The translations under genes were made by a program, and so were the position numbers. From Aureimonas mangrovi (GTDB lineage Bacteria > Pseudomonadota > Alphaproteobacteria > Rhizobiales > Rhizobiaceae), in the NCBI RefSeq assembly GCF_014058705.1, contig NZ_CP059692.1, positions 377,001 through 441,000 on the forward strand: a stretch of 64,000 nt of DNA. Reading direction: 5' to 3'. The notes under the pieces were generated by a model. That model did no database searches. It had not been told where the DNA came from and saw nothing but the letters and a program-made list of their open reading frames with translations. How positions within the stretch are numbered: the first letter of the stretch is position 1; the number at the start of each line of letters is the position of its first letter. This document shows positions 1-64,000 of the stretch, in pieces.

Positions 1-22
1 GAGCCAGCGCGCGTAAGCCCTC

Positions 23-50
23 TCGACAAATGGTTTTTGTTTGGTACTTT
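23..50 (+). promoter_or_regulatory. candidate sigma-70 promoter for the murQ-like operon
   Basis: TCGACA (23-28) and TACTTT (45-50) are separated by 16 bases and lie about 60 bases upstream of the first start codon of the operon. The match to consensus is moderate, and an A/T-rich stretch lies between the boxes. No operator is recognised with confidence. Confidence 0.3.
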
Positions 51-111
51 CCATCGACGGGCGGTCGACAGGCCAGCCGGAGAGGATCGCGAGACCGGGG
101 GAGGAGAGCCG

Positions 112-1014
112 ATGGCCGCGTCACTGCGCCCCACGGAACAGCTGCACCCGATGTCCGCCGGGCTCGATGCCCAGGCGTCGGCCCGCGTCGTGTCGATCCT
201 CCTTGCGGGGCAGGTTGAGGCGGCGAAGGCCGTGGAGGATGCGTTGCCGGCGCTCGCGGCTGCCGTGGAACTCGTCGGCGACCGGCTCGCGGCCGGCGGA
301 CGCCTCGTCTATCTGGCCGCCGGTAGCCCCGCGCTGATGGCGCTCGCCGACGCTCTGGAAATCCCGCAGACCTATGGCGAGGATCCGAAGCGCTTCCTGA
401 CGATCCTCGCCGGTGGGCCGGATCTCGTCCGAGATTTCGCCGGCGGCCCGGAAGATGACGGGGAGGCTGCCCGCGAGGACGTCGCGCGTGCCGGCATCGG
501 CCCGTCGGATTGTGTCGTCGCGATCTCGGCGTCCGGCTCCACGCCTTACGTTGTCGCGGGGCTGCGCGCGGCGCACGAGCGTGGCGCCGCGACCGTCGCC
601 ATCGCGAACAATCCCGGCGCACCGCTCTTCGCAGAAGCCGACATCGCCGTCCTTCTCGACACCGGGCCGGAGATCGTCGGCGGCTCGACGCGCATGGGCG
701 CGGGCACGGCGCAGAAGATCGCGCTCAACATCATCTCGACGGCACTCGCGGTTGCGCGCGGCCATGTCCATGACGGGCACATGGTCGCGCTGCGCGCCGA
801 CAACGCCAAGCTGCGCGAGCGGGCGCGGCGCATCGTGGAGGATCTGGCCGGCGTCGACGCGCAGGAAGCTTCCCGCGCGCTGGAGGCGGCTGGCGGAGAG
901 GTGAAGCCGGCGGTGCTGGTCGCCGCCGGCAAGGGCTCGGCGGAGGAGGCGCGCGCGCTCCTCGCGGCCCATGACGGATATCTGCGGCGCGCGCTTTCGA
1001 GCCACGACGGATAG
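112..1014 (+). CDS. MurQ-like SIS-domain protein (N-acetylmuramate 6-phosphate etherase family)
   Basis: A 300-residue cytoplasmic protein of the MurQ family, which cleaves the D-lactyl ether of N-acetylmuramic acid 6-phosphate. ATG 112 follows GAGGAGAG. The two glutamates known to be catalytic in E. coli MurQ fall at the same numbers here, E83 (in ALEIPQTYG) and E114 (in GGPEDDG), and the family block GSTRMGAGTAQK is present at about 191-202. The first SIS loop, AGTSGRLG in E. coli as I recall it, reads AGSPALMA here, and SGRT in the second loop reads SGST, so both arginines near the phosphate site are missing. It is first in an operon with an ABC sugar importer and an oxidoreductase. The fold assignment is secure. 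The substrate may not be MurNAc-6-phosphate. Confidence 0.85.
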   Translation: MAASLRPTEQLHPMSAGLDAQASARVVSILLAGQVEAAKAVEDALPALAAAVELVGDRLAAGGRLVYLAAGSPALMALADALEIPQTYGEDPKRFLTILAGGPDLVRDFAGGPEDDGEAAREDVARAGIGPSDCVVAISASGSTPYVVAGLRAAHERGAATVAIANNPGAPLFAEADIAVLLDTGPEIVGGSTRMGAGTAQKIALNIISTALAVARGHVHDGHMVALRADNAKLRERARRIVEDLAGVDAQEASRALEAAGGEVKPAVLVAAGKGSAEEARALLAAHDGYLRRALSSHDG

Positions 1015-1095
1015 GGACGCGGCGAAATCCTTCGCCGCGACGGTAAAGCCCGCCCACGAAGAAGGGGCGGAGAACGAGAGACAGGGGTTTTGACC

Positions 1096-2376
1096 ATGCA
1101 GCACCGCATCCTGATGGCCTCGACGGGCCTTGCCGCACTCGCCTTCGCCCTGCCGGCCGCCGCGCAGACGACGCTGACGATCGAGAGCTGGCGCTCGGAC
1201 GACATCGCCACCTGGCAGGAGACGATCATCCCGGCCTTCGAGGCGGCCCATCCCGATATCAGCATCAATTTCTCGCCGACGGCGCCGACCGAGTACAATT
1301 CGGCGCTCGGCGCCAAGCTCGACGCGGGCACAGCGGGCGACCTCATCGCCTGCCGCCCCTTCGACGCCTCGCTCGCCCTGTTCGAGCGCGGCCAGCTCGC
1401 CGATCTCTCCGATCTAGAAGGGATGGACAATTTCTCGGCCGTCGCGCGCACCGCATGGGCGACTGACGACGGCTCGCAGACCTTCTGCGTGCCGATGGCC
1501 TCGGTGCTGCACGGCTTCATGTACAACGAAACGGCCTTCGAGGAGCTCGGCATCACGCCGCCAACCACCGAAGAGGAGTTCTTCGCCGCGCTCGACACCA
1601 TCCAGGAGGACGGGACCTACATCCCGATGGCGATGGGCACGCTGGAGCAGTGGGAAGCGGCCACGATGGGCTATCAGAACATCGGCCCGGCCTACTGGCG
1701 CGGCGAGGAAGGGCGCGAGGCGCTGATCGCGGGCACCGAGAAGCTGACCGACCCGGAATGGGTGCGCCCCTTCGAGGCACTGGCGCGCTGGCGCGACTAT
1801 CTGGGCGACGGCTTCGAGGCGCAGAGCTACGCCGACAGCCAGAACCTCTTCACGCTCGGCCGCGCGGCGATCTATCCCGCCGGCTCCTGGGAGATCGCGA
1901 TCTTCGAGAGCCAAGCTGACTTCCCGATCAAGGCCTTCGCCCCGCCGGTCGTGGAGGCGGGCGGCACCTGCTACGTCTCCGACCATCCGGATATCGGCAT
2001 GGGCCTGAACGCCGCCTCGCCGAACGCGGAGGCCGCGCGCACCTTCCTCGCATGGGTCGCGAGCCCCGAATTCGCGGCGCTCTACGCCAATGCCGCACCC
2101 GGCTTCTTTCCGCTGATCGACCAGCCGGTGGAACTGGAGAACGAACTGGCGCGCGAGATCGTGGCGTGGCGCGAGAGCTGCGAGCCGACCATCCGATCGA
2201 CCTACCAGATCCTGTCGCGCGGCACGCCCAATCTGGAGAATGAGACCTGGACGGCCTCGGCGAATGTCGTGAACGGCACCGAGACGCCGCAGGCAGCTGC
2301 CGAGCGCCTGCAGCAGGGCCTCGACAGCTGGTACACGCCGGGCTCGGCGCCGAACGCGGCGGACGCGGCGCAGTAA
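1096..2376 (+). CDS. ABC sugar importer, extracellular substrate-binding protein (family 1)
   Basis: A 426-residue periplasmic binding protein of the MalE/UgpB-like family 1. A Sec signal peptide occupies about residues 1-24 and ends in PAAAQ. The mature chain begins TTLTIESWRSDD, typical of the family's first beta strand. ATG 1096 has AGGGG eight bases upstream. The gene follows the MurQ-like gene by 81 bases and precedes two permeases, so it is the specificity component of this importer. Family 1 proteins bind mono- to oligosaccharides or glycerol phosphates, and the ligand cannot be read from the sequence. The MurQ-like neighbour suggests an amino sugar or another ether-linked sugar, by inference only. 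Confidence 0.9.
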   Translation: MQHRILMASTGLAALAFALPAAAQTTLTIESWRSDDIATWQETIIPAFEAAHPDISINFSPTAPTEYNSALGAKLDAGTAGDLIACRPFDASLALFERGQLADLSDLEGMDNFSAVARTAWATDDGSQTFCVPMASVLHGFMYNETAFEELGITPPTTEEEFFAALDTIQEDGTYIPMAMGTLEQWEAATMGYQNIGPAYWRGEEGREALIAGTEKLTDPEWVRPFEALARWRDYLGDGFEAQSYADSQNLFTLGRAAIYPAGSWEIAIFESQADFPIKAFAPPVVEAGGTCYVSDHPDIGMGLNAASPNAEAARTFLAWVASPEFAALYANAAPGFFPLIDQPVELENELAREIVAWRESCEPTIRSTYQILSRGTPNLENETWTASANVVNGTETPQAAAERLQQGLDSWYTPGSAPNAADAAQ

Positions 2377-2443
2377 GCGGCCAGGGGCCGAACGGGGAGG
2401 GCGCCGAGCGGCCCTCCCGAGACATCCGGAAACGAGGAGTGCC

Positions 2444-3367
2444 ATGACCGACAGGCCCATTGCCCGCCGCCGATGGCACATCGCCGTGTTCCTGGCGCCG
2501 GCGCTTCTCGTCTACACGGTCGTAATGATCGTGCCGCTGTTCCAGACGCTGGCGCTCGGGCTGGAGAACGTGCGCGACGGCGCGACGCGCTTCGTCGGGC
2601 TCGACAATTTCCGCGTTCTGTTCGGCGACCCGCGCTGGTCGGCCGGCTTCTGGAACGCCTTCCAGAACAATCTCGTCTTCTTCGCCTTCCACATGCTGGT
2701 GCAGAACCCGATCGGCATTGCGCTGGCGGCCCTTCTCACCGTGCCGCGCCTTCGCGGCGTCGCGCTCTACCGCACGGCGCTCTTTCTGCCGACAATCCTC
2801 TCCTTCGTGATCGTCGGCTTCATCTGGCGCCTTCTCCTCTCGCCTCTGTGGGGCGTGGCGCCCAGCGTCCTCGACGCGGTCGGGCTGCGCTTCCTCTTCG
2901 CGCCATGGCTCGGCCAGGAGGGATCGGCGCTGATCGCCGTCTCGCTCGTCTCGGTCTGGCAGTTCGTCGGCATCCCGATGATCCTGATCTACGCCGCGCT
3001 CATCACCATCCCGAGCGAGATCACGGAAGCGGCCGAGTGCGACGGCATCACCGGCTTCAAGCAGTTCTTCAAGATCAAGCTGCCGCTGATCCTGCCGACG
3101 ATCGGCCTCGTCTCGATCCTGACCTTCGTGGCCAACTTCAACGCCTTCGACATCGTCTATGTCATGCAGGGCGCGCTCGGCGGCCCGAACGGCTCCACCG
3201 ACATCCTCGGCACCTATCTCTACCGCACCTTCTTCGGCTTCCAGCTCCAGAGCGGCGACCGGCACATGGGCGCGGCGGTGGCGACGGCGATGTTCCTGTT
3301 CATCCTCGTCGGCGTCTCATTCTATCTCTTCGTGATCCAGCGGCGGATGCGCCGCTACCAGATGTGA
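2444..3367 (+). CDS. ABC sugar importer permease, MalF/UgpA type
   Basis: A 307-residue inner-membrane permease with six predicted membrane segments. The first is at about 10-32 (AVFLAPALLVYTVVMIVPL). The cytoplasmic EAA loop is visible near residues 195-215 (EAAECDGITGFKQFFKIKLP), where the ATPase docks. ATG 2444 follows GAGGAG. It lies 67 bases after the binding-protein gene and 8 bases before the second permease, which matches the usual order of carbohydrate uptake transporter-1 operons. Confidence 0.92.
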   Translation: MTDRPIARRRWHIAVFLAPALLVYTVVMIVPLFQTLALGLENVRDGATRFVGLDNFRVLFGDPRWSAGFWNAFQNNLVFFAFHMLVQNPIGIALAALLTVPRLRGVALYRTALFLPTILSFVIVGFIWRLLLSPLWGVAPSVLDAVGLRFLFAPWLGQEGSALIAVSLVSVWQFVGIPMILIYAALITIPSEITEAAECDGITGFKQFFKIKLPLILPTIGLVSILTFVANFNAFDIVYVMQGALGGPNGSTDILGTYLYRTFFGFQLQSGDRHMGAAVATAMFLFILVGVSFYLFVIQRRMRRYQM

Positions 3368-3375
3368 GGCCGGCG

Positions 3376-4215
3376 ATGGCGACCGCACCCAGCCAGCGCT
3401 TCCGCATGGGCCTCGTGCACGCGGCGCTCCTCGTTTACACGGCGATCTCGCTCGTGCCGGTCCTCGTCGTCCTGATGAACTCTTTTAAAGCGCGGCGTGA
3501 CATCTTCGGCTCTCCGCTGACACCGCCTTTGCCGGAAACGGCGAGCCTTGCCGGCTATCGGCAGGTGATGGCGCAGGGCGATTTCGTCCTCTACTTCCAG
3601 AACTCGCTGATCGTCACGGTCGGCTCGCTCATCTTCGTGCTGCTCTTCGGGGCGATGGCGGCCTTCGCCTTCTCCGAATACCGCTTCCGGCTGAACAGCG
3701 TCCTCGCCCTCTTCCTGGCGCTCGGCATCATGGTGCCGATCCGGCTCGGTACGGTCGCGATCCTCCAGATGATGGTGGCCGCCGGCCTCGTCAACACGCT
3801 GACGGCGCTCGTCCTCGTCTACACCGCGCAAGGGCTGCCGCTCGCCGTCTTCATCCTCTCGGAGTTCATGAAGACGGTGCCGGAGGATCTGAAGAACGCA
3901 GGCCGCGTCGACGGGCTGTCGGAATACCGCATCTTCTTCCAGCTGGTCGTGCCCTTGGTGCGCCCGGCGCTCGCCACCGTCGCGGTGTTCACGATGATCC
4001 CGATCTGGAACGATCTCTGGTTCCCGCTGATCCTGGCGCCGGGCGAGGAGACGCGCACGGTGACGCTCGGCGCGCAGATCTTCCTCGGCCAGTACGTGAC
4101 GAACTGGGAGGCGGTCCTCTCGGCGCTGTCGCTCGCGATCGTGCCGATCCTCGTCCTCTACCTCATCTTCTCGCGCCAGCTCATCCGCGGCATCACGGCG
4201 GGGGCGGTGAAGTGA
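3376..4215 (+). CDS. ABC sugar importer permease, MalG/UgpE type
   Basis: A 279-residue permease partner of the preceding protein. The first membrane helix is at about 13-33. The EAA-type loop reads NAGRVDGLSEYRIFFQLVVP, with the GRVDG core that couples to the ATPase. The reading frame is open far upstream, but ATG 3376 gives the family length and lies 8 bases after the first permease stop. Its TGA shares four bases (GTGA) with the oxidoreductase GTG start, so the two are probably translationally coupled. Confidence 0.92.
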   Translation: MATAPSQRFRMGLVHAALLVYTAISLVPVLVVLMNSFKARRDIFGSPLTPPLPETASLAGYRQVMAQGDFVLYFQNSLIVTVGSLIFVLLFGAMAAFAFSEYRFRLNSVLALFLALGIMVPIRLGTVAILQMMVAAGLVNTLTALVLVYTAQGLPLAVFILSEFMKTVPEDLKNAGRVDGLSEYRIFFQLVVPLVRPALATVAVFTMIPIWNDLWFPLILAPGEETRTVTLGAQIFLGQYVTNWEAVLSALSLAIVPILVLYLIFSRQLIRGITAGAVK

Positions 4216-5261
4216 GGGCGTTGAGAACCCTGGTGGTCGGGCTCGGCCAGATGGGGCGCTCCCACGCCCTCGCCTATGCGCGCGACGAGGGGTTCGAGCT
4301 CGTCGGCCTCGTGAATCGTTCGGCACCCAACCTGCCGGACGAACTGACGGGCGTGCCGCTCCTTTCGGGCTTCGAGGAAGGGCTGGCGCTGAAGCCGGAC
4401 CTCGTGTGCATCGCCACCTACACCGACACTCACGCCGATCTCGCGATCCGCGCGATGGAGGCCGGGGCGCATGTCTTCGTGGAGAAGCCGTTGGCCGCGA
4501 GCGTCGAAGACGCGCGGCGCGTGGTGGAGGCGGCCCAGCGGCTGAACCGCAAGCTCGTCGTCGGCTACATCCTGCGCCATCATCCGTCCTGGGTGGAGTT
4601 CGTGCGCCGGGCAAGGGCGCTGGGCGGCCCTTACGTCTTCCGCATGAACCTCAACCAGCAGTCCTCGGGCGCGGCCTGGGGCATCCACAAGCGGCTGATG
4701 AAGACCACCTCGCCGGTCGTCGACTGCGGCGTGCATTATCTTGACGTGATGCTGCAGATCACCGACGCCGCGCCTGTGGAAGTGCGCGGCATGGGGCTGC
4801 GGCTGTCCGACGAGATCGACGCGGCGCAGGTCAATTACGGCCATCTCCAGGTGTTCTTCGAGGATGGCTCCCTCGGCTGGTACGAGGCCGGCTGGGGCCC
4901 GATGATCTCGCAGGCCGCGTTCTTCGTGAAGGACGTGATGAGCCCGAACGGCTCCGTCTCGATCGTCATGGACGAGGGCGCGGCCTCCGCCGACATCGAC
5001 ACCCACACCAGGACCGCGCGCATCCGCGTCCATCACGCCGCTCTTTCGCCGGACGGCGGTTTCGCGAAGGCCGACGAGTTCCTGTCGATGGACGGTGAGC
5101 CCGGCCACCAGGAATTGTGCGAGGCCGAGCAGCGTTTCGTCCACCGCGCGATCGCGCAGGATCTCGACCTGTCCCGCCACATGGAGGACGCGGTGCGCTC
5201 GCTCGCCGTGGTCCTCGCCGCCGACCGCTCGATGCGCGACGGCGCGCCCGTCCGCTTTTGA
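4212..5261 (+). CDS. Gfo/Idh/MocA family NAD(P)-dependent oxidoreductase
   Basis: A 349-residue cytoplasmic sugar or inositol dehydrogenase-type enzyme. The N-terminal Rossmann motif is GLGQMGRSHA (residues 9-18), and the family EKPLA motif with its conserved lysine follows near residue 94. The C-terminal alpha/beta domain would hold the substrate. The start is GTG 4212, overlapping the previous stop by four bases. Its place between the permease and ATPase genes of one operon suggests it oxidises or reduces the imported sugar or a product of the MurQ-like enzyme. The substrate is unknown. Confidence 0.88.
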   Translation: MRALRTLVVGLGQMGRSHALAYARDEGFELVGLVNRSAPNLPDELTGVPLLSGFEEGLALKPDLVCIATYTDTHADLAIRAMEAGAHVFVEKPLAASVEDARRVVEAAQRLNRKLVVGYILRHHPSWVEFVRRARALGGPYVFRMNLNQQSSGAAWGIHKRLMKTTSPVVDCGVHYLDVMLQITDAAPVEVRGMGLRLSDEIDAAQVNYGHLQVFFEDGSLGWYEAGWGPMISQAAFFVKDVMSPNGSVSIVMDEGAASADIDTHTRTARIRVHHAALSPDGGFAKADEFLSMDGEPGHQELCEAEQRFVHRAIAQDLDLSRHMEDAVRSLAVVLAADRSMRDGAPVRF

Positions 5262-5275
5262 GAAGGATCGCTTTG

Positions 5276-6271
<996 letters not shown>

Positions 6272-6314
6272 TTCAAAGGACGCGATGGCACGACCGGCCA
6301 GCGCATCCGCCGCT

Positions 6315-6437
6315 TCAGGCGTTCTGCGCAGCCTCGGCGAAGCGCGGGTCGAAGGTCGCCGAGAAGCCGTCCTCGTCGGTGATGCCGTCCGGCGAGTACA
6401 TGGCGCGCGAGTTCTCGAAGGCTGTCGGGGCGCCTTG
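6315..6437 (-). pseudogene. relic C-terminus of a periplasmic binding-protein gene
   Basis: In the 301 bases between the ABC operon and the TonB receptor, the minus strand has an open 40-codon tail with no plausible start. It encodes AFENSRAMYSPDGI and then FDPRFAEAA before a TGA at 6317-6315. The pattern ENSRxMxSPDG followed by a FDPRF-like stretch resembles the last residues of NMT1/TauT-type (nitrate, sulfonate or pyrimidine-precursor) binding proteins, from memory. Homology-like sequence stops abruptly near 6437. I read it as the remnant left by a deletion. The remaining gap shows nothing else clear. Confidence 0.5.
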
Positions 6438-6572
6438 TGTGACCCGCCGGCAGCACATGTGATGAATAAGCGACGCTCCGGCCGAGCTTAAGTTGACCCT
6501 CTCATTCCACTTATCGTAACGCTGACGCGTTCGCGACCCGGCCGGGCGCGACAGGGAATTCAGGGGGCATTC

Positions 6573-8726
6573 ATGGTTTGCGGTCGACGCCTCGGCTCGT
6601 TTGGGTTCACGCTTCTGGCGTCGAGCTGCCTGATGGCAGCTGGCGCCTTGGCGCAGGGAACCGTCACGCTCGACACGGTGGTGGTCGAGGGAGACGGTAC
6701 CGGCGAGGGCGGTACCGGCCCGTTCAACGGCTACGTCCCCGAAGACAGCGCCAGCGCCACCAAGGGCGACGTGCCTCTGAACGAGACCCCGCAGGCTGTC
6801 AGCGTGGTCGGCGCCGAGCAGATTTCGGATCAGGCGGCGCGCTCGGTCGTCGAGGCGACGCGCTACACCCCCGGCATCCGCTCGGAGACCTTCGGCGCCG
6901 ACACGCGCAACGATTGGTTCCTCATCCGCGGCTTCACCTCGCAGATCAATAGCTACTTCCTCGACGGGCTGCAGCTCCAGTCGAGCGACAGCTTCGCGAC
7001 CTGGAAGGTGAACCCCTATCTTCTGGAGCGCATCGACGTCCTTCGCGGGCCGTCCTCGGCGCTCTATGGCGGCTCCAATCCGGGCGGCCTTGTCAATCTC
7101 CAGTCCAAGCGTCCGACCTTCCAGAACCGCGGCGAGGTGTCCGTCGGCGTCAACGAGTTCGGCAATGTGTGGAGCGGAGCGGACGTCGAGGGCGTGAGCG
7201 CCGACGGTACGGTCGCCTACCGCTTCGTCGGTACCGGCAATTTCGGCGAGACGAAGGTCGATTTCACCGACAACGACCAGTTCGCGATCCTGCCGACGAT
7301 CAGCTGGGCGCCGACCGAGAGCACCACGCTCAACCTCTACGCCAACATCTCAAAGCTCGAGACGCGCGGGCAGAACTTCCTGCCCTACGAGGGCACGGCG
7401 GTGGACGCGCCCTTCGGCCGCATCCCGCGCAGCCTGTTCACCGGCGAGCCGGACCTCAGCTCGTTCGAGCGCACGCAGGCGCTCGCCGGGTACGAGTTCG
7501 AGCACCGCTTCAACAACGATCTCGCAGTGCGCCAGAACCTGCGCTACGGGCGGCTGGAGATCGATTTCATCGACGTCTACGGCGTTGGATATGCTGGCGA
7601 TCCGGCCGATGCACAGCTTGCGCGCGGCAATTTCCTGACGACACCGACCGTCGACCTCTTCACCGTCGACAACCAGCTCGAATGGAACGTCGAGACGGGG
7701 CCGCTCGCCCACAGCTTCCTCTTCGGTCTGGACTACAAGAACTTCCAGCTCGACGACGAGGCGGGCTACGAAGCCGGCGCGCCGCTCGACCTTCTCGATC
7801 CGAATTACGGCGAGCCGTTCTCTCTCAATTCCCGCTACAGCCTGTCGGACACCAGTCAGAGCCAGCTCGGCCTCTACGCCCAGGACAACATCAAGTTCGA
7901 TCGATGGTCGCTGCTTCTGTCGGGCCGCTACGATTACGTCGACACCGATTTCGACGACAACCGCAGCGCAGCGGACCGTTTCGGCGCCGATCCGGCGTCC
8001 TTTGCCTCGAGCGAAGACGCCTTCTCGGGCCGCGCGGGCCTGATGTACAATTTCGACAACGGCCTAGCCCCGTATGCGAGCATCTCCCGCTCGTTCCTGC
8101 CGCGCACCGGCCTCGACGATCTGACGGGCGACCCATTCGAGCCGGAGGAGGCAACGCAGTACGAGGTGGGCCTGAAGTATCAGCCGACCTTCCTGCCCGG
8201 CACCCAGTTCGCCGTCTCCGTCTTTGATCTGACGCGCGACAACTTCGTCACCAGCGACGGCCTCTTCTTCAACCGCCAGATCGGCAAGGTGTCCTCGCAA
8301 GGCGTCGAACTCGAAGCCAGCGGGCAGATCACCGACGACCTGAAGGCGATCGCCTCCTACACCTGGTATGATCTCGAGGTCGAAGAGGGCAATCCGCTGG
8401 AGATCGGCAACGTGACGCCGGCGACGCCGGAGAGCTTCGCCTCGCTCTGGCTCGACTACACCGTGCCGTCCGAGCGCCTGGAAGGCCTCAGCCTCGGGGC
8501 TGGCGTGCGCTACACCGGCTCGTCCTATGCCGACACGGCCAACGAGTTTAAGGTGGACGACTACGTTCTGTTCGATGCGGCCATCCGCTACGAGAAGGAC
8601 AATTTCGCCGCGGCGCTCAACGCTTCCAACCTCTTCGACGAGGAGACGGTTTCGTGCTCCAGTACCATCGCCTGCTTCTACGGCGAGGCGCGAGAGGTGA
8701 ACCTGACGCTGACCTACAAATGGTGA
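6573..8726 (+). CDS. TonB-dependent siderophore receptor
   Basis: A 717-residue outer-membrane gated porin for ferric siderophores (FhuA/FcuA-like). A signal peptide at 1-28 ends in GALAQ. A TonB box-like TLDTVVVEG follows at about 31-39. The plug domain has the family blocks WFLIRGF, YFLDGLQ and ERIDVLRGPSSALYGG, and the 22-strand barrel ends in the aromatic TLTYKW typical of outer-membrane insertion. ATG 6573 follows AGGGGG. The gene converges with the siderophore-interacting reductase, so the pair forms an iron-acquisition unit. The siderophore cannot be named. Confidence 0.93.
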   Translation: MVCGRRLGSFGFTLLASSCLMAAGALAQGTVTLDTVVVEGDGTGEGGTGPFNGYVPEDSASATKGDVPLNETPQAVSVVGAEQISDQAARSVVEATRYTPGIRSETFGADTRNDWFLIRGFTSQINSYFLDGLQLQSSDSFATWKVNPYLLERIDVLRGPSSALYGGSNPGGLVNLQSKRPTFQNRGEVSVGVNEFGNVWSGADVEGVSADGTVAYRFVGTGNFGETKVDFTDNDQFAILPTISWAPTESTTLNLYANISKLETRGQNFLPYEGTAVDAPFGRIPRSLFTGEPDLSSFERTQALAGYEFEHRFNNDLAVRQNLRYGRLEIDFIDVYGVGYAGDPADAQLARGNFLTTPTVDLFTVDNQLEWNVETGPLAHSFLFGLDYKNFQLDDEAGYEAGAPLDLLDPNYGEPFSLNSRYSLSDTSQSQLGLYAQDNIKFDRWSLLLSGRYDYVDTDFDDNRSAADRFGADPASFASSEDAFSGRAGLMYNFDNGLAPYASISRSFLPRTGLDDLTGDPFEPEEATQYEVGLKYQPTFLPGTQFAVSVFDLTRDNFVTSDGLFFNRQIGKVSSQGVELEASGQITDDLKAIASYTWYDLEVEEGNPLEIGNVTPATPESFASLWLDYTVPSERLEGLSLGAGVRYTGSSYADTANEFKVDDYVLFDAAIRYEKDNFAAALNASNLFDEETVSCSSTIACFYGEAREVNLTLTYKW

Positions 8727-8811
8727 GCTGAGGGGCACGCGGCGCGCGCGTTCGCGCCCCGCCGCCTTGCCTGGATGCCGGCCCGGCTTCGCTCTTGCGG
8801 GACCGGGTCGC

Positions 8812-9972
8812 TCAGTGCTCTTCGGCGACCCCGCGCCGCCAGTAGGCGGTGACCATGTGCTGCTCCTTCGGCAGCTTCAGGACCGAGCGGCAGCGGCGGC
8901 GGATCGCCTTGAAGTCGTCGAACTCGCAGCCTGCCCACACGAAGCTGTCAGCCGGCAGCGCGCTCCAGTCGAGCGCCTCGAAGCGCTCGGCGAGCCGGCC
9001 CGGCCCAGCATCGCGATGCACCCACTCGACGCTGAGGCCCGCATGGCGCCCGAGCGGCTGCTCCTCCTCCGGCCCAGCCACCTCGACGATGGCACGCGCC
9101 GTCGCGTCCTTGGGCAGCCGCTCGATGATCCGGGCGATCGCCGGGATCGCCGTCTCGTCGCCGATCAGCACCAGCGAACGACCCGGCGCCTGTTCCCCGC
9201 CGGAGGGGCCCATCATGCCGACGATGTCGCCCGGCGCCGCCTCGACCGCGAAGCGCGAGCCGGGCGTCGTGTCGCCGTCGTGGCGCAGGATGTCGATCCA
9301 GACCTCGCCGGTCGAAACATCGATGCGCCGGATCGTGTAGATCCGCGCGACCGGCGCGTCCTCGCCCTGCGGCCAGACGAGGCAGCCATCCTCGCCGAGG
9401 ATCGGCCAGACCGGAGCGCGCCCCTTCGGCGGGAAGACCAGGCGCACGTGGATGCCACGCGAGAAGCTTTCGAGGTCTTCCCCCGAGAGCACCACACGGC
9501 GCATCATCGGCGTTACGTCGTAGGCCTTCACCACCCGCATCTGCCGGAAGAAGGGGGGCAGAACGCCGAGCCGTCCGTCGCCTTCCCACGCCACCTTCGG
9601 CATCGCGTCGCCTACGAACTCGCGCAGGTGATGGACGATGCCCATCTGCATGTAGGCGAGATACGTCTCGCTCGTCGCCTCGACCTCGGCGAAGATGGTC
9701 GCCTCGCGCGCCTCGAGCCGCGCGTTGCCGTAGACGATCGAGATTGTGCCGAGCGGGCCCTCATGGCTCGCCGAACCATGTTCGAGATAATGCTCGCAGA
9801 GCTCGCCGAGAATGGCGAGCGGCTGGTCGAGGGGCACCTCGCAACGGGCCTTCAGCATCGGGACGCGGCCTTCCGGTCTGCCGGCCGCCGGAAAGGCGGC
9901 GCGAAAACGAGCGTGGCTTAGCGCCCCGACCGGGCGGCGTCGAGGAAAAACCGTTCCGAGCTTCTGGAACAT
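8812..9972 (-). CDS. siderophore-interacting FAD/NAD(P) protein with N-terminal DUF2218 domain
   Basis: A 386-residue cytoplasmic ferric-siderophore reductase. The N-terminal DUF2218 module covers about residues 38-125. The FAD-binding half contains ARIYTIRR, the usual flavin-binding RxYTxR pattern. The C-terminal SIP half ends in VTAYWRRG, diagnostic of the family. Such proteins reduce the metal after uptake through receptors like the neighbouring one. ATG 9972 gives the full frame; the internal ATG at residue 40 would remove only a poorly conserved leader. An Irr-like site lies seven bases upstream of the start, consistent with iron control. Confidence 0.9.
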   Translation of the reverse strand: MFQKLGTVFPRRRPVGALSHARFRAAFPAAGRPEGRVPMLKARCEVPLDQPLAILGELCEHYLEHGSASHEGPLGTISIVYGNARLEAREATIFAEVEATSETYLAYMQMGIVHHLREFVGDAMPKVAWEGDGRLGVLPPFFRQMRVVKAYDVTPMMRRVVLSGEDLESFSRGIHVRLVFPPKGRAPVWPILGEDGCLVWPQGEDAPVARIYTIRRIDVSTGEVWIDILRHDGDTTPGSRFAVEAAPGDIVGMMGPSGGEQAPGRSLVLIGDETAIPAIARIIERLPKDATARAIVEVAGPEEEQPLGRHAGLSVEWVHRDAGPGRLAERFEALDWSALPADSFVWAGCEFDDFKAIRRRCRSVLKLPKEQHMVTAYWRRGVAEEH

Positions 9973-9978
9973 CAATGG

Positions 9979-9995
9979 TTTAGAATGATTCCTAT
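9979..9995 (-). promoter_or_regulatory. candidate iron-control (Irr ICE-like) box of the SIP gene
   Basis: The sequence TTTAGAATGATTCCTAT matches the Irr box as I know it (TTTAGAA-N3-TTCTAAA) perfectly in the left half and at four of seven bases in the right half. It abuts the start of the siderophore-interacting protein gene, where binding would block transcription or initiation. Confidence 0.4.
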
Positions 9996-10022
9996 CTTCC
10001 GCGGCGACGGGAGACGGGCGCG

Positions 10023-10094
10023 ATGGCGGACGAGAACAAGCGGGTGAAGGCCCTTCGCAGGAAGCCGAATGGGAAGGATGCGCTCGCCTCCTGA
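10023..10094 (+). CDS. possible 23-residue leader or relic peptide (unrecognised)
   Basis: ATG 10023 follows GGGAGACGGGCGCG and encodes the basic peptide MADENKRVKALRRKPN, ending at TGA 10092-10094. Third codon positions are mostly G or C, as in neighbouring genes. I recognise no family. It could be a truncated gene start or a chance frame. The rest of the gap between 9973 and 10392 holds the Irr-like site, the LexA box and nothing else I can identify. Confidence 0.2.
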   Translation: MADENKRVKALRRKPNGKDALAS

Positions 10095-10316
10095 TGCCGT
10101 AGGGGCCTTGCCAAGGCAGAAGCCTCGGCGCACCCCTCGAAGGCCGCGACCCAGCGTGACGGGTCTTCGAGCTGAGGCGAGAAGCAGGGAGTTCGGACGG
10201 CCGCTAAGCGGCCGGATCGCAGCGCGCGACAGAGGCGCGGCGATCACATCGCAGGCCATCCACTCGGCGCTGGCTTTCCTCTGCTTGACTCTAGCCCGCC
10301 GCTCTGGAATCCATAA

Positions 10317-10331
10317 GAACATATCAGGAAC
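10317..10331 (+). promoter_or_regulatory. LexA (SOS) box of imuA-imuB-dnaE2
   Basis: GAAC-ATATCAG-GAAC is a perfect copy of the alphaproteobacterial LexA site (GTTC-N7-GTTC on the other strand). It lies 61 bases upstream of the imuA ATG, the position seen for DNA-damage-induced imuABC operons in this class. Confidence 0.85.
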
Positions 10332-10392
10332 ATTCGTCCCGTGAGACGGATTGGACGGCCGGGCGCCATGCGCTTCGGCCGATGGGTGTCTT

Positions 10393-11340
10393 ATGGCTTT
10401 TTTCGATGCTCGGCAGGAGCATGAGATTTCGGAAGAAGGGCCTGGCAACGACGCCCGGCCTTCCGTTGTCGCCGCCAGACTGGAGCGGCTGCGCCTCGCG
10501 ATCGCCCGGATCGAGGATCGCGGCGATCCATCGGGGCGGGGTCGTGGAGTGAACCGGGCCGGGGCGCAATCCGCCCGCAAAGTGCCCGATCTCCTCTCCC
10601 TTGGTCATGCGCGTCTCGACGCCTGTCTGTCGGGCGGGCTCTCGCGGGCGGGGTTGACCGAGATCCGGGTGCGCGAGACGCGCGAAAGCGGAGCCGCGAC
10701 GGGACTTTGCCTGGCGCTCGCCGTGCTTCTGGGCGCCGAACGCCGCCATCCGCTCCTGTGGATCGGCCAGGGCAACGGCTTTGCCGAGGCGGGAAGCGCC
10801 TGCCGCGCGGGTGTCGCCGGGTTCGGCCTCGACCCCCGCGCGCTGGTGACGGTCTGCGCGCGCCGGACGCAGGATGCCGTATGGGCCGGCGAGGAAGCCG
10901 CGCGTTCGGGTGCCCCCTCGCTCACGGTCCTGGAGATTCGCGGCAATCCGAAGCTCCTGTCGCTGGAGGGCACGCGGCGCCTGCATCTGCGGGCGCGCGA
11001 AAGCGGACGGCCCTTCATCCTCCTGCGCCAGAGCGCGTCGGCCGAGACGACGACCGCCCCCGTGCGCATCTGCGTCCTGCCCCATCCGGCTGCGCCCGTG
11101 CGCGCGATAGCCGGCCAGAACAGGCTGATCGGCGCGCCGGTCTTTCGCCTGCGCGTGGAGAAGGCGCCGGGCGGGCGCAGCGGTGAATTCCTTCTGGAGT
11201 GGAACGTCCATGACAAGCGATTCGACATCTTCGCCGCGTCCCGTGCCGCAGCGCTTCCTCGCCCTGTGGCTGCCCTTCCTTTCGACCGACCGGTTGCGGC
11301 GGGCCGAACTCGGCCCGGCCTGGCGATCGGACGCGCCTGA
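10393..11340 (+). CDS. imuA: ImuA, SOS mutasome accessory protein (RecA-like fold)
   Basis: A 315-residue protein of the ImuA group, a degenerate RecA/SulA relative that associates with ImuB and DnaE2 in translesion synthesis. The core contains ARLDACLSGGLSRAGLTEIR at about 80-99, where RecA has its Walker region, and the ImuA-like tail FLLEWNVHDKRF is present. ATG 10393 is chosen over the longer upstream frame because it starts the family-like sequence. Its 3' end overlaps imuB by 131 bases, an unusually long overlap that implies coupled translation. Expression should be controlled by LexA through the upstream box. Confidence 0.85.
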   Translation: MAFFDARQEHEISEEGPGNDARPSVVAARLERLRLAIARIEDRGDPSGRGRGVNRAGAQSARKVPDLLSLGHARLDACLSGGLSRAGLTEIRVRETRESGAATGLCLALAVLLGAERRHPLLWIGQGNGFAEAGSACRAGVAGFGLDPRALVTVCARRTQDAVWAGEEAARSGAPSLTVLEIRGNPKLLSLEGTRRLHLRARESGRPFILLRQSASAETTTAPVRICVLPHPAAPVRAIAGQNRLIGAPVFRLRVEKAPGGRSGEFLLEWNVHDKRFDIFAASRAAALPRPVAALPFDRPVAAGRTRPGLAIGRA

Positions 11341-12904
11341 GGGGCGGGCGCGACACGTTCTCGCGCAACCTGCCTTCTCCTTCGCCGAGGTACCCGGCAG
11401 CGCCCATCGCGCGCGCGGGGCGGTGACATCGTCGCCGGTCGCGGCCGGCGGCAACGGCCCCGCACCGCTCGTGCTCTTCGAGAAGGTGGAGGGCGCGCTT
11501 CGCCTCTGCGCGCTCTGCGAAAGCGCGCAGGCGCTCGGCCTGTCTCCCGGCCTTGGGCTCGCGGAGGCACGCGCCCGGTTTCCAGGTCTTGACGCGCGTC
11601 CTGCCGACGAGGGCGCGCTGGCGCGGCTTCTGGACGATCTCGCCTGCTGGTGCGAGCGCTGGACGCCGCTGGTGGCGTTCGACGGGCCCGACGGGCTGAT
11701 CCTCGACATTTCCGGCTGTGCGCATCTGTTCGGTGGCGAAGCGGCCATGCTGACCGACATCGTGCGGCGCCTTCGCGCGCAGGGGATCGCCGGGCAGGCC
11801 GCGGTCGCCGCCCATGCGGCCACGGCCCGCGCCCTCGCGCGCCATGCGCCCGGCACGGTGCTGGCCGCCGGCGCTGCGGTGGACGCGCTTTCGCCTCTGC
11901 CGGCTGCGGCGCTCGGGCCCGAGCCGCGCACCGCCGCCCTCCTGTCTCGACTCGGCCTGAAGCGCGTCGGCGACGTCCTCGCGCTGCCGCGCGCCGGTGC
12001 CGCGCGTCGCTTCGGGCCGGATTTCATGCGGCGGCTGGACGAGGCGACCGGGCGCGCGAGAAGCCCGATCGGCCCGCGGCGGCCGGTGCCGCTCATCCTT
12101 CACGAGCAGCGCCTGTTCGAGCCTGTCTCGCGCCAGGAGGACATCCTGCGGATCGCCGAAGTGCTGGCCGCCCGCGTCGCAGGCGACCTCGAGCGGCGCG
12201 GCGAAGGCGCCCGGCGCCTGGAACTCGCTTTGTTCCGTGTCGACGGGGCGGTCGAACGCATCGACGTCGCCTTGTCGCGCCCGGCGCGAAACCCGGCCCG
12301 CCTGTCGCGCCTTTTCAAGGAACGCCTGACGGCGGGCGGCGAGGAGCGCGACGCAGGCTTCGGCTACGATCTCGTGCGGCTCTGCGTCCTCGTCGCCGAT
12401 CCGCTGGACGAGACGCAGGCAACGTTCGCCGAGGCGTCGGGCGAGCGCCGCGAGCCGGTTGAGGCGCTGATCGACCGGCTGAGCGCGCGCCTCGGGGAGG
12501 TTGCCGTCCACGGCCTCGACGCAGTGGAAAGCCACCGGCCCGAACGCGCGCAGATCCGTCGTCCGGGAATGGGCGGAGAGTGCGCTGCGCGGGCGCTCCT
12601 GCCCGAGGCGCAGATCGCCCCGCGGCCCCTGCGGCTTCTCGCCCCGCCCGAGCCGGTGGAGACGACGGCCGAGGTGCCCGAGGGCGCGCCGGCGCTCTTT
12701 CGCTGGCGCCGTGCGCTGCACAGGGTGTGCCGCGTCGAGGGCCCGGAGCGCATCGCGCCCGAATGGTGGCGCACTGATGCCGGTGAGACGCGCGACTACT
12801 GGCGCGTGGAAGACGAGGCCGGGCGGCGCTTCTGGCTCTATCGCGAGGGTCGCTACGGCGAGGCGCGCCGGCCTGCCTGGTATCTGCATGGGCTGTTCGC
12901 CTGA
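11210..12904 (+). CDS. imuB: ImuB, catalytically inactive Y-family polymerase homologue
   Basis: A 564-residue protein related to DinB-type polymerases that acts as the hub of the mutasome, binding the beta clamp, ImuA and DnaE2. The N-terminus RFLALWLPFLSTDRLRR stands where active Y polymerases carry their metal-binding aspartates, so it should lack polymerase activity, as known for ImuB. The little-finger region and the family DISGCAHLFGGE block (about residues 167-178) are visible. ATG 11210 lies inside imuA. Its TGA overlaps the dnaE2 ATG (ATGA). Confidence 0.88.
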   Translation: MTSDSTSSPRPVPQRFLALWLPFLSTDRLRRAELGPAWRSDAPEGRARHVLAQPAFSFAEVPGSAHRARGAVTSSPVAAGGNGPAPLVLFEKVEGALRLCALCESAQALGLSPGLGLAEARARFPGLDARPADEGALARLLDDLACWCERWTPLVAFDGPDGLILDISGCAHLFGGEAAMLTDIVRRLRAQGIAGQAAVAAHAATARALARHAPGTVLAAGAAVDALSPLPAAALGPEPRTAALLSRLGLKRVGDVLALPRAGAARRFGPDFMRRLDEATGRARSPIGPRRPVPLILHEQRLFEPVSRQEDILRIAEVLAARVAGDLERRGEGARRLELALFRVDGAVERIDVALSRPARNPARLSRLFKERLTAGGEERDAGFGYDLVRLCVLVADPLDETQATFAEASGERREPVEALIDRLSARLGEVAVHGLDAVESHRPERAQIRRPGMGGECAARALLPEAQIAPRPLRLLAPPEPVETTAEVPEGAPALFRWRRALHRVCRVEGPERIAPEWWRTDAGETRDYWRVEDEAGRRFWLYREGRYGEARRPAWYLHGLFA

Positions 12905-15900
12905 TGGCCAGGGCCCGGAAACAGGGGTTCTTCCCGGCTCGGGATGGGTTTTGCGAACTCGGCGTCGCCTCGAATTTCTCGTTCCTGCGCGGCGCCTCGC
13001 ACCCGAAGGAGCTCGTCGTCGCCGCCAAGCTTCTGGGCCTTGGCGGCATCGGCCTTGCCGATCGAAACACGGTGGCCGGCGTCGTGCGCGCCTACCAGCA
13101 GGCGCGCGAGGAGGCCTATGCCTTTCGGCCCGGCGCCCGGCTCGTCTTCTGCGACGGCACCCCCGACATTCTCGCCTATCCGCGCGACCGCGAGGGCTGG
13201 GGCCGGCTCTGCCGGCTCCTGACGCTCGGCAATCTTCGCGCGCAAAAGGGAAGCTGCCTTCTTTATCTCCGCGATCTCCTGGAATGGGGCGATGGGCTCA
13301 ATCTCGCGCTGATCGCCCCCGATGCGCTGGGGGCGGTCGGGCCGGCCTTCGAAACCGCGCAGGATCTTTGCCGGCGCTCGCTCGCTCCTCTTGCCGAGCG
13401 GTTCGAGATGCGCGTGCGCCTTGCGGCCGCCGCGCGGCACGACGGGCTCGACGCGCGTCGCTTGTCGCTCGCGGCGCGGATCGCCGGGGAGGAAGGTGCG
13501 CCCCTGATGGCCACGAACGATGTGTTCTGCCATGTCGAGGGCCGCCGCCCGATGCAGGACGTCCTCACCGCCATCCGCGAGCATGTGCCGCTCGACGAAG
13601 CGGGCTTCCTTCTGTCCAGGAACGCCGAACGCCATCTGAAGCCGCTGGACGAGATGGCTTTCCTGTTCCGCGATCACCCTGATGCGTTGGACGAAAGCAG
13701 CCGCTTCTTCTTGGAGCTTTCCTTCGACCTGAAGAGCCTGAAATACGTCTACCCGGAGGAAAAGCTCAGGCTCGGCCGCACGCCGGCAGAGGAGTTGCGG
13801 CACCTTGCCTATCAGGGTGCGAAGGCGCGCTATCCGGAGGGCGTTCCGAACAAGGTGCTCGGGCAGATCGAATACGAGCTGAAGCTCATCGGGAAACTGG
13901 AATACGAGCCCTATTTCATCACGGTCCAGCGCATCGTGGAGGCAGCCCGGCGCATGGGCATCCTGTGCCAGGGCCGGGGATCTGCGGCCAATTCCACCGT
14001 CTGCTACTGCATCGGCGTGACCGAGGTTAATCCGGCGCTGGCCGACCTTCTCTTCGAGCGCTTCATCTCGGAGGACCGCGCCGAGCCTCCCGACATCGAC
14101 ATCGATTTCGAGCACGAGCGCCGGGCGGAGATCATCGAATGGATCTTCGAGGAATACGGGCGCGACTCGGCGGCTCTGGCGGCGACCGTCATCTCCTATC
14201 GCGCCCGCTCGGCCGCGCGAGAGGTCGGCAAGGCCTTCGGTCTGTCGGAGGATGCGGTCGCCGCCCTGTCCGGCTCGGTCTGGGGCTATTCCTCCTCGGA
14301 CCTCGGGGAGCGCGAGGCCCGTGCGGCGGGACTCGCCGAGGCCGACATGACGACACGCAACGTCCTCGATTTCTGCGCCGAGATCTCGGGTTTTCCGCGC
14401 CATCTGTCGCAGCATGTCGGCGGCTTCGTGCTGACGCGCGGACGCGTGGACGAGACGGTGCCGATCCTGAACTCGGCGATGGAGGGCCGCACCATCGTCG
14501 AATGGGACAAGGACGATCTCGAAGAGCTGGAAATCCTCAAGATCGACATACTCGCGCTCGGCATGCTGTCCTGCCTGAAGCGCGGCTTCGAGATGCTCGA
14601 GAAGCATTATGGACGGCGACTGTCGCTCGCGAGCGTCCCGCTGGAGGAGAAGCGGCACGAACGCGACGAGGACGGGCCAACATGGAAGATGACCCATCGG
14701 GCCGACACGCTCGGTGTCTTCCAGATCGAGAGCCGGGCGCAGATGTCGATGCTGCCCAAGATGCGGCCGAAGGTCTTCTACGACCTCGTCATCCAGGTCG
14801 CGATCGTGCGGCCTGGCCCGATCCAGGGCAACATGGTGCATCCTTATTTGAAGCGGCGCATGAAGCTGGAGCCTGTTACCTATCCCAGCGAGAAGCTCAG
14901 AAGGGTTCTGGAGCGCACGCAAGGGGTGCCGCTGTTCCAGGAACAGGCAATGCAGATCGCCATTGTGGCGGCGGGCTTCGAGCCGGCAGAAGCCGACAGA
15001 TTGCGCCGCGCCATGGCGACCTTCAAACGCTCGGGCGAGGTGGGCAGTTTCAAGACCAAGATGATCGAAGGCATGGTCGCCAACGGCTATGAACGCGATT
15101 TCGCCGAACGCTGCTTCAGCCAGATCGAGGGGTTCGGCGAGTATGGCTTTCCGGAAAGCCATGCGGCCTCCTTCGCGCTCCTCGTCTATGCCTCGTGCTG
15201 GCTGAAATGCCATTATCCGGACGTCTTCGCGGCCGCGATCCTGAACGCCCAGCCGATGGGCTTCTACGCGCCGGCCCAGCTCGTGCGGGACGCGCGCGAG
15301 CACGGTGTCGAGATGCGACCGGTCTCGGTCAACGATTCCCATTGGGACCAGACGCTAGAGCCGGCCGATTTCCAGCCTTCGCGCATCGTCGCGCGCCATC
15401 GCGAAATGGCCGGCGCGATCAAGACGCGCCATGCCGTGCGTCTCGGGTTTCGGCAGGTGAAGGGACTGCCCGAGGCCGAAATGCGGCGTATCGCCTGGAT
15501 CCGCGAGACGGGCACGCCCTTCGATTCGGTGCGCGACCTGTGGCTGCGCACCGGCGCCTCGCGGCGCACCGTCGAGCGGCTGGCCGACGCGGACGCCTTC
15601 GCCTGCCTCGGCCTGACGCGGCGCGAGGCCCTGTGGGCGGCGCGTGCGCTCGACGAGGCAGGGGCGGCCGAGCGCCTGCCGCTCTTCGATACGGCTGACC
15701 GCAAGGATCTGCAATCGGAGACCGAGGCGGTGCTGCCGCCGATGCCGTTGGGCGAGGAGGTCGTGAACGACTACCGCTTCCTGTCGCTCACGCTGCGCGC
15801 CCATCCCCTCTCATTCCTGCGCGCGGAACTGCGTCGGCGCTCCATCCTGACCTGCGCCGCATCCGCCGAAACCCCGTCCGGGCGGCGCGTCTCGGTCAGC

Positions 15901-16350
15901 GGTCTTGTCCTAATCCGGCAAAGGCCGGGCTCGGCCAAGGGCATCATCTTCATCACCGTCGAAGACGAGACCGGCATCGCCAACGTCATCGTGAAGCCGA
16001 CGGTGTTCGAACGCTTCCGCTCGCAGGTGCTCGGGGCCCGGCTGATGCGGGTTCACGGGCGGGTGCAGTCGGACCGGGGGGTCGTGCATCTCCTGGCCGA
16101 GACGATCGAGGATCTGTCGCCGCTTCTGTCGCGCATCGCCGAGGGTGGGCTCGATGGCGCGCAGACGCTTCAGCCGACCGACCACGTGAAGAGCCCGTTG
16201 CGTGCGCCGACCCCGCCGCGCGGCAGGCCGACCGTGTCGCCACGGATCACCGAGGCGGCCGCCGCGCTCGGCTCGGCGCTGGCGCGGGCCGACGAGGTCC
16301 GGCGGCCAGGCCCTTCCCCCTTCCTGCCCAAGAGCCGCGACTTCCATTGA
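12904..16350 (+). CDS. dnaE2: error-prone DNA polymerase III alpha subunit DnaE2
   Basis: A 1148-residue C-family polymerase that extends past DNA lesions during the SOS response. Order of parts: N-terminal PHP domain (FCELGVASNFSFLRGASHP at about 16-34), polymerase palm with the catalytic aspartates in PDIDIDF near residue 398, fingers, and a C-terminal OB-fold at about 992-1035 (GIIFITVEDETGIANVIVKP). Length and the coupled imuA-imuB genes distinguish it from replicative DnaE. It overlaps imuB by one base and is the last gene of the LexA-controlled operon. Confidence 0.93.
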   Translation: MARARKQGFFPARDGFCELGVASNFSFLRGASHPKELVVAAKLLGLGGIGLADRNTVAGVVRAYQQAREEAYAFRPGARLVFCDGTPDILAYPRDREGWGRLCRLLTLGNLRAQKGSCLLYLRDLLEWGDGLNLALIAPDALGAVGPAFETAQDLCRRSLAPLAERFEMRVRLAAAARHDGLDARRLSLAARIAGEEGAPLMATNDVFCHVEGRRPMQDVLTAIREHVPLDEAGFLLSRNAERHLKPLDEMAFLFRDHPDALDESSRFFLELSFDLKSLKYVYPEEKLRLGRTPAEELRHLAYQGAKARYPEGVPNKVLGQIEYELKLIGKLEYEPYFITVQRIVEAARRMGILCQGRGSAANSTVCYCIGVTEVNPALADLLFERFISEDRAEPPDIDIDFEHERRAEIIEWIFEEYGRDSAALAATVISYRARSAAREVGKAFGLSEDAVAALSGSVWGYSSSDLGEREARAAGLAEADMTTRNVLDFCAEISGFPRHLSQHVGGFVLTRGRVDETVPILNSAMEGRTIVEWDKDDLEELEILKIDILALGMLSCLKRGFEMLEKHYGRRLSLASVPLEEKRHERDEDGPTWKMTHRADTLGVFQIESRAQMSMLPKMRPKVFYDLVIQVAIVRPGPIQGNMVHPYLKRRMKLEPVTYPSEKLRRVLERTQGVPLFQEQAMQIAIVAAGFEPAEADRLRRAMATFKRSGEVGSFKTKMIEGMVANGYERDFAERCFSQIEGFGEYGFPESHAASFALLVYASCWLKCHYPDVFAAAILNAQPMGFYAPAQLVRDAREHGVEMRPVSVNDSHWDQTLEPADFQPSRIVARHREMAGAIKTRHAVRLGFRQVKGLPEAEMRRIAWIRETGTPFDSVRDLWLRTGASRRTVERLADADAFACLGLTRREALWAARALDEAGAAERLPLFDTADRKDLQSETEAVLPPMPLGEEVVNDYRFLSLTLRAHPLSFLRAELRRRSILTCAASAETPSGRRVSVSGLVLIRQRPGSAKGIIFITVEDETGIANVIVKPTVFERFRSQVLGARLMRVHGRVQSDRGVVHLLAETIEDLSPLLSRIAEGGLDGAQTLQPTDHVKSPLRAPTPPRGRPTVSPRITEAAAALGSALARADEVRRPGPSPFLPKSRDFH

Positions 16351-16475
16351 TGCGGACGGGCCATGCCGGTAAATGACGCCGCGATTGTTCCATCTGGTGT
16401 CGCACTTTCGGGCGACGGTCGCTAGAAGCCGCACTAGTCTCGCGCCAACCGAGCGAAGACGACAAGGAGACCATC

Positions 16476-17588
<1,113 letters not shown>

Positions 17589-17605
17589 TTGAAGTTCCAA
17601 GGCTT

Positions 17606-17641
17606 GATCTCCATTAAGCGTCGGTACATTTAATGGAGATC
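17606..17641 (+). promoter_or_regulatory. perfect 12-bp inverted repeat over the brnT start codon (probable BrnA operator)
   Basis: GATCTCCATTAA (17606-17617) and TTAATGGAGATC (17630-17641) are exact inverted copies with a 12-base spacer. The brnT ATG (17633-17635) lies inside the right arm. BrnA antitoxins are known to repress their own operon, so this is the likely operator. As RNA, the same arms would pair and hide the start codon. No Shine-Dalgarno sequence is seen before this ATG. Confidence 0.65.
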
Positions 17642-17914
17642 GGCTACGATCCGGCCAAGCGCCGGAAGACGCTGGACGAGCGCGGCATCGATTTCGTGGA
17701 TGCCGTGCTTGTCTTCGCCGGGGCGACGCTGACGCTTGAGGATGTGCGCTTCGACTATGGCGAAGCGCGATTTCAGACGTACGGCGTCCTTCGCGAGCGG
17801 ATCGTGATGGTCGTCTGGACGGCAAGGGGCGAAAGCCGGCACGTCATTTCGATGAGGCACTGCCATGAGCGCGAAGCCAGAAAAGTCCGAGAGCAGCTGG
17901 ATCGACCCCGATGA
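17633..17914 (+). CDS. brnT: BrnT family ribonuclease toxin
   Basis: A 93-residue toxin of the type II BrnT/BrnA system, a RelE-fold ribonuclease that inhibits translation until bound by BrnA. The start MEIGYDPAKRRKTLDERGIDF matches the family N-terminus DPxKxxxNxxKHGIxF, and the C-terminal pattern ISMRHCHEREARK retains the arginine and glutamate of the usual ISARxAxxxER motif, with Met and Cys at less conserved places. It is the first gene of the pair and overlaps brnA by 50 bases. ATG 17633 lies within a palindrome and lacks a ribosome binding site. Confidence 0.85.
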   Translation: MEIGYDPAKRRKTLDERGIDFVDAVLVFAGATLTLEDVRFDYGEARFQTYGVLRERIVMVVWTARGESRHVISMRHCHEREARKVREQLDRPR

Positions 17915-18137
17915 TGCGCCGGCATGGACAGATGAAATGTTCGAGCGTGCCGATCTCTACCACGGGGAGACGCTGATCCGGCGCGGCCGTCCAAAGGTCG
18001 AGCATCCCAAGCAGCGCGTGACGCTTCGGCTGGACGAGGACGTCGTCTCGGCCCTTCGCGCTTCCGGCCGTGGTTGGCAGACGCGTGTCAACCAGGCCCT
18101 GCGCGAGTGGATCGAGAAGGGCGCGGCAGCGCGGTGA
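17865..18137 (+). CDS. brnA: BrnA family antitoxin
   Basis: A 90-residue antitoxin that neutralises BrnT and represses the operon as a dimer. The N-terminal half (DDAPAWTDEMFERADLYHG) is the toxin-binding part. The C-terminal ribbon-helix-helix-like segment runs from about residue 57 (KQRVTLRLDEDVVSALRASG) through GWQTRVNQALREWI. ATG 17865 is inside brnT. The TGA is entered by the GTG of the next gene. Confidence 0.87.
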   Translation: MSAKPEKSESSWIDPDDAPAWTDEMFERADLYHGETLIRRGRPKVEHPKQRVTLRLDEDVVSALRASGRGWQTRVNQALREWIEKGAAAR

Positions 18138-18619
18138 CGAGCGGGGCGAATGGCGTGACGGGCGACCGAAGCAGGTGCGACGAGGATTGGCGCTGGTCAC
18201 GTTTCGGCGATCTTTCGGGCCGCGAGGTTCACGACCTCCTGAAGCTGCGCGTGGAGGTCTTCGTTGTCGAGCAGGCCTGTGCTTTTGCCGAGATCGATGG
18301 TCTCGACATCGAGGCCCTGCATCTGCGCGTCCTTTGCGAGCACACGCTCGCGGGATGCCTGCGCATCCTCGCCGACGATGACGGCGCGCCGCGTATCGGG
18401 CGCATCGTCACCTCGCCTTCTGCGCGGGGGTCGGGGCTCGGTCATCGCATGATGGAGGCCGCCGTCGCCCGCTGCACCGAACTGCATCCCGGCGAAGCCA
18501 TCGTGCTATCCGCGCAGGCCCATCTGCAGAACTTCTACGCCGCGCACGGTTTCATCCCCGCCTCCGGTGCCTATCTGGAGGACGGCATTGCCCATGTGGA
18601 CATGCGCCGGCCGGCGTGA
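18134..18619 (+). CDS. GNAT acetyltransferase, ElaA family
   Basis: A 161-residue Gcn5-related acetyltransferase. The ElaA signature LKLRVEVFVVEQACAFAEID is at about 40-59, and the acetyl-CoA loop follows as SARGSGLGHRMME. Its acceptor is unknown. GTG 18134 is chosen because it overlaps the brnA stop (GTGA); GTG 18155 is also possible, and no ATG precedes the conserved part. It is coupled to brnTA, so it may have moved with that module. Confidence 0.8.
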   Translation: MTSGANGVTGDRSRCDEDWRWSRFGDLSGREVHDLLKLRVEVFVVEQACAFAEIDGLDIEALHLRVLCEHTLAGCLRILADDDGAPRIGRIVTSPSARGSGLGHRMMEAAVARCTELHPGEAIVLSAQAHLQNFYAAHGFIPASGAYLEDGIAHVDMRRPA

Positions 18620-18651
18620 CGTCCCGATTCCGAACGAGGAGAGCGTAGCCA

Positions 18652-19488
18652 GTGGAGACCATCTCGACGTCGAAGGCGCATGGCGGAACACAGGGCGTCT
18701 ATCGCCACCGCTCGCGCACCACCGATTGCGACATGACCTTCGCGGTCTTCGTTCCAGAGCATCAAGCCGGGCAGAAACTGCCCGTCGTGTGGTTTCTTTC
18801 AGGTCTCACCTGCACGCACCAGAACGCCATGGACAAGGGTGAGTACCGCAGGGCGGCCGCGGAGCACGGGCTGATCGTCGTGCTGCCCGACACGAGCCCG
18901 CGCGGAGACCATGTGCCCGACGACAAGGACGATTGGAAGTTCGGCTCCGGTGCCGGTTTCTACGTCGACGCGACGCAGGCGCCCTACGCCGAGAACTATC
19001 GCATGTACTCCTACGTCACCGAGGAACTGCCGGCCTATCTCGCGGTCAACTTCCCGGCCGACACCGACCGCATGGCGATCATGGGCCATTCGATGGGCGG
19101 TCACGGCGCGCTGACGATCGCCCTGAAGAACCCCGAGTTCTATCGCAGCTGCTCGGCGCTCGCCCCGATCGTCAAGCCGACGGCGGCGGGCTGGTCGCGC
19201 CCTGCGCTCGACCGGTATCTCGGCCATGACGAGCGGGCGCAGCGGGCCTACGATGCCTGTCTCCTGATCGAGGACGGCAAGCGGTTTCCCGAATTCTACG
19301 TCGACCAGGGAAGCGCCGATACATTCCTCGAGGACGGGCTGAAGCCCGAGCTACTGAAAGAGGCCTGTGAAAAGGCGGGCATCCCCCTGACGCTGAACAT
19401 GCGGGAAGGGTACGACCACTCCTACAATTTCATCTCGACCTTCATGGGCGATCATCTGGCGTATCACGCCGGGCGCCTTCGAGGCTGA
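18652..19488 (+). CDS. frmB: S-formylglutathione hydrolase
   Basis: A 278-residue alpha/beta hydrolase (esterase D family) that releases formate and glutathione from the FrmA product. The nucleophile motif GHSMGGHGAL places Ser147. The conserved oxyanion-side block WFLSGLTCT is at about 47-55, and the catalytic histidine is in YDHSYNF. The start is GTG 18652 with GAGGAGAG nine bases upstream. It completes the glutathione route with frmA even though three genes separate them. Confidence 0.95.
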   Translation: METISTSKAHGGTQGVYRHRSRTTDCDMTFAVFVPEHQAGQKLPVVWFLSGLTCTHQNAMDKGEYRRAAAEHGLIVVLPDTSPRGDHVPDDKDDWKFGSGAGFYVDATQAPYAENYRMYSYVTEELPAYLAVNFPADTDRMAIMGHSMGGHGALTIALKNPEFYRSCSALAPIVKPTAAGWSRPALDRYLGHDERAQRAYDACLLIEDGKRFPEFYVDQGSADTFLEDGLKPELLKEACEKAGIPLTLNMREGYDHSYNFISTFMGDHLAYHAGRLRG

Positions 19489-19509
19489 ACGGACGGCACG
19501 GAGGCAGTC

Positions 19510-20934
19510 ATGGCACAGGCGGCGACGAAGATCGGCGTGGTGGGGCTCGGCACGATGGGCGCGAATCTCGTGCTCAACATCGCCAGCCACGGTTTCGGGA
19601 CGACGGGCTTCGACCCCGTGCCCGATAAGGTTGCGGACCTGGCGAAGGCGGTCGGCGGGATCGGCGGCAGCTACGTGTCGGTCGGCTCGCTCTCCGAGAT
19701 GGTGCAGGCGATCGAAGCGCCGCGCATCGTCCTGATGATGGTGCCGGCCGGCCCCATCGTCGACCAGCAGATCGAGGCTCTGACGCCGCTCCTGTCAAAG
19801 GGCGACATCATCGTCGACGCCGGCAACACCGATTTCAACGACACGATCCGGCGCACCAAGGCGCTGGAGGGCTCGGGTCTGCTTTACTGCGGCATCGGCG
19901 TTTCGGGCGGCGAACTCGGCGCGCGCTACGGCGCCTCGATCATGGCCGGCGGCCCGCCGGAAGCCTACGCCATCCTCGAACCGATCCTCAGCGCGATCGC
20001 CGCGCGGCACGAAGGCGAGCCCTGCGTGGCCTATCTGGGGACCGACGGGGCCGGCAATTTCGTCAAGACCATCCACAACGGCATCGAATATGCCGACATG
20101 CAGATGATCGCCGAGATCTACGGCATCATGCGCGACGGGCTGAATCTCGACAACGCGGCGATGTCGAAGATCTTCTCGCGCTGGAACGAGGGCGGGCTGC
20201 AGTCCTATCTCATCGAGATAACCGGGGTCGTTCTGGCCGAGAAGGACCCCGAGACGGGCAAGGACCTCGTCGACCTGATCGTCGATTCGGCCGGTCAGAA
20301 GGGTACGGGCCGCTGGGCCGTGATCGAGGCGCAGAAGCTCGGTGCGGGCGCGACGACGCTGGAGGCCGCCGTCTCGGCGCGCTCGATTTCGTCGCGCCTT
20401 CAGGAGCGGGCCCAGGCCGCCGAAGTCTATGCCGGCCTCACCGCCACGCAGCCGGAGTTTGCCGGTGACGACGCGGGTATCGCCGAACTGGAGGCGGCAC
20501 TGGAAACCGCTAAGATCATCGCCTATGCGCAAGGCTTCGCGGTGATGCAGACCGCGTCGAAGGATTACGGCTGGGAACTGCCGCTCGGCACCATCGCCCG
20601 GATCTGGCGTGCCGGCTGCATCATCCGCTCGCGCTTCCTCGACGACATCGCGGCCGGCTACGACAAAGGCTCGGTGGCGAACCTGCTTCTGGCGCCAGAC
20701 TTCGTCGAGCGCGTCTCGAAGGGCGAGGGCGCCCTGCGGCGCACCGTCTCGCGCGCCACGCTGGCCGGCCTGCCGGTGCCGGCGCTTTCGGCGGCGCTCG
20801 CCTATTTCGACGACTACCGGCGCGCGCGCGGTACGGCGAACCTCACGCAGGGACAACGCGATCTCTTCGGCGCGCACACCTTCCAACGTACCGATCGCGA
20901 AGGCACTTTCCATCACAAATGGCCGGCGGTCTGA
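19510..20934 (+). CDS. gnd: 6-phosphogluconate dehydrogenase, NADP-dependent, decarboxylating
   Basis: A 474-residue cytoplasmic enzyme converting 6-phosphogluconate to ribulose 5-phosphate, CO2 and NADPH in the oxidative pentose phosphate pathway. The Rossmann motif GLGTMGANL is at 13-21, the substrate block GVSGGELGARYG near 133, the catalytic-lysine region FVKTIHNGIEY near 185, and the typical C-terminal RTDREGTFHHKWP. It begins 21 bases after frmB, so it may be cotranscribed. Confidence 0.95.
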   Translation: MAQAATKIGVVGLGTMGANLVLNIASHGFGTTGFDPVPDKVADLAKAVGGIGGSYVSVGSLSEMVQAIEAPRIVLMMVPAGPIVDQQIEALTPLLSKGDIIVDAGNTDFNDTIRRTKALEGSGLLYCGIGVSGGELGARYGASIMAGGPPEAYAILEPILSAIAARHEGEPCVAYLGTDGAGNFVKTIHNGIEYADMQMIAEIYGIMRDGLNLDNAAMSKIFSRWNEGGLQSYLIEITGVVLAEKDPETGKDLVDLIVDSAGQKGTGRWAVIEAQKLGAGATTLEAAVSARSISSRLQERAQAAEVYAGLTATQPEFAGDDAGIAELEAALETAKIIAYAQGFAVMQTASKDYGWELPLGTIARIWRAGCIIRSRFLDDIAAGYDKGSVANLLLAPDFVERVSKGEGALRRTVSRATLAGLPVPALSAALAYFDDYRRARGTANLTQGQRDLFGAHTFQRTDREGTFHHKWPAV

Positions 20935-21042
20935 CGACCGTCGCATCTCTTCCGAACGTTTCGCGCAAGCTTGGGGGTTGGCTTTTCGCCGCACCGCAAT
21001 AGGCTTTGCACCGGGAGGCCGGAAATACGGGAGCCATTGACG

Positions 21043-21486
21043 ATGGCACGTATCGACAACGCGCCGCGCGCGCTTCTGGCGCTTCTGATGGTTTTCACGC
21101 TCGCTGCGTGCGCCGGCACCTACCCTGCGCAGCGGGTCAACTCGGCCAAGACAGTTCTGATGGGTCTCACCCAGGAAGACGTGCGCATGTGCGCGGGTTT
21201 CCCCACGCGCCAGCACGAGGATTCGGAGGCGGGCGTCTCGATCTGGAACTACGAGCTTCGCAACCAGGCGGGCGGCGTCAATCTCTCCGCCCCGCTTTGG
21301 GTCGCGAACACCAATCTGTCGATCAGCGGCGGCGGCTCCTGCCAGGCCCAGTTCCGCTTCGTGGACGGCGTCCTGGACCGGCTCGCCTATGCTGGCGACA
21401 ATGATGGGCCGGGAGGCAGAGACACTCTCTGCGCCCCCATCGTCGATGGCTGCCTCTCCTATGTCGTGGAGGAGACCGGGCGCTGA
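21043..21486 (+). CDS. small lipoprotein of unknown function
   Basis: A 147-residue protein with a lipoprotein signal peptide. The lipobox is LAAC, with the acylated cysteine near residue 23. The mature part starts with a charged segment (QRVNSAKTVLMGLTQEDVRM) and then has paired cysteines (MCAG, GSCQAQF, TLCAPIVDGCLSY), which suggest disulfides in the periplasm. ATG 21043 follows GGGAG. I do not recognise a named family. Confidence 0.75.
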   Translation: MARIDNAPRALLALLMVFTLAACAGTYPAQRVNSAKTVLMGLTQEDVRMCAGFPTRQHEDSEAGVSIWNYELRNQAGGVNLSAPLWVANTNLSISGGGSCQAQFRFVDGVLDRLAYAGDNDGPGGRDTLCAPIVDGCLSYVVEETGR

Positions 21487-21502
21487 GCGAGGCGTGCGAG
21501 CT

Positions 21503-22030
21503 TCAGCGGATCGGCAGGCCGTTCAGCCGACGATAGCTTTCGATCTCGGACCGGCGCCCGGCAAGGTTTTCGCGCAGCGACGCGAGGCCCGCCCTTACGG
21601 TCGCGAGATCATCGGCGTTGGCGGTCTTATCGGTGAAACCGTTCGGGTACGCCTCGTCCCAGGCCAGCGCATCGTCGATCGTGGCGAGCCATTCGTCGAA
21701 GTCGCCGCCGATATACTCGTTGATCGGCCGCCCGACATTGTTCATCAGCGAATCGAACAGCGCCGGGTCGCCGCTGCGCGGCAGGTCCGGATTGGCTGTC
21801 AGATGGAAGCGATAGCGGATCTGTCCGATATAGAGCCATTCCGCCGCTTCCTCACGCCGGCCCTCGTTGTAGAGTTTGGCCGCCAGCGCAAAATAGGCGG
21901 CCGGATGCGTGTTCTCGACCGTGTCGAGGAGTTCGGCCGAACTCATTGCATTGAAGTTCTGCGCGGCCGCCGGTAGCGGGAGAGCCGCCATAAGGGCCGT
22001 CACCGCCAGTGCGAACAGGGTCGTGCGCAT
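21503..22030 (-). CDS. secreted protein of unknown function
   Basis: A 175-residue protein with a Sec signal peptide (TTLFALAVTALMAALPLPAAA) cleaved near residue 23. The mature part is helical and tetratricopeptide-like (AAYFALAAKLYNEGRREEAA). ATG 22030 is preferred over the in-frame ATG 22045 because GAGGAA lies seven bases before it. It converges with the lipoprotein gene, leaving 16 bases between stops. The function is unknown. Confidence 0.75.
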   Translation of the reverse strand: MRTTLFALAVTALMAALPLPAAAQNFNAMSSAELLDTVENTHPAAYFALAAKLYNEGRREEAAEWLYIGQIRYRFHLTANPDLPRSGDPALFDSLMNNVGRPINEYIGGDFDEWLATIDDALAWDEAYPNGFTDKTANADDLATVRAGLASLRENLAGRRSEIESYRRLNGLPIR

Positions 22031-22079
22031 TGTCGAATTCCTCATCTGGATGCGGCGCGGGCGCACCGCGTTTTCCGGT

Positions 22080-22832
22080 TTACCGCGTATCGGAAGAAGG
22101 CGCCAAAAAGATCGCGGCGATATCCTCCACCGTGAGCCGGCGCCATTGCCCGGCCGCGAGGTCTTCGGGAAGGTCGAGCCCGCCGATGCGCTCGCGGTGC
22201 AGCGCCTCCACATGGTTGCCGAGCGCGGCGAACATGCGGCGCACCTGATGGTAGCGTCCTTCGTGGACCGTCAGCACCGCCTCGCGCTCGCCGACAGGCT
22301 CCAGTTCGGCGGGCTTGAGCGGCTTGTCCTCGCCCTCCAGCATCAAGGTTCCGCTGGCGAACGCCGCCGCCTCCGTGCCCTCCAGCGGGCGTGCGAGATG
22401 CGCGCGGTAGCGCTTGGGCACGTGCCGGCGCGGCGAGATGATGCGGTGCAGGAGCGCCCCGTCGTCCGTCATCAGGAGCAGGCCCGAGGTCTCCTTGTCG
22501 AGCCGGCCGACCGTGGAGATCGCAGGCTCGCGCCGCCGCCAGCGCGCCGGCAGAAGATCGTAGACGAGCGGCCCGGCCTCCTTGTGCGAGCAGGTCACGC
22601 CGAGCGGCTTGTGCAGCATCAGCGCAAAGCCCGGCAGCGGGTCGAGCCCCTCGCCGTCCACGTCGAGGCGGTCCTCCAGATCGGGCGTCAGCTTCAGCCG
22701 CTCGTCGCCGGCGGACAGCGGCGCGCCGTCGAGGCGGATGCGCCCGTTTCTCGCCAGCATCTGGATCTCGCGCCGCGAGGCGTAGCCCATGCCAGACAGA
22801 AGCTTGTCGAGGCGTGCTGTCGGCGTCTTCAT
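22080..22832 (-). CDS. rsuA: RsuA-family pseudouridine synthase
   Basis: A 250-residue RNA-modifying enzyme. The N-terminal S4 RNA-binding domain (RLDKLLSGMGYASRREIQ) covers about 7-60. The catalytic domain has the nucleophile motif GRLDKETSGLLLMT, whose aspartate attacks uridine, and the family tail YHQVRRMFAALGNHVEALHR. Members modify uridine 516 of 16S rRNA (RsuA) or related 23S sites (RluE/RluB-like), and length and motifs fit RsuA best. ATG 22832 overlaps the stop of the upstream methyltransferase by four bases. Confidence 0.85.
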   Translation of the reverse strand: MKTPTARLDKLLSGMGYASRREIQMLARNGRIRLDGAPLSAGDERLKLTPDLEDRLDVDGEGLDPLPGFALMLHKPLGVTCSHKEAGPLVYDLLPARWRRREPAISTVGRLDKETSGLLLMTDDGALLHRIISPRRHVPKRYRAHLARPLEGTEAAAFASGTLMLEGEDKPLKPAELEPVGEREAVLTVHEGRYHQVRRMFAALGNHVEALHRERIGGLDLPEDLAAGQWRRLTVEDIAAIFLAPSSDTR

Positions 22833-23776
22833 CCCTTGCGCGCCTCGAAGATCTTGTAGCCGCCGCCCTCGGCGACCGTTTCGACGCTGCGGAAGGCGGC
22901 GCGCAGCACCGCTTCGTAGGGCAGGTGCCGATTGGCGACGAGATGCAATGTGCCGCCACGGGCGAGCATCGCGGCGGCCGCGCGAACGAACTCCTGCCCC
23001 AGCGACTTGTCCTCGGCGCCCTCGGCGTGGAAGGGCGGGTTCGTCACGACGAAATCGAGACCGGAGAGGGCGCTGCGGCGAGCGTCCGCCCACAGGATGG
23101 TCGCACGCGGATCGACAACGTTGCGGCGCGCCGCCTCGGCGGCCCGGCGGTCGATCTCGACGAGGGTCAGGGACGTGACGGCCTCGCTCGCCAGGATCGC
23201 GCGCGACAGGATTCCGAGCCCAGCGCCGAGATCGGCTCCACGACCCTTGAGGGTCGGCAGGTGGGACATAAGCAGCGCGCTGCCGGGGTCGATCCGGTCG
23301 AACGAGAAGACGCCGGGCTGCGACCACAGGCCGAGCGCCTCGTCGAAACGCGGTGCCCCTTGCGCGATGGCCGGGTCGAGACCTGCTGCAAGTTCCAAGG
23401 GCCGCTCGCACTCGCAGATGCGCTGGCGCGCCTTGAAGCGCTCGGACACGGCGCAGCCGAAGGCTTCCAATTCGCCCGCGATGCGCGCGCCGCCCTTGTC
23501 CTTGGCTGCCAGGGCCGTCAGGCGTCCGCTGGGCCTGAGCGCGCGCAGGGCGTGGGCGAGGACGAAGCGGCGTTCGGCAGCACCGGGCGGCGCGGCGACG
23601 ACGATCGTTTCCAGGCTTTCGTCGGGAAGGCCGGCGATGTCGAGCGAGCCCTCGCGAAACGGCGAGAGCTGCGCGGCTGACGCGTCGACATCGACGAGAC
23701 CGGGGTCGGGCTCGCCATAGACGGCCTGGCGGACGGCGGGTGCGGAGGAGGCGGAAAGGGTCACGCGGGGAGCCAT
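22829..23776 (-). CDS. class I SAM methyltransferase, RsmC/RlmG-like
   Basis: A 315-residue methyltransferase with two tandem domains, a degenerate N-terminal copy and an active C-terminal one. The SAM loop is ADLGAGLGILSRA at about 186-198, and the catalytic NPPFH motif for N2 methylation of guanine follows near 246. This layout is that of RsmC (16S rRNA G1207) and RlmG. The direct overlap with a 16S pseudouridine synthase favours a 16S target, by inference. Confidence 0.8.
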   Translation of the reverse strand: MAPRVTLSASSAPAVRQAVYGEPDPGLVDVDASAAQLSPFREGSLDIAGLPDESLETIVVAAPPGAAERRFVLAHALRALRPSGRLTALAAKDKGGARIAGELEAFGCAVSERFKARQRICECERPLELAAGLDPAIAQGAPRFDEALGLWSQPGVFSFDRIDPGSALLMSHLPTLKGRGADLGAGLGILSRAILASEAVTSLTLVEIDRRAAEAARRNVVDPRATILWADARRSALSGLDFVVTNPPFHAEGAEDKSLGQEFVRAAAAMLARGGTLHLVANRHLPYEAVLRAAFRSVETVAEGGGYKIFEARKG

Positions 23777-23859
23777 AGCAGTTCGGCGGGGCGCGCGGGT
23801 AGCCTCTTCCGACCCTGCGTGCCAGATAGCCCGGACGCAGAGATGGAGGATACTCGCAG

Positions 23860-25014
23860 ATGACCGACGCCGCGCTCGCCGCCCCGCCGTTGCAGGGCAT
23901 CAGGGTCCTGGAGCTCGCCCGCATCCTCGCGGGTCCCTGGATCGGGCAGACGCTGGCCGACCTCGGCGCTGACGTCATCAAGATCGAGAGCCCGGCGGGG
24001 GACGACACGCGCGCCTGGGGGCCGCCCTTCATCGAGAACGAGGGCGAACGAGCCGCGGCCTATTTCCACGCCTGCAACCGCGGCAAGCGCTCCGTGACCG
24101 CTGATTTCACCAGCGCGGAAGGCCGTGCGCTCGTCCTCGACCTCGTTCGCGAGGCGGACGTCCTCATCGAGAACTTCAAGGTGGGCGGCCTGAAGAAGTA
24201 CGGTCTCGACTATGCGAGCCTGCGCGAGATCAACCGGCGCCTCGTCTACTGCTCGGTGACGGGGTTCGGGCAGGACGGCCCCTATGCGGCGCGCGCGGGC
24301 TACGATTTCATGATCCAGGGGATGGGCGGGATCATGGACCTGACGGGCGACCCGGCCGGCGAGCCGCAGAAGATCGGCGTCGCCTTCGCCGACATCTTCA
24401 CCGGGCTCTACGGCGTGGTGGCGATCCAGGCGGCCCTCCTGCGCCGCGAGCGCCTCGGCGTCGGCGACCATATCGACATGGCGCTGATGGACTGCATGAC
24501 GGGTGTCCTCGCCAATCAGGCGCTCAACCATTTCGCCGGCGCGACGCCGACCCGCATGGGCAATGCGCATCCCAACATCGTGCCCTACCAGACCTTCGCC
24601 GTCGCCGACGGGCACGTCATCGTCGCCTGCGGCAACGATCGCCAGTTCGCAAAGCTCGCCGCGATCCTCGGCCTTGCCGACCTGCCGGCGGACCCGCGCG
24701 CGGCGACCAACGAGGCGCGTGTCGCAAACCGCGCCGAGGTGGTCGCGATCCTCGCGCAGGCGATCGCCGGCTGGGAGCGCGATCCGCTGCTGGCAGGTCT
24801 CGAGGCGGCAGGCGTGCCGGCCGGTCCCATCAACACGGTCGCAGACGTGTTCGAGGACCCGCAGGTCCTCCATCGCGCTATGCGCATCGAGGCGAAGGGG
24901 GTGCCGGGCCTGCGCACGCCGATCCGGTTCACAGACGCGACGCTCGCGCTTGACGAGCCATCTCCGCGCCTCGGCGCCGACAGGCCGCGGTGGCGCGGTC
25001 CGTCTTTGACGTAA
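23860..25014 (+). CDS. CaiB/BaiF family CoA-transferase (family III)
   Basis: A 384-residue cytoplasmic enzyme moving CoA between carboxylic acids. Family blocks are LELARILAGPWIGQTLADLG at about 17-36, KRSVTADF, GFGQDGPYA and the active-site region GYDFMIQGMGG with its conserved aspartate. ATG 23860 follows GGAGGAT. A probable acyl-CoA ligase follows 73 bases downstream, which suggests a role in fatty or dicarboxylic acid activation. The acid pair is not identifiable. Confidence 0.88.
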   Translation: MTDAALAAPPLQGIRVLELARILAGPWIGQTLADLGADVIKIESPAGDDTRAWGPPFIENEGERAAAYFHACNRGKRSVTADFTSAEGRALVLDLVREADVLIENFKVGGLKKYGLDYASLREINRRLVYCSVTGFGQDGPYAARAGYDFMIQGMGGIMDLTGDPAGEPQKIGVAFADIFTGLYGVVAIQAALLRRERLGVGDHIDMALMDCMTGVLANQALNHFAGATPTRMGNAHPNIVPYQTFAVADGHVIVACGNDRQFAKLAAILGLADLPADPRAATNEARVANRAEVVAILAQAIAGWERDPLLAGLEAAGVPAGPINTVADVFEDPQVLHRAMRIEAKGVPGLRTPIRFTDATLALDEPSPRLGADRPRWRGPSLT

Positions 25015-25015
25015 A

Positions 25016-25031
25016 CGGAAAGGCATTTCCG
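25016..25031 (+). promoter_or_regulatory. small inverted repeat ahead of fadD
   Basis: CGGAAA-GGCA-TTTCCG is a perfect 6-bp palindrome with a four-base spacer, starting two bases after the CoA-transferase stop and about 57 bases before fadD. It could be an operator for fadD or a short RNA stem. No regulator is assigned. Confidence 0.25.
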
Positions 25032-25087
25032 CAGGATCACCCTTCGTATATCGATGGGTTGGAGGAACAATGAAGGGAGGAAATTTC

Positions 25088-26755
25088 ATGAACAAGCCGT
25101 GGCTGCAGAACTACCCCGAGGGCGTGCCGGCCGAACTGCCGGAAATTCCCTATCGCTCGCTTTCCGAACTCCTCCAGGAAGCGTTCGGTCGCCATGGCGA
25201 GAAGCCGGCCTTCAAGTTCATGGGCCGCACGATGACCTATCGCGAGCTCGACGAGGCTTCGCGCGTCTTTGCGGCCTATCTGCAGTCGACCGGGCTCCAG
25301 CCCGGCGATCGCGTGGCGCTGATGATGCCGAACGTCCTGCAATATCCGGTGGCGGTGGCGGGCGTGCTGCGCGCCGGGATGGTGGTGGTCAACACCAATC
25401 CGCTCTACACGCCGCGCGAACTGGAGCACCAGCTCAAGGATTCCGGCGCCAAGGCCATCGTCATCCTCGAGAACATGGCCAAGACGCTCGAGGCATGCCG
25501 CTCGAAGGTGCCGGTCGAACACGTCGTCGTCGCCTCGGTGGGCGACATGCTGCCGGCCGTGAAAGGCTTCGTCGTCAACCTCGTGCTGCGGCACGTGAAG
25601 AAGATGGTGCCGGCCTTCTCGCTGCCGGGCTCGATCACCTGGAAGGAGGCCATGGGCCGCGGCAAGGGCGCGCGCTTCACACCTGTGGAGACCGGCCCGG
25701 AAGACGTCGCCGTCCTCCAGTATACGGGCGGCACGACCGGTGTCTCGAAGGGGGCGACGCTCACCAACTCGAACGTCGTCTCGAACGTCCTGCAGGCCGA
25801 GGCGTGGCACGAGCCGGCCATGAGCCTGATCGAGACCGAAGAGCAGCCCAACACCGTGTGCGCGCTACCACTCTACCATATTTTCGGCTTCACCGTGAAC
25901 ATGATGCTGGCCGGGCGCACGGGAGGCTGCAACATCCTGATCATCAATCCGCGCGACATACCGGCGGTGATCAAGGAACTGAAGGCCCACAAGTTCCACC
26001 TCTTCCCGGCGGTCAACACGCTGTTCGGGGCGATCGCGCGGCATCCGGACGCGAAGACCGTGGACTGGTCGACGCTGAAACTCTCGGTCGGCGGCGGCAT
26101 GGCCGTGCAGCCCGCAACGGCCAAGCTCTGGCTGGAGACGACCGGCTGCCCGATCTGCGAGGGCTACGGCCTTTCAGAGACGTCGCCGGTGGCGACGTGC
26201 AACGTCGTGACCTCGACCGCCTTCACCGGCACGATCGGCTTTCCGGTGCCCTCGACGGAGGCCAAGATCATCGACGAGGACGAGCGCGAGCTGCCGCAGG
26301 GCGAGCGCGGCGAGATCGTCATCCGCGGGCCTCAGGTGATGAAGGGCTACTGGAACCGGCCGGAGGAGACCGCGAAAGTCTTCACCCATGACGGCTTCTT
26401 CCGCACCGGCGACATCGGGACGATCGACGAGCGCGGGGCGATCAAGATCGTCGACCGCAAGAAGGACATGATCAATGTCTCCGGCTTCAACGTCTATCCG
26501 AACGAGATCGAGGAGATCGTCACCCATATGCCGGGCGTCGTCGAGGCAGCGGCTGTCGGCATTGAGGACGAGAACTCCGGCGAGGCCGTGAAGCTCTACG
26601 TCGTGAGGAGCGACCCTTCGATCACGGAAGAGCAGGTGAAGGCCTACTGCCGAGAGAACATGACGGGCTACAAACGGCCGAAGGCGGTGGAATTCCGCGA
26701 CGAGTTGCCGAAGACCGGCGTCGGCAAGGTGCTGCGCCGCGCGCTCAGGGACTGA
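25088..26755 (+). CDS. fadD: long-chain fatty acid-CoA ligase
   Basis: A 555-residue AMP-forming acyl-CoA synthetase. The P-loop-like motif YTGGTTGVSKGA is at about 216-227, the A5 block GYGLSETSP near 359, and the C-terminal hinge DRKKDMINVSGFNVYPNE and the catalytic lysine in KTGVGKVLRR are present. ATG 25088 is chosen over the upstream ATG 25070 because GGGAGG lies seven bases before it. It activates long-chain fatty acids for beta-oxidation or lipid synthesis at the inner membrane. Confidence 0.92.
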   Translation: MNKPWLQNYPEGVPAELPEIPYRSLSELLQEAFGRHGEKPAFKFMGRTMTYRELDEASRVFAAYLQSTGLQPGDRVALMMPNVLQYPVAVAGVLRAGMVVVNTNPLYTPRELEHQLKDSGAKAIVILENMAKTLEACRSKVPVEHVVVASVGDMLPAVKGFVVNLVLRHVKKMVPAFSLPGSITWKEAMGRGKGARFTPVETGPEDVAVLQYTGGTTGVSKGATLTNSNVVSNVLQAEAWHEPAMSLIETEEQPNTVCALPLYHIFGFTVNMMLAGRTGGCNILIINPRDIPAVIKELKAHKFHLFPAVNTLFGAIARHPDAKTVDWSTLKLSVGGGMAVQPATAKLWLETTGCPICEGYGLSETSPVATCNVVTSTAFTGTIGFPVPSTEAKIIDEDERELPQGERGEIVIRGPQVMKGYWNRPEETAKVFTHDGFFRTGDIGTIDERGAIKIVDRKKDMINVSGFNVYPNEIEEIVTHMPGVVEAAAVGIEDENSGEAVKLYVVRSDPSITEEQVKAYCRENMTGYKRPKAVEFRDELPKTGVGKVLRRALRD

Positions 26756-26860
26756 GGGCAAGGCCGCGAGGGCCGGGTATCGATCGCGGGCAGGGGAGAC
26801 AGGATGGCGGGCTTGCGCAAGAACCGCCATCGTGGCCTATTGCGGGTCCGGCAGGACAGG

Positions 26861-26882
26861 CGCGCGAAAGCGGTTTCGCGCG
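26861..26882. other. strong stem-loop between fadD and tRNA-fMet
   Basis: CGCGCGAAA and TTTCGCGCG form a perfect 9-bp stem with the loop GCGG. No uridine run follows at once, so it is not a classical terminator; it may stabilise or end the fadD transcript with help. Confidence 0.4.
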
Positions 26883-26912
26883 GGCATGACTTCTTTTCTC
26901 GTCCGCAGGGGC

Positions 26913-26941
26913 TTCACAGGACGGTCATGATCGCCTATATC
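26913..26941 (+). promoter_or_regulatory. promoter of tRNA-fMet
   Basis: TTCACA (26913-26918) and TATATC (26936-26941) are separated by exactly 17 bases. Transcription would start near 26948, about 30 bases before the mature tRNA 5' end. Confidence 0.6.
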
Positions 26942-26977
26942 GCTCTCACCGACGGCGCAGCGCGCCAGCGGACATGG

Positions 26978-27054
<77 letters not shown>

Positions 27055-27068
27055 TATAAACGTGCGAT

Positions 27069-27092
27069 CCCCGTCCTTGTGGCGGGGTTTTT
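27069..27092 (+). terminator. rho-independent terminator of tRNA-fMet
   Basis: CCCCG and CGGGG, extended inside by CC/GG around the loop TTGT with one bulge, are followed directly by TTTTT. It lies 14 bases after the tRNA 3' end. Confidence 0.75.
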
Positions 27093-27110
27093 GCTTTTCG
27101 GGGATATCAT

Positions 27111-27417
27111 GGGGGTTCCAGCAAGATCGCCCCGAAGGTCGATCCCGATTTTTCTCTCCACGGGCGTCGAATGACCAGCGAGCGGATGAGTTCGCAGGCT
27201 GTCATGCGCTTCGCCTCGGCATCCGATGGCGGGTCTCGTAAAGTTCAGCGATCTGGATCCAGTAGAACGCCGCCATCCCGGATGCAGCAGGGGGGGGCTC
27301 GACGGCCTCCGCGGGGAACACGTCCAGCTTCTTCCTGGGGTGTTCGAGACCGACCATCTTGTCGTTGACCCGATTGGTGGTTCCGCCCTTCAAGATCCAG
27401 TCAGGAGCGTGTCCCAC
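27111..27417 (-). pseudogene. decayed C-terminus of a large serine recombinase
   Basis: Three reading frames on the minus strand together spell a recognisable tail. The pieces are LEHPRKKLDVFPAEAVEPPP, then LLHPG (shifted at a run of eight C), then MAAFYWIQIAELYE, then DAEAKRMTACELIRSLV in another frame, then TPVERKIGIDLRGDLAG in a third. This order matches the coiled-coil region, LHPNMAxxYRxKV block and terminal VDGxLxIDLRGDLAGIL of large resolvase-type recombinases, as I know them. Frameshifts make it non-functional. The flanking bases up to 27530 show a possible further in-frame stretch (27400-27497) that I cannot assign. Confidence 0.65.
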
Positions 27418-27530
27418 TCCCGCTCGTTACGCTTCACCTTAGCTTCGGATAGCTTCAGCGCCGCACGATGCGCGAGCGGGCGCAACACCTTGGCCATGCG
27501 CGAATCGGAGTGCTGGCAGGCTGAATGCGC

Positions 27531-28640
27531 TCAGCCTCCGAGCCGGCGCTGTGCCAGCGCCTGCGACTCCCGGATTTGTCCTCGATACAGATCGCCCTTA
27601 CCCGGATACCAGGCCATGGTTCCGATCGCATCAAAGCCGGGGATCGTCTCCATGTGACGCACCATGCGCCGGCGCATCGCCTCGTCGGGCAGAGGACCGC
27701 GCATTGCGTGGAGATTGTCGGACATGTGGTCCGGGTTGGACGTGCCGCATAGAACGCAGGTCACCGCCGGATGTGCGATAACCCATTTGAGGAAGAACTG
27801 CGCCCAGCTCGTGGCTCCGAACTCGGCGGCGAAATCCGGAAGCGCGTGCCCCTCGACGATATGCGTCAGGCGCGCCTTCTCCAGCGGGAGGTTCACCAGG
27901 ACGCCGACGCCCTGATCGGATGCGGCAGGCAGAAGCCGCTCCTCCGCCGCCCGGTCGAAGATCGAATAGTTCGTCTGGACGACGTCCACCGCGCCCCGCT
28001 CGACGATGTCTGCCAGTTCGCCCTGGTAGGAGGCTTCATGATGCGTGACGCCGACGTGGCCGACGAGCCCCTCCCGTTTCCAGGCCTGAAGAAGCGGAAG
28101 GACGACGCCGGCATTGGTGATGGAGTGGCATTGCATCAGGTCAATCACCGGCCGCCAGGTGCGCAGCCGGGATTGCTCGAGGCTCGCCGTCGCATGGCTG
28201 GTGTCGCCGAGATACGAGCCGGTCGACCAGATCTTGTTGGCAAGGAACACGTCCCCCGTGCCCGGCAGTTCGGAAAGGAACGCGCCGACGGTCACCTCCG
28301 CCGAGCCGTAGAGAGGCGAGGTGTCGATGAGACCGCCGCCGCCGGCCACGTAGCGTGAGACCACCTCGCGCAGCCGATCGCGCGGATCTCCCGGCAAGAG
28401 GTCGAAGGTCAGGAACGTGCCGAGGCCAAGCGCCGTGACGCTGCGCCCCGTTCGCCCGATCTGGCGGGTGATGACGGGTTCCGAGAGCTGCGGATCCGCA
28501 GCTTCAGGAGCCTGCGCGCCGGCCTGCGCGTAGACGGGGCCGGTTGCGGCCGTGGCGATCCCCATCGCGGTGGCCCCTGCCGCCACGCCCGCTGCTCCGA
28601 GAAAGCTGCGACGATCGATCTTCAGGGTTTCGTTCTGCAT
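27531..28640 (-). CDS. Tat-exported aldo/keto reductase
   Basis: A 369-residue NAD(P)H-type aldo/keto reductase carrying a twin-arginine signal peptide: DRRSFLGAAG at 9-18, a hydrophobic stretch, and a cleavage site near VYAQA (about residue 40). The full catalytic tetrad is present: D106 and Y111 in DTSPLYG, K136 in ANKIW and H172 in QCHS. Tat export implies it folds with cofactor before crossing to the periplasm. It follows the metallo-hydrolase gene by 24 bases and has AAAGG before its ATG. The substrate is unknown. Confidence 0.85.
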   Translation of the reverse strand: MQNETLKIDRRSFLGAAGVAAGATAMGIATAATGPVYAQAGAQAPEAADPQLSEPVITRQIGRTGRSVTALGLGTFLTFDLLPGDPRDRLREVVSRYVAGGGGLIDTSPLYGSAEVTVGAFLSELPGTGDVFLANKIWSTGSYLGDTSHATASLEQSRLRTWRPVIDLMQCHSITNAGVVLPLLQAWKREGLVGHVGVTHHEASYQGELADIVERGAVDVVQTNYSIFDRAAEERLLPAASDQGVGVLVNLPLEKARLTHIVEGHALPDFAAEFGATSWAQFFLKWVIAHPAVTCVLCGTSNPDHMSDNLHAMRGPLPDEAMRRRMVRHMETIPGFDAIGTMAWYPGKGDLYRGQIRESQALAQRRLGG

Positions 28641-28664
28641 CGAGTTCAGCCTTTCGAGCGAGAA

Positions 28665-29660
28665 TTAGAACTGCCAGCCGGCGGGAACCCACGCATAGCC
28701 GGTATCGGTGCGCAGGATCCGGCCGAGGCCGGGGAAGGGGTAGTGGAAGCCGAGGACGAGGGTCCGGTCGGCCGCCGCCCGGTCGAAGATGCGCCGCCGT
28801 GCGCTCGCGGCCGCGTCCTGGTCGCGATCCGGCCCCGGCCGCCATGGCCGGTCGATGTTAACGACCGGGTGGTAGGCGAGATCGGCTGTCAAAAGGAGCT
28901 GGTCGTCACCCGAATGGACGAGAAAGGCCGCCATTCCGGGCGTATGGCCGGCGGCGGCGATCGTCGTCAGGCCGGACAGGACTTCATCACCCGCCTCGTA
29001 GAACTCGATGCCGTTCGCGACTGGCTCCACGCTCTCCTTGATGTTGGCCGCGAAACGTCTCCGAAATTCCTCCGGCACGGGCATGTAGGAGAGGTCCGGA
29101 TCGTTCTCGACGAAGAAGGCCCAGTCCGCGCGAGGGACCATGACGGTCGCGCGCGGGAAGGCCCGCCCGCCATCAGCCGCCCGGAGATTGCCGACGTGAT
29201 CCGGATGGGTGTGCGAGATCACGATGGTGTCGATATCGTCGGCGGAAAGCCCGACCGCGGCGAGGTTGTCGAACAGGCGCCCGCCGTTCGGCCCCATCGT
29301 GCCGCCCGCTCCCGCCTCCAGGAGGACCCGGCGCCCGCCAACTTCGAGAAGCAGCGTGTTCAGGTTCAGTGTCATGTGGTCGGTCGGTAGAAAGGCCCGC
29401 CGCAGAACCTCCTCGAGCTCGGCCTCGTTCGCGTCCCCGGCATAGACGGTCGGCGGCCCTCCGATGAGCCCGTCGCTGAGCACTGTCACGGCGATGTCAC
29501 CGACCTGGAACCGATAGTGGCCAGCATTGCCGATAAGCGCTGCGGTCGACGGTGCGGGGGCTTGCGCCAGGACCGTATTGGGGCGGCCAAGGCCAATCAG
29601 TGTTCCGGACGCCCCTGCGAGCGCGGTCAACATGATCTTGCGTCGGTTGATCGTCAGCAT
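28665..29660 (-). CDS. Tat-like exported metallo-beta-lactamase-fold hydrolase
   Basis: A 331-residue MBL-fold enzyme. The N-terminus INRRKIMLTALAGASG is a twin-arginine-like signal, with a probable cleavage site near VLAQA. The dinuclear zinc motif HTHPDH is at 150-155, and GHTPGMAAF and LTADLAYHP supply the further His and Asp ligands. ATG 29660 follows AAGGAA; the longer upstream frame is not supported. The fold includes lactonases, phosphonate hydrolases and quorum-quenching enzymes, so the substrate is open. It heads a two-gene operon divergent from a LysR regulator. Confidence 0.85.
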   Translation of the reverse strand: MLTINRRKIMLTALAGASGTLIGLGRPNTVLAQAPAPSTAALIGNAGHYRFQVGDIAVTVLSDGLIGGPPTVYAGDANEAELEEVLRRAFLPTDHMTLNLNTLLLEVGGRRVLLEAGAGGTMGPNGGRLFDNLAAVGLSADDIDTIVISHTHPDHVGNLRAADGGRAFPRATVMVPRADWAFFVENDPDLSYMPVPEEFRRRFAANIKESVEPVANGIEFYEAGDEVLSGLTTIAAAGHTPGMAAFLVHSGDDQLLLTADLAYHPVVNIDRPWRPGPDRDQDAAASARRRIFDRAAADRTLVLGFHYPFPGLGRILRTDTGYAWVPAGWQF

Positions 29661-29688
29661 GGTGTTCCTTCCCGCACGCGCAAATGGT

Positions 29689-29705
29689 CGGTCGCGGATC
29701 GACCG
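29689..29705. promoter_or_regulatory. palindrome in the MBL/LysR divergent promoter
   Basis: CGGTCG-CGGAT-CGACCG is a perfect 6-bp inverted repeat with a 5-base spacer, 28 bases upstream of the MBL start and 83 upstream of the LysR start. LysR proteins bind such sites between divergent genes. Confidence 0.35.
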
Positions 29706-29788
29706 TGGTTCACGCGGAAAGGTGACGCCGAAGCACTGTTTTGATAAGCTTGGCAAAAGCAATCAGGCCGATCGCTAAACGAGATCAA

Positions 29789-30679
29789 TTGACGGTACGA
29801 CTCGATCATCTGGAGGTTTTCGCGCTGGTCGTTCGCGCCGGCGGCTTCCGCGCCGCTGCTGCGGCGCGTGGGGTTTCCCAGTCGGTGATCAGCCAAGCGA
29901 TCCGCGGACTGGAGCAGACGCTCGGAATCCGGCTGCTGAACCGCACGACGCGCAGTATGGCGCTGACGGAGGCGGGTGAGCGTCTCCTGGAGCGGCTGCG
30001 CCCGGCTCTCGACGACATCAACTCGGCACTGGTCGAACTCGACCGGTTGCGCGAAGAGCCGTCCGGCACGCTCCGGATCAATGCGCCTGGACCGGCCGTG
30101 GACCACATTCTATGTCCGCTCGCGTTCGCCTTCATGAAGGCTCATCCGGCAGTGAAGATCGAGATCGTCAGCGACGCGGCGATCATCGATATCGTCGAAC
30201 ACGGCTTCGATGCAGGCGTCCGGTTCGGCCAGCAGCTCCAGCAGGACATGATCGCGGTACCGCTGGGGCGGCCGTTACGCTACGCGATTGTCGCTTCGGC
30301 GGACTATCTCAACGAGCGAGGGCGGCCCGGAACACCCTCAGATCTCATCGGCCATGACTGCATCCGGCGACGTTATCCCGGCGGCGCGCTCGCCGATTGG
30401 GCATTCCAGAAGGGCGACGAGAGCCTCCAGATCACGCCTGAAGGCCGGCTTACTCTCAGTTCGGCTCATCAGGAGCTTCAGGCGGCAATTGCCGGTCAGG
30501 GCATCGCGCATGTGTTCGAAGACTACGCGCGTTCGCATATTGCGGACGGTTCGCTCGTCGAAGTGCTCGCCGACTGGAGCCCGAGATTGCCGAGCTGGTT
30601 CCTCTACTACCCCGACAAGCGGCACCAGAGCGCGGCAATGCGGGCCTTCCTGGAGATGGTCCGCCAGTCGGCACGATAG
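29789..30679 (+). CDS. LysR-family transcriptional regulator
   Basis: About 296 residues. The N-terminal winged helix-turn-helix (LDHLEVFALVVRAGGF through VSQSVISQAIRGLEQTLG) is at about 5-50, followed by a periplasmic-binding-like effector domain. No ATG is available. TTG 29789 gives the standard LysR length and directly precedes the conserved start, whereas TTG 29741 would add 16 atypical residues. It is divergent from the MBL/AKR operon and very likely regulates it. Confidence 0.87.
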   Translation: MTVRLDHLEVFALVVRAGGFRAAAAARGVSQSVISQAIRGLEQTLGIRLLNRTTRSMALTEAGERLLERLRPALDDINSALVELDRLREEPSGTLRINAPGPAVDHILCPLAFAFMKAHPAVKIEIVSDAAIIDIVEHGFDAGVRFGQQLQQDMIAVPLGRPLRYAIVASADYLNERGRPGTPSDLIGHDCIRRRYPGGALADWAFQKGDESLQITPEGRLTLSSAHQELQAAIAGQGIAHVFEDYARSHIADGSLVEVLADWSPRLPSWFLYYPDKRHQSAAMRAFLEMVRQSAR

Positions 30680-30868
30680 GTCCTTGGTCCTGACCCGAGA
30701 GCTCATGACGCCTTGGACCGAGTCCGGGGCTCCTGAGAAAGCCGTGGCAAGCCGCGATGCCGGCGCGGTTCTCAGCCAATACCGTGGCCATCGCTCGCGC
30801 CTTGCGTCTGTGTGCGTGACGCGGCACGTGCGGCCCCCTATCTTCGCCGCGAAACGGGGTGGCAGGGT

Positions 30869-31300
30869 ATGAATACGATGGCGTTGCTCGATCGGAGCGA
30901 GGACTGGGGCGGGCGCATGGCGCCGGGGCTCGATGTGTTCGAGAGTCTGGCGCTCGAGGCCTATGCCGGCCTTCCGGAAGCCTTTCGCGCGCTGTGCGGC
31001 GAGATTCGCTTCTTCATCGCCGATTTTCCGGAAGACGCTGTGGTGGAGGAGATGGGCCTCGAAAGCCCGTTCGACATCCTCGGTCTCTTCGAGGGCCGCG
31101 CGCTCGGCGAATCGGACGTCCCCGGCACGGGCGAACTGCCGAACCGCATTCTCCTCTATCGCCGGCCGATCCTCGACTACTGGGCCGAGCACGAGGAAAC
31201 GCTCGGCACCATCGTCAGCCACGTCCTGATCCACGAGATCGGCCACCATTTCGGACTCTCGGACGACGACATGGAATCGCTGGAAGCCTCGGTCGACTGA
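30869..31300 (+). CDS. minimal zincin metallopeptidase family protein (PF06262-like)
   Basis: A 143-residue protein with HEIGHHFGLSDDDM at about 122-135, where HEIGH is the zinc-binding HEXXH motif and the downstream acidic residues fit the family. No signal peptide is seen, so it is probably cytoplasmic. Members are short single-domain zincins of unsettled function. ATG 30869 follows GGCAGGGT. The 189 bases upstream contain no other recognisable feature. Confidence 0.82.
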   Translation: MNTMALLDRSEDWGGRMAPGLDVFESLALEAYAGLPEAFRALCGEIRFFIADFPEDAVVEEMGLESPFDILGLFEGRALGESDVPGTGELPNRILLYRRPILDYWAEHEETLGTIVSHVLIHEIGHHFGLSDDDMESLEASVD

Positions 31301-31303
31301 CGC

Positions 31304-31978
31304 CTATTCGCGGTGCCAGTCGAGCGAGCGGAAGAGCGTCTGCGGCAATGGCGTCCACCAGCCGGTGCGAAGGCCGGAGGCCGCAAGAGCCGCGGACGTC
31401 CAGACGTTGCAGCCGACGACGATATTGAAGATGCCCTTCGCCTCGAAGAAAATATCGAAGGGGCCGTAGCCGGGGCTCGCCACGATCGGCCGCCCGTCCG
31501 CGCCACGTGTCAGGCTCTCCTCCACGAAATGCAGCAGCGCCTCGAACTGCGCGTCGGAAAGGACGAGGCGGCGCGTTTTCGGAAAACCGGGCTCGATGGG
31601 CGGCGCGAGGCCGAAATGCAGGACCGAGGCGTCGCGAGTGAGCGAGGCGAAGACGGCCCTTGCGCCGAGGTCGGCCCAGGTGGGCGTCTGCGTGTAGAAC
31701 TCGCGCCCGCCCCAGCCGATCAGGATCGTGCCGACACCTGAATGGTCGAGCGGCAGTCCGGCCTCGCCCAGAAACCCGAGGCGGGCCAGCACTTGCGGAC
31801 TGGCAGGCAGGGCGATGTCGGTGTGGATCGGGTTGGCGACGAGCACGATCTCGTGCGCGCCGCCGGATGCGGAAACCCCCGACACCGGCCTTGGAAGGAG
31901 GACGCCCGCCAGAAGCGCGCCCGACACCGCGAGGGCGAAGACAAGGCCCGCGAGCGCGAAGCGCGTCAGAAGGCGCAA
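31304..31978 (-). CDS. DUF2459 / TIGR02117 family protein
   Basis: A 224-residue protein with an N-terminal membrane or signal segment (LTRFALAGLVFALAVSGALL). Family blocks are NPIHTDIALP near 48, IGWGGREFYTQTPTWADL near 88, and the C-terminal GCNVWTSAALAASGLRTGWW with PLPQTLFRSL. It is probably periplasmic or membrane anchored. No biochemical role is known to me. It is last of three same-strand genes and converges with the zincin gene. Confidence 0.82.
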   Translation of the reverse strand: MRLLTRFALAGLVFALAVSGALLAGVLLPRPVSGVSASGGAHEIVLVANPIHTDIALPASPQVLARLGFLGEAGLPLDHSGVGTILIGWGGREFYTQTPTWADLGARAVFASLTRDASVLHFGLAPPIEPGFPKTRRLVLSDAQFEALLHFVEESLTRGADGRPIVASPGYGPFDIFFEAKGIFNIVVGCNVWTSAALAASGLRTGWWTPLPQTLFRSLDWHRE

Positions 31979-31985
31979 GGCCCGC

Positions 31986-32192
31986 TTACTGCTCGCCGAG
32001 CTTCATCGAAGGATCGTAATCCTTGCCATCGACGATTTTCGTCACCGGCTGCGCGCATTTCATCACGCCTTCCTTGGCGTCGAAGGCATAGGCGGGGCTG
32101 CCGGCGAGTTCCCAGCCCTTGGAGAGGGCGAGCGAAACCTTGTGGCAGAATGCGGAATCGTCGATCCCGGTGAGGAGGCGGTAGAGCTTCAC
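31986..32192 (-). CDS. DUF1737 family small protein
   Basis: A 68-residue cytoplasmic protein beginning [20 protein letters not shown] and ending in DPSMKLGEQ, matching the DUF1737 family, whose function is unknown. The start is GTG 32192, which overlaps the stop of the CitE-like gene by four bases (GTGA), so it should be translated from the same message. The family is usually this size. Confidence 0.82.
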   Translation of the reverse strand: MKLYRLLTGIDDSAFCHKVSLALSKGWELAGSPAYAFDAKEGVMKCAQPVTKIVDGKDYDPSMKLGEQ

Positions 32193-33076
32193 GCGTGGTT
32201 CCTTTCCTGAATGGCGCGGTGGCGGGCAAGAAGCGCCTCGGCCTGCCGCAGGTGAAGGCGTTCGACCATGCGCCCCTCCACGGCGACGACGCCCTTACCG
32301 TGATTGGCCGGCTCCTCAAAGGCTTCAACGACGGCCTGTGCGTGGGCGATGTCGCCGGGCGAGGGTGCGAAGGCGGCATTGGCGGCCGCGATCTGCGCCG
32401 GATGGATCAGCGTCTTGCCGTCGAAGCCGAGGGCGCGGGCCTGCCGGCATTCGGCGAGCAACCCCGCCTCGTCACGAAAGTCGTTGTAGACGCCGTCGAT
32501 GACGGCCACGTTCGCGGCTTTCGCGGCGAGGACGATCTCCATCAGCCAGGGGACGAGCTGCGGGCGCCCGTCGGAGAGCTGCAGATCGGCGGCGAGCACG
32601 ATGTCGTTGGGGCCCACGACGAGCGCACCGAGCGGACGCGACAGGCTGGCCTCCGCGATCTCGCTCGCGCGCCGGATGCCGCGAGGCGTCTCGATCATCG
32701 CCCAGATCGCGGTCGTTGCCGGCCGGCTCGCGAGCGCCGCATCGAGCGCCTGTAATTCTTCGGCGCTCTCGACCTTCGGCAGGAGCACGGCGTCGAGCGG
32801 CGCGTCGGCAAGGGCTGCGAGGTCGTCTCGACCGCCTTCCTCCAGCCGGTTGATGCGCAGAATGCTCAGAGCGCGCGCCGATCGTCCGGCACCCGCCAGA
32901 TGAACGGCAAGCCTCTCACGGGCCGCGAGCTTCTCGCTGTCGGCCGCCGAGTCCTCGAGGTCGAAGATCAGCACGTCGGCGTCGAGCCCGGCGCTCTTCT
33001 CGAGAGCGCGGCGGTTGGCGGCCGGCACGAAGAGGACGGAGCGCAGGAGAAGCGGAGCGGCCGGAGCGTCTGTCAT
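32189..33076 (-). CDS. HpcH/HpaI aldolase family protein, CitE-like (CoA ester lyase)
   Basis: A 295-residue TIM-barrel lyase of the citrate lyase beta / malyl-CoA lyase type. Typical blocks are [14 protein letters not shown] at 15-28, [10 protein letters not shown] with the metal-binding acidic residues, [18 protein letters not shown] and [14 protein letters not shown]. Without CitD, CitF or other citrate lyase genes nearby it probably acts on a CoA ester such as malyl-, citramalyl- or a related CoA. It is divergent from leuD. Confidence 0.86.
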
Positions 33077-33183
33077 GGAGCCTCAATGCAGAAGGCGACA
33101 ACTCCGTGCAAGGGGCCGTGCCGGTTTTGACCGCGCGACAAAGGCGGGTGTATGAGAAACGCGAGTTTTCGATGGAGGATGCC

Positions 33184-33789
33184 ATGCAGAAGTTCGACCG
33201 CGTGACGGGCGTTGCCGCGCCGCTGCCGATCGTCAACGTCGACACCGACATGATCATCCCGAAGAACTACCTCAAGACCATCCGCCGCAGCGGGCTCGGC
33301 GTCGGCCTCTTCGCGGAACTGCGCTACAACGAGGACGGCTCGGACAACGAGGACTTCGTCCTCAACAAGCCGGCCTACAGGGGCGCGGAGATCCTGATCG
33401 CAGGCGACAATTTCGGTTGCGGCTCCTCGCGCGAGCATGCCCCCTGGGCGCTCCTCGACTTCGGCATCCGCTGCGTGATCTCCACGTCCTTCGCCGACAT
33501 CTTCTACAACAACTGTTTCCAGAACGGCATCCTGCCCGTGCGCGTCACGCAGGAGCAGCTCGACGCGCTGATGGACGACGCCAGGAAGGGCGCGAATGCG
33601 CGCATCGCCGTCGATCTCGAGAGCCAGACCATCACGCGGCCGGACGGCGAAACGATCGCCTTCGATATCGAGGCCGCGCGAAAGCACCGCCTCCTGAACG
33701 GCCTCGACGATATCGGCCTGACGCTGCAGCAGGACAATGCGATCGGCACCCACGAGGCACGGCTGGCTGCCGAGCGTCCCTGGGCCTGA
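33184..33789 (+). CDS. leuD: 3-isopropylmalate dehydratase small subunit
   Basis: A 201-residue subunit that joins LeuC to isomerise 2- and 3-isopropylmalate in leucine synthesis. It begins [20 protein letters not shown] and contains DTDMIIPK, the family [17 protein letters not shown] block at about 69-85, and [16 protein letters not shown] 33184 matches the family start and follows GGAGGA; ATG 33172 lies upstream. leuC is not in this window. Confidence 0.95.
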
Positions 33790-33804
33790 TACGCTCATAT
33801 CGCA

Positions 33805-33827
33805 GCGCAGCAGCAAAATTGCTGCGC
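33805..33827 (+). other. stem-loop between leuD and leuB
   Basis: GCGCAGCA and TGCTGCGC form a perfect 8-bp stem with a seven-base loop. Only ATTT follows, so it is at best a weak terminator or attenuator. It could set the relative expression of leuD and leuB. Confidence 0.35.
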
Positions 33828-33913
33828 AGCATTTCCGTCGTCGATCCCACGTCATGTTGCCGCTGCGCCATCCTCGTGATTAGACGGCGGCGCATGCATA
33901 TGGAGGGACAATG

Positions 33914-35026
33914 ATGGCGAGCCGCAAACTTCTGCTACTGCCCGGGGACGGCATCGGGCCCGAGACGATGGCCGAGGTCGAGAAGCTCATCGCGCTGATG
34001 AACGCTTCGGGCGCCGGCTTCGAGACGCAGACGGGCGCCGTCGGCGGCGCGGCGATCGACGAGGGGGACGTGCCGGTCTCCGAGGCGACGATGCAGGCGG
34101 CGCTTGGCGCCGACGCGGTTCTCTTCGGCGCGGTCGGCGGGCCGAAATGGGACGGCGTTCCTTACGAGACGCGCCCGGAGGCTGGCCTCCTGCGGTTGCG
34201 CAAGGATCTCGAGCTCTTCGCCAATCTGCGCCCGGCGATCTGCTATCCGGCGCTCGCCGACGCCTCCTCCCTCAAGCGCGAGATCGTCGAAGGGCTCGAC
34301 ATTCTCATCATGCGCGAGTTGACCGGCGGAGTTTATTTCGGCGAGCCGAAGGAGATCGTCGATCTCGGCAACGGCCAGAAGCGCGGCATCGACACGCAGC
34401 TCTACGACACGCACGAGATCGAACGCATCGCGCGCGCGGCCTTCGAGGCGGCGCGGACGCGGCGCGGCAAGGTCACCTCCATGGAAAAGCGCAACGTCAT
34501 GAAGACGGGCGTCCTGTGGAACGAGGTGGTGACGGCCGTCCACAAGGCGGAATATTCCGACGTCACGCTCGAACACATGCTGGCCGATGCCGGCGGCATG
34601 AAGCTCGTGCAGAACCCCAAGCAGTTCGACGTCATCGTCACCGACAATCTCTTCGGCGACATGCTGTCGGACGTCGCCGCACAGCTCACGGGTTCGCTCG
34701 GCATGTTGCCTTCGGCCTCGCTCGGCGCGCCGGACGAGCGCACCGGCCGCCGCCGCGCCATGTACGAGCCGGTCCACGGCTCGGCGCCCGACATCGCCGG
34801 GCAGGGCATTGCCAACCCGCTGGCGATGATCGCCTCCTTCGCGATGATGCTGCGCTATTCCTTCGCGATGACCGACGAGGCCGACGCGTTGGAGGGCGCG
34901 ATCGCGGAAGTGCTGGAGGCGGGCGTGCGCACCGGCGACATCATGGCGCCGGGCTGCCGACAGGTCGGCACGGCGGAGATGGGCGATGCCGTTGCCGAAG
35001 CCTTCGGGCGCCGGCTCGCCGCTTGA
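33914..35026 (+). CDS. leuB: 3-isopropylmalate dehydrogenase
   Basis: A 370-residue NAD-dependent decarboxylating dehydrogenase of leucine synthesis. Blocks are [16 protein letters not shown] at 6-21, [16 protein letters not shown], the catalytic tyrosine region [26 protein letters not shown], the metal site [12 protein letters not shown], and the NAD loop [15 protein letters not shown] 33914 is preferred over the adjacent ATG 33911 from its spacing to GGAGGG. Confidence 0.96.
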
Positions 35027-35051
35027 GGATTTCAATTCACGCACGCAGAAA

Positions 35052-35075
35052 GGGGCGCCGTTGGCGCCCCTTTTT
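35052..35075 (+). terminator. rho-independent terminator of leuB
   Basis: GGGGCGCC and GGCGCCCC form a perfect 8-bp stem with loop GTT, followed by TTTTT. Confidence 0.9.
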
Positions 35076-35096
35076 CGTTCGATCGATCCGCGCGCC

Positions 35097-36734
35097 TCAG
35101 GCGCTCTGCTCGGACGGCTCCGGCGGCCCCTTCAGCCGGTTCTCGTCCTTGTAGGCGTTCGGCTGGTTGGCCTCGGCCTCCTGCTCGGTCAGGTACCACT
35201 GCGCGGTCCGGTAGAGGACGAGCCGGTCACGCCCGAAGCCGCGCAGGAGGCCCCACATCATCACGAGGATGACGAAGGCGAAGGGAAAGCCGGCAACGAC
35301 GGCCGCCGCCTGAAGGGCCGAAAGGCCGCCGGCGACGAGCAGGATGGCGGCGATGGCGCCCTCCGTGAGCGCCCAGAATAGGCGCTGGATGCGCGGCGGG
35401 TCGTCATGGCCGCCGGCCGTGAGCATGTCGATAACGAAGCTCGCGCTGTCAGAGGACGTCACGAACCAGATCACGATCATGAAGACGACGAGTGTGTTCA
35501 AAAGCGCGGTGAAGGGGAAGAACTCCATCAGCGCGAAGATGGCGCTTCCGTAGCTCGCCCGCGTCGCTTCCACGAGGCCCGGATCGCCGCCCGCGAGCTC
35601 CAGGTTCAGCGCGGTCCCGCCGAAGGCGGTGAACCAGAAGAACAGGATGCCGCAGGGGATGAGGAGAACGCCGAGCGTGAACTCGCGCACGGTCCGACCG
35701 CGCGAGATGCGCGCGATGAAGATACCGACAAAGGGCGACCACGAAATCCACCAGGCCCAGTAGAAGAGCGTCCAGTCCACCTGCCAGTTCGTGCCCGAAT
35801 AGGATTCGTTCCAGAAGGAGAAGCGCACAATGCTCTCGGCATAGAGGCCGAGATTCTCAACGAAAGAGCCGAGGATGAAGAGCGTCGGCCCGGCGATCAC
35901 GACGAAGGCCAGGAAGACGAGGCTCAGCGCGATGTTGAAGTTCGACAGGCGCTTGATGCCGCCGTTGAGGCCGAGCATGACCGAGATCGTGGCGAGCGCG
36001 GTGATGATGGTGATAAGGCCGAGCTGCAGCGCCAGGCTGTCCGGCACGCCGATCAGCGTCGTCAAGCCGTCGTTGATCTGCATGACCCCGAGGCCGAGCG
36101 AGGTGACGACGCCGAACATCGTGCCGAAGACGGCGAGGATATCGACCGCATGCCCGATCGGCCCGTAGATGCGCTCGCCGATCAGCGGATAGAGCGCCGA
36201 GCGCACCGAGAGCGGCAGGCCGTGGCGATAATGGAAATAGGCGAGCGACAGACCGACGACGGCATAGACCGCCCAGCCATGGACGCCCCAGTGGAGGAAG
36301 GACAACACCATTGCCTGCTGCGCTGCCTCTGCCGTCTCGGGGTCTCCGAGCGGCGGAGCTAGGAAGTGCTGGAGGGGCTCGGCGACGCCCCAGTAGAGAA
36401 GGCCGATGCCGATGCCGGCCGAGAACAGCATCGAGACCCAGGAGAAGAAGCCGTGTTCGGGCTGCTCCGTCTGCGCGCCGAGGCGGATGTCACCATAGAC
36501 CGAGCAGGCGATGTAGATGACGAAGATGAGGGCGAGATTGGTGGTGGCGGTCAGGAACCAGCCGAACCGGTCTGCGATCTGCGTCTGCGCTGAGGTGAAG
36601 ACGGTGCCAGCCAGTTCCGGGGCGGCGATGCCGAAGGCGACGAAGCCGAGAATCAGGGCCGCCGACACCGAGAACACCATACGGCTCACATGCGGGAACG
36701 GCCCGAGCGGCCCCGTCTTGACTTCACTCGCCAA
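35097..36734 (-). CDS. BCCT-family betaine/carnitine/choline transporter
   Basis: A 545-residue carrier with about 12 membrane helices. Diagnostic tryptophan-rich motifs are LLYWGVAEPLQHF at about 112-124, HWGVHGWAVYA, and WWISWSPFVGIFIARISRGR near 330 in helix 8, the substrate-binding region. It imports quaternary amines, often for osmoprotection. There is no ATG at the expected place; TTG 36734 follows GACGAGAG and gives the family length. The 133 bases upstream contain nothing recognised. Confidence 0.9.
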   Translation of the reverse strand: MASEVKTGPLGPFPHVSRMVFSVSAALILGFVAFGIAAPELAGTVFTSAQTQIADRFGWFLTATTNLALIFVIYIACSVYGDIRLGAQTEQPEHGFFSWVSMLFSAGIGIGLLYWGVAEPLQHFLAPPLGDPETAEAAQQAMVLSFLHWGVHGWAVYAVVGLSLAYFHYRHGLPLSVRSALYPLIGERIYGPIGHAVDILAVFGTMFGVVTSLGLGVMQINDGLTTLIGVPDSLALQLGLITIITALATISVMLGLNGGIKRLSNFNIALSLVFLAFVVIAGPTLFILGSFVENLGLYAESIVRFSFWNESYSGTNWQVDWTLFYWAWWISWSPFVGIFIARISRGRTVREFTLGVLLIPCGILFFWFTAFGGTALNLELAGGDPGLVEATRASYGSAIFALMEFFPFTALLNTLVVFMIVIWFVTSSDSASFVIDMLTAGGHDDPPRIQRLFWALTEGAIAAILLVAGGLSALQAAAVVAGFPFAFVILVMMWGLLRGFGRDRLVLYRTAQWYLTEQEAEANQPNAYKDENRLKGPPEPSEQSA

Positions 36735-36867
36735 ATCTCTCGTCCCCTGGTCGTTTCACGTTCTGCGCGGCAGCCTCCCCCGGTTCTGCACGCTTTCGTG
36801 AGCGGCATATGGCGCGCGCTGCGCAAAGGTGAACCATGCGCAGGGGAAAGGCACAGATCTCGGCGCG

Positions 36868-37434
36868 TCAGCCGCGTGAGATGTGGGGCAGCGAGCCGGC
36901 GACGGGTGTCTCGCAGGCCGCGGTGAGCAGCGAGTCGCCCTCGGGCAGGGCGATCCAGGCGAGATCACCTGCGCCGATCGAGCCATCGACTAGGCGCGTC
37001 AGATCGCCCGTCTCCGTGACCTGCGCGCGCCGGTCGCCTCGACAGTCGACGATTTGCCGCACCCGCGCGACGGGCATGCGCCTCGTCACGAGGAACACTT
37101 CGGCCAGCGCGAGATCGGGATGATCCGGGTTGCGGGCCACCGCGTCGCGGTCGAGCGCGGAGAACCGCTCGGTGACGGGCAGGACATAGGTCCAGGGACG
37201 CCAAGGCGAGCTTTGCGAGAAGGATGAGAGGACGACGAAGTTCGGCGGCAGCTCGCCCTGCGTGCGGCCGGCCCAACTGTAGTCGCTCCAGATGCCGAAG
37301 CCGAGCATGGCAACGCCCGCGGAGATCGGAACGATGGCGCGGCCGATGCGACCGCCCGACAGGCGGACGAGAAAGAGCGCGATGCCGGCGGCGACGAAGC
37401 CGAGCGCGATCGCGCCGATGAGTTCGAACGCCAT
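36868..37434 (-). CDS. membrane protein of unknown function beside the sodium symporter
   Basis: A 188-residue protein with two N-terminal membrane segments (IGAIALGFVAAGIALFLV at 6-23, then about 34-50) and a soluble C-terminal domain of about 130 residues (WTYVLPVTERFSALDRDAVA, AEVFLVTRRMPVARVRQIVD) that ends near PVAGSLPHISRG. ATG 37434 follows AAGGAAAG. It lies 70 bases after the symporter gene on the same strand and is likely cotranscribed. I do not recognise a family. Confidence 0.7.
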   Translation of the reverse strand: MAFELIGAIALGFVAAGIALFLVRLSGGRIGRAIVPISAGVAMLGFGIWSDYSWAGRTQGELPPNFVVLSSFSQSSPWRPWTYVLPVTERFSALDRDAVARNPDHPDLALAEVFLVTRRMPVARVRQIVDCRGDRRAQVTETGDLTRLVDGSIGAGDLAWIALPEGDSLLTAACETPVAGSLPHISRG

Positions 37435-37504
37435 GACGGGTCTTTCCTTGGTGCTTGTATGGCAAAGGCGGCCCGCCGGAGCGGGCCGCCCTCCGTCACG
37501 TTGG

Positions 37505-39274
37505 TCAGTGGTTCGTGGCTGCACCCGCGCCGCGCGGGATGCGGATCGAGCGCACCAGCGCCTGGATGGAGGCCGGCGGGCTCTTGGTCACCGCCGACAG
37601 GGCGAAGGCGACCGCGAAGTTCAGCGCCGCACCCACCGCGCCGATCGACAGGGGCGAGATTCCGAGGAACCAGTATTCCGCCGTGTCGGGGAACGAATTG
37701 GTGCCCGGAATGAAGAACCAGCCCTTGTAGAGGAAGATATAGACGGTGGTGAAGACGAGGCCGGCGACCATGCCGGCGACAGCGCCGACATTGTTCACGC
37801 GCGTCGAGAAGATGCCCATCATCAGGACCGGGAAGATGGACGCGGCCGCGATGCCGAAGGCGAAGGCCACCGTCTGCGCGGCAAATCCCGGCGGGTTGAT
37901 GCCGAGCCATGTGGCAAGAGCGATCGCCGCGGCCATCGCGATACGCGCAGACAGGAGTTCGCCCTTCTCCGAGATGTTCGGGTTGAGCGCGCCCTTGATG
38001 AGGTCGTGGCTGATGGCGCTCGATATGGCGAGGAGCAAACCCGCCGCCGTCGACAGCGCGGCGGCGAGGCCGCCGGCGGCCACAAGCGCGATCACCCAGC
38101 CGGGCAGGTTGGCGATCTCCGGATTGGCGAGGACGATGATGTCGTTGTTCACCGTCAGTTCCGAGCCCTGCCAGCCAAGCTCGGCGGCCCGCTCGGCAAA
38201 TTCCGGGCTGGTGTCGTTATAGAACTGGATCCGCCCGTCGCCATTCTGGTCATTGAAGGTCAGAAGGCCCGTCGTCTCCCAGTTGCGCATCCATTCGGGC
38301 CGCTCGTCATAGGCGAGCGCCTGCTCGTTGACGCCGTTTGGGTAAAGCGTGTCGAGGATGTTAAGACGCGCCATGGCGCCCACGGCCGGAGCCGTGAGGT
38401 AGAGCGCGGCGATGAAGACCAGCGCCCAGCCCGCCGACCAGCGCGCGTCCGACACCTTCGGTACCGTGAAGAAACGGATGATGACGTGCGGCAGGCCCGC
38501 CGTGCCGATCATCAGCGTCAGGGTGAAGAGGGTGAGGTTGAGCGTGGAATCGTGCTGCGTCGTGTACTGGTTGAAGCCGAGGTCCGTGACGATCGCGTCC
38601 AGCGTCTGCAGGAGCGGCGCACCGGAACTCGTGTGTTCGGAGAAGAGGCCGAGCGGCGGGATGGGGTTGCCGGTGAGTTGCAGCGAGATGAAGATTGCCG
38701 GGATGGTGTAGGCGATGATGAGGACGATGTACTGGGCGACCTGCGTGTAGGTGACGCCCTTCATGCCGCCGAGAACGGCGTAGAAGAACACCACGGCCGC
38801 GCCGATCAGGAGCCCCGTCGTCGACGACACTTCCAGGAAGCGGGAGAAGGCGACGCCGACGCCCGTCATCTGGCCGATGACGTAGGTGACGGAGGCGATG
38901 ATGAGGCACAGAACCGCGACCATGCGCGCCGACTGGCTGTAGAAGCGGTCGCCGACGAACTCGGGCACGGTGAACTTGCCGAACTTGCGAAGGTAGGGTG
39001 CGAGAAGCAGCGCGAGCAGCACATAGCCGCCGGTCCAGCCCATCAGGTAGCCGGAATTGTCGTAGCCGACGAAGGCGATCAGGCCCGCCATCGAAATGAA
39101 GGAGGCGGCCGACATCCAGTCGGCGGCCGTCGCCATGCCGTTGGTCACGGGATGGACGCCGCGGTTGGCAGTATAGAACTCAGCGGTCGAACCCGCGCGC
39201 GCCCAGAAGGCGATGCCGATATAGAGCGCGAAGGTCGCGCCCACGATCAGAAGATTGAGATAGTACTGGCTCAT
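37505..39274 (-). CDS. sodium:solute symporter, VC_2705 subfamily (large subunit)
   Basis: A 589-residue permease of the SSS family with about 14 membrane helices. The N-terminus has NRGVHPVTNGMATAADWMSA, the core AGGLAAALSTAAGLLLAISS is near 399, and a long loop at about 305-380 is typical of this subfamily. It resembles acetate permease ActP but is paired with a DUF4212 small protein encoded 24 bases upstream, the arrangement of two-component VC_2705-type symporters. The substrate may be acetate or another small carboxylate; this is inference. Confidence 0.88.
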   Translation of the reverse strand: MSQYYLNLLIVGATFALYIGIAFWARAGSTAEFYTANRGVHPVTNGMATAADWMSAASFISMAGLIAFVGYDNSGYLMGWTGGYVLLALLLAPYLRKFGKFTVPEFVGDRFYSQSARMVAVLCLIIASVTYVIGQMTGVGVAFSRFLEVSSTTGLLIGAAVVFFYAVLGGMKGVTYTQVAQYIVLIIAYTIPAIFISLQLTGNPIPPLGLFSEHTSSGAPLLQTLDAIVTDLGFNQYTTQHDSTLNLTLFTLTLMIGTAGLPHVIIRFFTVPKVSDARWSAGWALVFIAALYLTAPAVGAMARLNILDTLYPNGVNEQALAYDERPEWMRNWETTGLLTFNDQNGDGRIQFYNDTSPEFAERAAELGWQGSELTVNNDIIVLANPEIANLPGWVIALVAAGGLAAALSTAAGLLLAISSAISHDLIKGALNPNISEKGELLSARIAMAAAIALATWLGINPPGFAAQTVAFAFGIAAASIFPVLMMGIFSTRVNNVGAVAGMVAGLVFTTVYIFLYKGWFFIPGTNSFPDTAEYWFLGISPLSIGAVGAALNFAVAFALSAVTKSPPASIQALVRSIRIPRGAGAATNH

Positions 39275-39298
39275 GTCGTCCCTCCCCCCGAGGCTCTC

Positions 39299-39562
39299 TT
39301 ATTCTTCGTTGACGCCGTATTGGCGGTCCAGCTTGTTCATGCGGATGGCGTAGAAGAAGATCAGGATGATGAAGACGACGATGGAGCCCTGCTGGGCGAA
39401 CCAGAAGCCGATGTCCGTTCCGCCGATGCGGATGGAGGACAGAAGCGGACGCAGGATGATCCCGAAGCCGAACGAAACGAGCGCCCAGATGACGAGGCAG
39501 ATCGCCATCAGCCGCAAGTTGGCTTTCCAGTAGGTTTCTTCGGACGAATAATCCGGTTGCAT
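39299..39562 (-). CDS. DUF4212 small subunit of the sodium:solute symporter
   Basis: An 87-residue membrane protein with two predicted helices (LMAICLVIWALVSFGFGIIL and IVVFIILIFFYAIRMNKLD), beginning MQPDYSSEETYWKANLRL. This is the small partner of VC_2705-type symporters. ATG 39562 has GGGGAGG ten bases upstream; the frame continues upstream without support. It opens an operon with the large subunit and the 188-residue membrane protein. Confidence 0.88.
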   Translation of the reverse strand: MQPDYSSEETYWKANLRLMAICLVIWALVSFGFGIILRPLLSSIRIGGTDIGFWFAQQGSIVVFIILIFFYAIRMNKLDRQYGVNEE

Positions 39563-39741
39563 ATGCTTTGCCTCCCCTTGCAATGCGTCGCGCATGGAGC
39601 CTTGGATTTCCTGATTTGGCAAGGCGGTATTGAGGAAGGCGCCGTTTTTCCGACGCAATTGCGCACAGCGGCTGCGTCGCAGCAGCGCAACCTTCGTTGC
39701 CCCGATGCATTTCTATGCGTCAACGCAAGGAGATAAGTGCG

Positions 39742-39864
39742 ATGATCCGCTCCATTCTGAAGGCCGTCATCGTCGGCTGGGTCGCAAAGAAGTTCCTCGG
39801 CCGGGGCAGTTCGCCCGCGCAACGCCCGGCACCGCGTAACGGTCCGGCGCCACACGCCGACTGA
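39742..39864 (+). CDS. 40-residue small protein of unknown function
   Basis: ATG 39742 is preceded by a strong AAGGAG ten bases upstream. The product starts with an amphipathic or membrane segment, IRSILKAVIVGWVAKKFLGR, and ends in a Pro/Arg-rich tail (RPAPRNGPAPHAD). The strong ribosome binding site and high GC at third positions suggest it is expressed. It is divergent from DUF4212. I cannot assign a role; short membrane-associated proteins of this kind occur in related bacteria, from memory. Confidence 0.5.
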   Translation: MIRSILKAVIVGWVAKKFLGRGSSPAQRPAPRNGPAPHAD

Positions 39865-39908
39865 GCGTAGGGAAGGGCGATAAAGAATATCGTCCGGCAT
39901 GCATCCGA

Positions 39909-39937
39909 TTGACAGAACGCACGGGTACGCGCATAGG
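39909..39937 (+). promoter_or_regulatory. candidate promoter for asd
   Basis: A consensus TTGACA (39909-39914) is followed after 17 bases by the weak -10 CATAGG (39932-39937), about 127 bases before the asd start. Confidence 0.4.
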
Positions 39938-40064
39938 GAGCCTATGTTCCCGCGCTCCGCGATCAAAACCACGATTATCTGACGCCTCGTCCCGCACTCC
40001 CCCGGGACGGGGTCGAAGTGCTGGATCGTCGTCTCGTGGGGAGCTGAGAGGGTGAGTTCCGAAA

Positions 40065-41096
40065 ATGGGCTACAAGATCGCTATCGTCGGCGCGACGGGC
40101 AATGTCGGCCGGGAGATGCTTGCCATCCTCGACGAGCGCGGCTTCCCGGCCGACGAAGTCGTGGCGCTGGCATCCCGGCGCAGCCAGGGCACTGAGGTTT
40201 CCTTCGGCGACAGGACCCTGAAGGTGAAGGCGCTCGAAAGCTACGACTGGGCGGGCACCGACATCTGCCTGATGTCGGCCGGCGGCTCGGTGGCCAAGGA
40301 ATGGGCTCCCAAGATCGCTGCGCAAGGTGTCGTCGTCATCGATAACTCCTCGGCCTTCCGGTACGATCAGGACGTCCCGCTGATCGTGCCGGAGGTGAAT
40401 GCCGACGCCGTCGCAGGTTTCACGCGCCGCAACATCATCGCCAATCCGAACTGCTCCACCGCGCAGCTCGTCGTGGCGCTGAAGCCGCTGCACGAGAAGG
40501 CGAAGATCCGCCGCGTCGTGGTCTCGACCTACCAGTCCGTCTCGGGCGCCGGCAAGGACGGCATGGACGAGCTGTTCGAGCAGAGCCGCGCGGTTTTCGT
40601 CGCCGATCCGACGACGAACAAGAAGTTCACCAAGCGCATCGCCTTCAACGTCATCCCCCACATCGACGTTTTCATGGAGGACGGCTCCACCAAGGAAGAG
40701 TGGAAGGTGATGGCCGAGACGAAGAAGATGCTGGACCCGAAGATCAAGGTGACATGCACCGCCGTGCGCGTGCCGGTCTTCATCGGCCATTCCGAGGCCG
40801 TCAACATCGAGTTCGAGGAGCCGATCACGGCCGACGAGGCACGCGCCATCCTGCGCGAGGCTCCGGGCTGCCTCGTCGTCGACAAGCCCGAGGACGGCGG
40901 CTACATCACGCCGATCGAGACGGCTGGCGAGGACGCGACCTACATCTCGCGCATCCGCGAGGACCAGACGCTGGAGAACGGCCTCAACCTCTGGGTCGTG
41001 GCCGACAATCTGCGAAAGGGCGCGGCCCTCAACGCGGTCCAGATCGCCGAGCTTCTCGTCAATCGGGGCCTTTTGCGCGAGAAGCGCGCGGCCTGA
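40065..41096 (+). CDS. asd: aspartate-semialdehyde dehydrogenase
   Basis: A 343-residue NADPH-dependent enzyme making aspartate semialdehyde for lysine, methionine, threonine and diaminopimelate. The Rossmann motif GATGNVGREM is at 9-18. The active-site cysteine is C130 in NPNCSTAQLV. GAGKDGMDEL and FNVIPHIDVF follow. ATG 40065 fits the family start MGYKIAIVGATG. In many Hyphomicrobiales asd follows leuB directly; here five genes on both strands lie between. Confidence 0.96.
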   Translation: MGYKIAIVGATGNVGREMLAILDERGFPADEVVALASRRSQGTEVSFGDRTLKVKALESYDWAGTDICLMSAGGSVAKEWAPKIAAQGVVVIDNSSAFRYDQDVPLIVPEVNADAVAGFTRRNIIANPNCSTAQLVVALKPLHEKAKIRRVVVSTYQSVSGAGKDGMDELFEQSRAVFVADPTTNKKFTKRIAFNVIPHIDVFMEDGSTKEEWKVMAETKKMLDPKIKVTCTAVRVPVFIGHSEAVNIEFEEPITADEARAILREAPGCLVVDKPEDGGYITPIETAGEDATYISRIREDQTLENGLNLWVVADNLRKGAALNAVQIAELLVNRGLLREKRAA

Positions 41097-41127
41097 AGGC
41101 GACGGGCATTCACAGTCGATGGTGGAA

Positions 41128-41152
41128 GGGGCGCTTCGAGCGCCCCTTTTTT
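41128..41152 (+). terminator. rho-independent terminator of asd
   Basis: GGGGCGCT and AGCGCCCC form a perfect 8-bp stem with loop TCG, followed by TTTTTT. Confidence 0.9.
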
Positions 41153-41349
41153 CGTCTCGCGCGACGCCGAGTGTGGTGCGGGAGGGCAACAGCGGCGGCC
41201 GCATCGACGGCTCGCCTCGATTTCGGCCGTTTCACCTTACTATGAGGCCGGACACGCGTATTCATTCGCTTTTTAATCGAATCTGAACCATGTGCGAGGA
41301 AAGTCGCCCCGTCCCTCGCCTTCAGCCCGACCAGTCCAAGGACCGTTTC

Positions 41350-42012
41350 ATGAAGAAGATCATCGTCGCCACAGCGTCGCTCGCCATCCTCGCGGGCTGC
41401 ACCACCAATCCCTATACCGGCGAGCAGCAGATTTCGCGCACCGCGGCCGGCGCGGGTATCGGTGCGGGCGCGGGCGCGCTGGGCGGCCTTCTCGTCGGTG
41501 AGCTCGCGGGTCTCGACCGCAGCGATTCCGCGCTGATCGGCGCCGGCATCGGCACGATCGCAGGTGGCGGCATCGGCGTCTACATGGACCGTCAGGAGGC
41601 CGACCTGCGCCGCCAGCTGCAGGGCACGGGCGTCTCGGTGACCCGCGTCGGCGATCGCATCATCCTGAACATGCCGTCCAACATCACCTTCGCAACCGAT
41701 CAGGACCAGGTCCGCTCGGAGTTCTACCCGACGTTGACCTCGGTCGCGATCGTCCTCAACCGCTACGACCAGTCGATCGTCGACGTCGTCGGCCACACCG
41801 ACAATGTCGGCTCGGCACAGTACAATTTCGGCCTGTCGCAGCGGCGCGCCTCCAGCGTCGCGGGCTTCCTGCAGAACCAGGGCGTCAACGGCCGTCGCCT
41901 GAACGTGCAGGGTCAGGGCCTGTCGCAGCCGATCGCGTCGAACGCCACGGAGCAGGGCCGCGCGCAGAACCGCCGGGTCGAGATTTCCATCTCGCCGCTC
42001 CAGGCCGGCTGA
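41350..42012 (+). CDS. OmpA-family lipoprotein with glycine zipper (YiaD-like)
   Basis: A 220-residue outer-membrane lipoprotein. The lipobox LAGC places the acylated cysteine near residue 17. Two glycine-zipper stretches follow (AGAGIGAGAGALGG and LIGAGIGTIAGGGIG), then an OmpA-type peptidoglycan-binding domain from about 110 (ITFATDQDQV, VVGHTDNVGS, LSQRRASSVAGFL). It should tie the outer membrane to peptidoglycan. ATG 41350 starts the signal peptide KKIIVATASLAILAG. The 197 bases upstream of it hold no recognised feature. Confidence 0.9.
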   Translation: MKKIIVATASLAILAGCTTNPYTGEQQISRTAAGAGIGAGAGALGGLLVGELAGLDRSDSALIGAGIGTIAGGGIGVYMDRQEADLRRQLQGTGVSVTRVGDRIILNMPSNITFATDQDQVRSEFYPTLTSVAIVLNRYDQSIVDVVGHTDNVGSAQYNFGLSQRRASSVAGFLQNQGVNGRRLNVQGQGLSQPIASNATEQGRAQNRRVEISISPLQAG

Positions 42013-42043
42013 TCGCTCCCGGGCGCTTCGCACGGACATCGAG

Positions 42044-42078
42044 AATGCCGCCCCGACAGGCACGGGGCGGCATTTTTC
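42044..42078 (+). terminator. rho-independent terminator of the OmpA-like gene
   Basis: AATGCCGCCCCG pairs with CGGGGCGGCATT over a seven-base loop, and the T-rich tail TTTTT overlaps the right end. It is a strong stem. Confidence 0.88.
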
Positions 42079-42289
42079 TTGGGCGCTTTGCCTGATGCCA
42101 CGGCGTCGTCGTCGGTCCATGACGCAAAAACGTCACGATCGTCTTCTGCTCCGGCCCGGGTCGCTGCGGCTCGACCGTCATGACGAACGTGACGGTGGAT
42201 ACCAGCCTCAGCGACCCGCGCACGCGCGTCTCGCGCTGAACTGTTGAAAGCAAACGCGCGCCCTGAGGCAGGCCACGCCTTTCTTCGTT

Positions 42290-43810
42290 TCAGTCCGCCT
42301 CGGCCATCAGGTCCTCGAAGTCGGCGCCGAGCCGCGCCAGCGAGGCGTCGATATGCTCGCGCCGCTCGCGCACCCAGGCATCCTGCCGGTCGAGCGCTCC
42401 GCGCGCGGCCTCCAGCATCCGCGTCATCTCGGCCGGCTGCGGGCCGCCGGCCGAAGCGCGGTTGGCGATGATCACCTGCGGATCGAGCGCGTTGCGGAAC
42501 TCTTCCTCGCTCATCGGCAGCTCGTCCGAGGGCAGGTCCATGTCGCCGAGGGACTCGGCGTAGATGCGCTGGGCCTCGGCGTAAGGGAACTCGCTCGGGC
42601 GGATGTTCTCGGCCTTGGCGAAGTCCACGATTTCCGACGCGAAATGATGGCCGGCGCGGAAGGGCAGGCCGTGCTCGCGCATCAGGATGTCGGCGACCTC
42701 CTGCGAGGCTGTCCAGTCGCTGTCGAGTTCCTCCAGCGCGCGCTCGGGATCGATCGCGAGCGCGCCCGCGATCTCGTTCCACGCCTGAAGGACCTCGACG
42801 GCGTTGTCGATCACCTCGTTGTTGGCCGAGACGTCCTTGGCGTCGTTCTGGCCGGGGGTGATGTTATGCGCCCGCAGGACCGGGCCGAAGGCGGTGGCGA
42901 TCGCCGTCGAGGCGGCGCCGCGCGCATCGTTCAGGATGCCCGGGTTGCGCTTCTGCGGCATGGCGCTCGAAACGTAGGTGTTGCCGCCGCCCTCCTGCAG
43001 AAGGATCCACGGGCGCGGCTGGGCGTACTGCACCATCACGTCCTCGACGAAATGGCCGGCGTGCAGAGCGATGCTCGTAACCAGCGCGCCGACCTCGACG
43101 GGATGCTCCGTGGAGGAAATCTGCGAGGCGTCATAGGCATTGTCGACGGTGGAGGCGAAGCCGAGATAGTCGGCCATGCGCTCGCGGTTCAGAGGCCAGC
43201 TCGTGCCGTTGAGGACAGTGGTTCCCATCGCCGAGCGGTCGATGCGGGCATAGGCCTCGCGGATGCGCTGCGCGTCGCGCTCGAGCCCTGCGACATGGCC
43301 GAGAAGGTAATGGCCGTAGCTGTTGGGCTGTGCCGCGACGCCGTTGGTGTAGTTCGGGACGATCGTGCCCTGGTGCTGGTCGGCAAGCTCCACCAGCGTG
43401 CGCGTCGTGGTGTTGAGTTCTTCCGCCAGCTCCAGAAGCCTGTCACGCAGGATCGCGGCCCGATAGGTCGCGTGCATGTCCTGGCTGGAGCGGCCGGCAT
43501 GCAGCAGCGTCACCTCGACGCCCGCCGCCTCGATCATCAGCGGTTCGAAGCTGATGACGGTGGAGGGGCGCTTCGCGCCCTCGGCCGCGCCGTTCTCCAG
43601 CACCGTGCGGATGCCTTGCGCGATGCGCGGGGTCAGCGCCGGGTCGAGCAGACCTTCCTGCGAGTTGATGACGGCGCTCGCCTTGTTGATCTCGCCGAGC
43701 CAGAAGAACTGGTCGCGCATTGGACCCTCGGCCTCCTGGGCGCTCGCGCCCGCACAGGACGCAGTCAGGATGATCGCCGCCGCTGCGGCGCGCAGATTGA
43801 TGCTGGACAT
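42290..43810 (-). CDS. exported argininosuccinate-lyase-like protein in a TTT transporter operon
   Basis: A 506-residue member of the fumarase/aspartase superfamily, closest in motifs to ArgH and its paralogues (including EDDS-lyase-like enzymes). An N-terminal Sec signal (INLRAAAAAIILTASCAGAS) is cleaved near residue 24, so the protein should be periplasmic, unlike ArgH. The superfamily signature SSAMPQKRNP is at 281-290, including the mobile-loop serines. HAGRSSQDM at 104-112 replaces the ArgH GRSRNDQ region. The motif YTHxQxAQP reads YTNGVAAQP, with Asn156 in place of the conserved histidine. It follows tctB and tctA on the same strand, 89 bases after tctA. It could release fumarate from an N-succinyl compound, or, if inactive, bind a ligand. 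Confidence 0.82.
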   Translation of the reverse strand: MSSINLRAAAAAIILTASCAGASAQEAEGPMRDQFFWLGEINKASAVINSQEGLLDPALTPRIAQGIRTVLENGAAEGAKRPSTVISFEPLMIEAAGVEVTLLHAGRSSQDMHATYRAAILRDRLLELAEELNTTTRTLVELADQHQGTIVPNYTNGVAAQPNSYGHYLLGHVAGLERDAQRIREAYARIDRSAMGTTVLNGTSWPLNRERMADYLGFASTVDNAYDASQISSTEHPVEVGALVTSIALHAGHFVEDVMVQYAQPRPWILLQEGGGNTYVSSAMPQKRNPGILNDARGAASTAIATAFGPVLRAHNITPGQNDAKDVSANNEVIDNAVEVLQAWNEIAGALAIDPERALEELDSDWTASQEVADILMREHGLPFRAGHHFASEIVDFAKAENIRPSEFPYAEAQRIYAESLGDMDLPSDELPMSEEEFRNALDPQVIIANRASAGGPQPAEMTRMLEAARGALDRQDAWVRERREHIDASLARLGADFEDLMAEAD

Positions 43811-43825
43811 GGCTTTCCTCCCTCG

Positions 43826-43846
43826 TCCGGGCCCTCCCGGCCCGGA
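43826..43846 (-). other. stem-loop before the exported lyase gene
   Basis: TCCGGGCC and GGCCCGGA form an 8-bp stem with a five-base loop between tctA and the lyase gene, ending a few bases upstream of the lyase ribosome binding site (AGGGAGGAAAG). It may protect or partition the message. Confidence 0.4.
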
Positions 43847-43899
43847 TCACCCGTATGGCGCGGCATGCGCGGCGGAAAAACGCTGGCAGCCAATGGCGG

Positions 43900-45450
43900 C
43901 TATTCGCGGGCAGAAGCAGCCATGCGCTGCGCCGCTCGCTCCCCGCGGCGTGCCTGCCAGCCACGATAGGCGCCGACCGCGCTCCACACGAGGAGAAGAC
44001 CGGTCATCGCCATCACCGTGCCGGAAATCGGGCGATCGATGAAGGTCATCAGGTCGCCGCGCGAGATCAGCATGGCGCGCCGGAAATGCTCCTCCATCAG
44101 CGGCCCGAGCACGAAGCCGAGAAGCAGCGGTGCGGGCTGGAAGCCGAGGAGGCGCATCAGGTAGCCGAGCGCGCCGAAGAAGGCGACGAGCCAGACATCG
44201 AAGGCGTTGTTGTTGACCGTGAAGACGCCGATGCAGATGAACATCAGCACCGCCGGATAGAGCAGGTGATAGGGGATCAGCAGGAGGCGGACCCACAGGC
44301 CGATCAGCGGTACGTTGAGCAGGACGAGCAGGACGTTGCCGATCCAGAAGCTCATCACGAGGCCCCAGAACAGGCTCGGCTGAGTCGTCATGAGCTGCGG
44401 GCCGGGCGTGATGCCGTGGATGATCAGCGCGCCGAGCATCAGCGCCATCGTCGGGCTGCCGGGGATGCCGAGCGTCATCGTGGGGATGAAGGATGTCTGA
44501 TCGGCAGCGTTGTTAGCCGATTCCGGTGCCATGATGCCTTCGATGGCGCCCTTGCCGAAGCGCGACTTGTCGCGCGCCACGCGCTTTTCCATTGCGTAGG
44601 CCATGAAGGCGGCGACGGAGGGCCCGGTGCCGGGCAGGGTGCCGAAGAACGAGCCGATGCTCGCGCCGCGCGCCATCGGCATGACCGAGCGGCGCATATC
44701 GTCCCTCGTCGGCTTCATGGACCGCAGCGACACGCTCTTGCGGTCCACATGGCCGGCGTGGACATGACGAATGGAGGCGATGATCTCGGCGATGCCGAAA
44801 AGGCCCATCGCGAGCGCGACGAGGCTGATGCCGTCCGAAAGCTGCAGCATGCCGAAGGTGAAGCGCTGCGAGCCGGTGTACAGGTCCATGCCGACCGTGC
44901 CGAACGCGATGCCGAGGACGACCATCGCCAGTCCCTTGATCGCCGAACCGTCGGCGATAGTGGACGCCGCGACGAGACCGAGCAGCATCAGCGCGAAATA
45001 TTCCGCCGAGCCGAAGGAGAGCGCGTAGGTCGCGATCACCGGCGCGAAGAGCATCATCAGGAGGATGCCGATCGAGCCGCCGATGAAGGAGGCGATCGTG
45101 GTCATCAGGAGCGCGACGCCGCCGCGTCCCTGCCGGCTCATCGGGTAGCCGTCCAGCGAGGTGACGGCGGTGGAGGGCGTGCCGGGAATGTTGAGGAGGA
45201 TCGCTGCGGTCGATCCGCCATAGGTCGAGCCGTACCAGATGCCGGCGAGCATGATCAGCGCCGAGGTCGGGTCGAGATGGAAGGTGATCGGGAACAGCAT
45301 CGAGATCGCCGCGAGCGCGCCGATGCCGGGGATGACGCCGATGACGGTGCCCAGAAGGACGCCGATGAAGCAGTAGAAGAGATTGGACGCCGAAAGCGCG
45401 GTGTCGAAGCCGAGTGCGACGTTGCCCGCCAGATTGCCGAAGATTTCCAT
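43900..45450 (-). CDS. tctA: tripartite tricarboxylate transporter, large permease TctA
   Basis: A 516-residue inner-membrane permease with about 12 helices. Family signatures are VLLGTVIGVIPGIGALAAIS near 33, IWYGSTYGGSTAAILLNIPG near 71, and the second-half repeat GTLPGTGPSVAAFMAYAMEK, then MTLGIPGSPTMALMLGAL. TctA-type permeases take up citrate, other tri- or dicarboxylates or aromatics with a TctC binding protein. Its ATG 45450 overlaps the tctB stop by one base. No tctC is present next to it. Confidence 0.93.
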   Translation of the reverse strand: MEIFGNLAGNVALGFDTALSASNLFYCFIGVLLGTVIGVIPGIGALAAISMLFPITFHLDPTSALIMLAGIWYGSTYGGSTAAILLNIPGTPSTAVTSLDGYPMSRQGRGGVALLMTTIASFIGGSIGILLMMLFAPVIATYALSFGSAEYFALMLLGLVAASTIADGSAIKGLAMVVLGIAFGTVGMDLYTGSQRFTFGMLQLSDGISLVALAMGLFGIAEIIASIRHVHAGHVDRKSVSLRSMKPTRDDMRRSVMPMARGASIGSFFGTLPGTGPSVAAFMAYAMEKRVARDKSRFGKGAIEGIMAPESANNAADQTSFIPTMTLGIPGSPTMALMLGALIIHGITPGPQLMTTQPSLFWGLVMSFWIGNVLLVLLNVPLIGLWVRLLLIPYHLLYPAVLMFICIGVFTVNNNAFDVWLVAFFGALGYLMRLLGFQPAPLLLGFVLGPLMEEHFRRAMLISRGDLMTFIDRPISGTVMAMTGLLLVWSAVGAYRGWQARRGERAAQRMAASARE

Positions 45451-45899
45451 CAGAAGGGCCACCGGGCCATGGCAAGCGGCAGGCCGAGCCCGACGCGGAA
45501 GATGAGATAGGCCGCGAGCGGCAGCGTCACGCACATGACGAGCAGCGAGACGGGGCGGAACCGGCGCTCGGCCAGCGAGGAGACGACGAGGAGCAAGATG
45601 ATGGCCGGGACAAGACCGAGGGGGCGGATGGCCAGTGCGAAGGCACCGACGCCGGCAAGAACGGCGATCGCCGCCCGCCATTCGATTGCCTCGAAGTCGC
45701 CGGCGCGGAAGAAGGCGGGGATCATCAGCGCTATGCCGAAGACGGCGAGGATCACGCCGATCGACATCGGGAACATGCCCGGACCCATACGTCGCACGGT
45801 GCCGAAGTCGAGCGTCGCGCTCGCATACCAGGCGATCAGGATACCCGTCAGGAGAAGCAGTGCCCCTCCCGCAATGTTGCGATAGTCGCGCTGATACAT
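45450..45899 (-). CDS. tctB: tripartite tricarboxylate transporter, small permease TctB
   Basis: A 149-residue membrane protein with four helices (NIAGGALLLLTGILIAWYAS, MFPMSIGVILAVFGIALMIP, AAIAVLAGVGAFALAIRPLG and a last pair). The pattern MGPGMFPMSIGVIL is typical of the family. ATG 45899 follows GGGAGGAGA. It opens the tctB-tctA-lyase operon. Confidence 0.9.
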   Translation of the reverse strand: MYQRDYRNIAGGALLLLTGILIAWYASATLDFGTVRRMGPGMFPMSIGVILAVFGIALMIPAFFRAGDFEAIEWRAAIAVLAGVGAFALAIRPLGLVPAIILLLVVSSLAERRFRPVSLLVMCVTLPLAAYLIFRVGLGLPLAMARWPF

Positions 45900-46199
45900 C
45901 CGCAATCTCCTCCCAGAATCCGGTCGTTTCACAGAGCATAGGCGCGAGGCGATTGGAAGCCCGGGCGCTGAACTTCGGTCGGTGAACTTTGAGGATGCGC
46001 AATGCGAGGCGGTTCGGACATTGCGTCGACCCGAACGTGCCGAGTCGATGCTTTCACGTTGCTGGCGCGGGCTTCTCGCGCCGATGCGTCGCACTTGATG
46101 CGGGGCCCGGGCATCTAGGTAGGGGACTCACCCAAGCCATTGAGTGACCGTCGCGATCAAGTGCAGTCTTCGATTGCTCGGCAGAATTGGATACCCGTC
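45900..46199. other. 300-base divergent gap between tctB and the photolyase
   Basis: This gap must hold the promoters of the tctB operon (minus) and the photolyase (plus). I see the tctB ribosome binding site at its left end, and otherwise no clear gene, operator or repeat. Confidence 0.4.
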
Positions 46200-47738
46200 A
46201 TGGCCCGCCTTCGCTTCGTTCTCGGCGACCAGTTGACCCGCGACCTCTCCAGCCTGCGCGATTGGAAGCCCGGCGACGTCGTGCTGATGGCCGAGGTCGC
46301 GGACGAGGCGACCTATGTGCGCCACCACCAGCGCAAGATCGCCTTTCTGTTTTCCGCCATGCGCCATTTCGCGGACGAACTGCGCAGGCGGAAAGTGACG
46401 GTCGACTATGTCGCGCTCGACGATTGCGGAAACTCGGGAAGCTTCACCGGCGAGCTGGAGCGCGCCCTGAAGCGGTACGATGTCGAGGGCGTCATCGTCA
46501 CCGAGCCGGGCGAGTGGCGGGTGAAGGCAATGATCGAGGGGTGGGAGAGCCGCCTCGGTGTCCCCGTCGAGATCCGGGCCGACGATCGCTTCCTGTGCGA
46601 CCAGGAGGCGTTCGCGGAGCTTACCGGCGGCAGCAAGACGCTCCTGATGGAGACGTTCTACCGCAATATGCGAAAGCGCACCGGCTATCTGATGACGGCG
46701 TCCGGCGAGCCGGAGGGCGGACGCTGGAACTTCGACGAGGACAATCGCGAGAGCCTGCCGCGCGACGTCGAGCCGCCCGAGCGCCCGACCTATTCTGTGG
46801 ACGAGACGACAGAGGCGGTGCTGGCCCTTGTCGCGCGCCGCTTCGGCAATCATTTCGGCTCGCTCGACGATTTCGACTATCCGGTCACGCGGCGCCAGGC
46901 TCTCGGATATCTGCGCTGGTTCGTGCGCGAGGCATTGCCGGAGTTCGGCCGCTACCAGGATGCGATGCGCGAAGGCGAGCCGCTGCTCTTCCACTCGCAT
47001 CTGTCGGCGCTCATCAATTGCGGGCTCCTGACGCCCGCAGAATGTTGCGGGGCCGCCGAGAAGGCCTTTCGCGACGGGCATGCGCCGATCAACGCCGCCG
47101 AGGGGTTCGTGCGCCAGATCATCGGCTGGCGCGAATTCATCCGCGGCGTCTACTGGCGCGAGATGCCGGGCTACGGCGAGAAGAACGCCCTGGATGCGCG
47201 CCGCGCGCTGCCGGACTTCTTCTGGACGGGGCAGACAGAGATGAACTGCCTCGCCCAGTCGATCGGCGAGACGCGGGCCTACGCCTATGCCCACCACATC
47301 CAGCGGCTGATGGTGATCGGCAATTTCTGCCTTCTGGCCGGCTTTGATCCGAGGCAGGTGCAGGAGTGGTATCTCGTCGTCTATCACGACGCTTACGAAT
47401 GGGTGGAGATGCCCAATGTGGTCGGCATGATCCTCTACGCCGACGACGGGCTTTTCGCGACGAAGCCCTACGCGGCGTCGGGCAACTACATCAACCGCAT
47501 GTCGGACTACTGCCGCTCGTGCCGCTACGACGTGAAGCAGCGAACGGGCGAGGATGCCTGCCCGTTCAACTATCTCTACTGGGATTTCGTCGCCCGCAAC
47601 GAGAAGCGCCTCGCGCAGAATCCGCGCACGGGCCGTGTCGTCTCCACACTTCACCGCATGGACGCGGGCAAGGTCGCCACCATGCGTGCCGACGCGAGCC
47701 GCTTCCTCGACGGCCTGCCGTCCTCGGGCGACTACTGA
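46200..47738 (+). CDS. phrB: iron-sulfur bacterial photolyase/cryptochrome (PhrB-type, FeS-BCP)
   Basis: A 512-residue flavoprotein of the FeS-BCP class, known as prokaryotic (6-4) photolyases. C350, C438, C441 and C454 coincide in number with the four [4Fe-4S] ligands of Agrobacterium PhrB as I recall them; they lie in MNCLAQSIGE, DYCRSCRYD and EDACPFN. The N-terminal antenna domain starts MARLRFVLGDQL, and FAD-domain blocks include GFVRQIIGWREFIRG, NAYAHHIQR-like YAYAHHIQRLMV and NYINRMSDYC. ATG 46200 matches the homologue's start. The ribosome binding site is weak. Confidence 0.93.
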   Translation: MARLRFVLGDQLTRDLSSLRDWKPGDVVLMAEVADEATYVRHHQRKIAFLFSAMRHFADELRRRKVTVDYVALDDCGNSGSFTGELERALKRYDVEGVIVTEPGEWRVKAMIEGWESRLGVPVEIRADDRFLCDQEAFAELTGGSKTLLMETFYRNMRKRTGYLMTASGEPEGGRWNFDEDNRESLPRDVEPPERPTYSVDETTEAVLALVARRFGNHFGSLDDFDYPVTRRQALGYLRWFVREALPEFGRYQDAMREGEPLLFHSHLSALINCGLLTPAECCGAAEKAFRDGHAPINAAEGFVRQIIGWREFIRGVYWREMPGYGEKNALDARRALPDFFWTGQTEMNCLAQSIGETRAYAYAHHIQRLMVIGNFCLLAGFDPRQVQEWYLVVYHDAYEWVEMPNVVGMILYADDGLFATKPYAASGNYINRMSDYCRSCRYDVKQRTGEDACPFNYLYWDFVARNEKRLAQNPRTGRVVSTLHRMDAGKVATMRADASRFLDGLPSSGDY

Positions 47739-47745
47739 GACCCGC

Positions 47746-47763
47746 CTGTCATCCAGATGACAT
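47746..47763 (+). promoter_or_regulatory. Pho box of the ugp operon
   Basis: CTGTCAT-CCAG-ATGACAT has the PhoB layout of two 7-base repeats with a 4-base spacer; the first half is perfect and the second matches at five of seven. It lies 81 bases upstream of ugpB, a classical Pho regulon member. Confidence 0.65.
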
Positions 47764-47844
47764 CCAAACGTCGCAAAAGCGTTTCGCATCGACCCTTAAG
47801 CGTGTCGCCGCCGCACCGGCGCGGCGACAACGGAGCTCGACGCG

Positions 47845-49167
47845 ATGACGCACGCCTTCAAGACCGCGGCACTGGCCGCCATCCTTCTCTCCGGCGCCGC
47901 CCTCCCGGCCGCCGCACAGACCGAAATCCAGTGGTGGCATTCGATGTCGGGCGAGCTCGGCACGAAGCTCGAGGGCCTCGCCACCGCCTTCAACGAAACG
48001 CAGTCCGATTACCGCGTCGTGCCCGTCAACCGCGGCACCTATCCCGAGTCGATGACGGCCGCGATCGCCGCCTTCCGCGCCGGCGAGCAGCCGCACATCC
48101 TGCAGGTCTTCGAGGTCGGCACCGGCACCTTCATGGCCGCGGGCGACGCGATCTATCCGGTGCAGGAACTGATGGCCGACACCGGCGAGGCGTTCGACCG
48201 CGAGGGTTACCTGCCGGCCGTCGTCGGGTACTACTCGACCGCCGAGGGCGAGATGCTCTCCTTCCCGTTCAACTCCTCGACGCCGATCCTCTATTACAAC
48301 AAGGACGCCTTCGAAGCGGCCGGCCTCGACGCCGAGACCCCGCCGACGACGTGGGACGAGCTGGCCGAGGCCGCCGCGACCATCGTCGAATCGGGCGCGG
48401 CCTCCTGCGGCTTCACCACCACTTGGCCGTCCTGGCTGAACCTCGAAAGCTTCTCGGCCTGGCACAACACGCCGATCGCGACCCGGCAGAACGGCATGGC
48501 CGGCCTCGACACCGAGTTCGAGTTCGCCGACGCCGGCCTCGTCGCACGCCACTGGGCCAACCTTGCCGAATGGCAGCAGACGGGTGCCTACCAGTATCGC
48601 GGCCGCGGTTCTGATGCCGGCCCGGCCTTCCGCTCGGGCGAGTGCGCGATCCTGCTCGAATCCTCGGCCGGCCGCGCGGCGATCCTCGCCAACACCGACT
48701 TCGAGGTCGGCTTCGGGATGCTGCCCTACTACGACGACGTCGAGGGCGCGCCGCAGAACTCGATCATCGGCGGCGCCTCGCTCTGGGTGATGCGCGGCAA
48801 GGACGAGGCGAGCTATCCGGGCGTCGCGCGGTTCCTTGCCTTCCTCTCCAGCCCCGAGGTCCAGGCCGACTGGCACCAGTCGACCGGCTACCTGCCGATC
48901 ACGCAGGCTGCCTACGAGCTCTCCCAGGAGCAGGGCTATTATGACGAGAACCCGGGTTCGGACGTCGGCATCCAGGAGATGACGCTGAACGAGCCGACCG
49001 AGAACTCCCAGGGCCTGCGCTTCGGCAACTTCGTGCAGATCCGCGCCATGATCGAGGAAGAGCTCGAGGCGGCGCTGAACGGCAGCAAGAGCGCCGAGGA
49101 GGCCGTCGAGGCCGCTCAGACGCGCGGCAACGAGATGCTGCGCGAGTTCGAGGCCCAGAACCAGTAA
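47845..49167 (+). CDS. ugpB: sn-glycerol-3-phosphate ABC importer, binding protein UgpB
   Basis: A 440-residue periplasmic protein with a Sec signal ending in LPAAAQ near residue 25. The mature N-terminus TEIQWWHSMSGELGTKLEGL and the blocks QVFEVGTGTFMAAGDAIYPV and LESFSAWHNTPIATRQNG are characteristic of UgpB. It binds glycerol-3-phosphate and related diesters, supplying phosphate and carbon. A hairpin and 72 bases separate it from ugpA. A Pho box precedes it. Confidence 0.94.
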   Translation: MTHAFKTAALAAILLSGAALPAAAQTEIQWWHSMSGELGTKLEGLATAFNETQSDYRVVPVNRGTYPESMTAAIAAFRAGEQPHILQVFEVGTGTFMAAGDAIYPVQELMADTGEAFDREGYLPAVVGYYSTAEGEMLSFPFNSSTPILYYNKDAFEAAGLDAETPPTTWDELAEAAATIVESGAASCGFTTTWPSWLNLESFSAWHNTPIATRQNGMAGLDTEFEFADAGLVARHWANLAEWQQTGAYQYRGRGSDAGPAFRSGECAILLESSAGRAAILANTDFEVGFGMLPYYDDVEGAPQNSIIGGASLWVMRGKDEASYPGVARFLAFLSSPEVQADWHQSTGYLPITQAAYELSQEQGYYDENPGSDVGIQEMTLNEPTENSQGLRFGNFVQIRAMIEEELEAALNGSKSAEEAVEAAQTRGNEMLREFEAQNQ

Positions 49168-49184
49168 AGCTCGATCGAGCCTTC

Positions 49185-49216
49185 AACCCGCCGCTCCCCA
49201 TGGGGCGGCGGGTTTT
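49185..49216 (+). terminator. hairpin with T-run between ugpB and ugpA (attenuator)
   Basis: AACCCGCCGCTCC pairs with GGGCGGCGGGTT (one G-T pair) and is followed by TTTT. Such stems after a binding-protein gene usually reduce, without ending, expression of the permease genes. Confidence 0.65.
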
Positions 49217-49239
49217 CCTGACCCCGAGACGGCCGCCCG

Positions 49240-50124
49240 ATGTCCGAAAAGCGTGTGATCTTTCGCGGCACAGCCCTGCCGCTCCTGTTGCTGGCGCCGC
49301 AGCTCGCGGTGACGGCGGTCTTCTTTCTCTATCCGGCTGCGCAGGCCGTGCGTCAGTCGATGTTCCGCTCGGACGCCTTCGGCTTCGGGGAGCGCTTCGT
49401 CGGCTTCGATAATTTCTCCGCGCTCCTGAATTCGGCGCGATACTGGGATTCGGTCGGCGTCACCGCCGTCTTCGCCGCGTCCGTCGCCATCATCACCCTC
49501 GTCGTCTCGCTGGCGCTCGCCGCCGCCGTCGACCGTCTGATCCGCGGCTCGTCCGTCTATTCGACGCTGCTGATCTGGCCCTACGCTGTCGCGCCGGCCG
49601 TCGCTGGCATCCTGTGGTGGTTCCTGTTCAACCCTTCGATCGGCATCCTCGCCTACGTTCTGCGAACCTTCGGCATCCGCTGGGACCAGTTCGTCAACGG
49701 AGACCACGCGCTGATCCTCGTCATCATCGCGGCGAGCTGGGCGCAGATCTCCTACAACTTCATCTTCTTCCTCGCCGGGCTCCAGTCGATCCCGCGCTCG
49801 ATCATGGAAGCGGCGGCGATCGACGGCGCCGGGCCCGTGAAGCGCTTCTTCACCATCACCCTGCCGCTGCTCTCGCCAACGGTGTTCTTCCTGTCGGTGA
49901 TCAACGTCGTCTACGCCTTCTTCGACACCTTCGCGATCATCGACACGACGACGGCGGGCGGGCCGGGCCGTGATACGACGACGCTCGTCTACTCGGCCTA
50001 TTCGGACGGCTTTCTCGGCCAGAACTTCGGCTCCTCGGCCGCACAGTCCGTTCTCCTGACGGCGGTCGTCATGGTGCTGACGATCGTCCAGTTCCGCTTC
50101 GTCGAGCGGCGGGTGCATTACTGA
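49240..50124 (+). CDS. ugpA: sn-glycerol-3-phosphate ABC importer permease UgpA
   Basis: A 294-residue inner-membrane permease with six helices; the first is at about 11-31. The EAA loop reads EAAAIDGAGPVKRFFTITLP near 196-215. The UgpA-like stretch WPYAVAPAVAGILWWFLFNP is near 108. Its stop shares one base with the ugpE ATG (TGATG). Confidence 0.93.
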   Translation: MSEKRVIFRGTALPLLLLAPQLAVTAVFFLYPAAQAVRQSMFRSDAFGFGERFVGFDNFSALLNSARYWDSVGVTAVFAASVAIITLVVSLALAAAVDRLIRGSSVYSTLLIWPYAVAPAVAGILWWFLFNPSIGILAYVLRTFGIRWDQFVNGDHALILVIIAASWAQISYNFIFFLAGLQSIPRSIMEAAAIDGAGPVKRFFTITLPLLSPTVFFLSVINVVYAFFDTFAIIDTTTAGGPGRDTTTLVYSAYSDGFLGQNFGSSAAQSVLLTAVVMVLTIVQFRFVERRVHY

Positions 50125-50972
50125 TGGTCGAAAAGCGCCCGCTCGTCACGATCGCGACGCATGTCGTCCTCGTCCTCGGCGTCATCCTGGTGCTGCTGCC
50201 GGTGTGGGTCGCCTTCGTCGCCTCGACCCATACGAGCTTCCGGCTGAACACCGGCCTCGCGCCGCTTTGGCCGGGCACGGCGATGCTCGACAATTACGCG
50301 CTGATCTTCTCGGAAGGGGCACGCCGCAACGGTCTGCCGCCGGTCGGCCCGATGATGTTCAATTCGCTGGTGATGGCGCTCGGCATCACCTTCGGCAAGA
50401 TCGTCATCTCGATCCTGTCGGCCTTCGCGATCGTCTATTTCCGCTTCCGCTTCCGCATGGCCGCCTTCTGGGTCATCTTCATCACCCTGATGCTGCCGGT
50501 GGAGGTGCGCATCGTGCCGACCTTCCAGGTCGTCGCCGGCTTCGGGCTCCTGAACTCCTACACGGGCCTCATCCTGCCGCTGATCGCGAGCGCGACGGCG
50601 ACCTTCCTCTACCGCCAGATCTTCCTGCAGATCCCGGACGAGCTTCTGGAGGCCGCGCGCATCGACGGCGCAGGGCCCTTAAAGTTCCTGTGGGACATCG
50701 TCGTGCCGCTGACGCGCACCTCGACCGCCGCTCTCTTCGTCATCCTCTTCGTCTACGGCTGGAACCAGTATCTCTGGCCGCTGCTGGTGACGACGCAGCC
50801 GGATTTCTACACCATCGTGCGCGGCATCAAGGGCATCGCCACAGCGGCCGATTCCGAGCCTGTCTGGAATCTCGTCATGGCCGTCGCCATGCTCGCCATG
50901 CTGCCGCCCATCGCCGTCGTGATCTTCATGCAGAAGCTCTTCGTGCGCGGCCTCACCGAAACGGAGAAATAG
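50124..50972 (+). CDS. ugpE: sn-glycerol-3-phosphate ABC importer permease UgpE
   Basis: A 282-residue permease partner of UgpA with six helices. The EAA loop is [20 protein letters not shown] near 178-197, and the C-terminal [15 protein letters not shown] matches UgpE. The start overlaps the ugpA stop, so translation is coupled. Confidence 0.93.
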
Positions 50973-50976
50973 AGCC

Positions 50977-52041
<1,065 letters not shown>

Positions 52042-52073
52042 CGCACGTAAAAGCAATGGCTTGGAACCTGCGC

Positions 52074-52105
52074 CGATAAGGTGTAATGGCGGGTACGCCT
52101 TATCG
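52074..52105 (+). promoter_or_regulatory. leader stem-loop touching the ilvD ribosome binding site
   Basis: CGATAAGGTGTA and TACGCCTTATCG pair over 12 positions (one G-T) around an eight-base loop. The right arm ends at the first base of the Shine-Dalgarno GAGGAAAGG, and no T-run follows. It could be an operator palindrome for a dimeric regulator or an RNA structure that modulates ilvD translation. Confidence 0.5.
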
Positions 52106-52120
52106 AGGAAAGGTTCCGCC

Positions 52121-53953
52121 ATGCCCGCCTATCGCTCCCGCACGACCACCCACGGCCGCAACATGGCCGGCGCGCGCGGCCTCTGGCGCGCCACCGGCAT
52201 GAAGGACGGCGATTTCGGCAAGCCGATCATCGCGGTCGTCAATTCCTTTACGCAGTTCGTGCCGGGCCATGTCCATCTGAAGGACCTCGGCCAGCTCGTC
52301 GCGCGCGAGATCGAGGCGGCCGGCGGCGTCGCCAAGGAGTTCAACACCATCGCGGTCGATGACGGCATCGCGATGGGCCATGACGGCATGCTCTATTCGC
52401 TGCCCTCGCGCGAGATCATCGCCGACTCGGTGGAATACATGGTCAACGCGCACTGCGCGGACGCGATGGTCTGCATCTCGAACTGCGACAAGATTACGCC
52501 CGGCATGCTGATGGCGGCGCTGCGCCTCAACATTCCAGTGGTCTTCGTCTCCGGCGGCCCGATGGAGGCCGGCAAGGTCGTCTGGAAGGATCAGGAGAAG
52601 AAGCTCGACCTCGTCGACGCGATGGTCGCGGCCGCCGACGACCGCATCTCCGACGAGGAGGTGCAAGCGATCGAGCGCTCGGCCTGCCCGACCTGCGGCT
52701 CCTGCTCGGGCATGTTCACCGCCAATTCGATGAACTGCCTGACCGAGGCGCTCGGCCTGTCTCTGCCCGGCAACGGCTCGACGCTCGCCACCCACGCCGA
52801 CCGCAAGCGCCTGTTCGTGGAGGCGGGTCACCTGATCGTCGATCTCGCCCGCCGTCATTACGAGGAGGAGGATTTCGGCGTCCTGCCGCGCGAGATCGCG
52901 ACTTTCGCCGCTTTCGAGAACGCGATGACGCTCGACATCGCGATGGGCGGATCGACCAACACGGTCCTGCATCTTCTGGCCGCCGCCCACGAGGGCGAGG
53001 TGGACTTCACCATGGCCGACATCGACCGGCTGTCGCGCCGCGTGCCGGTCTTGTGCAAGGTCGCGCCCGCCGTCGCCAACGTCCACATGGAGGACGTCCA
53101 CCACGCCGGCGGCATCATGGGCATCCTCGGCGAACTCGACCGCGCCGGCCTCATCGACACCTCGGTCGGCTGCGTGCACGCCGAGACGATGGCCGACGCG
53201 CTGGAGCGCTGGGACGTCAAGCGCACGCAGAGCCAGTCGGTCCACGACTTCTTCAAGGCCGCCCCAGGCGGCGTGCCGACGCAGGTCGCCTTCTCCCAAG
53301 AGCGCCGCTTCGACGACGTCGATCTCGACCGTGAGAAGGGCGTCATCCGCTCGGCCGAGCACGCCTATTCGAAGGATGGCGGGCTCGCGGTCCTCTACGG
53401 CAATCTCGCCGAGGACGGCTGCATCGTGAAGACGGCGGGCGTCGACGAGAGCATCCTGAAGTTCGCCGGCCCGGCGCGCATCTTCGAGAGCCAGGACGCG
53501 TCCGTGAAGGCGATCCTGTCGAACGAGATCGTCGCGGGCGACATCGTGCTGATCCGCTACGAGGGCCCGCGCGGCGGCCCCGGCATGCAGGAGATGCTCT
53601 ATCCGACGAGCTACCTGAAGTCGAAGGGTCTCGGAAAGGCCTGCGCTCTCGTCACCGACGGTCGCTTCTCCGGCGGCTCCTCGGGCCTGTCCATCGGCCA
53701 CGTTTCGCCGGAAGCGGCCGAGGGCGGCACGATCGGCCTCGTGCGCGAGGGCGACCGGATCGAGATCGACATCCCCAACCGCTCAATCCATCTGGCGGTG
53801 GACGATTCCGAGCTCGCCGCCCGCCGCCAGGCGCAGGAGGAGGCCGGCTGGCACCCCGCCGAGACGCGCAAGCGCAAGGTGACGACGGCGCTGAAGGCCT
53901 ATGCCAAGCTCACCACCAGCGCGTCGCGCGGCGCGGTGCGCCAGGTCGACTGA
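52121..53953 (+). CDS. ilvD: dihydroxy-acid dehydratase
   Basis: A 610-residue iron-sulfur dehydratase of valine, isoleucine and pantothenate synthesis. It begins [19 protein letters not shown]. Cluster cysteines lie in [12 protein letters not shown] and [17 protein letters not shown], and the C-terminal [20 protein letters not shown] contains the conserved serine used as base. ATG 52121 follows GAGGAAAGG at a good distance. It stands alone between ugpC and pyrE. Confidence 0.96.
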
Positions 53954-54064
53954 ACCTTCCCGCACGGCTCATCCTGTTCATCGCGGGCGCGGGGCGGTTG
54001 AAGCCGCCCGCGCCCTGCGGCAAAGAACGCGGCGACATTCCCATCCTCGCGAAAGGACGCGACA

Positions 54065-54757
54065 TTGACGAGCTTCACCGACAAGGCGCTGGTGGCCGAA
54101 CTGACGGCCAAGATGCTTCTGGAGGTGCAGGCCGTGCATTTCCGCGCCGACGAGCCCTATCGGTTCACTTCCGGCTGGGCGAGCCCGGTCTATATCGACT
54201 GCCGCAAGCTCATCGCCTATCCGCGCGTGCGCTCCACGCTGATGGACTTCGCGCGCGACTCCATTCTGCAGAATGTCGGCTTCGAGGCGCTGGATGCCGT
54301 TGCGGGCGGAGAGACGGCGGGCATCCCCTTCGCGGCCTGGATCTCCGACCGCCTCGGCCTGCCGATGCAGTACGTGCGCAAGAAGCCGAAGGGCTTCGGG
54401 CGCGGCGCGCAGATCGAGGGTGACTTCCGCGAGGGCGCGCGCACGCTTCTCGTCGAGGACCTGTCCACCGATGGGCGCTCCAAGGTGCGCTTCTGCGAGG
54501 CGATGCGCGAGGCAGGGCTGAAGGTCGAGCACACCTTCGTCATCTTCCACTACGACATCTTCCCCGAAACCAGGGGCATCCTCGAGAATGCCGGGCTGCA
54601 GATGCACGCGCTGGCGAGCTGGTGGGACGTTCTGAAGGTCGCGCGCGAGAACCGCTATTTCGACGAGACGACGCTCGAGGCCGTCGAGGCCTTCCTGCAC
54701 GGGCCCGCAGCATGGTCCGCGGCGCATGGCGGCGTCAGCGAGCTGTCGGAAGCGTAA
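54065..54757 (+). CDS. pyrE: orotate phosphoribosyltransferase
   Basis: A 230-residue enzyme making orotidine 5'-phosphate from orotate and PRPP. Blocks are [19 protein letters not shown] at about 36-54, [34 protein letters not shown] and the PRPP loop [13 protein letters not shown]. The start is TTG 54065, preceded by AAAGGA; no ATG lies before the conserved region. The length is that of the alphaproteobacterial form. Confidence 0.93.
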
Positions 54758-54769
54758 GGCGTCACCGGC

Positions 54770-54787
54770 CTGTCATTGCGCGCACAG
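54770..54787 (+). promoter_or_regulatory. weak Pho-box-like sequence
   Basis: CTGTCAT-TGCG-CGCACAG has a perfect first half but only three of seven matches in the second. It lies 35 bases before the TIM-barrel gene. Kept as a low-confidence candidate because stronger Pho boxes lie 7 kb left and 3 kb right. Confidence 0.2.
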
Positions 54788-54822
54788 TAGGAGCGGTCGA
54801 GACCGCCTCGACGAGTGCCGCG

Positions 54823-55641
54823 ATGACAGACCTTCCTCTTTTGGGCGCCGCCCTGATGATCGACGACCTCGCCGTCCACCGCGATTTCATCGTGGGCGAG
54901 GGGCGCGATCTCGAACTCCAGGACTTCATCGACGGCGATACGCTGGGCGGTGACTGGCAGCCGCTGGTCGCCCGCGCCAAGGCGCTTCTCGATGGCCACG
55001 AAGGCCGGCTCGGCCTGCACGGGCCGTTTTACGGCCTGCCGCTGGCAGCGCGCGACCGTGAGGTCCGCGCCCTCGTTACGCGGCGCCTGGAGCAGGGTCT
55101 GGCGGTGTGCGCGGCGCTCGGCGCCACGCAGATGGTGATCCACAGCCCCTACACGACCTGGGATCACAACAATCTCGACGCGCGGCCGGGCGCGGGCGCG
55201 CGCGTCGTGGAACTCGTCCACGAGACGCTGCGTCCGATCGTTCAGCGCGCCGAGGACATCGGCTGCACGCTCGTCATCGAGAATATCGAGGACAAGGACC
55301 CGGACATCCGCTGCACGTTGGCCGAGAGCTTCGGCACGGCGGCGGTGGCTGTCTCGCTCGACACCGGCCACGCCCATTATGCGCATCGCTCGACGGGCGG
55401 TCCGCCGGTCGATTTCTACGTCGCGCGGGCCGGTGAACGGCTCGCCCACGTCCATCTGCAGGATGCCGACGGCCATGCCGACAGGCATTGGCGGATCGGG
55501 CGAGGAAGCGTCGACTGGCACGCGGTTTTCGCCGCGCTCGCTCGTTTGCAAACGATGCCGCGCCTTCTCCTGGAGCTGGACGACTTGGCCGACATCCCGG
55601 CCTCCGCGCGCTACCTCATGGAGGAAGGGCTCGTGCGTTAA
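54823..55641 (+). CDS. sugar phosphate isomerase/epimerase-like TIM barrel protein
   Basis: A 272-residue protein of the AP endonuclease 2 / xylose isomerase-like fold. Metal-site residues are visible in LVIENIEDKD (Glu), SLDTGHAHYA (Asp and His) and HVHLQDADGH (His and Asp). ATG 54823 is the first start after pyrE; the longer frame belongs to pyrE overlap. Its TAA overlaps the stop of the convergent methyltransferase by four bases. The substrate is unknown. Confidence 0.8.
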   Translation: MTDLPLLGAALMIDDLAVHRDFIVGEGRDLELQDFIDGDTLGGDWQPLVARAKALLDGHEGRLGLHGPFYGLPLAARDREVRALVTRRLEQGLAVCAALGATQMVIHSPYTTWDHNNLDARPGAGARVVELVHETLRPIVQRAEDIGCTLVIENIEDKDPDIRCTLAESFGTAAVAVSLDTGHAHYAHRSTGGPPVDFYVARAGERLAHVHLQDADGHADRHWRIGRGSVDWHAVFAALARLQTMPRLLLELDDLADIPASARYLMEEGLVR

Positions 55642-56225
55642 GCGCCGATGCGGCTGATCCGATAGACCTGCGCGGGCGGCAGATTGCGCATCGTGTGGCC
55701 GGTCGCCTTCGCCTCGAGGCCCAGCCGTTCGAGGATCGCCGGGGCGATCGGGCAACGCCAGGCATAGGTGAACTGATAGAAGGCGCCGCCTTCGTGCATC
55801 AGCGCGAAGGCGCCCGAGAGGATGCGCATCACCGCGCGCGGGTTCATAGAAAGCACCGGCAGGCCGCTCACCGTCGCCCCGTGCAGGCGCGGGGCCTCAT
55901 CGCGCGAGAGCCGCGAGGCGTCGAGCCGCAGGATGCGGGCCTGCGGGTGGCGAAGGGCGAGGCGCGCCGCGAAATCCTCTCCGAGTTCGACGAGCGTGAG
56001 GTCGCTTTCGGCGACGCCCCGCGCCAGAAGCGCGCGGGTGAAGACGCCGGTGCCCGGCCCCAGTTCCAGAACGGGGCCTGTCTGTGGGCCGATCTGGCGC
56101 GTGATCTCGCGCGCCAGACCTTCGCCGGAGGGCACGACGGAGGCGACCCGCAAGGGGTCGCGCATCCAGTCGCGGAAGAAGGCGAGCGTATCGCCGTCCG
56201 CCATCGCCCCCGGGCTCCGTCGCAT
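55638..56225 (-). CDS. SAM methyltransferase, phospholipid N-methyltransferase (PmtA)-like
   Basis: A 195-residue class I methyltransferase. The segment RVASVVPSGEGLAREI at about 26-41 and the SAM loop VLELGPGTGVFTRALL at 52-67 match the PmtA group, as does the C-terminal GLPVLSMNPRAVMRILSGAF. PmtA methylates phosphatidylethanolamine towards phosphatidylcholine at the inner membrane. ATG 56225 starts four bases after the phytase-like gene stop, with GGAG eight bases upstream; ATG 56204 is an alternative. The two genes appear to form an operon under a Pho box. Confidence 0.75.
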   Translation of the reverse strand: MRRSPGAMADGDTLAFFRDWMRDPLRVASVVPSGEGLAREITRQIGPQTGPVLELGPGTGVFTRALLARGVAESDLTLVELGEDFAARLALRHPQARILRLDASRLSRDEAPRLHGATVSGLPVLSMNPRAVMRILSGAFALMHEGGAFYQFTYAWRCPIAPAILERLGLEAKATGHTMRNLPPAQVYRISRIGA

Positions 56226-56229
56226 CGCG

Positions 56230-57618
56230 TTACTCCGCCCGCAGGAAGTCGCCGACTTCCAGGAGCACGAACTCGTTGTCGTCCGCCCGGTCGAGCGCGC
56301 GGCCGGCCGAGAAGGGGAAGTTGTTGTCGTTGCCGACGATGATATGGTCCTCGTCGACGCGGTCGACGTTCTCGATCGTCACGAAGGGCATGTCGTAACG
56401 GCCGTCCTCCCCGCCCTGCCGGGCGAGACCTTCCGGGTCGGCGATCTCCATGAGGTCGATATAGCCGATCTTGCGGACCGCTTCGCCGACGTTCTCGTCG
56501 CTCATCTCGATCTTGTAGACGCGCTTGAAGAGGGCAGGCGTCGCGAAGCAGTCCTCCGCCGGTTCGCCCTCGCAGGCCTGAGCCGGCCGACCCGCGCCGT
56601 TGTCACGCTCGATGACGAGGGCGGTGGTTGCGTCCAGCATGTTGAAGTCGCCGATCGCCTCGCCGCCTTCGGCCAGCGGGTAAAGCCAGGATCGGCCCGT
56701 CCACTCCTGTCCGGCGACGTCGAACTCGATGACGCGCAGGCCCGTCCGGCCGTCCTCGACCGTTTCGACCGCGCCGTCCGTGTAGATCGGCCCCTCGAGC
56801 ATGGCGTAGAGATGCGCGCCGTCCGGCGAGAGCGCGAGGCCCTCGAAGCCGCCCGAACGCTTGAGGTTGAAATCGGGCATCGCGGCCGTCGGATTGGCCG
56901 GCACGGTCAGGGCCGGATGATCGGGCGAGCGTACGAGCGTCTCGCCGACATGCGTCTCGAAGGCGGCGAGAAGCTGCCCCTGCGTGTCGAACTTCAGAAG
57001 ATAAGGCCCGAATTCCTCGCCGATCCAGAAGCCGTCCGCGACGGGCTGGATGGATTCGACGTCGAAGTCCGAGCCCGTCAGGTAGCGCGTCTCGGAGCCT
57101 TCCAGGACGATCGGGAAGGGTGTGATCCTGTTCGGATCGGAGAGGAAGATCGTCTCCTGCCGCTCGGCCTCGCCGCTCTCCCAATCGAAGGACATGCGAT
57201 GGAGCATCAGGGCGGCGTCCGAGGAGTTCAGCTTGTTGCCGAAGCCGTTGTCGGACAGGCTCCAGAAAGTGCCGTCTGCCATCGCCTTGATGCCCGAGAA
57301 GCCCTGCACGCTCTGGCCGTCCACCGGCAGGCCGAAGCCGGTGGGACGCACGCCGTCGCGGCCCTGCGCCGCGCCGAGTTCCGTGGTGCGGCGGCGGTCG
57401 GGCGTCGAGAACTTGCCGGCCTGGCGCAGATGCTCGGGGGCATCGTCGGGCGCGGCGACAGTGGTGTCGGCCGGCAGGATCGCCTGGCCGGCGAGCGTGG
57501 CGGTGAAGGCTTGGCCTTCGGCCTCCGATGCGCTGTCCCGCGCCCCGTCCTGGGCGAAGGCCGCACCGATGAGGAGGGCAGTGGAAAGGGCCGTGGCGGC
57601 AGCCAGCTTGGTCTTCAT
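56230..57618 (-). CDS. secreted esterase-like protein of the phytase-like family
   Basis: A 462-residue exported protein. A Sec signal peptide (KTKLAAATALSTALLIGAAF) is cleaved near residue 22. The body has the esterase-like phytase domain, with GFSGIKAMADGTFWSLSDNG near 107, WIGEEFGPYLLKFDTQGQLL near 196 and GGFEGLALSPDGAHLYAMLE near 248, a beta-propeller pattern. ATG 57618 starts the signal peptide. The family is annotated as phytase-like or esterase-like, with little direct biochemistry. A Pho box upstream favours organic phosphate release, by inference. Confidence 0.85.
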   Translation of the reverse strand: MKTKLAAATALSTALLIGAAFAQDGARDSASEAEGQAFTATLAGQAILPADTTVAAPDDAPEHLRQAGKFSTPDRRRTTELGAAQGRDGVRPTGFGLPVDGQSVQGFSGIKAMADGTFWSLSDNGFGNKLNSSDAALMLHRMSFDWESGEAERQETIFLSDPNRITPFPIVLEGSETRYLTGSDFDVESIQPVADGFWIGEEFGPYLLKFDTQGQLLAAFETHVGETLVRSPDHPALTVPANPTAAMPDFNLKRSGGFEGLALSPDGAHLYAMLEGPIYTDGAVETVEDGRTGLRVIEFDVAGQEWTGRSWLYPLAEGGEAIGDFNMLDATTALVIERDNGAGRPAQACEGEPAEDCFATPALFKRVYKIEMSDENVGEAVRKIGYIDLMEIADPEGLARQGGEDGRYDMPFVTIENVDRVDEDHIIVGNDNNFPFSAGRALDRADDNEFVLLEVGDFLRAE

Positions 57619-57678
57619 CGTCGGTGGTCTCCGCAGGGAACGTGCTGGCGGAAGACATCCCGCTTCGATGAAGAGCGT

Positions 57679-57696
57679 TTGACAGGGTGGTGACAT
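57679..57696 (-). promoter_or_regulatory. Pho box of the phytase-like operon
   Basis: Read on the minus strand, ATGTCAC-CACC-CTGTCAA has the PhoB two-repeat layout, with six of seven matches in each half if C or T is allowed at the last position. It lies 60 bases upstream of the esterase start. Confidence 0.62.
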
Positions 57697-57787
57697 TCCT
57701 GTGGTGGAGCCCGACGCGAAGCCTTGCCGCCTGCCGCTTTTTCGCCGTAATGTCAGGCGGATGCGATCCAGACGAAAGGAAACGGGG

Positions 57788-58822
57788 ATGGCGAGACGGG
57801 CAGTGGCGGCGTTGGTCGCGGCGGTGATGGCCGGGGCGGCTCTGGCGTCCGGCGCGGCGAGCGCGCAGGAGATGAACTTCTTCCGCATCGCGACCGGCGG
57901 CACGGCCGGAACCTATTTCCCGATCGGCGGCCTTCTGGCCAACGCCATCTCCAGCCCTCCCGGCTCGCGCGCCTGCGACGACGGCGGCTCCTGCGGCGTT
58001 CCGGGGCTGATCGCCACCGCCGTCGCCTCGAACGGATCGGTCGCCAATATCAACGGCATCAAGGGCGCGACGCTGGAATCGGGCTTCTCGCAGTCGGACG
58101 TCGCCTACTGGGCCTACACCGGCACTGGCGTGTTCGAAGGGCAGCCGCCCGTCGAGACCCTGCGCACCATCGCCAATCTCTACCCCGAGAGCATCCATCT
58201 CGTCGCCCGGGCGGATGCCGGCATCCAGAGCGTTGCCGATCTCGCCGGCAAGAAGGTCTCGATGGACGAGCCGGGCTCGGGAACACTCGTCGATGCGCGG
58301 CTGATCCTGGCCGCCTACGGTCTGTCGGAAGAGGACGTCGAGCCCGAATACCTCAAGCCCAACCAGGCGGCCGACCTGATGCGCGACGGGAACATGGACG
58401 CCTTCTTCTTCGTGGGCGGCTTCCCAGCCGGCGCGATCGCCGAACTGGCGACCGGCTTCGACATCACGCTGGTCCCGATCTCCGGCCCGGAGGCCGACGG
58501 CATCACGCAGGAATACGGCTTCTTCTCCGCCAATACCGTTCCGGCCGGCACTTATGAAGGCGTCGACGCGGATGTGCAGACACTGGCCGTCGGCGCGCAG
58601 TGGGTGACGAGCGCCGACCAGTCGGAAGACCTCGTCTACGAGATCACCAAGGCCGTGTGGAACGACAGCACCCGCGCGCTTCTCGACGCCGGTCATGCCA
58701 AGGGCAAGGAAATCGTCCTCGAACACGCGCTCGACGGTGTCGGCGTTCCCCTGCATCCGGGCGCCGCGCGCTACTACGAGGAAGCCGGGCTCGAGATCCC
58801 CGAAGCGGCGATGCCGCAGTAA
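57788..58822 (+). CDS. TAXI-family TRAP transporter substrate-binding protein
   Basis: A 344-residue periplasmic protein with a signal peptide ending ASAQ near residue 27. The mature start FFRIATGGTAGTYFPIGGLL is the TAXI signature, and QSDVAYWAYTGTG, LVARADAGIQSVADLAGKKV and GSGTLVDARLIL follow. TAXI proteins feed fused TRAP permeases such as the one downstream, commonly for glutamate, dicarboxylates or unknown acids. ATG 57788 follows AAAGGAAA. Confidence 0.92.
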   Translation: MARRAVAALVAAVMAGAALASGAASAQEMNFFRIATGGTAGTYFPIGGLLANAISSPPGSRACDDGGSCGVPGLIATAVASNGSVANINGIKGATLESGFSQSDVAYWAYTGTGVFEGQPPVETLRTIANLYPESIHLVARADAGIQSVADLAGKKVSMDEPGSGTLVDARLILAAYGLSEEDVEPEYLKPNQAADLMRDGNMDAFFFVGGFPAGAIAELATGFDITLVPISGPEADGITQEYGFFSANTVPAGTYEGVDADVQTLAVGAQWVTSADQSEDLVYEITKAVWNDSTRALLDAGHAKGKEIVLEHALDGVGVPLHPGAARYYEEAGLEIPEAAMPQ

Positions 58823-58843
58823 GCTTCGACACGAACGAAGGGG

Positions 58844-58875
58844 AGGCGGGCGCGGCGCGAGCCGGCCCGCCTTTT
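58844..58875 (+). terminator. hairpin with T-run between TAXI and TRAP permease genes (attenuator)
   Basis: AGGCGGGC pairs with GCCCGCCT, the stem continues as CGGC/GCCG after one bulge and closes on the GNRA loop GCGA; TTTT follows. It probably limits readthrough into the permease gene. Confidence 0.65.
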
Positions 58876-58905
58876 CGATGGCACGATAGAAGAGGCGGCA
58901 GGGCG

Positions 58906-60945
58906 ATGGCGGGACAGGAAGTCGCGTTCGACGAGGCCAAGGCACGCGAACTGGAAGAGAAGTTCGATTCGGAAGTCCGCTTCCGCCCGCTCGGGCCGAC
59001 GGCGGCCTGGATCGCGGCGATCGCGCTCTTCTCGCTGTCGCTCTTCCACTACTACACCGCCGGCTTCGGGCTCCTGCGCGAGGTCACGCATCGCGGCGTC
59101 CACATGGCCTTCGTCCTCGGCCTCATCTTCCTTGTCTTCTCGGGAAAGCGCGGCGACGACAAGCTGTACGTGCCCTCCCTCTGGCGCCCGGCGGGCATTC
59201 CCCTCTACGACTGGGCGCTGATGGCCGCAGCCTTCGTCTCGACGCTCTACGTCCCGTACATCTTCGCCGACCTCGCCTTCCGCGTCGGCAACCCGCTGCC
59301 CGTCGACGTCGTCATGGGCACGCTTCTCATCGTCGTGCTTCTGGAGGCGACGCGGCGGTCGATGGGCTGGCCGCTGCCGGTCATCGCCATCCTCATCATG
59401 GCCTACGGCCTGTTCGGGCGATACGCGCCGGGCGTTCTCGTTCATCCGGGCGCGTCGTGGACGAGCCTCGTCAACCATCTCTACCTCACCAGCCAGGGCA
59501 TCTACGGCCTGCCGGTCGGCGTCGTGGCGACCTACGTCTTCCACTTCGTGCTGTTCGGCGTTCTCGCCACGCGCATGGGCCTCGGCCAGCTCTTCATCGA
59601 CGCGGCAACCTCCGTCGCGGGGCGCTTTTCGGGCGGCCCGGCGAAGGTGTCGGTCGTCGCCTCGGCGCTGATGGGCTCGATCTCGGGCTCCTCCATCGCC
59701 AACGCGGTGACGACGGGCTCGCTGACGATCCCGGCGATGGTGCGTATCGGCTACCCGCGCCACTTCGCGGCGGCGGTGGAGGCGGCGGCCTCGACGGGCG
59801 GGCAGATCACGCCGCCGATCATGGGCGCGGCCGCGTTCCTGATGATCGAGTTCCTGGCAATCCCCTACACGCATGTGATGATCGCGGCGCTGGTGCCGGC
59901 CTTCATGCACTTCTTCGGCGTGCTGATGCAGGTGCATTTCGAGGCCAAGCGCCAAGGCCTTCGCGGCCTCACCAAGGAGGAGATGCCGAAGATCTGGCTA
60001 GTCCTGAAGCGCGACTGGCCGACGCTCTTCCCGCTCTTCATCCTCGTCGGCATCCTGATGAACGGCTACACGCCGTATCTGGCCGCCTTCTGGGGTATCA
60101 CCGCCTGCATCGTCATCGGCCTGATCAACCCGCGCAACCGGTTGAAGCCCGCCGACATCTTCGAGGCCTTCGTGACGGGCGCGAAATATGCGCTGGCCGT
60201 CGGCGCGGCGGCCGCGACCGTCGGCATCGTCATCGGCGTCGTCACGCTGACGGGCGTGTCCTTCAAGGTCGCCTACATCGTCACCTCCACGGCGGCGAAC
60301 TGGGCTGGCGCGGTGGAGGCGTTCATTCCTTTCGGCCTGATGACGACCGCGACCCTCACGCTCCTGATGACGCTGATTCTGGCGGGAGCGGTGTGCATCA
60401 TCATGGGCACGGGCGTGCCGACGACGGCGAACTACCTCATCATGGTGACGGTGACGGCGCCGATCCTTGGGCTCCTCGGCGTCGAGCCGCTGGTCGCCCA
60501 CTTCTTCGTTTTCTACTACGGCATCCTCGCCGACATCACGCCGCCCGTGGCGCTGTGCGCGTATGCGACGGCGGGCATCGCGGGGGCGAACCCGTTCAAG
60601 GCGGGCAACACGGCCTTCCGGCTCGGCATGGGCAAGGTGCTGGTGCCGTTCGTCTTCGTCTTCTCGCCCTCGCTCCTGATCATGGTGCAGGACTTCTCGC
60701 TGAACGAGTTCCTGCTGGCGACCTACGGCTGCGTGCTCGGCATCACGGCGCTGTCGGCCGCCTTCTCGGACTATCTCACCGACCGGCTGTTCTGGTGGGA
60801 GCGCGTCGTCCTCGCCTTCGCCGCGATCCTCCTCGTTGCGCCGGAACTGAACACGACCATCATCGGGACGGTTCTGTTCGTGCCGATCGCGCTCAGGCCG
60901 TTCCTCTGGAAGCGCCGCGATGCGCAGCTAACGCCCACGAGCTGA
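58906..60945 (+). CDS. TRAP transporter permease, fused DctQ-DctM type
   Basis: A 679-residue inner-membrane protein with about 16-18 helices, combining the small and large TRAP permease subunits as usual for TAXI systems. The N-terminal DctQ-like part covers about residues 35-170. The DctM-like part shows GSISGSSIANAVTTGSLTIP near 262 and ASTGGQITPPIMGAAAFLMI near 295, then MGTGVPTTANYLI and YYGILADITPPVALCAYATA. ATG 58906 starts after GGCAGGGCG. It uses a sodium gradient rather than ATP. Confidence 0.92.
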   Translation: MAGQEVAFDEAKARELEEKFDSEVRFRPLGPTAAWIAAIALFSLSLFHYYTAGFGLLREVTHRGVHMAFVLGLIFLVFSGKRGDDKLYVPSLWRPAGIPLYDWALMAAAFVSTLYVPYIFADLAFRVGNPLPVDVVMGTLLIVVLLEATRRSMGWPLPVIAILIMAYGLFGRYAPGVLVHPGASWTSLVNHLYLTSQGIYGLPVGVVATYVFHFVLFGVLATRMGLGQLFIDAATSVAGRFSGGPAKVSVVASALMGSISGSSIANAVTTGSLTIPAMVRIGYPRHFAAAVEAAASTGGQITPPIMGAAAFLMIEFLAIPYTHVMIAALVPAFMHFFGVLMQVHFEAKRQGLRGLTKEEMPKIWLVLKRDWPTLFPLFILVGILMNGYTPYLAAFWGITACIVIGLINPRNRLKPADIFEAFVTGAKYALAVGAAAATVGIVIGVVTLTGVSFKVAYIVTSTAANWAGAVEAFIPFGLMTTATLTLLMTLILAGAVCIIMGTGVPTTANYLIMVTVTAPILGLLGVEPLVAHFFVFYYGILADITPPVALCAYATAGIAGANPFKAGNTAFRLGMGKVLVPFVFVFSPSLLIMVQDFSLNEFLLATYGCVLGITALSAAFSDYLTDRLFWWERVVLAFAAILLVAPELNTTIIGTVLFVPIALRPFLWKRRDAQLTPTS

Positions 60946-60952
60946 CGATACG

Positions 60953-60986
60953 AAAAAGGCCCTCCGGTTTTGCCGGAGGGCCTTCG
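60953..60986. terminator. bidirectional terminator between TRAP permease and msrB
   Basis: GGCCCTCCGG and CCGGAGGGCC form a perfect 10-bp stem with loop TTTTG. An A-run on the left gives a T-run for msrB on the minus strand; the plus side has only TTCGT, so it is stronger for msrB. Confidence 0.8.
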
Positions 60987-61012
60987 TCATGTCCGCTTCG
61001 GGCAGCGCTGGG

Positions 61013-61462
<450 letters not shown>

Positions 61463-61665
61463 GTCGGATGTCCTTCGCTGGGGAAGACGGGCGGCCCGGC
61501 TCGGGGAGCGCGGCCGCGAACACGGCCGATATAGGTTGCGCGGACGTCAGCTTCGAGGGCTCGCATCCCCGCTGTCCACGGCCACGAGGTCCCGCTGCCG
61601 CAGCGGCACGGTTGCGCGCCACATTGTGCCCGGCCATACTCGCCGTTCGAAAATAAGGGATCGGG

Positions 61666-63273
61666 ATGATTTCCATGATGCGTGAAACGATGCGGGCGCT
61701 CGGCCTTTCGACGGCGATACTGGCGGCTGGCGCCGCCACGGCGGCTCCGGCGCTCGCGCAGGAGATGGTCTACAACCGGGGCAACGACACCGATCCCTCC
61801 ACGCTCGACCATCACTTGACGTCCACGGTGGCCGAGGGCCACGTGATGCGCGACCTCTACGAAGGGCTCGTCGTTCAGGACGCAACCGCCGAGATCGTGC
61901 CGGGTGTCGCCGAGAGCTGGGAGATGTCGGACGACGGCCTTGTCTACACCTTCCGCCTGCGCGAGGACGCGCGTTGGTCGAACGGCGATCCGGTAACCGC
62001 GAACGACTTCGTCTTCGCCTATCGCCGCATCCAGGACCCGGCGACCGCGGCGCCCTACGCCAACATCCAGTACCCGATCGTCAACGCCGAGGCCGTCAAT
62101 TCGGGCGACATGGAGCCCGATCAGCTCGGCGTGCGCGCCGTCGACGATCGCACGCTCGAGATCACGCTGCACCAGCCGACCCCCTATTTCCTCGAACTCC
62201 TGACGCACCAGACGGGCCTGCCGCTGCATCAGGCCTCGGTGGAGGAGTTCGGCGACCAGTTCACCCGCGCCGGCAACATGGTGACGAATGGCGCCTACAT
62301 GCTGGAGCGCTTCACGCCGAATGACCAGATCGTGCTGCGCAAGAACCCGGAGTTCCACGACGCGCAGAACGTTGCGATCGATGTCGTCAACTTCATTCCG
62401 TTCGAGGATCGCGCGACGTGCCTGCGCCGTTTCGAGGCGGGCGAAGTGCAGTCCTGCTCCGACCTTCCGCTGGAGCAGATGGCCTACATGGAGGCCAATC
62501 TCGGCGATCAGGTGCGCATCGCACCCTATCTCGGCACCTACTATCTGCCGGTGAAGACGACGAAGGACGAGTTGTCCGATCCGCGCGTGCGCCAGGCCAT
62601 GTCGATGGCGATCGACCGCGACTTCCTCGCCCAGGAGATCTGGCAGGGCGCCATGGTGCCGAGCTATTCCTTCGTGCCGGCGGGTATCGGCAATTACGGC
62701 GAGCCGGCCGAACTGCCCTACGCGGGCGACGATCTCCTCGACCGCGAGGATGCCGCGATCGCGCTTCTGGAGGAGGCCGGCTACGGGCCGGGCGAGCTCT
62801 CGATCCGCCTCCTCTACAACACCTCCGAGAACAACCGGAACACGATGACCGCCATCGCGGACATGCTGAACAATATCGGCATCAGTGCCCAGCCGGAGGA
62901 GATGGAGGGCACGACCTACTTCAACTTCCTGCGTTCGGACGGCGACTTCGACGTCGCCCGCGCCGGCTGGATCGGCGACTATTCGGATCCGCAGAACTTC
63001 CTCTTTCTCAACGAGAGCGAGAACCCGGGATTCAATTATTCCCGCTGGTCGAATGCCGACTACGATGCGCTGATGGAGGAGGCCGCGGCCGAGACGGACC
63101 TCGACGCGCGCGCTGAAATCCTGTTCCGCGCCGAGACGCTGCTTCTGGACGAGGTGCCGGTGATCCCGATCCTCACCTACACGTCCAACTCGCTCGTCTC
63201 GGATCGTCTCGATGGCTGGGAGGACAACATCATGAACGTCCACGGATCGCGCTGGATGTCGGTCAGCCAGTAA
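61666..63273 (+). CDS. oligopeptide ABC importer, substrate-binding protein (OppA-like, family 5)
   Basis: A 535-residue periplasmic protein with a signal peptide ending ALAQE near residue 29. Family 5 hallmarks are NRGNDTDPSTLDHHLTSTVA, LYEGLVVQDATAEIVPGVAE with WEMSDDGLVYTFRLRED, and the later NRNTMTAIADMLNNIG. OppA-like length and motifs favour peptides over nickel or sugars. ATG 61666 follows AAGGGA; ATG 61678 is an internal alternative. The permease gene follows by 72 bases. Confidence 0.9.
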   Translation: MISMMRETMRALGLSTAILAAGAATAAPALAQEMVYNRGNDTDPSTLDHHLTSTVAEGHVMRDLYEGLVVQDATAEIVPGVAESWEMSDDGLVYTFRLREDARWSNGDPVTANDFVFAYRRIQDPATAAPYANIQYPIVNAEAVNSGDMEPDQLGVRAVDDRTLEITLHQPTPYFLELLTHQTGLPLHQASVEEFGDQFTRAGNMVTNGAYMLERFTPNDQIVLRKNPEFHDAQNVAIDVVNFIPFEDRATCLRRFEAGEVQSCSDLPLEQMAYMEANLGDQVRIAPYLGTYYLPVKTTKDELSDPRVRQAMSMAIDRDFLAQEIWQGAMVPSYSFVPAGIGNYGEPAELPYAGDDLLDREDAAIALLEEAGYGPGELSIRLLYNTSENNRNTMTAIADMLNNIGISAQPEEMEGTTYFNFLRSDGDFDVARAGWIGDYSDPQNFLFLNESENPGFNYSRWSNADYDALMEEAAAETDLDARAEILFRAETLLLDEVPVIPILTYTSNSLVSDRLDGWEDNIMNVHGSRWMSVSQ

Positions 63274-63345
63274 CGCCGCACGGCCAGTTCACCTCTTCGC
63301 GTCCGCATGGCATCAGTCGTGCGGACGCTGTCGTTCGGAGCGCCC

Positions 63346-64000
63346 ATGTTCCTCTATGTCCTTAGGCGTCTGGCAAGCGCGATCCCGACGCTGTTCGTGA
63401 TCGTCACGCTCGCCTTCTTCATGATCCGGCTCGCGCCCGGCGGCCCGTTCGACCTCGAGCGCCCGCTCGACCCGCTGATCATGCAGAACCTCGAGCGCGC
63501 CTACAATTTCGACCGGCCGCTCTACGAGCAGTACTTCCTCTATCTCGGCAGTCTTTTGCAGGGCGATCTCGGTCCGTCCTTCACGCGGCGCGACTTCTCG
63601 GTGGTGGACCTCTTCCGCGTCGGCCTGCCGGTCTCCATCCAGATCGGCGGCTTCGCGCTTCTGATCGCGCTCGTCCTCGGCGTCCTTCTCGGCGCCTTCG
63701 CGGCGCTGCGCCAGAACACGTGGGCCGACTATATGGTCGTCGGCACCGCGACGCTCGGCATCACCATTCCGACCTTCGTGATCGCGCCCGTCCTGTCGCT
63801 CGTCTTCGGGGTGATGATGGGCTGGCTGCCCGCCGGCGGCTGGGGCTCGTGGCAGCACATGGTGCTCCCGATCGCGACGCTCGCCCTGCCGCAGATCGCC
63901 ATCATCGCGAGGCTGACGCGCGGCGCCACCATCGAGGCGCTGCGCTCCAACCACGTTCGCACCGCCCGCGCCTACGGCCTGCCGACGCGCACCGTCGTCG
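63346..64000 (+). CDS. oligopeptide ABC importer permease OppB-like, truncated by the window end
   Basis: The first 218 residues of a family 5 permease. It begins MFLYVLRRLASAIPTLFVIV and has the OppB blocks MIRLAPGGPFD, QYFLYLGSLLQGDLGPSF and WLPAGGWGSWQHMVLPIATL. The conserved EAA-type loop begins LRSNHVRTARAYGLP just before the window edge. ATG 63346 is the family start. The remaining C-terminus and the OppC, OppD and OppF genes are expected beyond 64000. Confidence 0.92.
   Translation, partial: MFLYVLRRLASAIPTLFVIVTLAFFMIRLAPGGPFDLERPLDPLIMQNLERAYNFDRPLYEQYFLYLGSLLQGDLGPSFTRRDFSVVDLFRVGLPVSIQIGGFALLIALVLGVLLGAFAALRQNTWADYMVVGTATLGITIPTFVIAPVLSLVFGVMMGWLPAGGWGSWQHMVLPIATLALPQIAIIARLTRGATIEALRSNHVRTARAYGLPTRTVV

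Follow-up and report, generated by a model that had tools for sequence, protein, structure and literature searches.

An exported lyase encoded behind tctBA in Aureimonas mangrovi may release fumarate for a C4-dicarboxylate carrier

Three genes lie one behind the other on the minus strand of the window, by which we mean the whole 64-kb stretch of Aureimonas mangrovi DNA that was analysed, running tctB, tctA, lyase from 45899 down to 42290. The features in and around this array are the following.

tctB, 45450..45899, minus strand: 149 aa, small membrane subunit of a tripartite tricarboxylate transporter (TTT); Pfam TctB, 3.5e-19
tctA, 43900..45450, minus strand: 516 aa, large membrane subunit; Pfam TctA, 5e-162
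Lyase, predicted to be exported, 42290..43810, minus strand: 506 aa, argininosuccinate lyase / fumarase superfamily; Pfam Lyase_1, 3.8e-27, and ASL_C2, 4.2e-10
Sec-type signal peptide of the lyase, 43739..43810, minus strand: cleavage expected after residue 24, between ASA and Q, by eye; same in relatives
Asn156 codon of the lyase, 43343..43345, minus strand: His in ArgH, Gln159 in EDDS lyase
Catalytic loop SSAMPQKRNP, lyase residues 281-290, 42941..42970, minus strand
G+C-rich hairpin in the gap between tctA and the lyase, 43826..43846, minus strand: without a T run; no terminator called there
Strong hairpin between the end of the lyase gene and the end of the OmpA-like gene, 42045..42073, no strand assigned: likely terminator; fold -22.7 kcal/mol, z -3.20
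OmpA-like gene (named by eye), 41290..42012, plus strand: synteny marker; 88% identical gene in sister genome G003
asd (named by eye), 40065..41096, plus strand: synteny marker; G003 has it at the corresponding place, 94% identical

Both the TctA and the TctB subunit are recognised at the locus by Pfam, as expected of a TTT system. The two genes overlap by 1 base, and the lyase gene follows after a gap of 89 bp, in which no terminator was seen either by a consensus scan or by folding, the latter staying at the level of shuffled sequences (z 0.42). The hairpin at 42045-42073, which is absent from the consensus terminator scan, has its T run on the plus strand. A previous, sequence-only reading of this DNA had given the coordinates and the layout of the three genes correctly; as it proposed, they are probably co-transcribed.

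Members of the superfamily to which the lyase belongs are generally known as cytoplasmic enzymes. The protein encoded here begins with MSSINLRAAAAAIILTASCAGASA followed by Q, by eye a plain Sec-type signal in which the twin Arg is absent, and the Sec signal already noticed in the letters of the window recurs in all the relatives that were scored. In particular, a script found an AxA-type site ahead of the conserved RDxFFW start in 66/66 relatives, a hydrophobic peak of at least 1.6 in 65/66 and a twin Arg in 3/66; these are 66 of the best 80 relatives, the other 14, left out of the scoring because the RDxFFW motif is variable in them, being also signal-like by eye. The conserved signal-like N-terminus thus argues that the lyase is exported. 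Its place in the fumarase/aspartase/ArgH superfamily follows from the Lyase_1 domain, from a loop of the GSSxMPxKxN type (both Ser, the Lys and the Asn invariant) and from the fold match described below, and Pfam, at E 0.001, finds only Lyase_1 and ASL_C2 in it and no TctC domain (PF03401).

The structure model of the window lyase has a pLDDT of 89.8, an earlier model built from 9 sequences (pLDDT 60.9) having been set aside as poor. EDDS lyase of Chelativorans sp. BNC1 (PDB 6g3d) is both its closest PDB sequence and its top fold match (E 1.7e-25, TM 0.86, 24% identity in the structural alignment), with the match beginning only past the signal of the window lyase. The two enzymes have the same catalytic loop and both carry a residue other than His at the position of the ArgH His, Gln159 of EDDS lyase corresponding to Asn156 here (numbering checked). 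Asn at this position and an intact SSAMPQKRNP loop are as the sequence-only reading had them. What is more, Asn156 is N in 89/89 rows of the family alignment (85 of them distinct, as three loci from Aureimonas and a pair from Xenophilus are present twice), and S281, S282, M284, P285, Q286, K287, N289 and P290 do not vary in these 89 rows and are shared with EDDS lyase and E. coli ArgH. Among the 213 columns with a conservation of 95% or more, the window lyase itself departs from its family at 3. According to an excerpt of PMC12363623, EDDS lyase acts on N-substituted aspartates. However, of its six substrate-near residues R112, N113, Q159, N288, D290 and Y320, which correspond to S109, Q110, N156, N289, G291 and N322, one is kept; S109, Q110 and G291 are invariant in the lyase family, and these three differences weigh against a firm choice of substrate.

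In the genome contigs that were searched, the exported clade is found at 218 loci with a patchy distribution, and the gene neighbourhoods of the best 80 were compared (60/80 being at least 17 kb long). A search for further TctAB operons with an exported lyase had been suggested from the window alone. Among these 80 loci TctA occurs in the flanks of one, where it is convergent, and a lyase behind tctA is seen in the window genome only; pairings with DctA and DctM were found instead. DctA is a carrier family unrelated to TTT, and it does not need a binding protein. In three of the 80 loci (L062, L064 and L075) the gene standing directly upstream of the lyase and co-directional with it is dctA, in place of the tctBA of the window genome, at 48-87 bp from the signal-giving lyase start. 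These loci represent two lineages, L062 and L064 forming one clade (dctA 95% identical) and L075 belonging to another (dctA 58-59%). TRAP DctM occurs in the flanks of 9/80 loci, five of which are one Bosea clade, and in L108 its gene is directly upstream of the lyase. In total, tblastn matched TctA in the flanks of 1, TctC of 27, DctA of 7 and DctM of 9 of the best 80 loci; the TctC matches are not counted as evidence, since some Betaproteobacteria have Bug genes in large numbers (PMC5812351, in excerpt). By Pfam counts, SDF (DctA) is present in 3 of the 120 proteins nearest the lyases and is outside the 25 families listed for 121 proteins 5-8 kb away, which means at most 2 there; both sets, made with a simple ORF caller restricted to 140-650 aa, include some but not all genes of the 80 loci. 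No constant partner gene of the lyase was found in the best 80 loci or in 6 of the 14 plasmid records. In L117 and L126 (2/80), the exported lyase is followed in tandem by a second copy, which shares its active-site motifs and lacks the signal.

There is no tctC beside the operon or within the 64-kb window, and to this extent the claim that TctC is missing stands. The whole genome, however, has 8 matches to TctC (along with 6 to TctA, of which one is weak), so that the operon lacks TctC but the cell does not. Two of the TctCs, at genome positions 2401826-2402794 and 3385216-3386148, are orphans of a BugD-like clade; the first matches BugD (2.4e-91), which has been crystallised with aspartate. 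The 4 closest TctA relatives outside the genus belong to complete tctCBA operons, next to which lies a DctB/DctD-like pair (in L166 the sensor matches DctB structures), their TctA and TctB being orthologous to those of the window and their TctCs 57-63% identical to the orphan at 2401826. In contrast to these systems, tctC is absent from the operon in the window genome and five sisters, and only in the window genome does a lyase follow tctA. The six TctA relatives that come next (60-69%) have TctCs of other types, next to them or close by, at 29-38% to the best own TctC, and no DctB-like match was found beside them. A close orthologue of the orphan at 2401826 (77-80%) is present in 4/6 other genus genomes with the window-type TctBA and in 0/14 without it. 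That said, the BugD-like clade also holds TctCs that lie beside a different type of TctA, in 7/7 genus loci examined, and the TctA of those loci is 88-94% identical to that of the window genome at 717 kb, where tctBA is likewise without an adjacent TctC. The TctC tree joins the orphans, the TctCs of the 4 closest tctCBA operons and those of the other TctA type in one supported clade (17/24 rows) whose inner order it leaves unresolved. The orphans could therefore belong to the 717-kb-type transporter instead, and a firm pairing of either with the TctBA of the window was given up for this reason.

As regards the genus, an orthologue of tctA (74-85%) is present in 6/20 other genomes, two of them with one TGA within the matched stretch, and the preceding tctB is 61-70% identical in five and 41% in a sixth. 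In five sister genomes tctBA has neither an adjacent tctC nor an adjacent lyase. One sister whose tctBA is without tctC (G007) has no lyase of the exported family in its genome, and in G003 the OmpA-like gene directly follows tctA, giving an empty site without the lyase. The co-occurrence of lyase and TctBA in the genus is weak (5 genomes shared, of 9 and 7 respectively, among 21; P 0.08, descent ignored).

We lean slightly towards the following explanation: an exported, catalytically competent lyase would free fumarate in the periplasm for uptake by a C4-dicarboxylate carrier, here likely TctBA. Namely, the exported lyase would split a compound of the succinyl-X kind into fumarate and a leaving group; this compound is probably an N-substituted aspartate, and a C-O or C-S analogue is possible. 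The fumarate would then be imported by a C4-dicarboxylate carrier. In the window genome this carrier is likely TctBA, whose genes are co-directional with the lyase, and its TctC would be a BugD-like protein from elsewhere in the genome, for which the two orphans are candidates. Release of fumarate gains support because the lyase is in an exported clade, because dctA and DctM are among the neighbours of that clade, and because the closest tctCBA operons stand beside DctB-like sensors; the genomic context in this way favours the suggestion, already made from the window alone, that a lyase outside the cytoplasm supplies the carrier with fumarate or another acid. More tentatively, and at somewhat short of even confidence, we propose that the widespread but patchy clade as a whole makes periplasmic fumarate and has been paired separately with unrelated C4-dicarboxylate carriers (TTT here, DctA twice, and TRAP).

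A different view, less probable in our judgment and yet a serious contender, would have the lyase active and exported but its place behind tctBA accidental, with other carriers involved or with a non-nutritional role such as detoxification or metallophore turnover. Consistent with it, the family is without a constant partner gene, the window lyase is on a long branch (0.42 against a median of 0.053 in the family tree) apart from the other lyases of its genus, the G003 locus is without a lyase, and the lyases of G002, G006, G009 and G015 occur without the window-type TctBA. The direct pairing with DctA that recurs in two lineages, the C4-dicarboxylate character of the closest TctCBA relatives, and the co-directional arrangement of tctA and lyase with no terminator seen between them all argue against mere accident.

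It is very improbable that the lyase, inactivated by Asn156, has become the ligand-binding component of TctAB, as the sequence-only reading had also suggested on finding an exported protein within an operon without an adjacent tctC. Inactivation by Asn156 we reject, as the residue is invariant in a family that keeps the catalytic loop and other active-site residues, and as EDDS lyase is active with Gln at this position, its Q159C and Q159M variants being active with a non-native amine (PMC12363623, in excerpt). Substitution for TctC we reject as well: the lyase also stands directly behind DctA and, once, TRAP DctM, the five sisters have tctBA with neither tctC nor an adjacent lyase, G007 manages without any such lyase, and the genome holds orphan TctCs of fitting type. 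Even less probable is that the start was misread and the protein is an ordinary argininosuccinate lyase serving arginine synthesis, for although the window lyase shares superfamily, SSxMPQKxNP loop and ASL_C2 domain with ArgH, and 6 of the 14 plasmid records call the lyase argininosuccinate lyase (4 have lyase family protein and 4 no annotation), its match to the NCBIfam argH equivalog TIGR00838 reaches 189.1 bits against a cut-off of 279.5, the signals are conserved across the family, GRSSQD and YTN stand in 89/89 rows where ArgH has GRSRND and YTH (of YTHxQxAQP), and the genome contains two further ArgH-like places, which carry the motifs FTH and RSRND.

Among the papers listed by literature searches none describes such an exported lyase family, and the gene of iminodisuccinate lyase was not among the matches listed (15 of 2,808). 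In A. xylosoxidans, an excerpt of PMC11533796 reports three proteins called argininosuccinate lyase in the periplasmic fraction as predicted Tat substrates; these may be in the exported family, which would fit its export, though not its mostly Sec-like signals. A protein called argininosuccinate lyase that in Advenella is 6.4-fold up on mercaptosuccinate versus succinate (PMC5373536, in excerpt) may be a further member. If our explanation is true, N-substituted aspartates (chelants, metallophore-like compounds) would be within reach of some Alpha- and Betaproteobacteria without a dedicated importer, the first catabolic step taking place outside, so that the substrate never needs an importer of its own. 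Public records often call members of the exported clade argininosuccinate lyase, and these annotations would then be corrected; an exported enzyme and the C4-dicarboxylate carriers beside it would also form a pairing that can be tested.

The lyase encoded behind tctBA in the window is, judging by its sequence, a genuine and little-known exported form of an established superfamily, that of argininosuccinate lyase (ArgH) and fumarase. The three genes lie on the minus strand of a 3.49 Mb genome assembled as a single contig, with a one-base overlap between tctB and tctA and a gap of 89 bp between tctA and the lyase gene:

45450-45899, minus strand, tctB (Pfam TctB)
43900-45450, minus strand, tctA (Pfam TctA)
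42290-43810, minus strand, lyase gene (Pfam Lyase_1 and ASL_C2)

The N-terminus looks like an ordinary Sec-type signal, the SSAMPQKRNP loop is intact and, as the sequence-only reading had noted, Asn156 stands in place of the ArgH histidine, within NYTNGVAAQP. Its suggestion that this residue may inactivate the enzyme is not supported. Asn156, both loop serines, Lys287 and Asn289 show no variation in 89 family rows (85 distinct), and 34 invariant family positions are common to E. coli ArgH and the EDDS lyase of Chelativorans sp. BNC1 (PDB 6g3d). The latter is the closest PDB relative by sequence and the top fold match (E 1.7e-25, TM 0.86) of the predicted lyase structure (pLDDT 89.8). This active enzyme carries Gln159 where ArgH has histidine and the lyase family Asn156; in PMC12363623, Gln159 is counted among the substrate-near residues, and replacing it with Cys or Met (Q159C, Q159M) gives variants that work with a non-native amine. 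Asn156 is therefore no ground for assuming inactivation. At three substrate-side positions, the family-invariant S109, Q110 and G291 are unlike EDDS lyase, so that the leaving group probably differs from that of EDDS lyase.

An alignment of nine genus-level sequences, run against genome contigs, returned 218 related lyase loci. The best 80 of these, which were retained, come mainly from Alpha- and Betaproteobacteria (Achromobacter, Bordetella, Cupriavidus, Bosea, Paracoccus, Phyllobacterium and others) and are 64-72% identical to the window lyase. Among them, all 66 members scorable by script have a signal with an AxA-type site, and the other 14, with motif variants, have similar N-termini by eye. 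In two of the 80 loci (L117:3471-4925 and L126:9542-10951), the exported copy is followed directly, in tandem, by another that shares its active-site motifs but lacks a signal; such an arrangement would be expected of an enzyme rather than of a transport receptor. The spread is patchy: within the genus, 9 of the 21 genomes carry it, and among 385 evenly drawn across the class it occurs in the window's own genome only (E 1e-120, at most three candidates scored per genome). In the tree, the window lyase stands apart from other Aureimonas lyases, which makes an independent gain likely, though its branch is long. Matches in 14 plasmid records are annotated as argininosuccinate lyase (six), as lyase family protein (four) or not at all (four). 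Among the papers listed by the literature searches, none describes such an exported lyase family. Candidate members are three A. xylosoxidans periplasmic-fraction proteins called argininosuccinate lyase (PMC11533796) and one Advenella "argininosuccinate lyase" more abundant on mercaptosuccinate (PMC5373536).

No gene generally accompanies the family in the best 80 of 218 loci or in six of the 14 plasmid records. In three loci (L062 and L064, of one clade, and L075, of another), dctA lies upstream on the same strand, 48-87 bp before the lyase start, its products scoring above the NCBIfam DctA cut-offs. TRAP dctM is found in the examined flanks of nine of the 80 loci and of one of eight sister loci (in G003, a genome of the same genus); five of the nine form one Bosea clade, with another gene between dctM and the lyase, and in L108 dctM is the next gene upstream. 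The intervening gene in Bosea (L080, L089, L090, L096 and L100, assigned by eye) is cyclopropane fatty acid synthase-like; CMAS occurs in 5 of 120 proteins near lyases. In L034 and L099 the lyase has a tartrate dehydrogenase gene (TIGR02089) in its vicinity, and in two genera a membrane dipeptidase (L053:6817-7869, Pfam M19; L034:10225-11364, by its opening motif, by eye only). DctA carries fumarate, succinate and malate. A lyase that released fumarate outside the membrane would go well with a C4-dicarboxylate carrier nearby; for a stand-in for TctC, a place next to DctA would make no sense.

That the lyase itself might be the binding component of TctAB, as had also been proposed, is not supported, given these dctA-adjacent lyases and the sister genomes. 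The window genome has eight TctC and six TctA matches, and a tctA orthologue (74-85%) occurs in 6 of the 20 other genomes of the genus. In G003, G005, G007, G011 and G013, neither tctC nor the lyase lies beside tctBA in the 11.7-16 kb fetched, and G007 has no lyase of this exported family in its genome; in G014, tctBA is adjoined by a TctC of another type. G003, the closest sister by the asd gene (94%), has the same locus (tctB, tctA, an OmpA-like gene, asd) without the lyase and with a strong hairpin after tctA. In this group, then, tctBA as a rule lacks a neighbouring tctC, with the lyase or without it.

Two orphan BugD-like TctCs of the window genome are candidate partners of this tctBA. 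A search for TctA orthologues outside the genus covered 297 genomes of the family, with flanks fetched for ten. The four closest (70-76%, tblastn) lie in tctCBA operons, whose TctCs match the two orphans best among the eight of the window genome, with 57-63% identity to the one at 2401826-2402794 and 53-55% to the one at 3385216-3386148; in the six that follow (60-69%), the TctCs are of other types (29-38%). Close orthologues of the first orphan (77-80%) occur in four other genomes of the genus, each with this TctBA, making five of five with the window (P 0.001, assuming independent genomes, which they are not). A firm assignment is weakened because some BugD-like TctC match occurs in 20 of 21 genus genomes (E 1e-95) and because, in each of the seven such genus loci fetched, the neighbour of the BugD-like TctC is a TctA of another type, which shares 88-94% identity with the tctA at 717 kb in the window genome. 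The 11 kb fetched for that second tctBA (L176:3428-5558) hold no TctC match, its neighbour TctC being lost or absent; tree and identities are compatible with either orphan serving either tctBA. The second orphan (L047:5163-7308) adjoins an isocitrate/isopropylmalate dehydrogenase family gene (Pfam Iso_dh).

As for the cargo, in the four closest tctCBA operons tctC comes after genes for a sensor kinase and a regulator of the sigma-54 type, and the sensor of one matches DctB crystal structures (E 1e-35 to 5e-34); the stretches fetched for the six more distant relatives hold no DctB-like match. The best match of the first orphan is BugD (E 2.4e-91), whose crystal structure contains aspartate (PMC5812351). 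Sensor and BugD match together point to C4-dicarboxylates or aspartate as the likely cargo of TctAB.

Directly observed are the lyase's sequence features, its conservation, its genomic contexts and the empty site in G003. The lyase, presumably co-transcribed with tctBA, would be exported across the membrane and would there split a succinyl-X substrate by elimination into fumarate and X, the fumarate possibly being taken up by TctAB with a BugD-like TctC. Extracytoplasmic release of fumarate for TctAB, the other original proposal, stands as the best reading, its conjectural elements being the activity itself, the product and the substrate, co-transcription and the part of TctAB.
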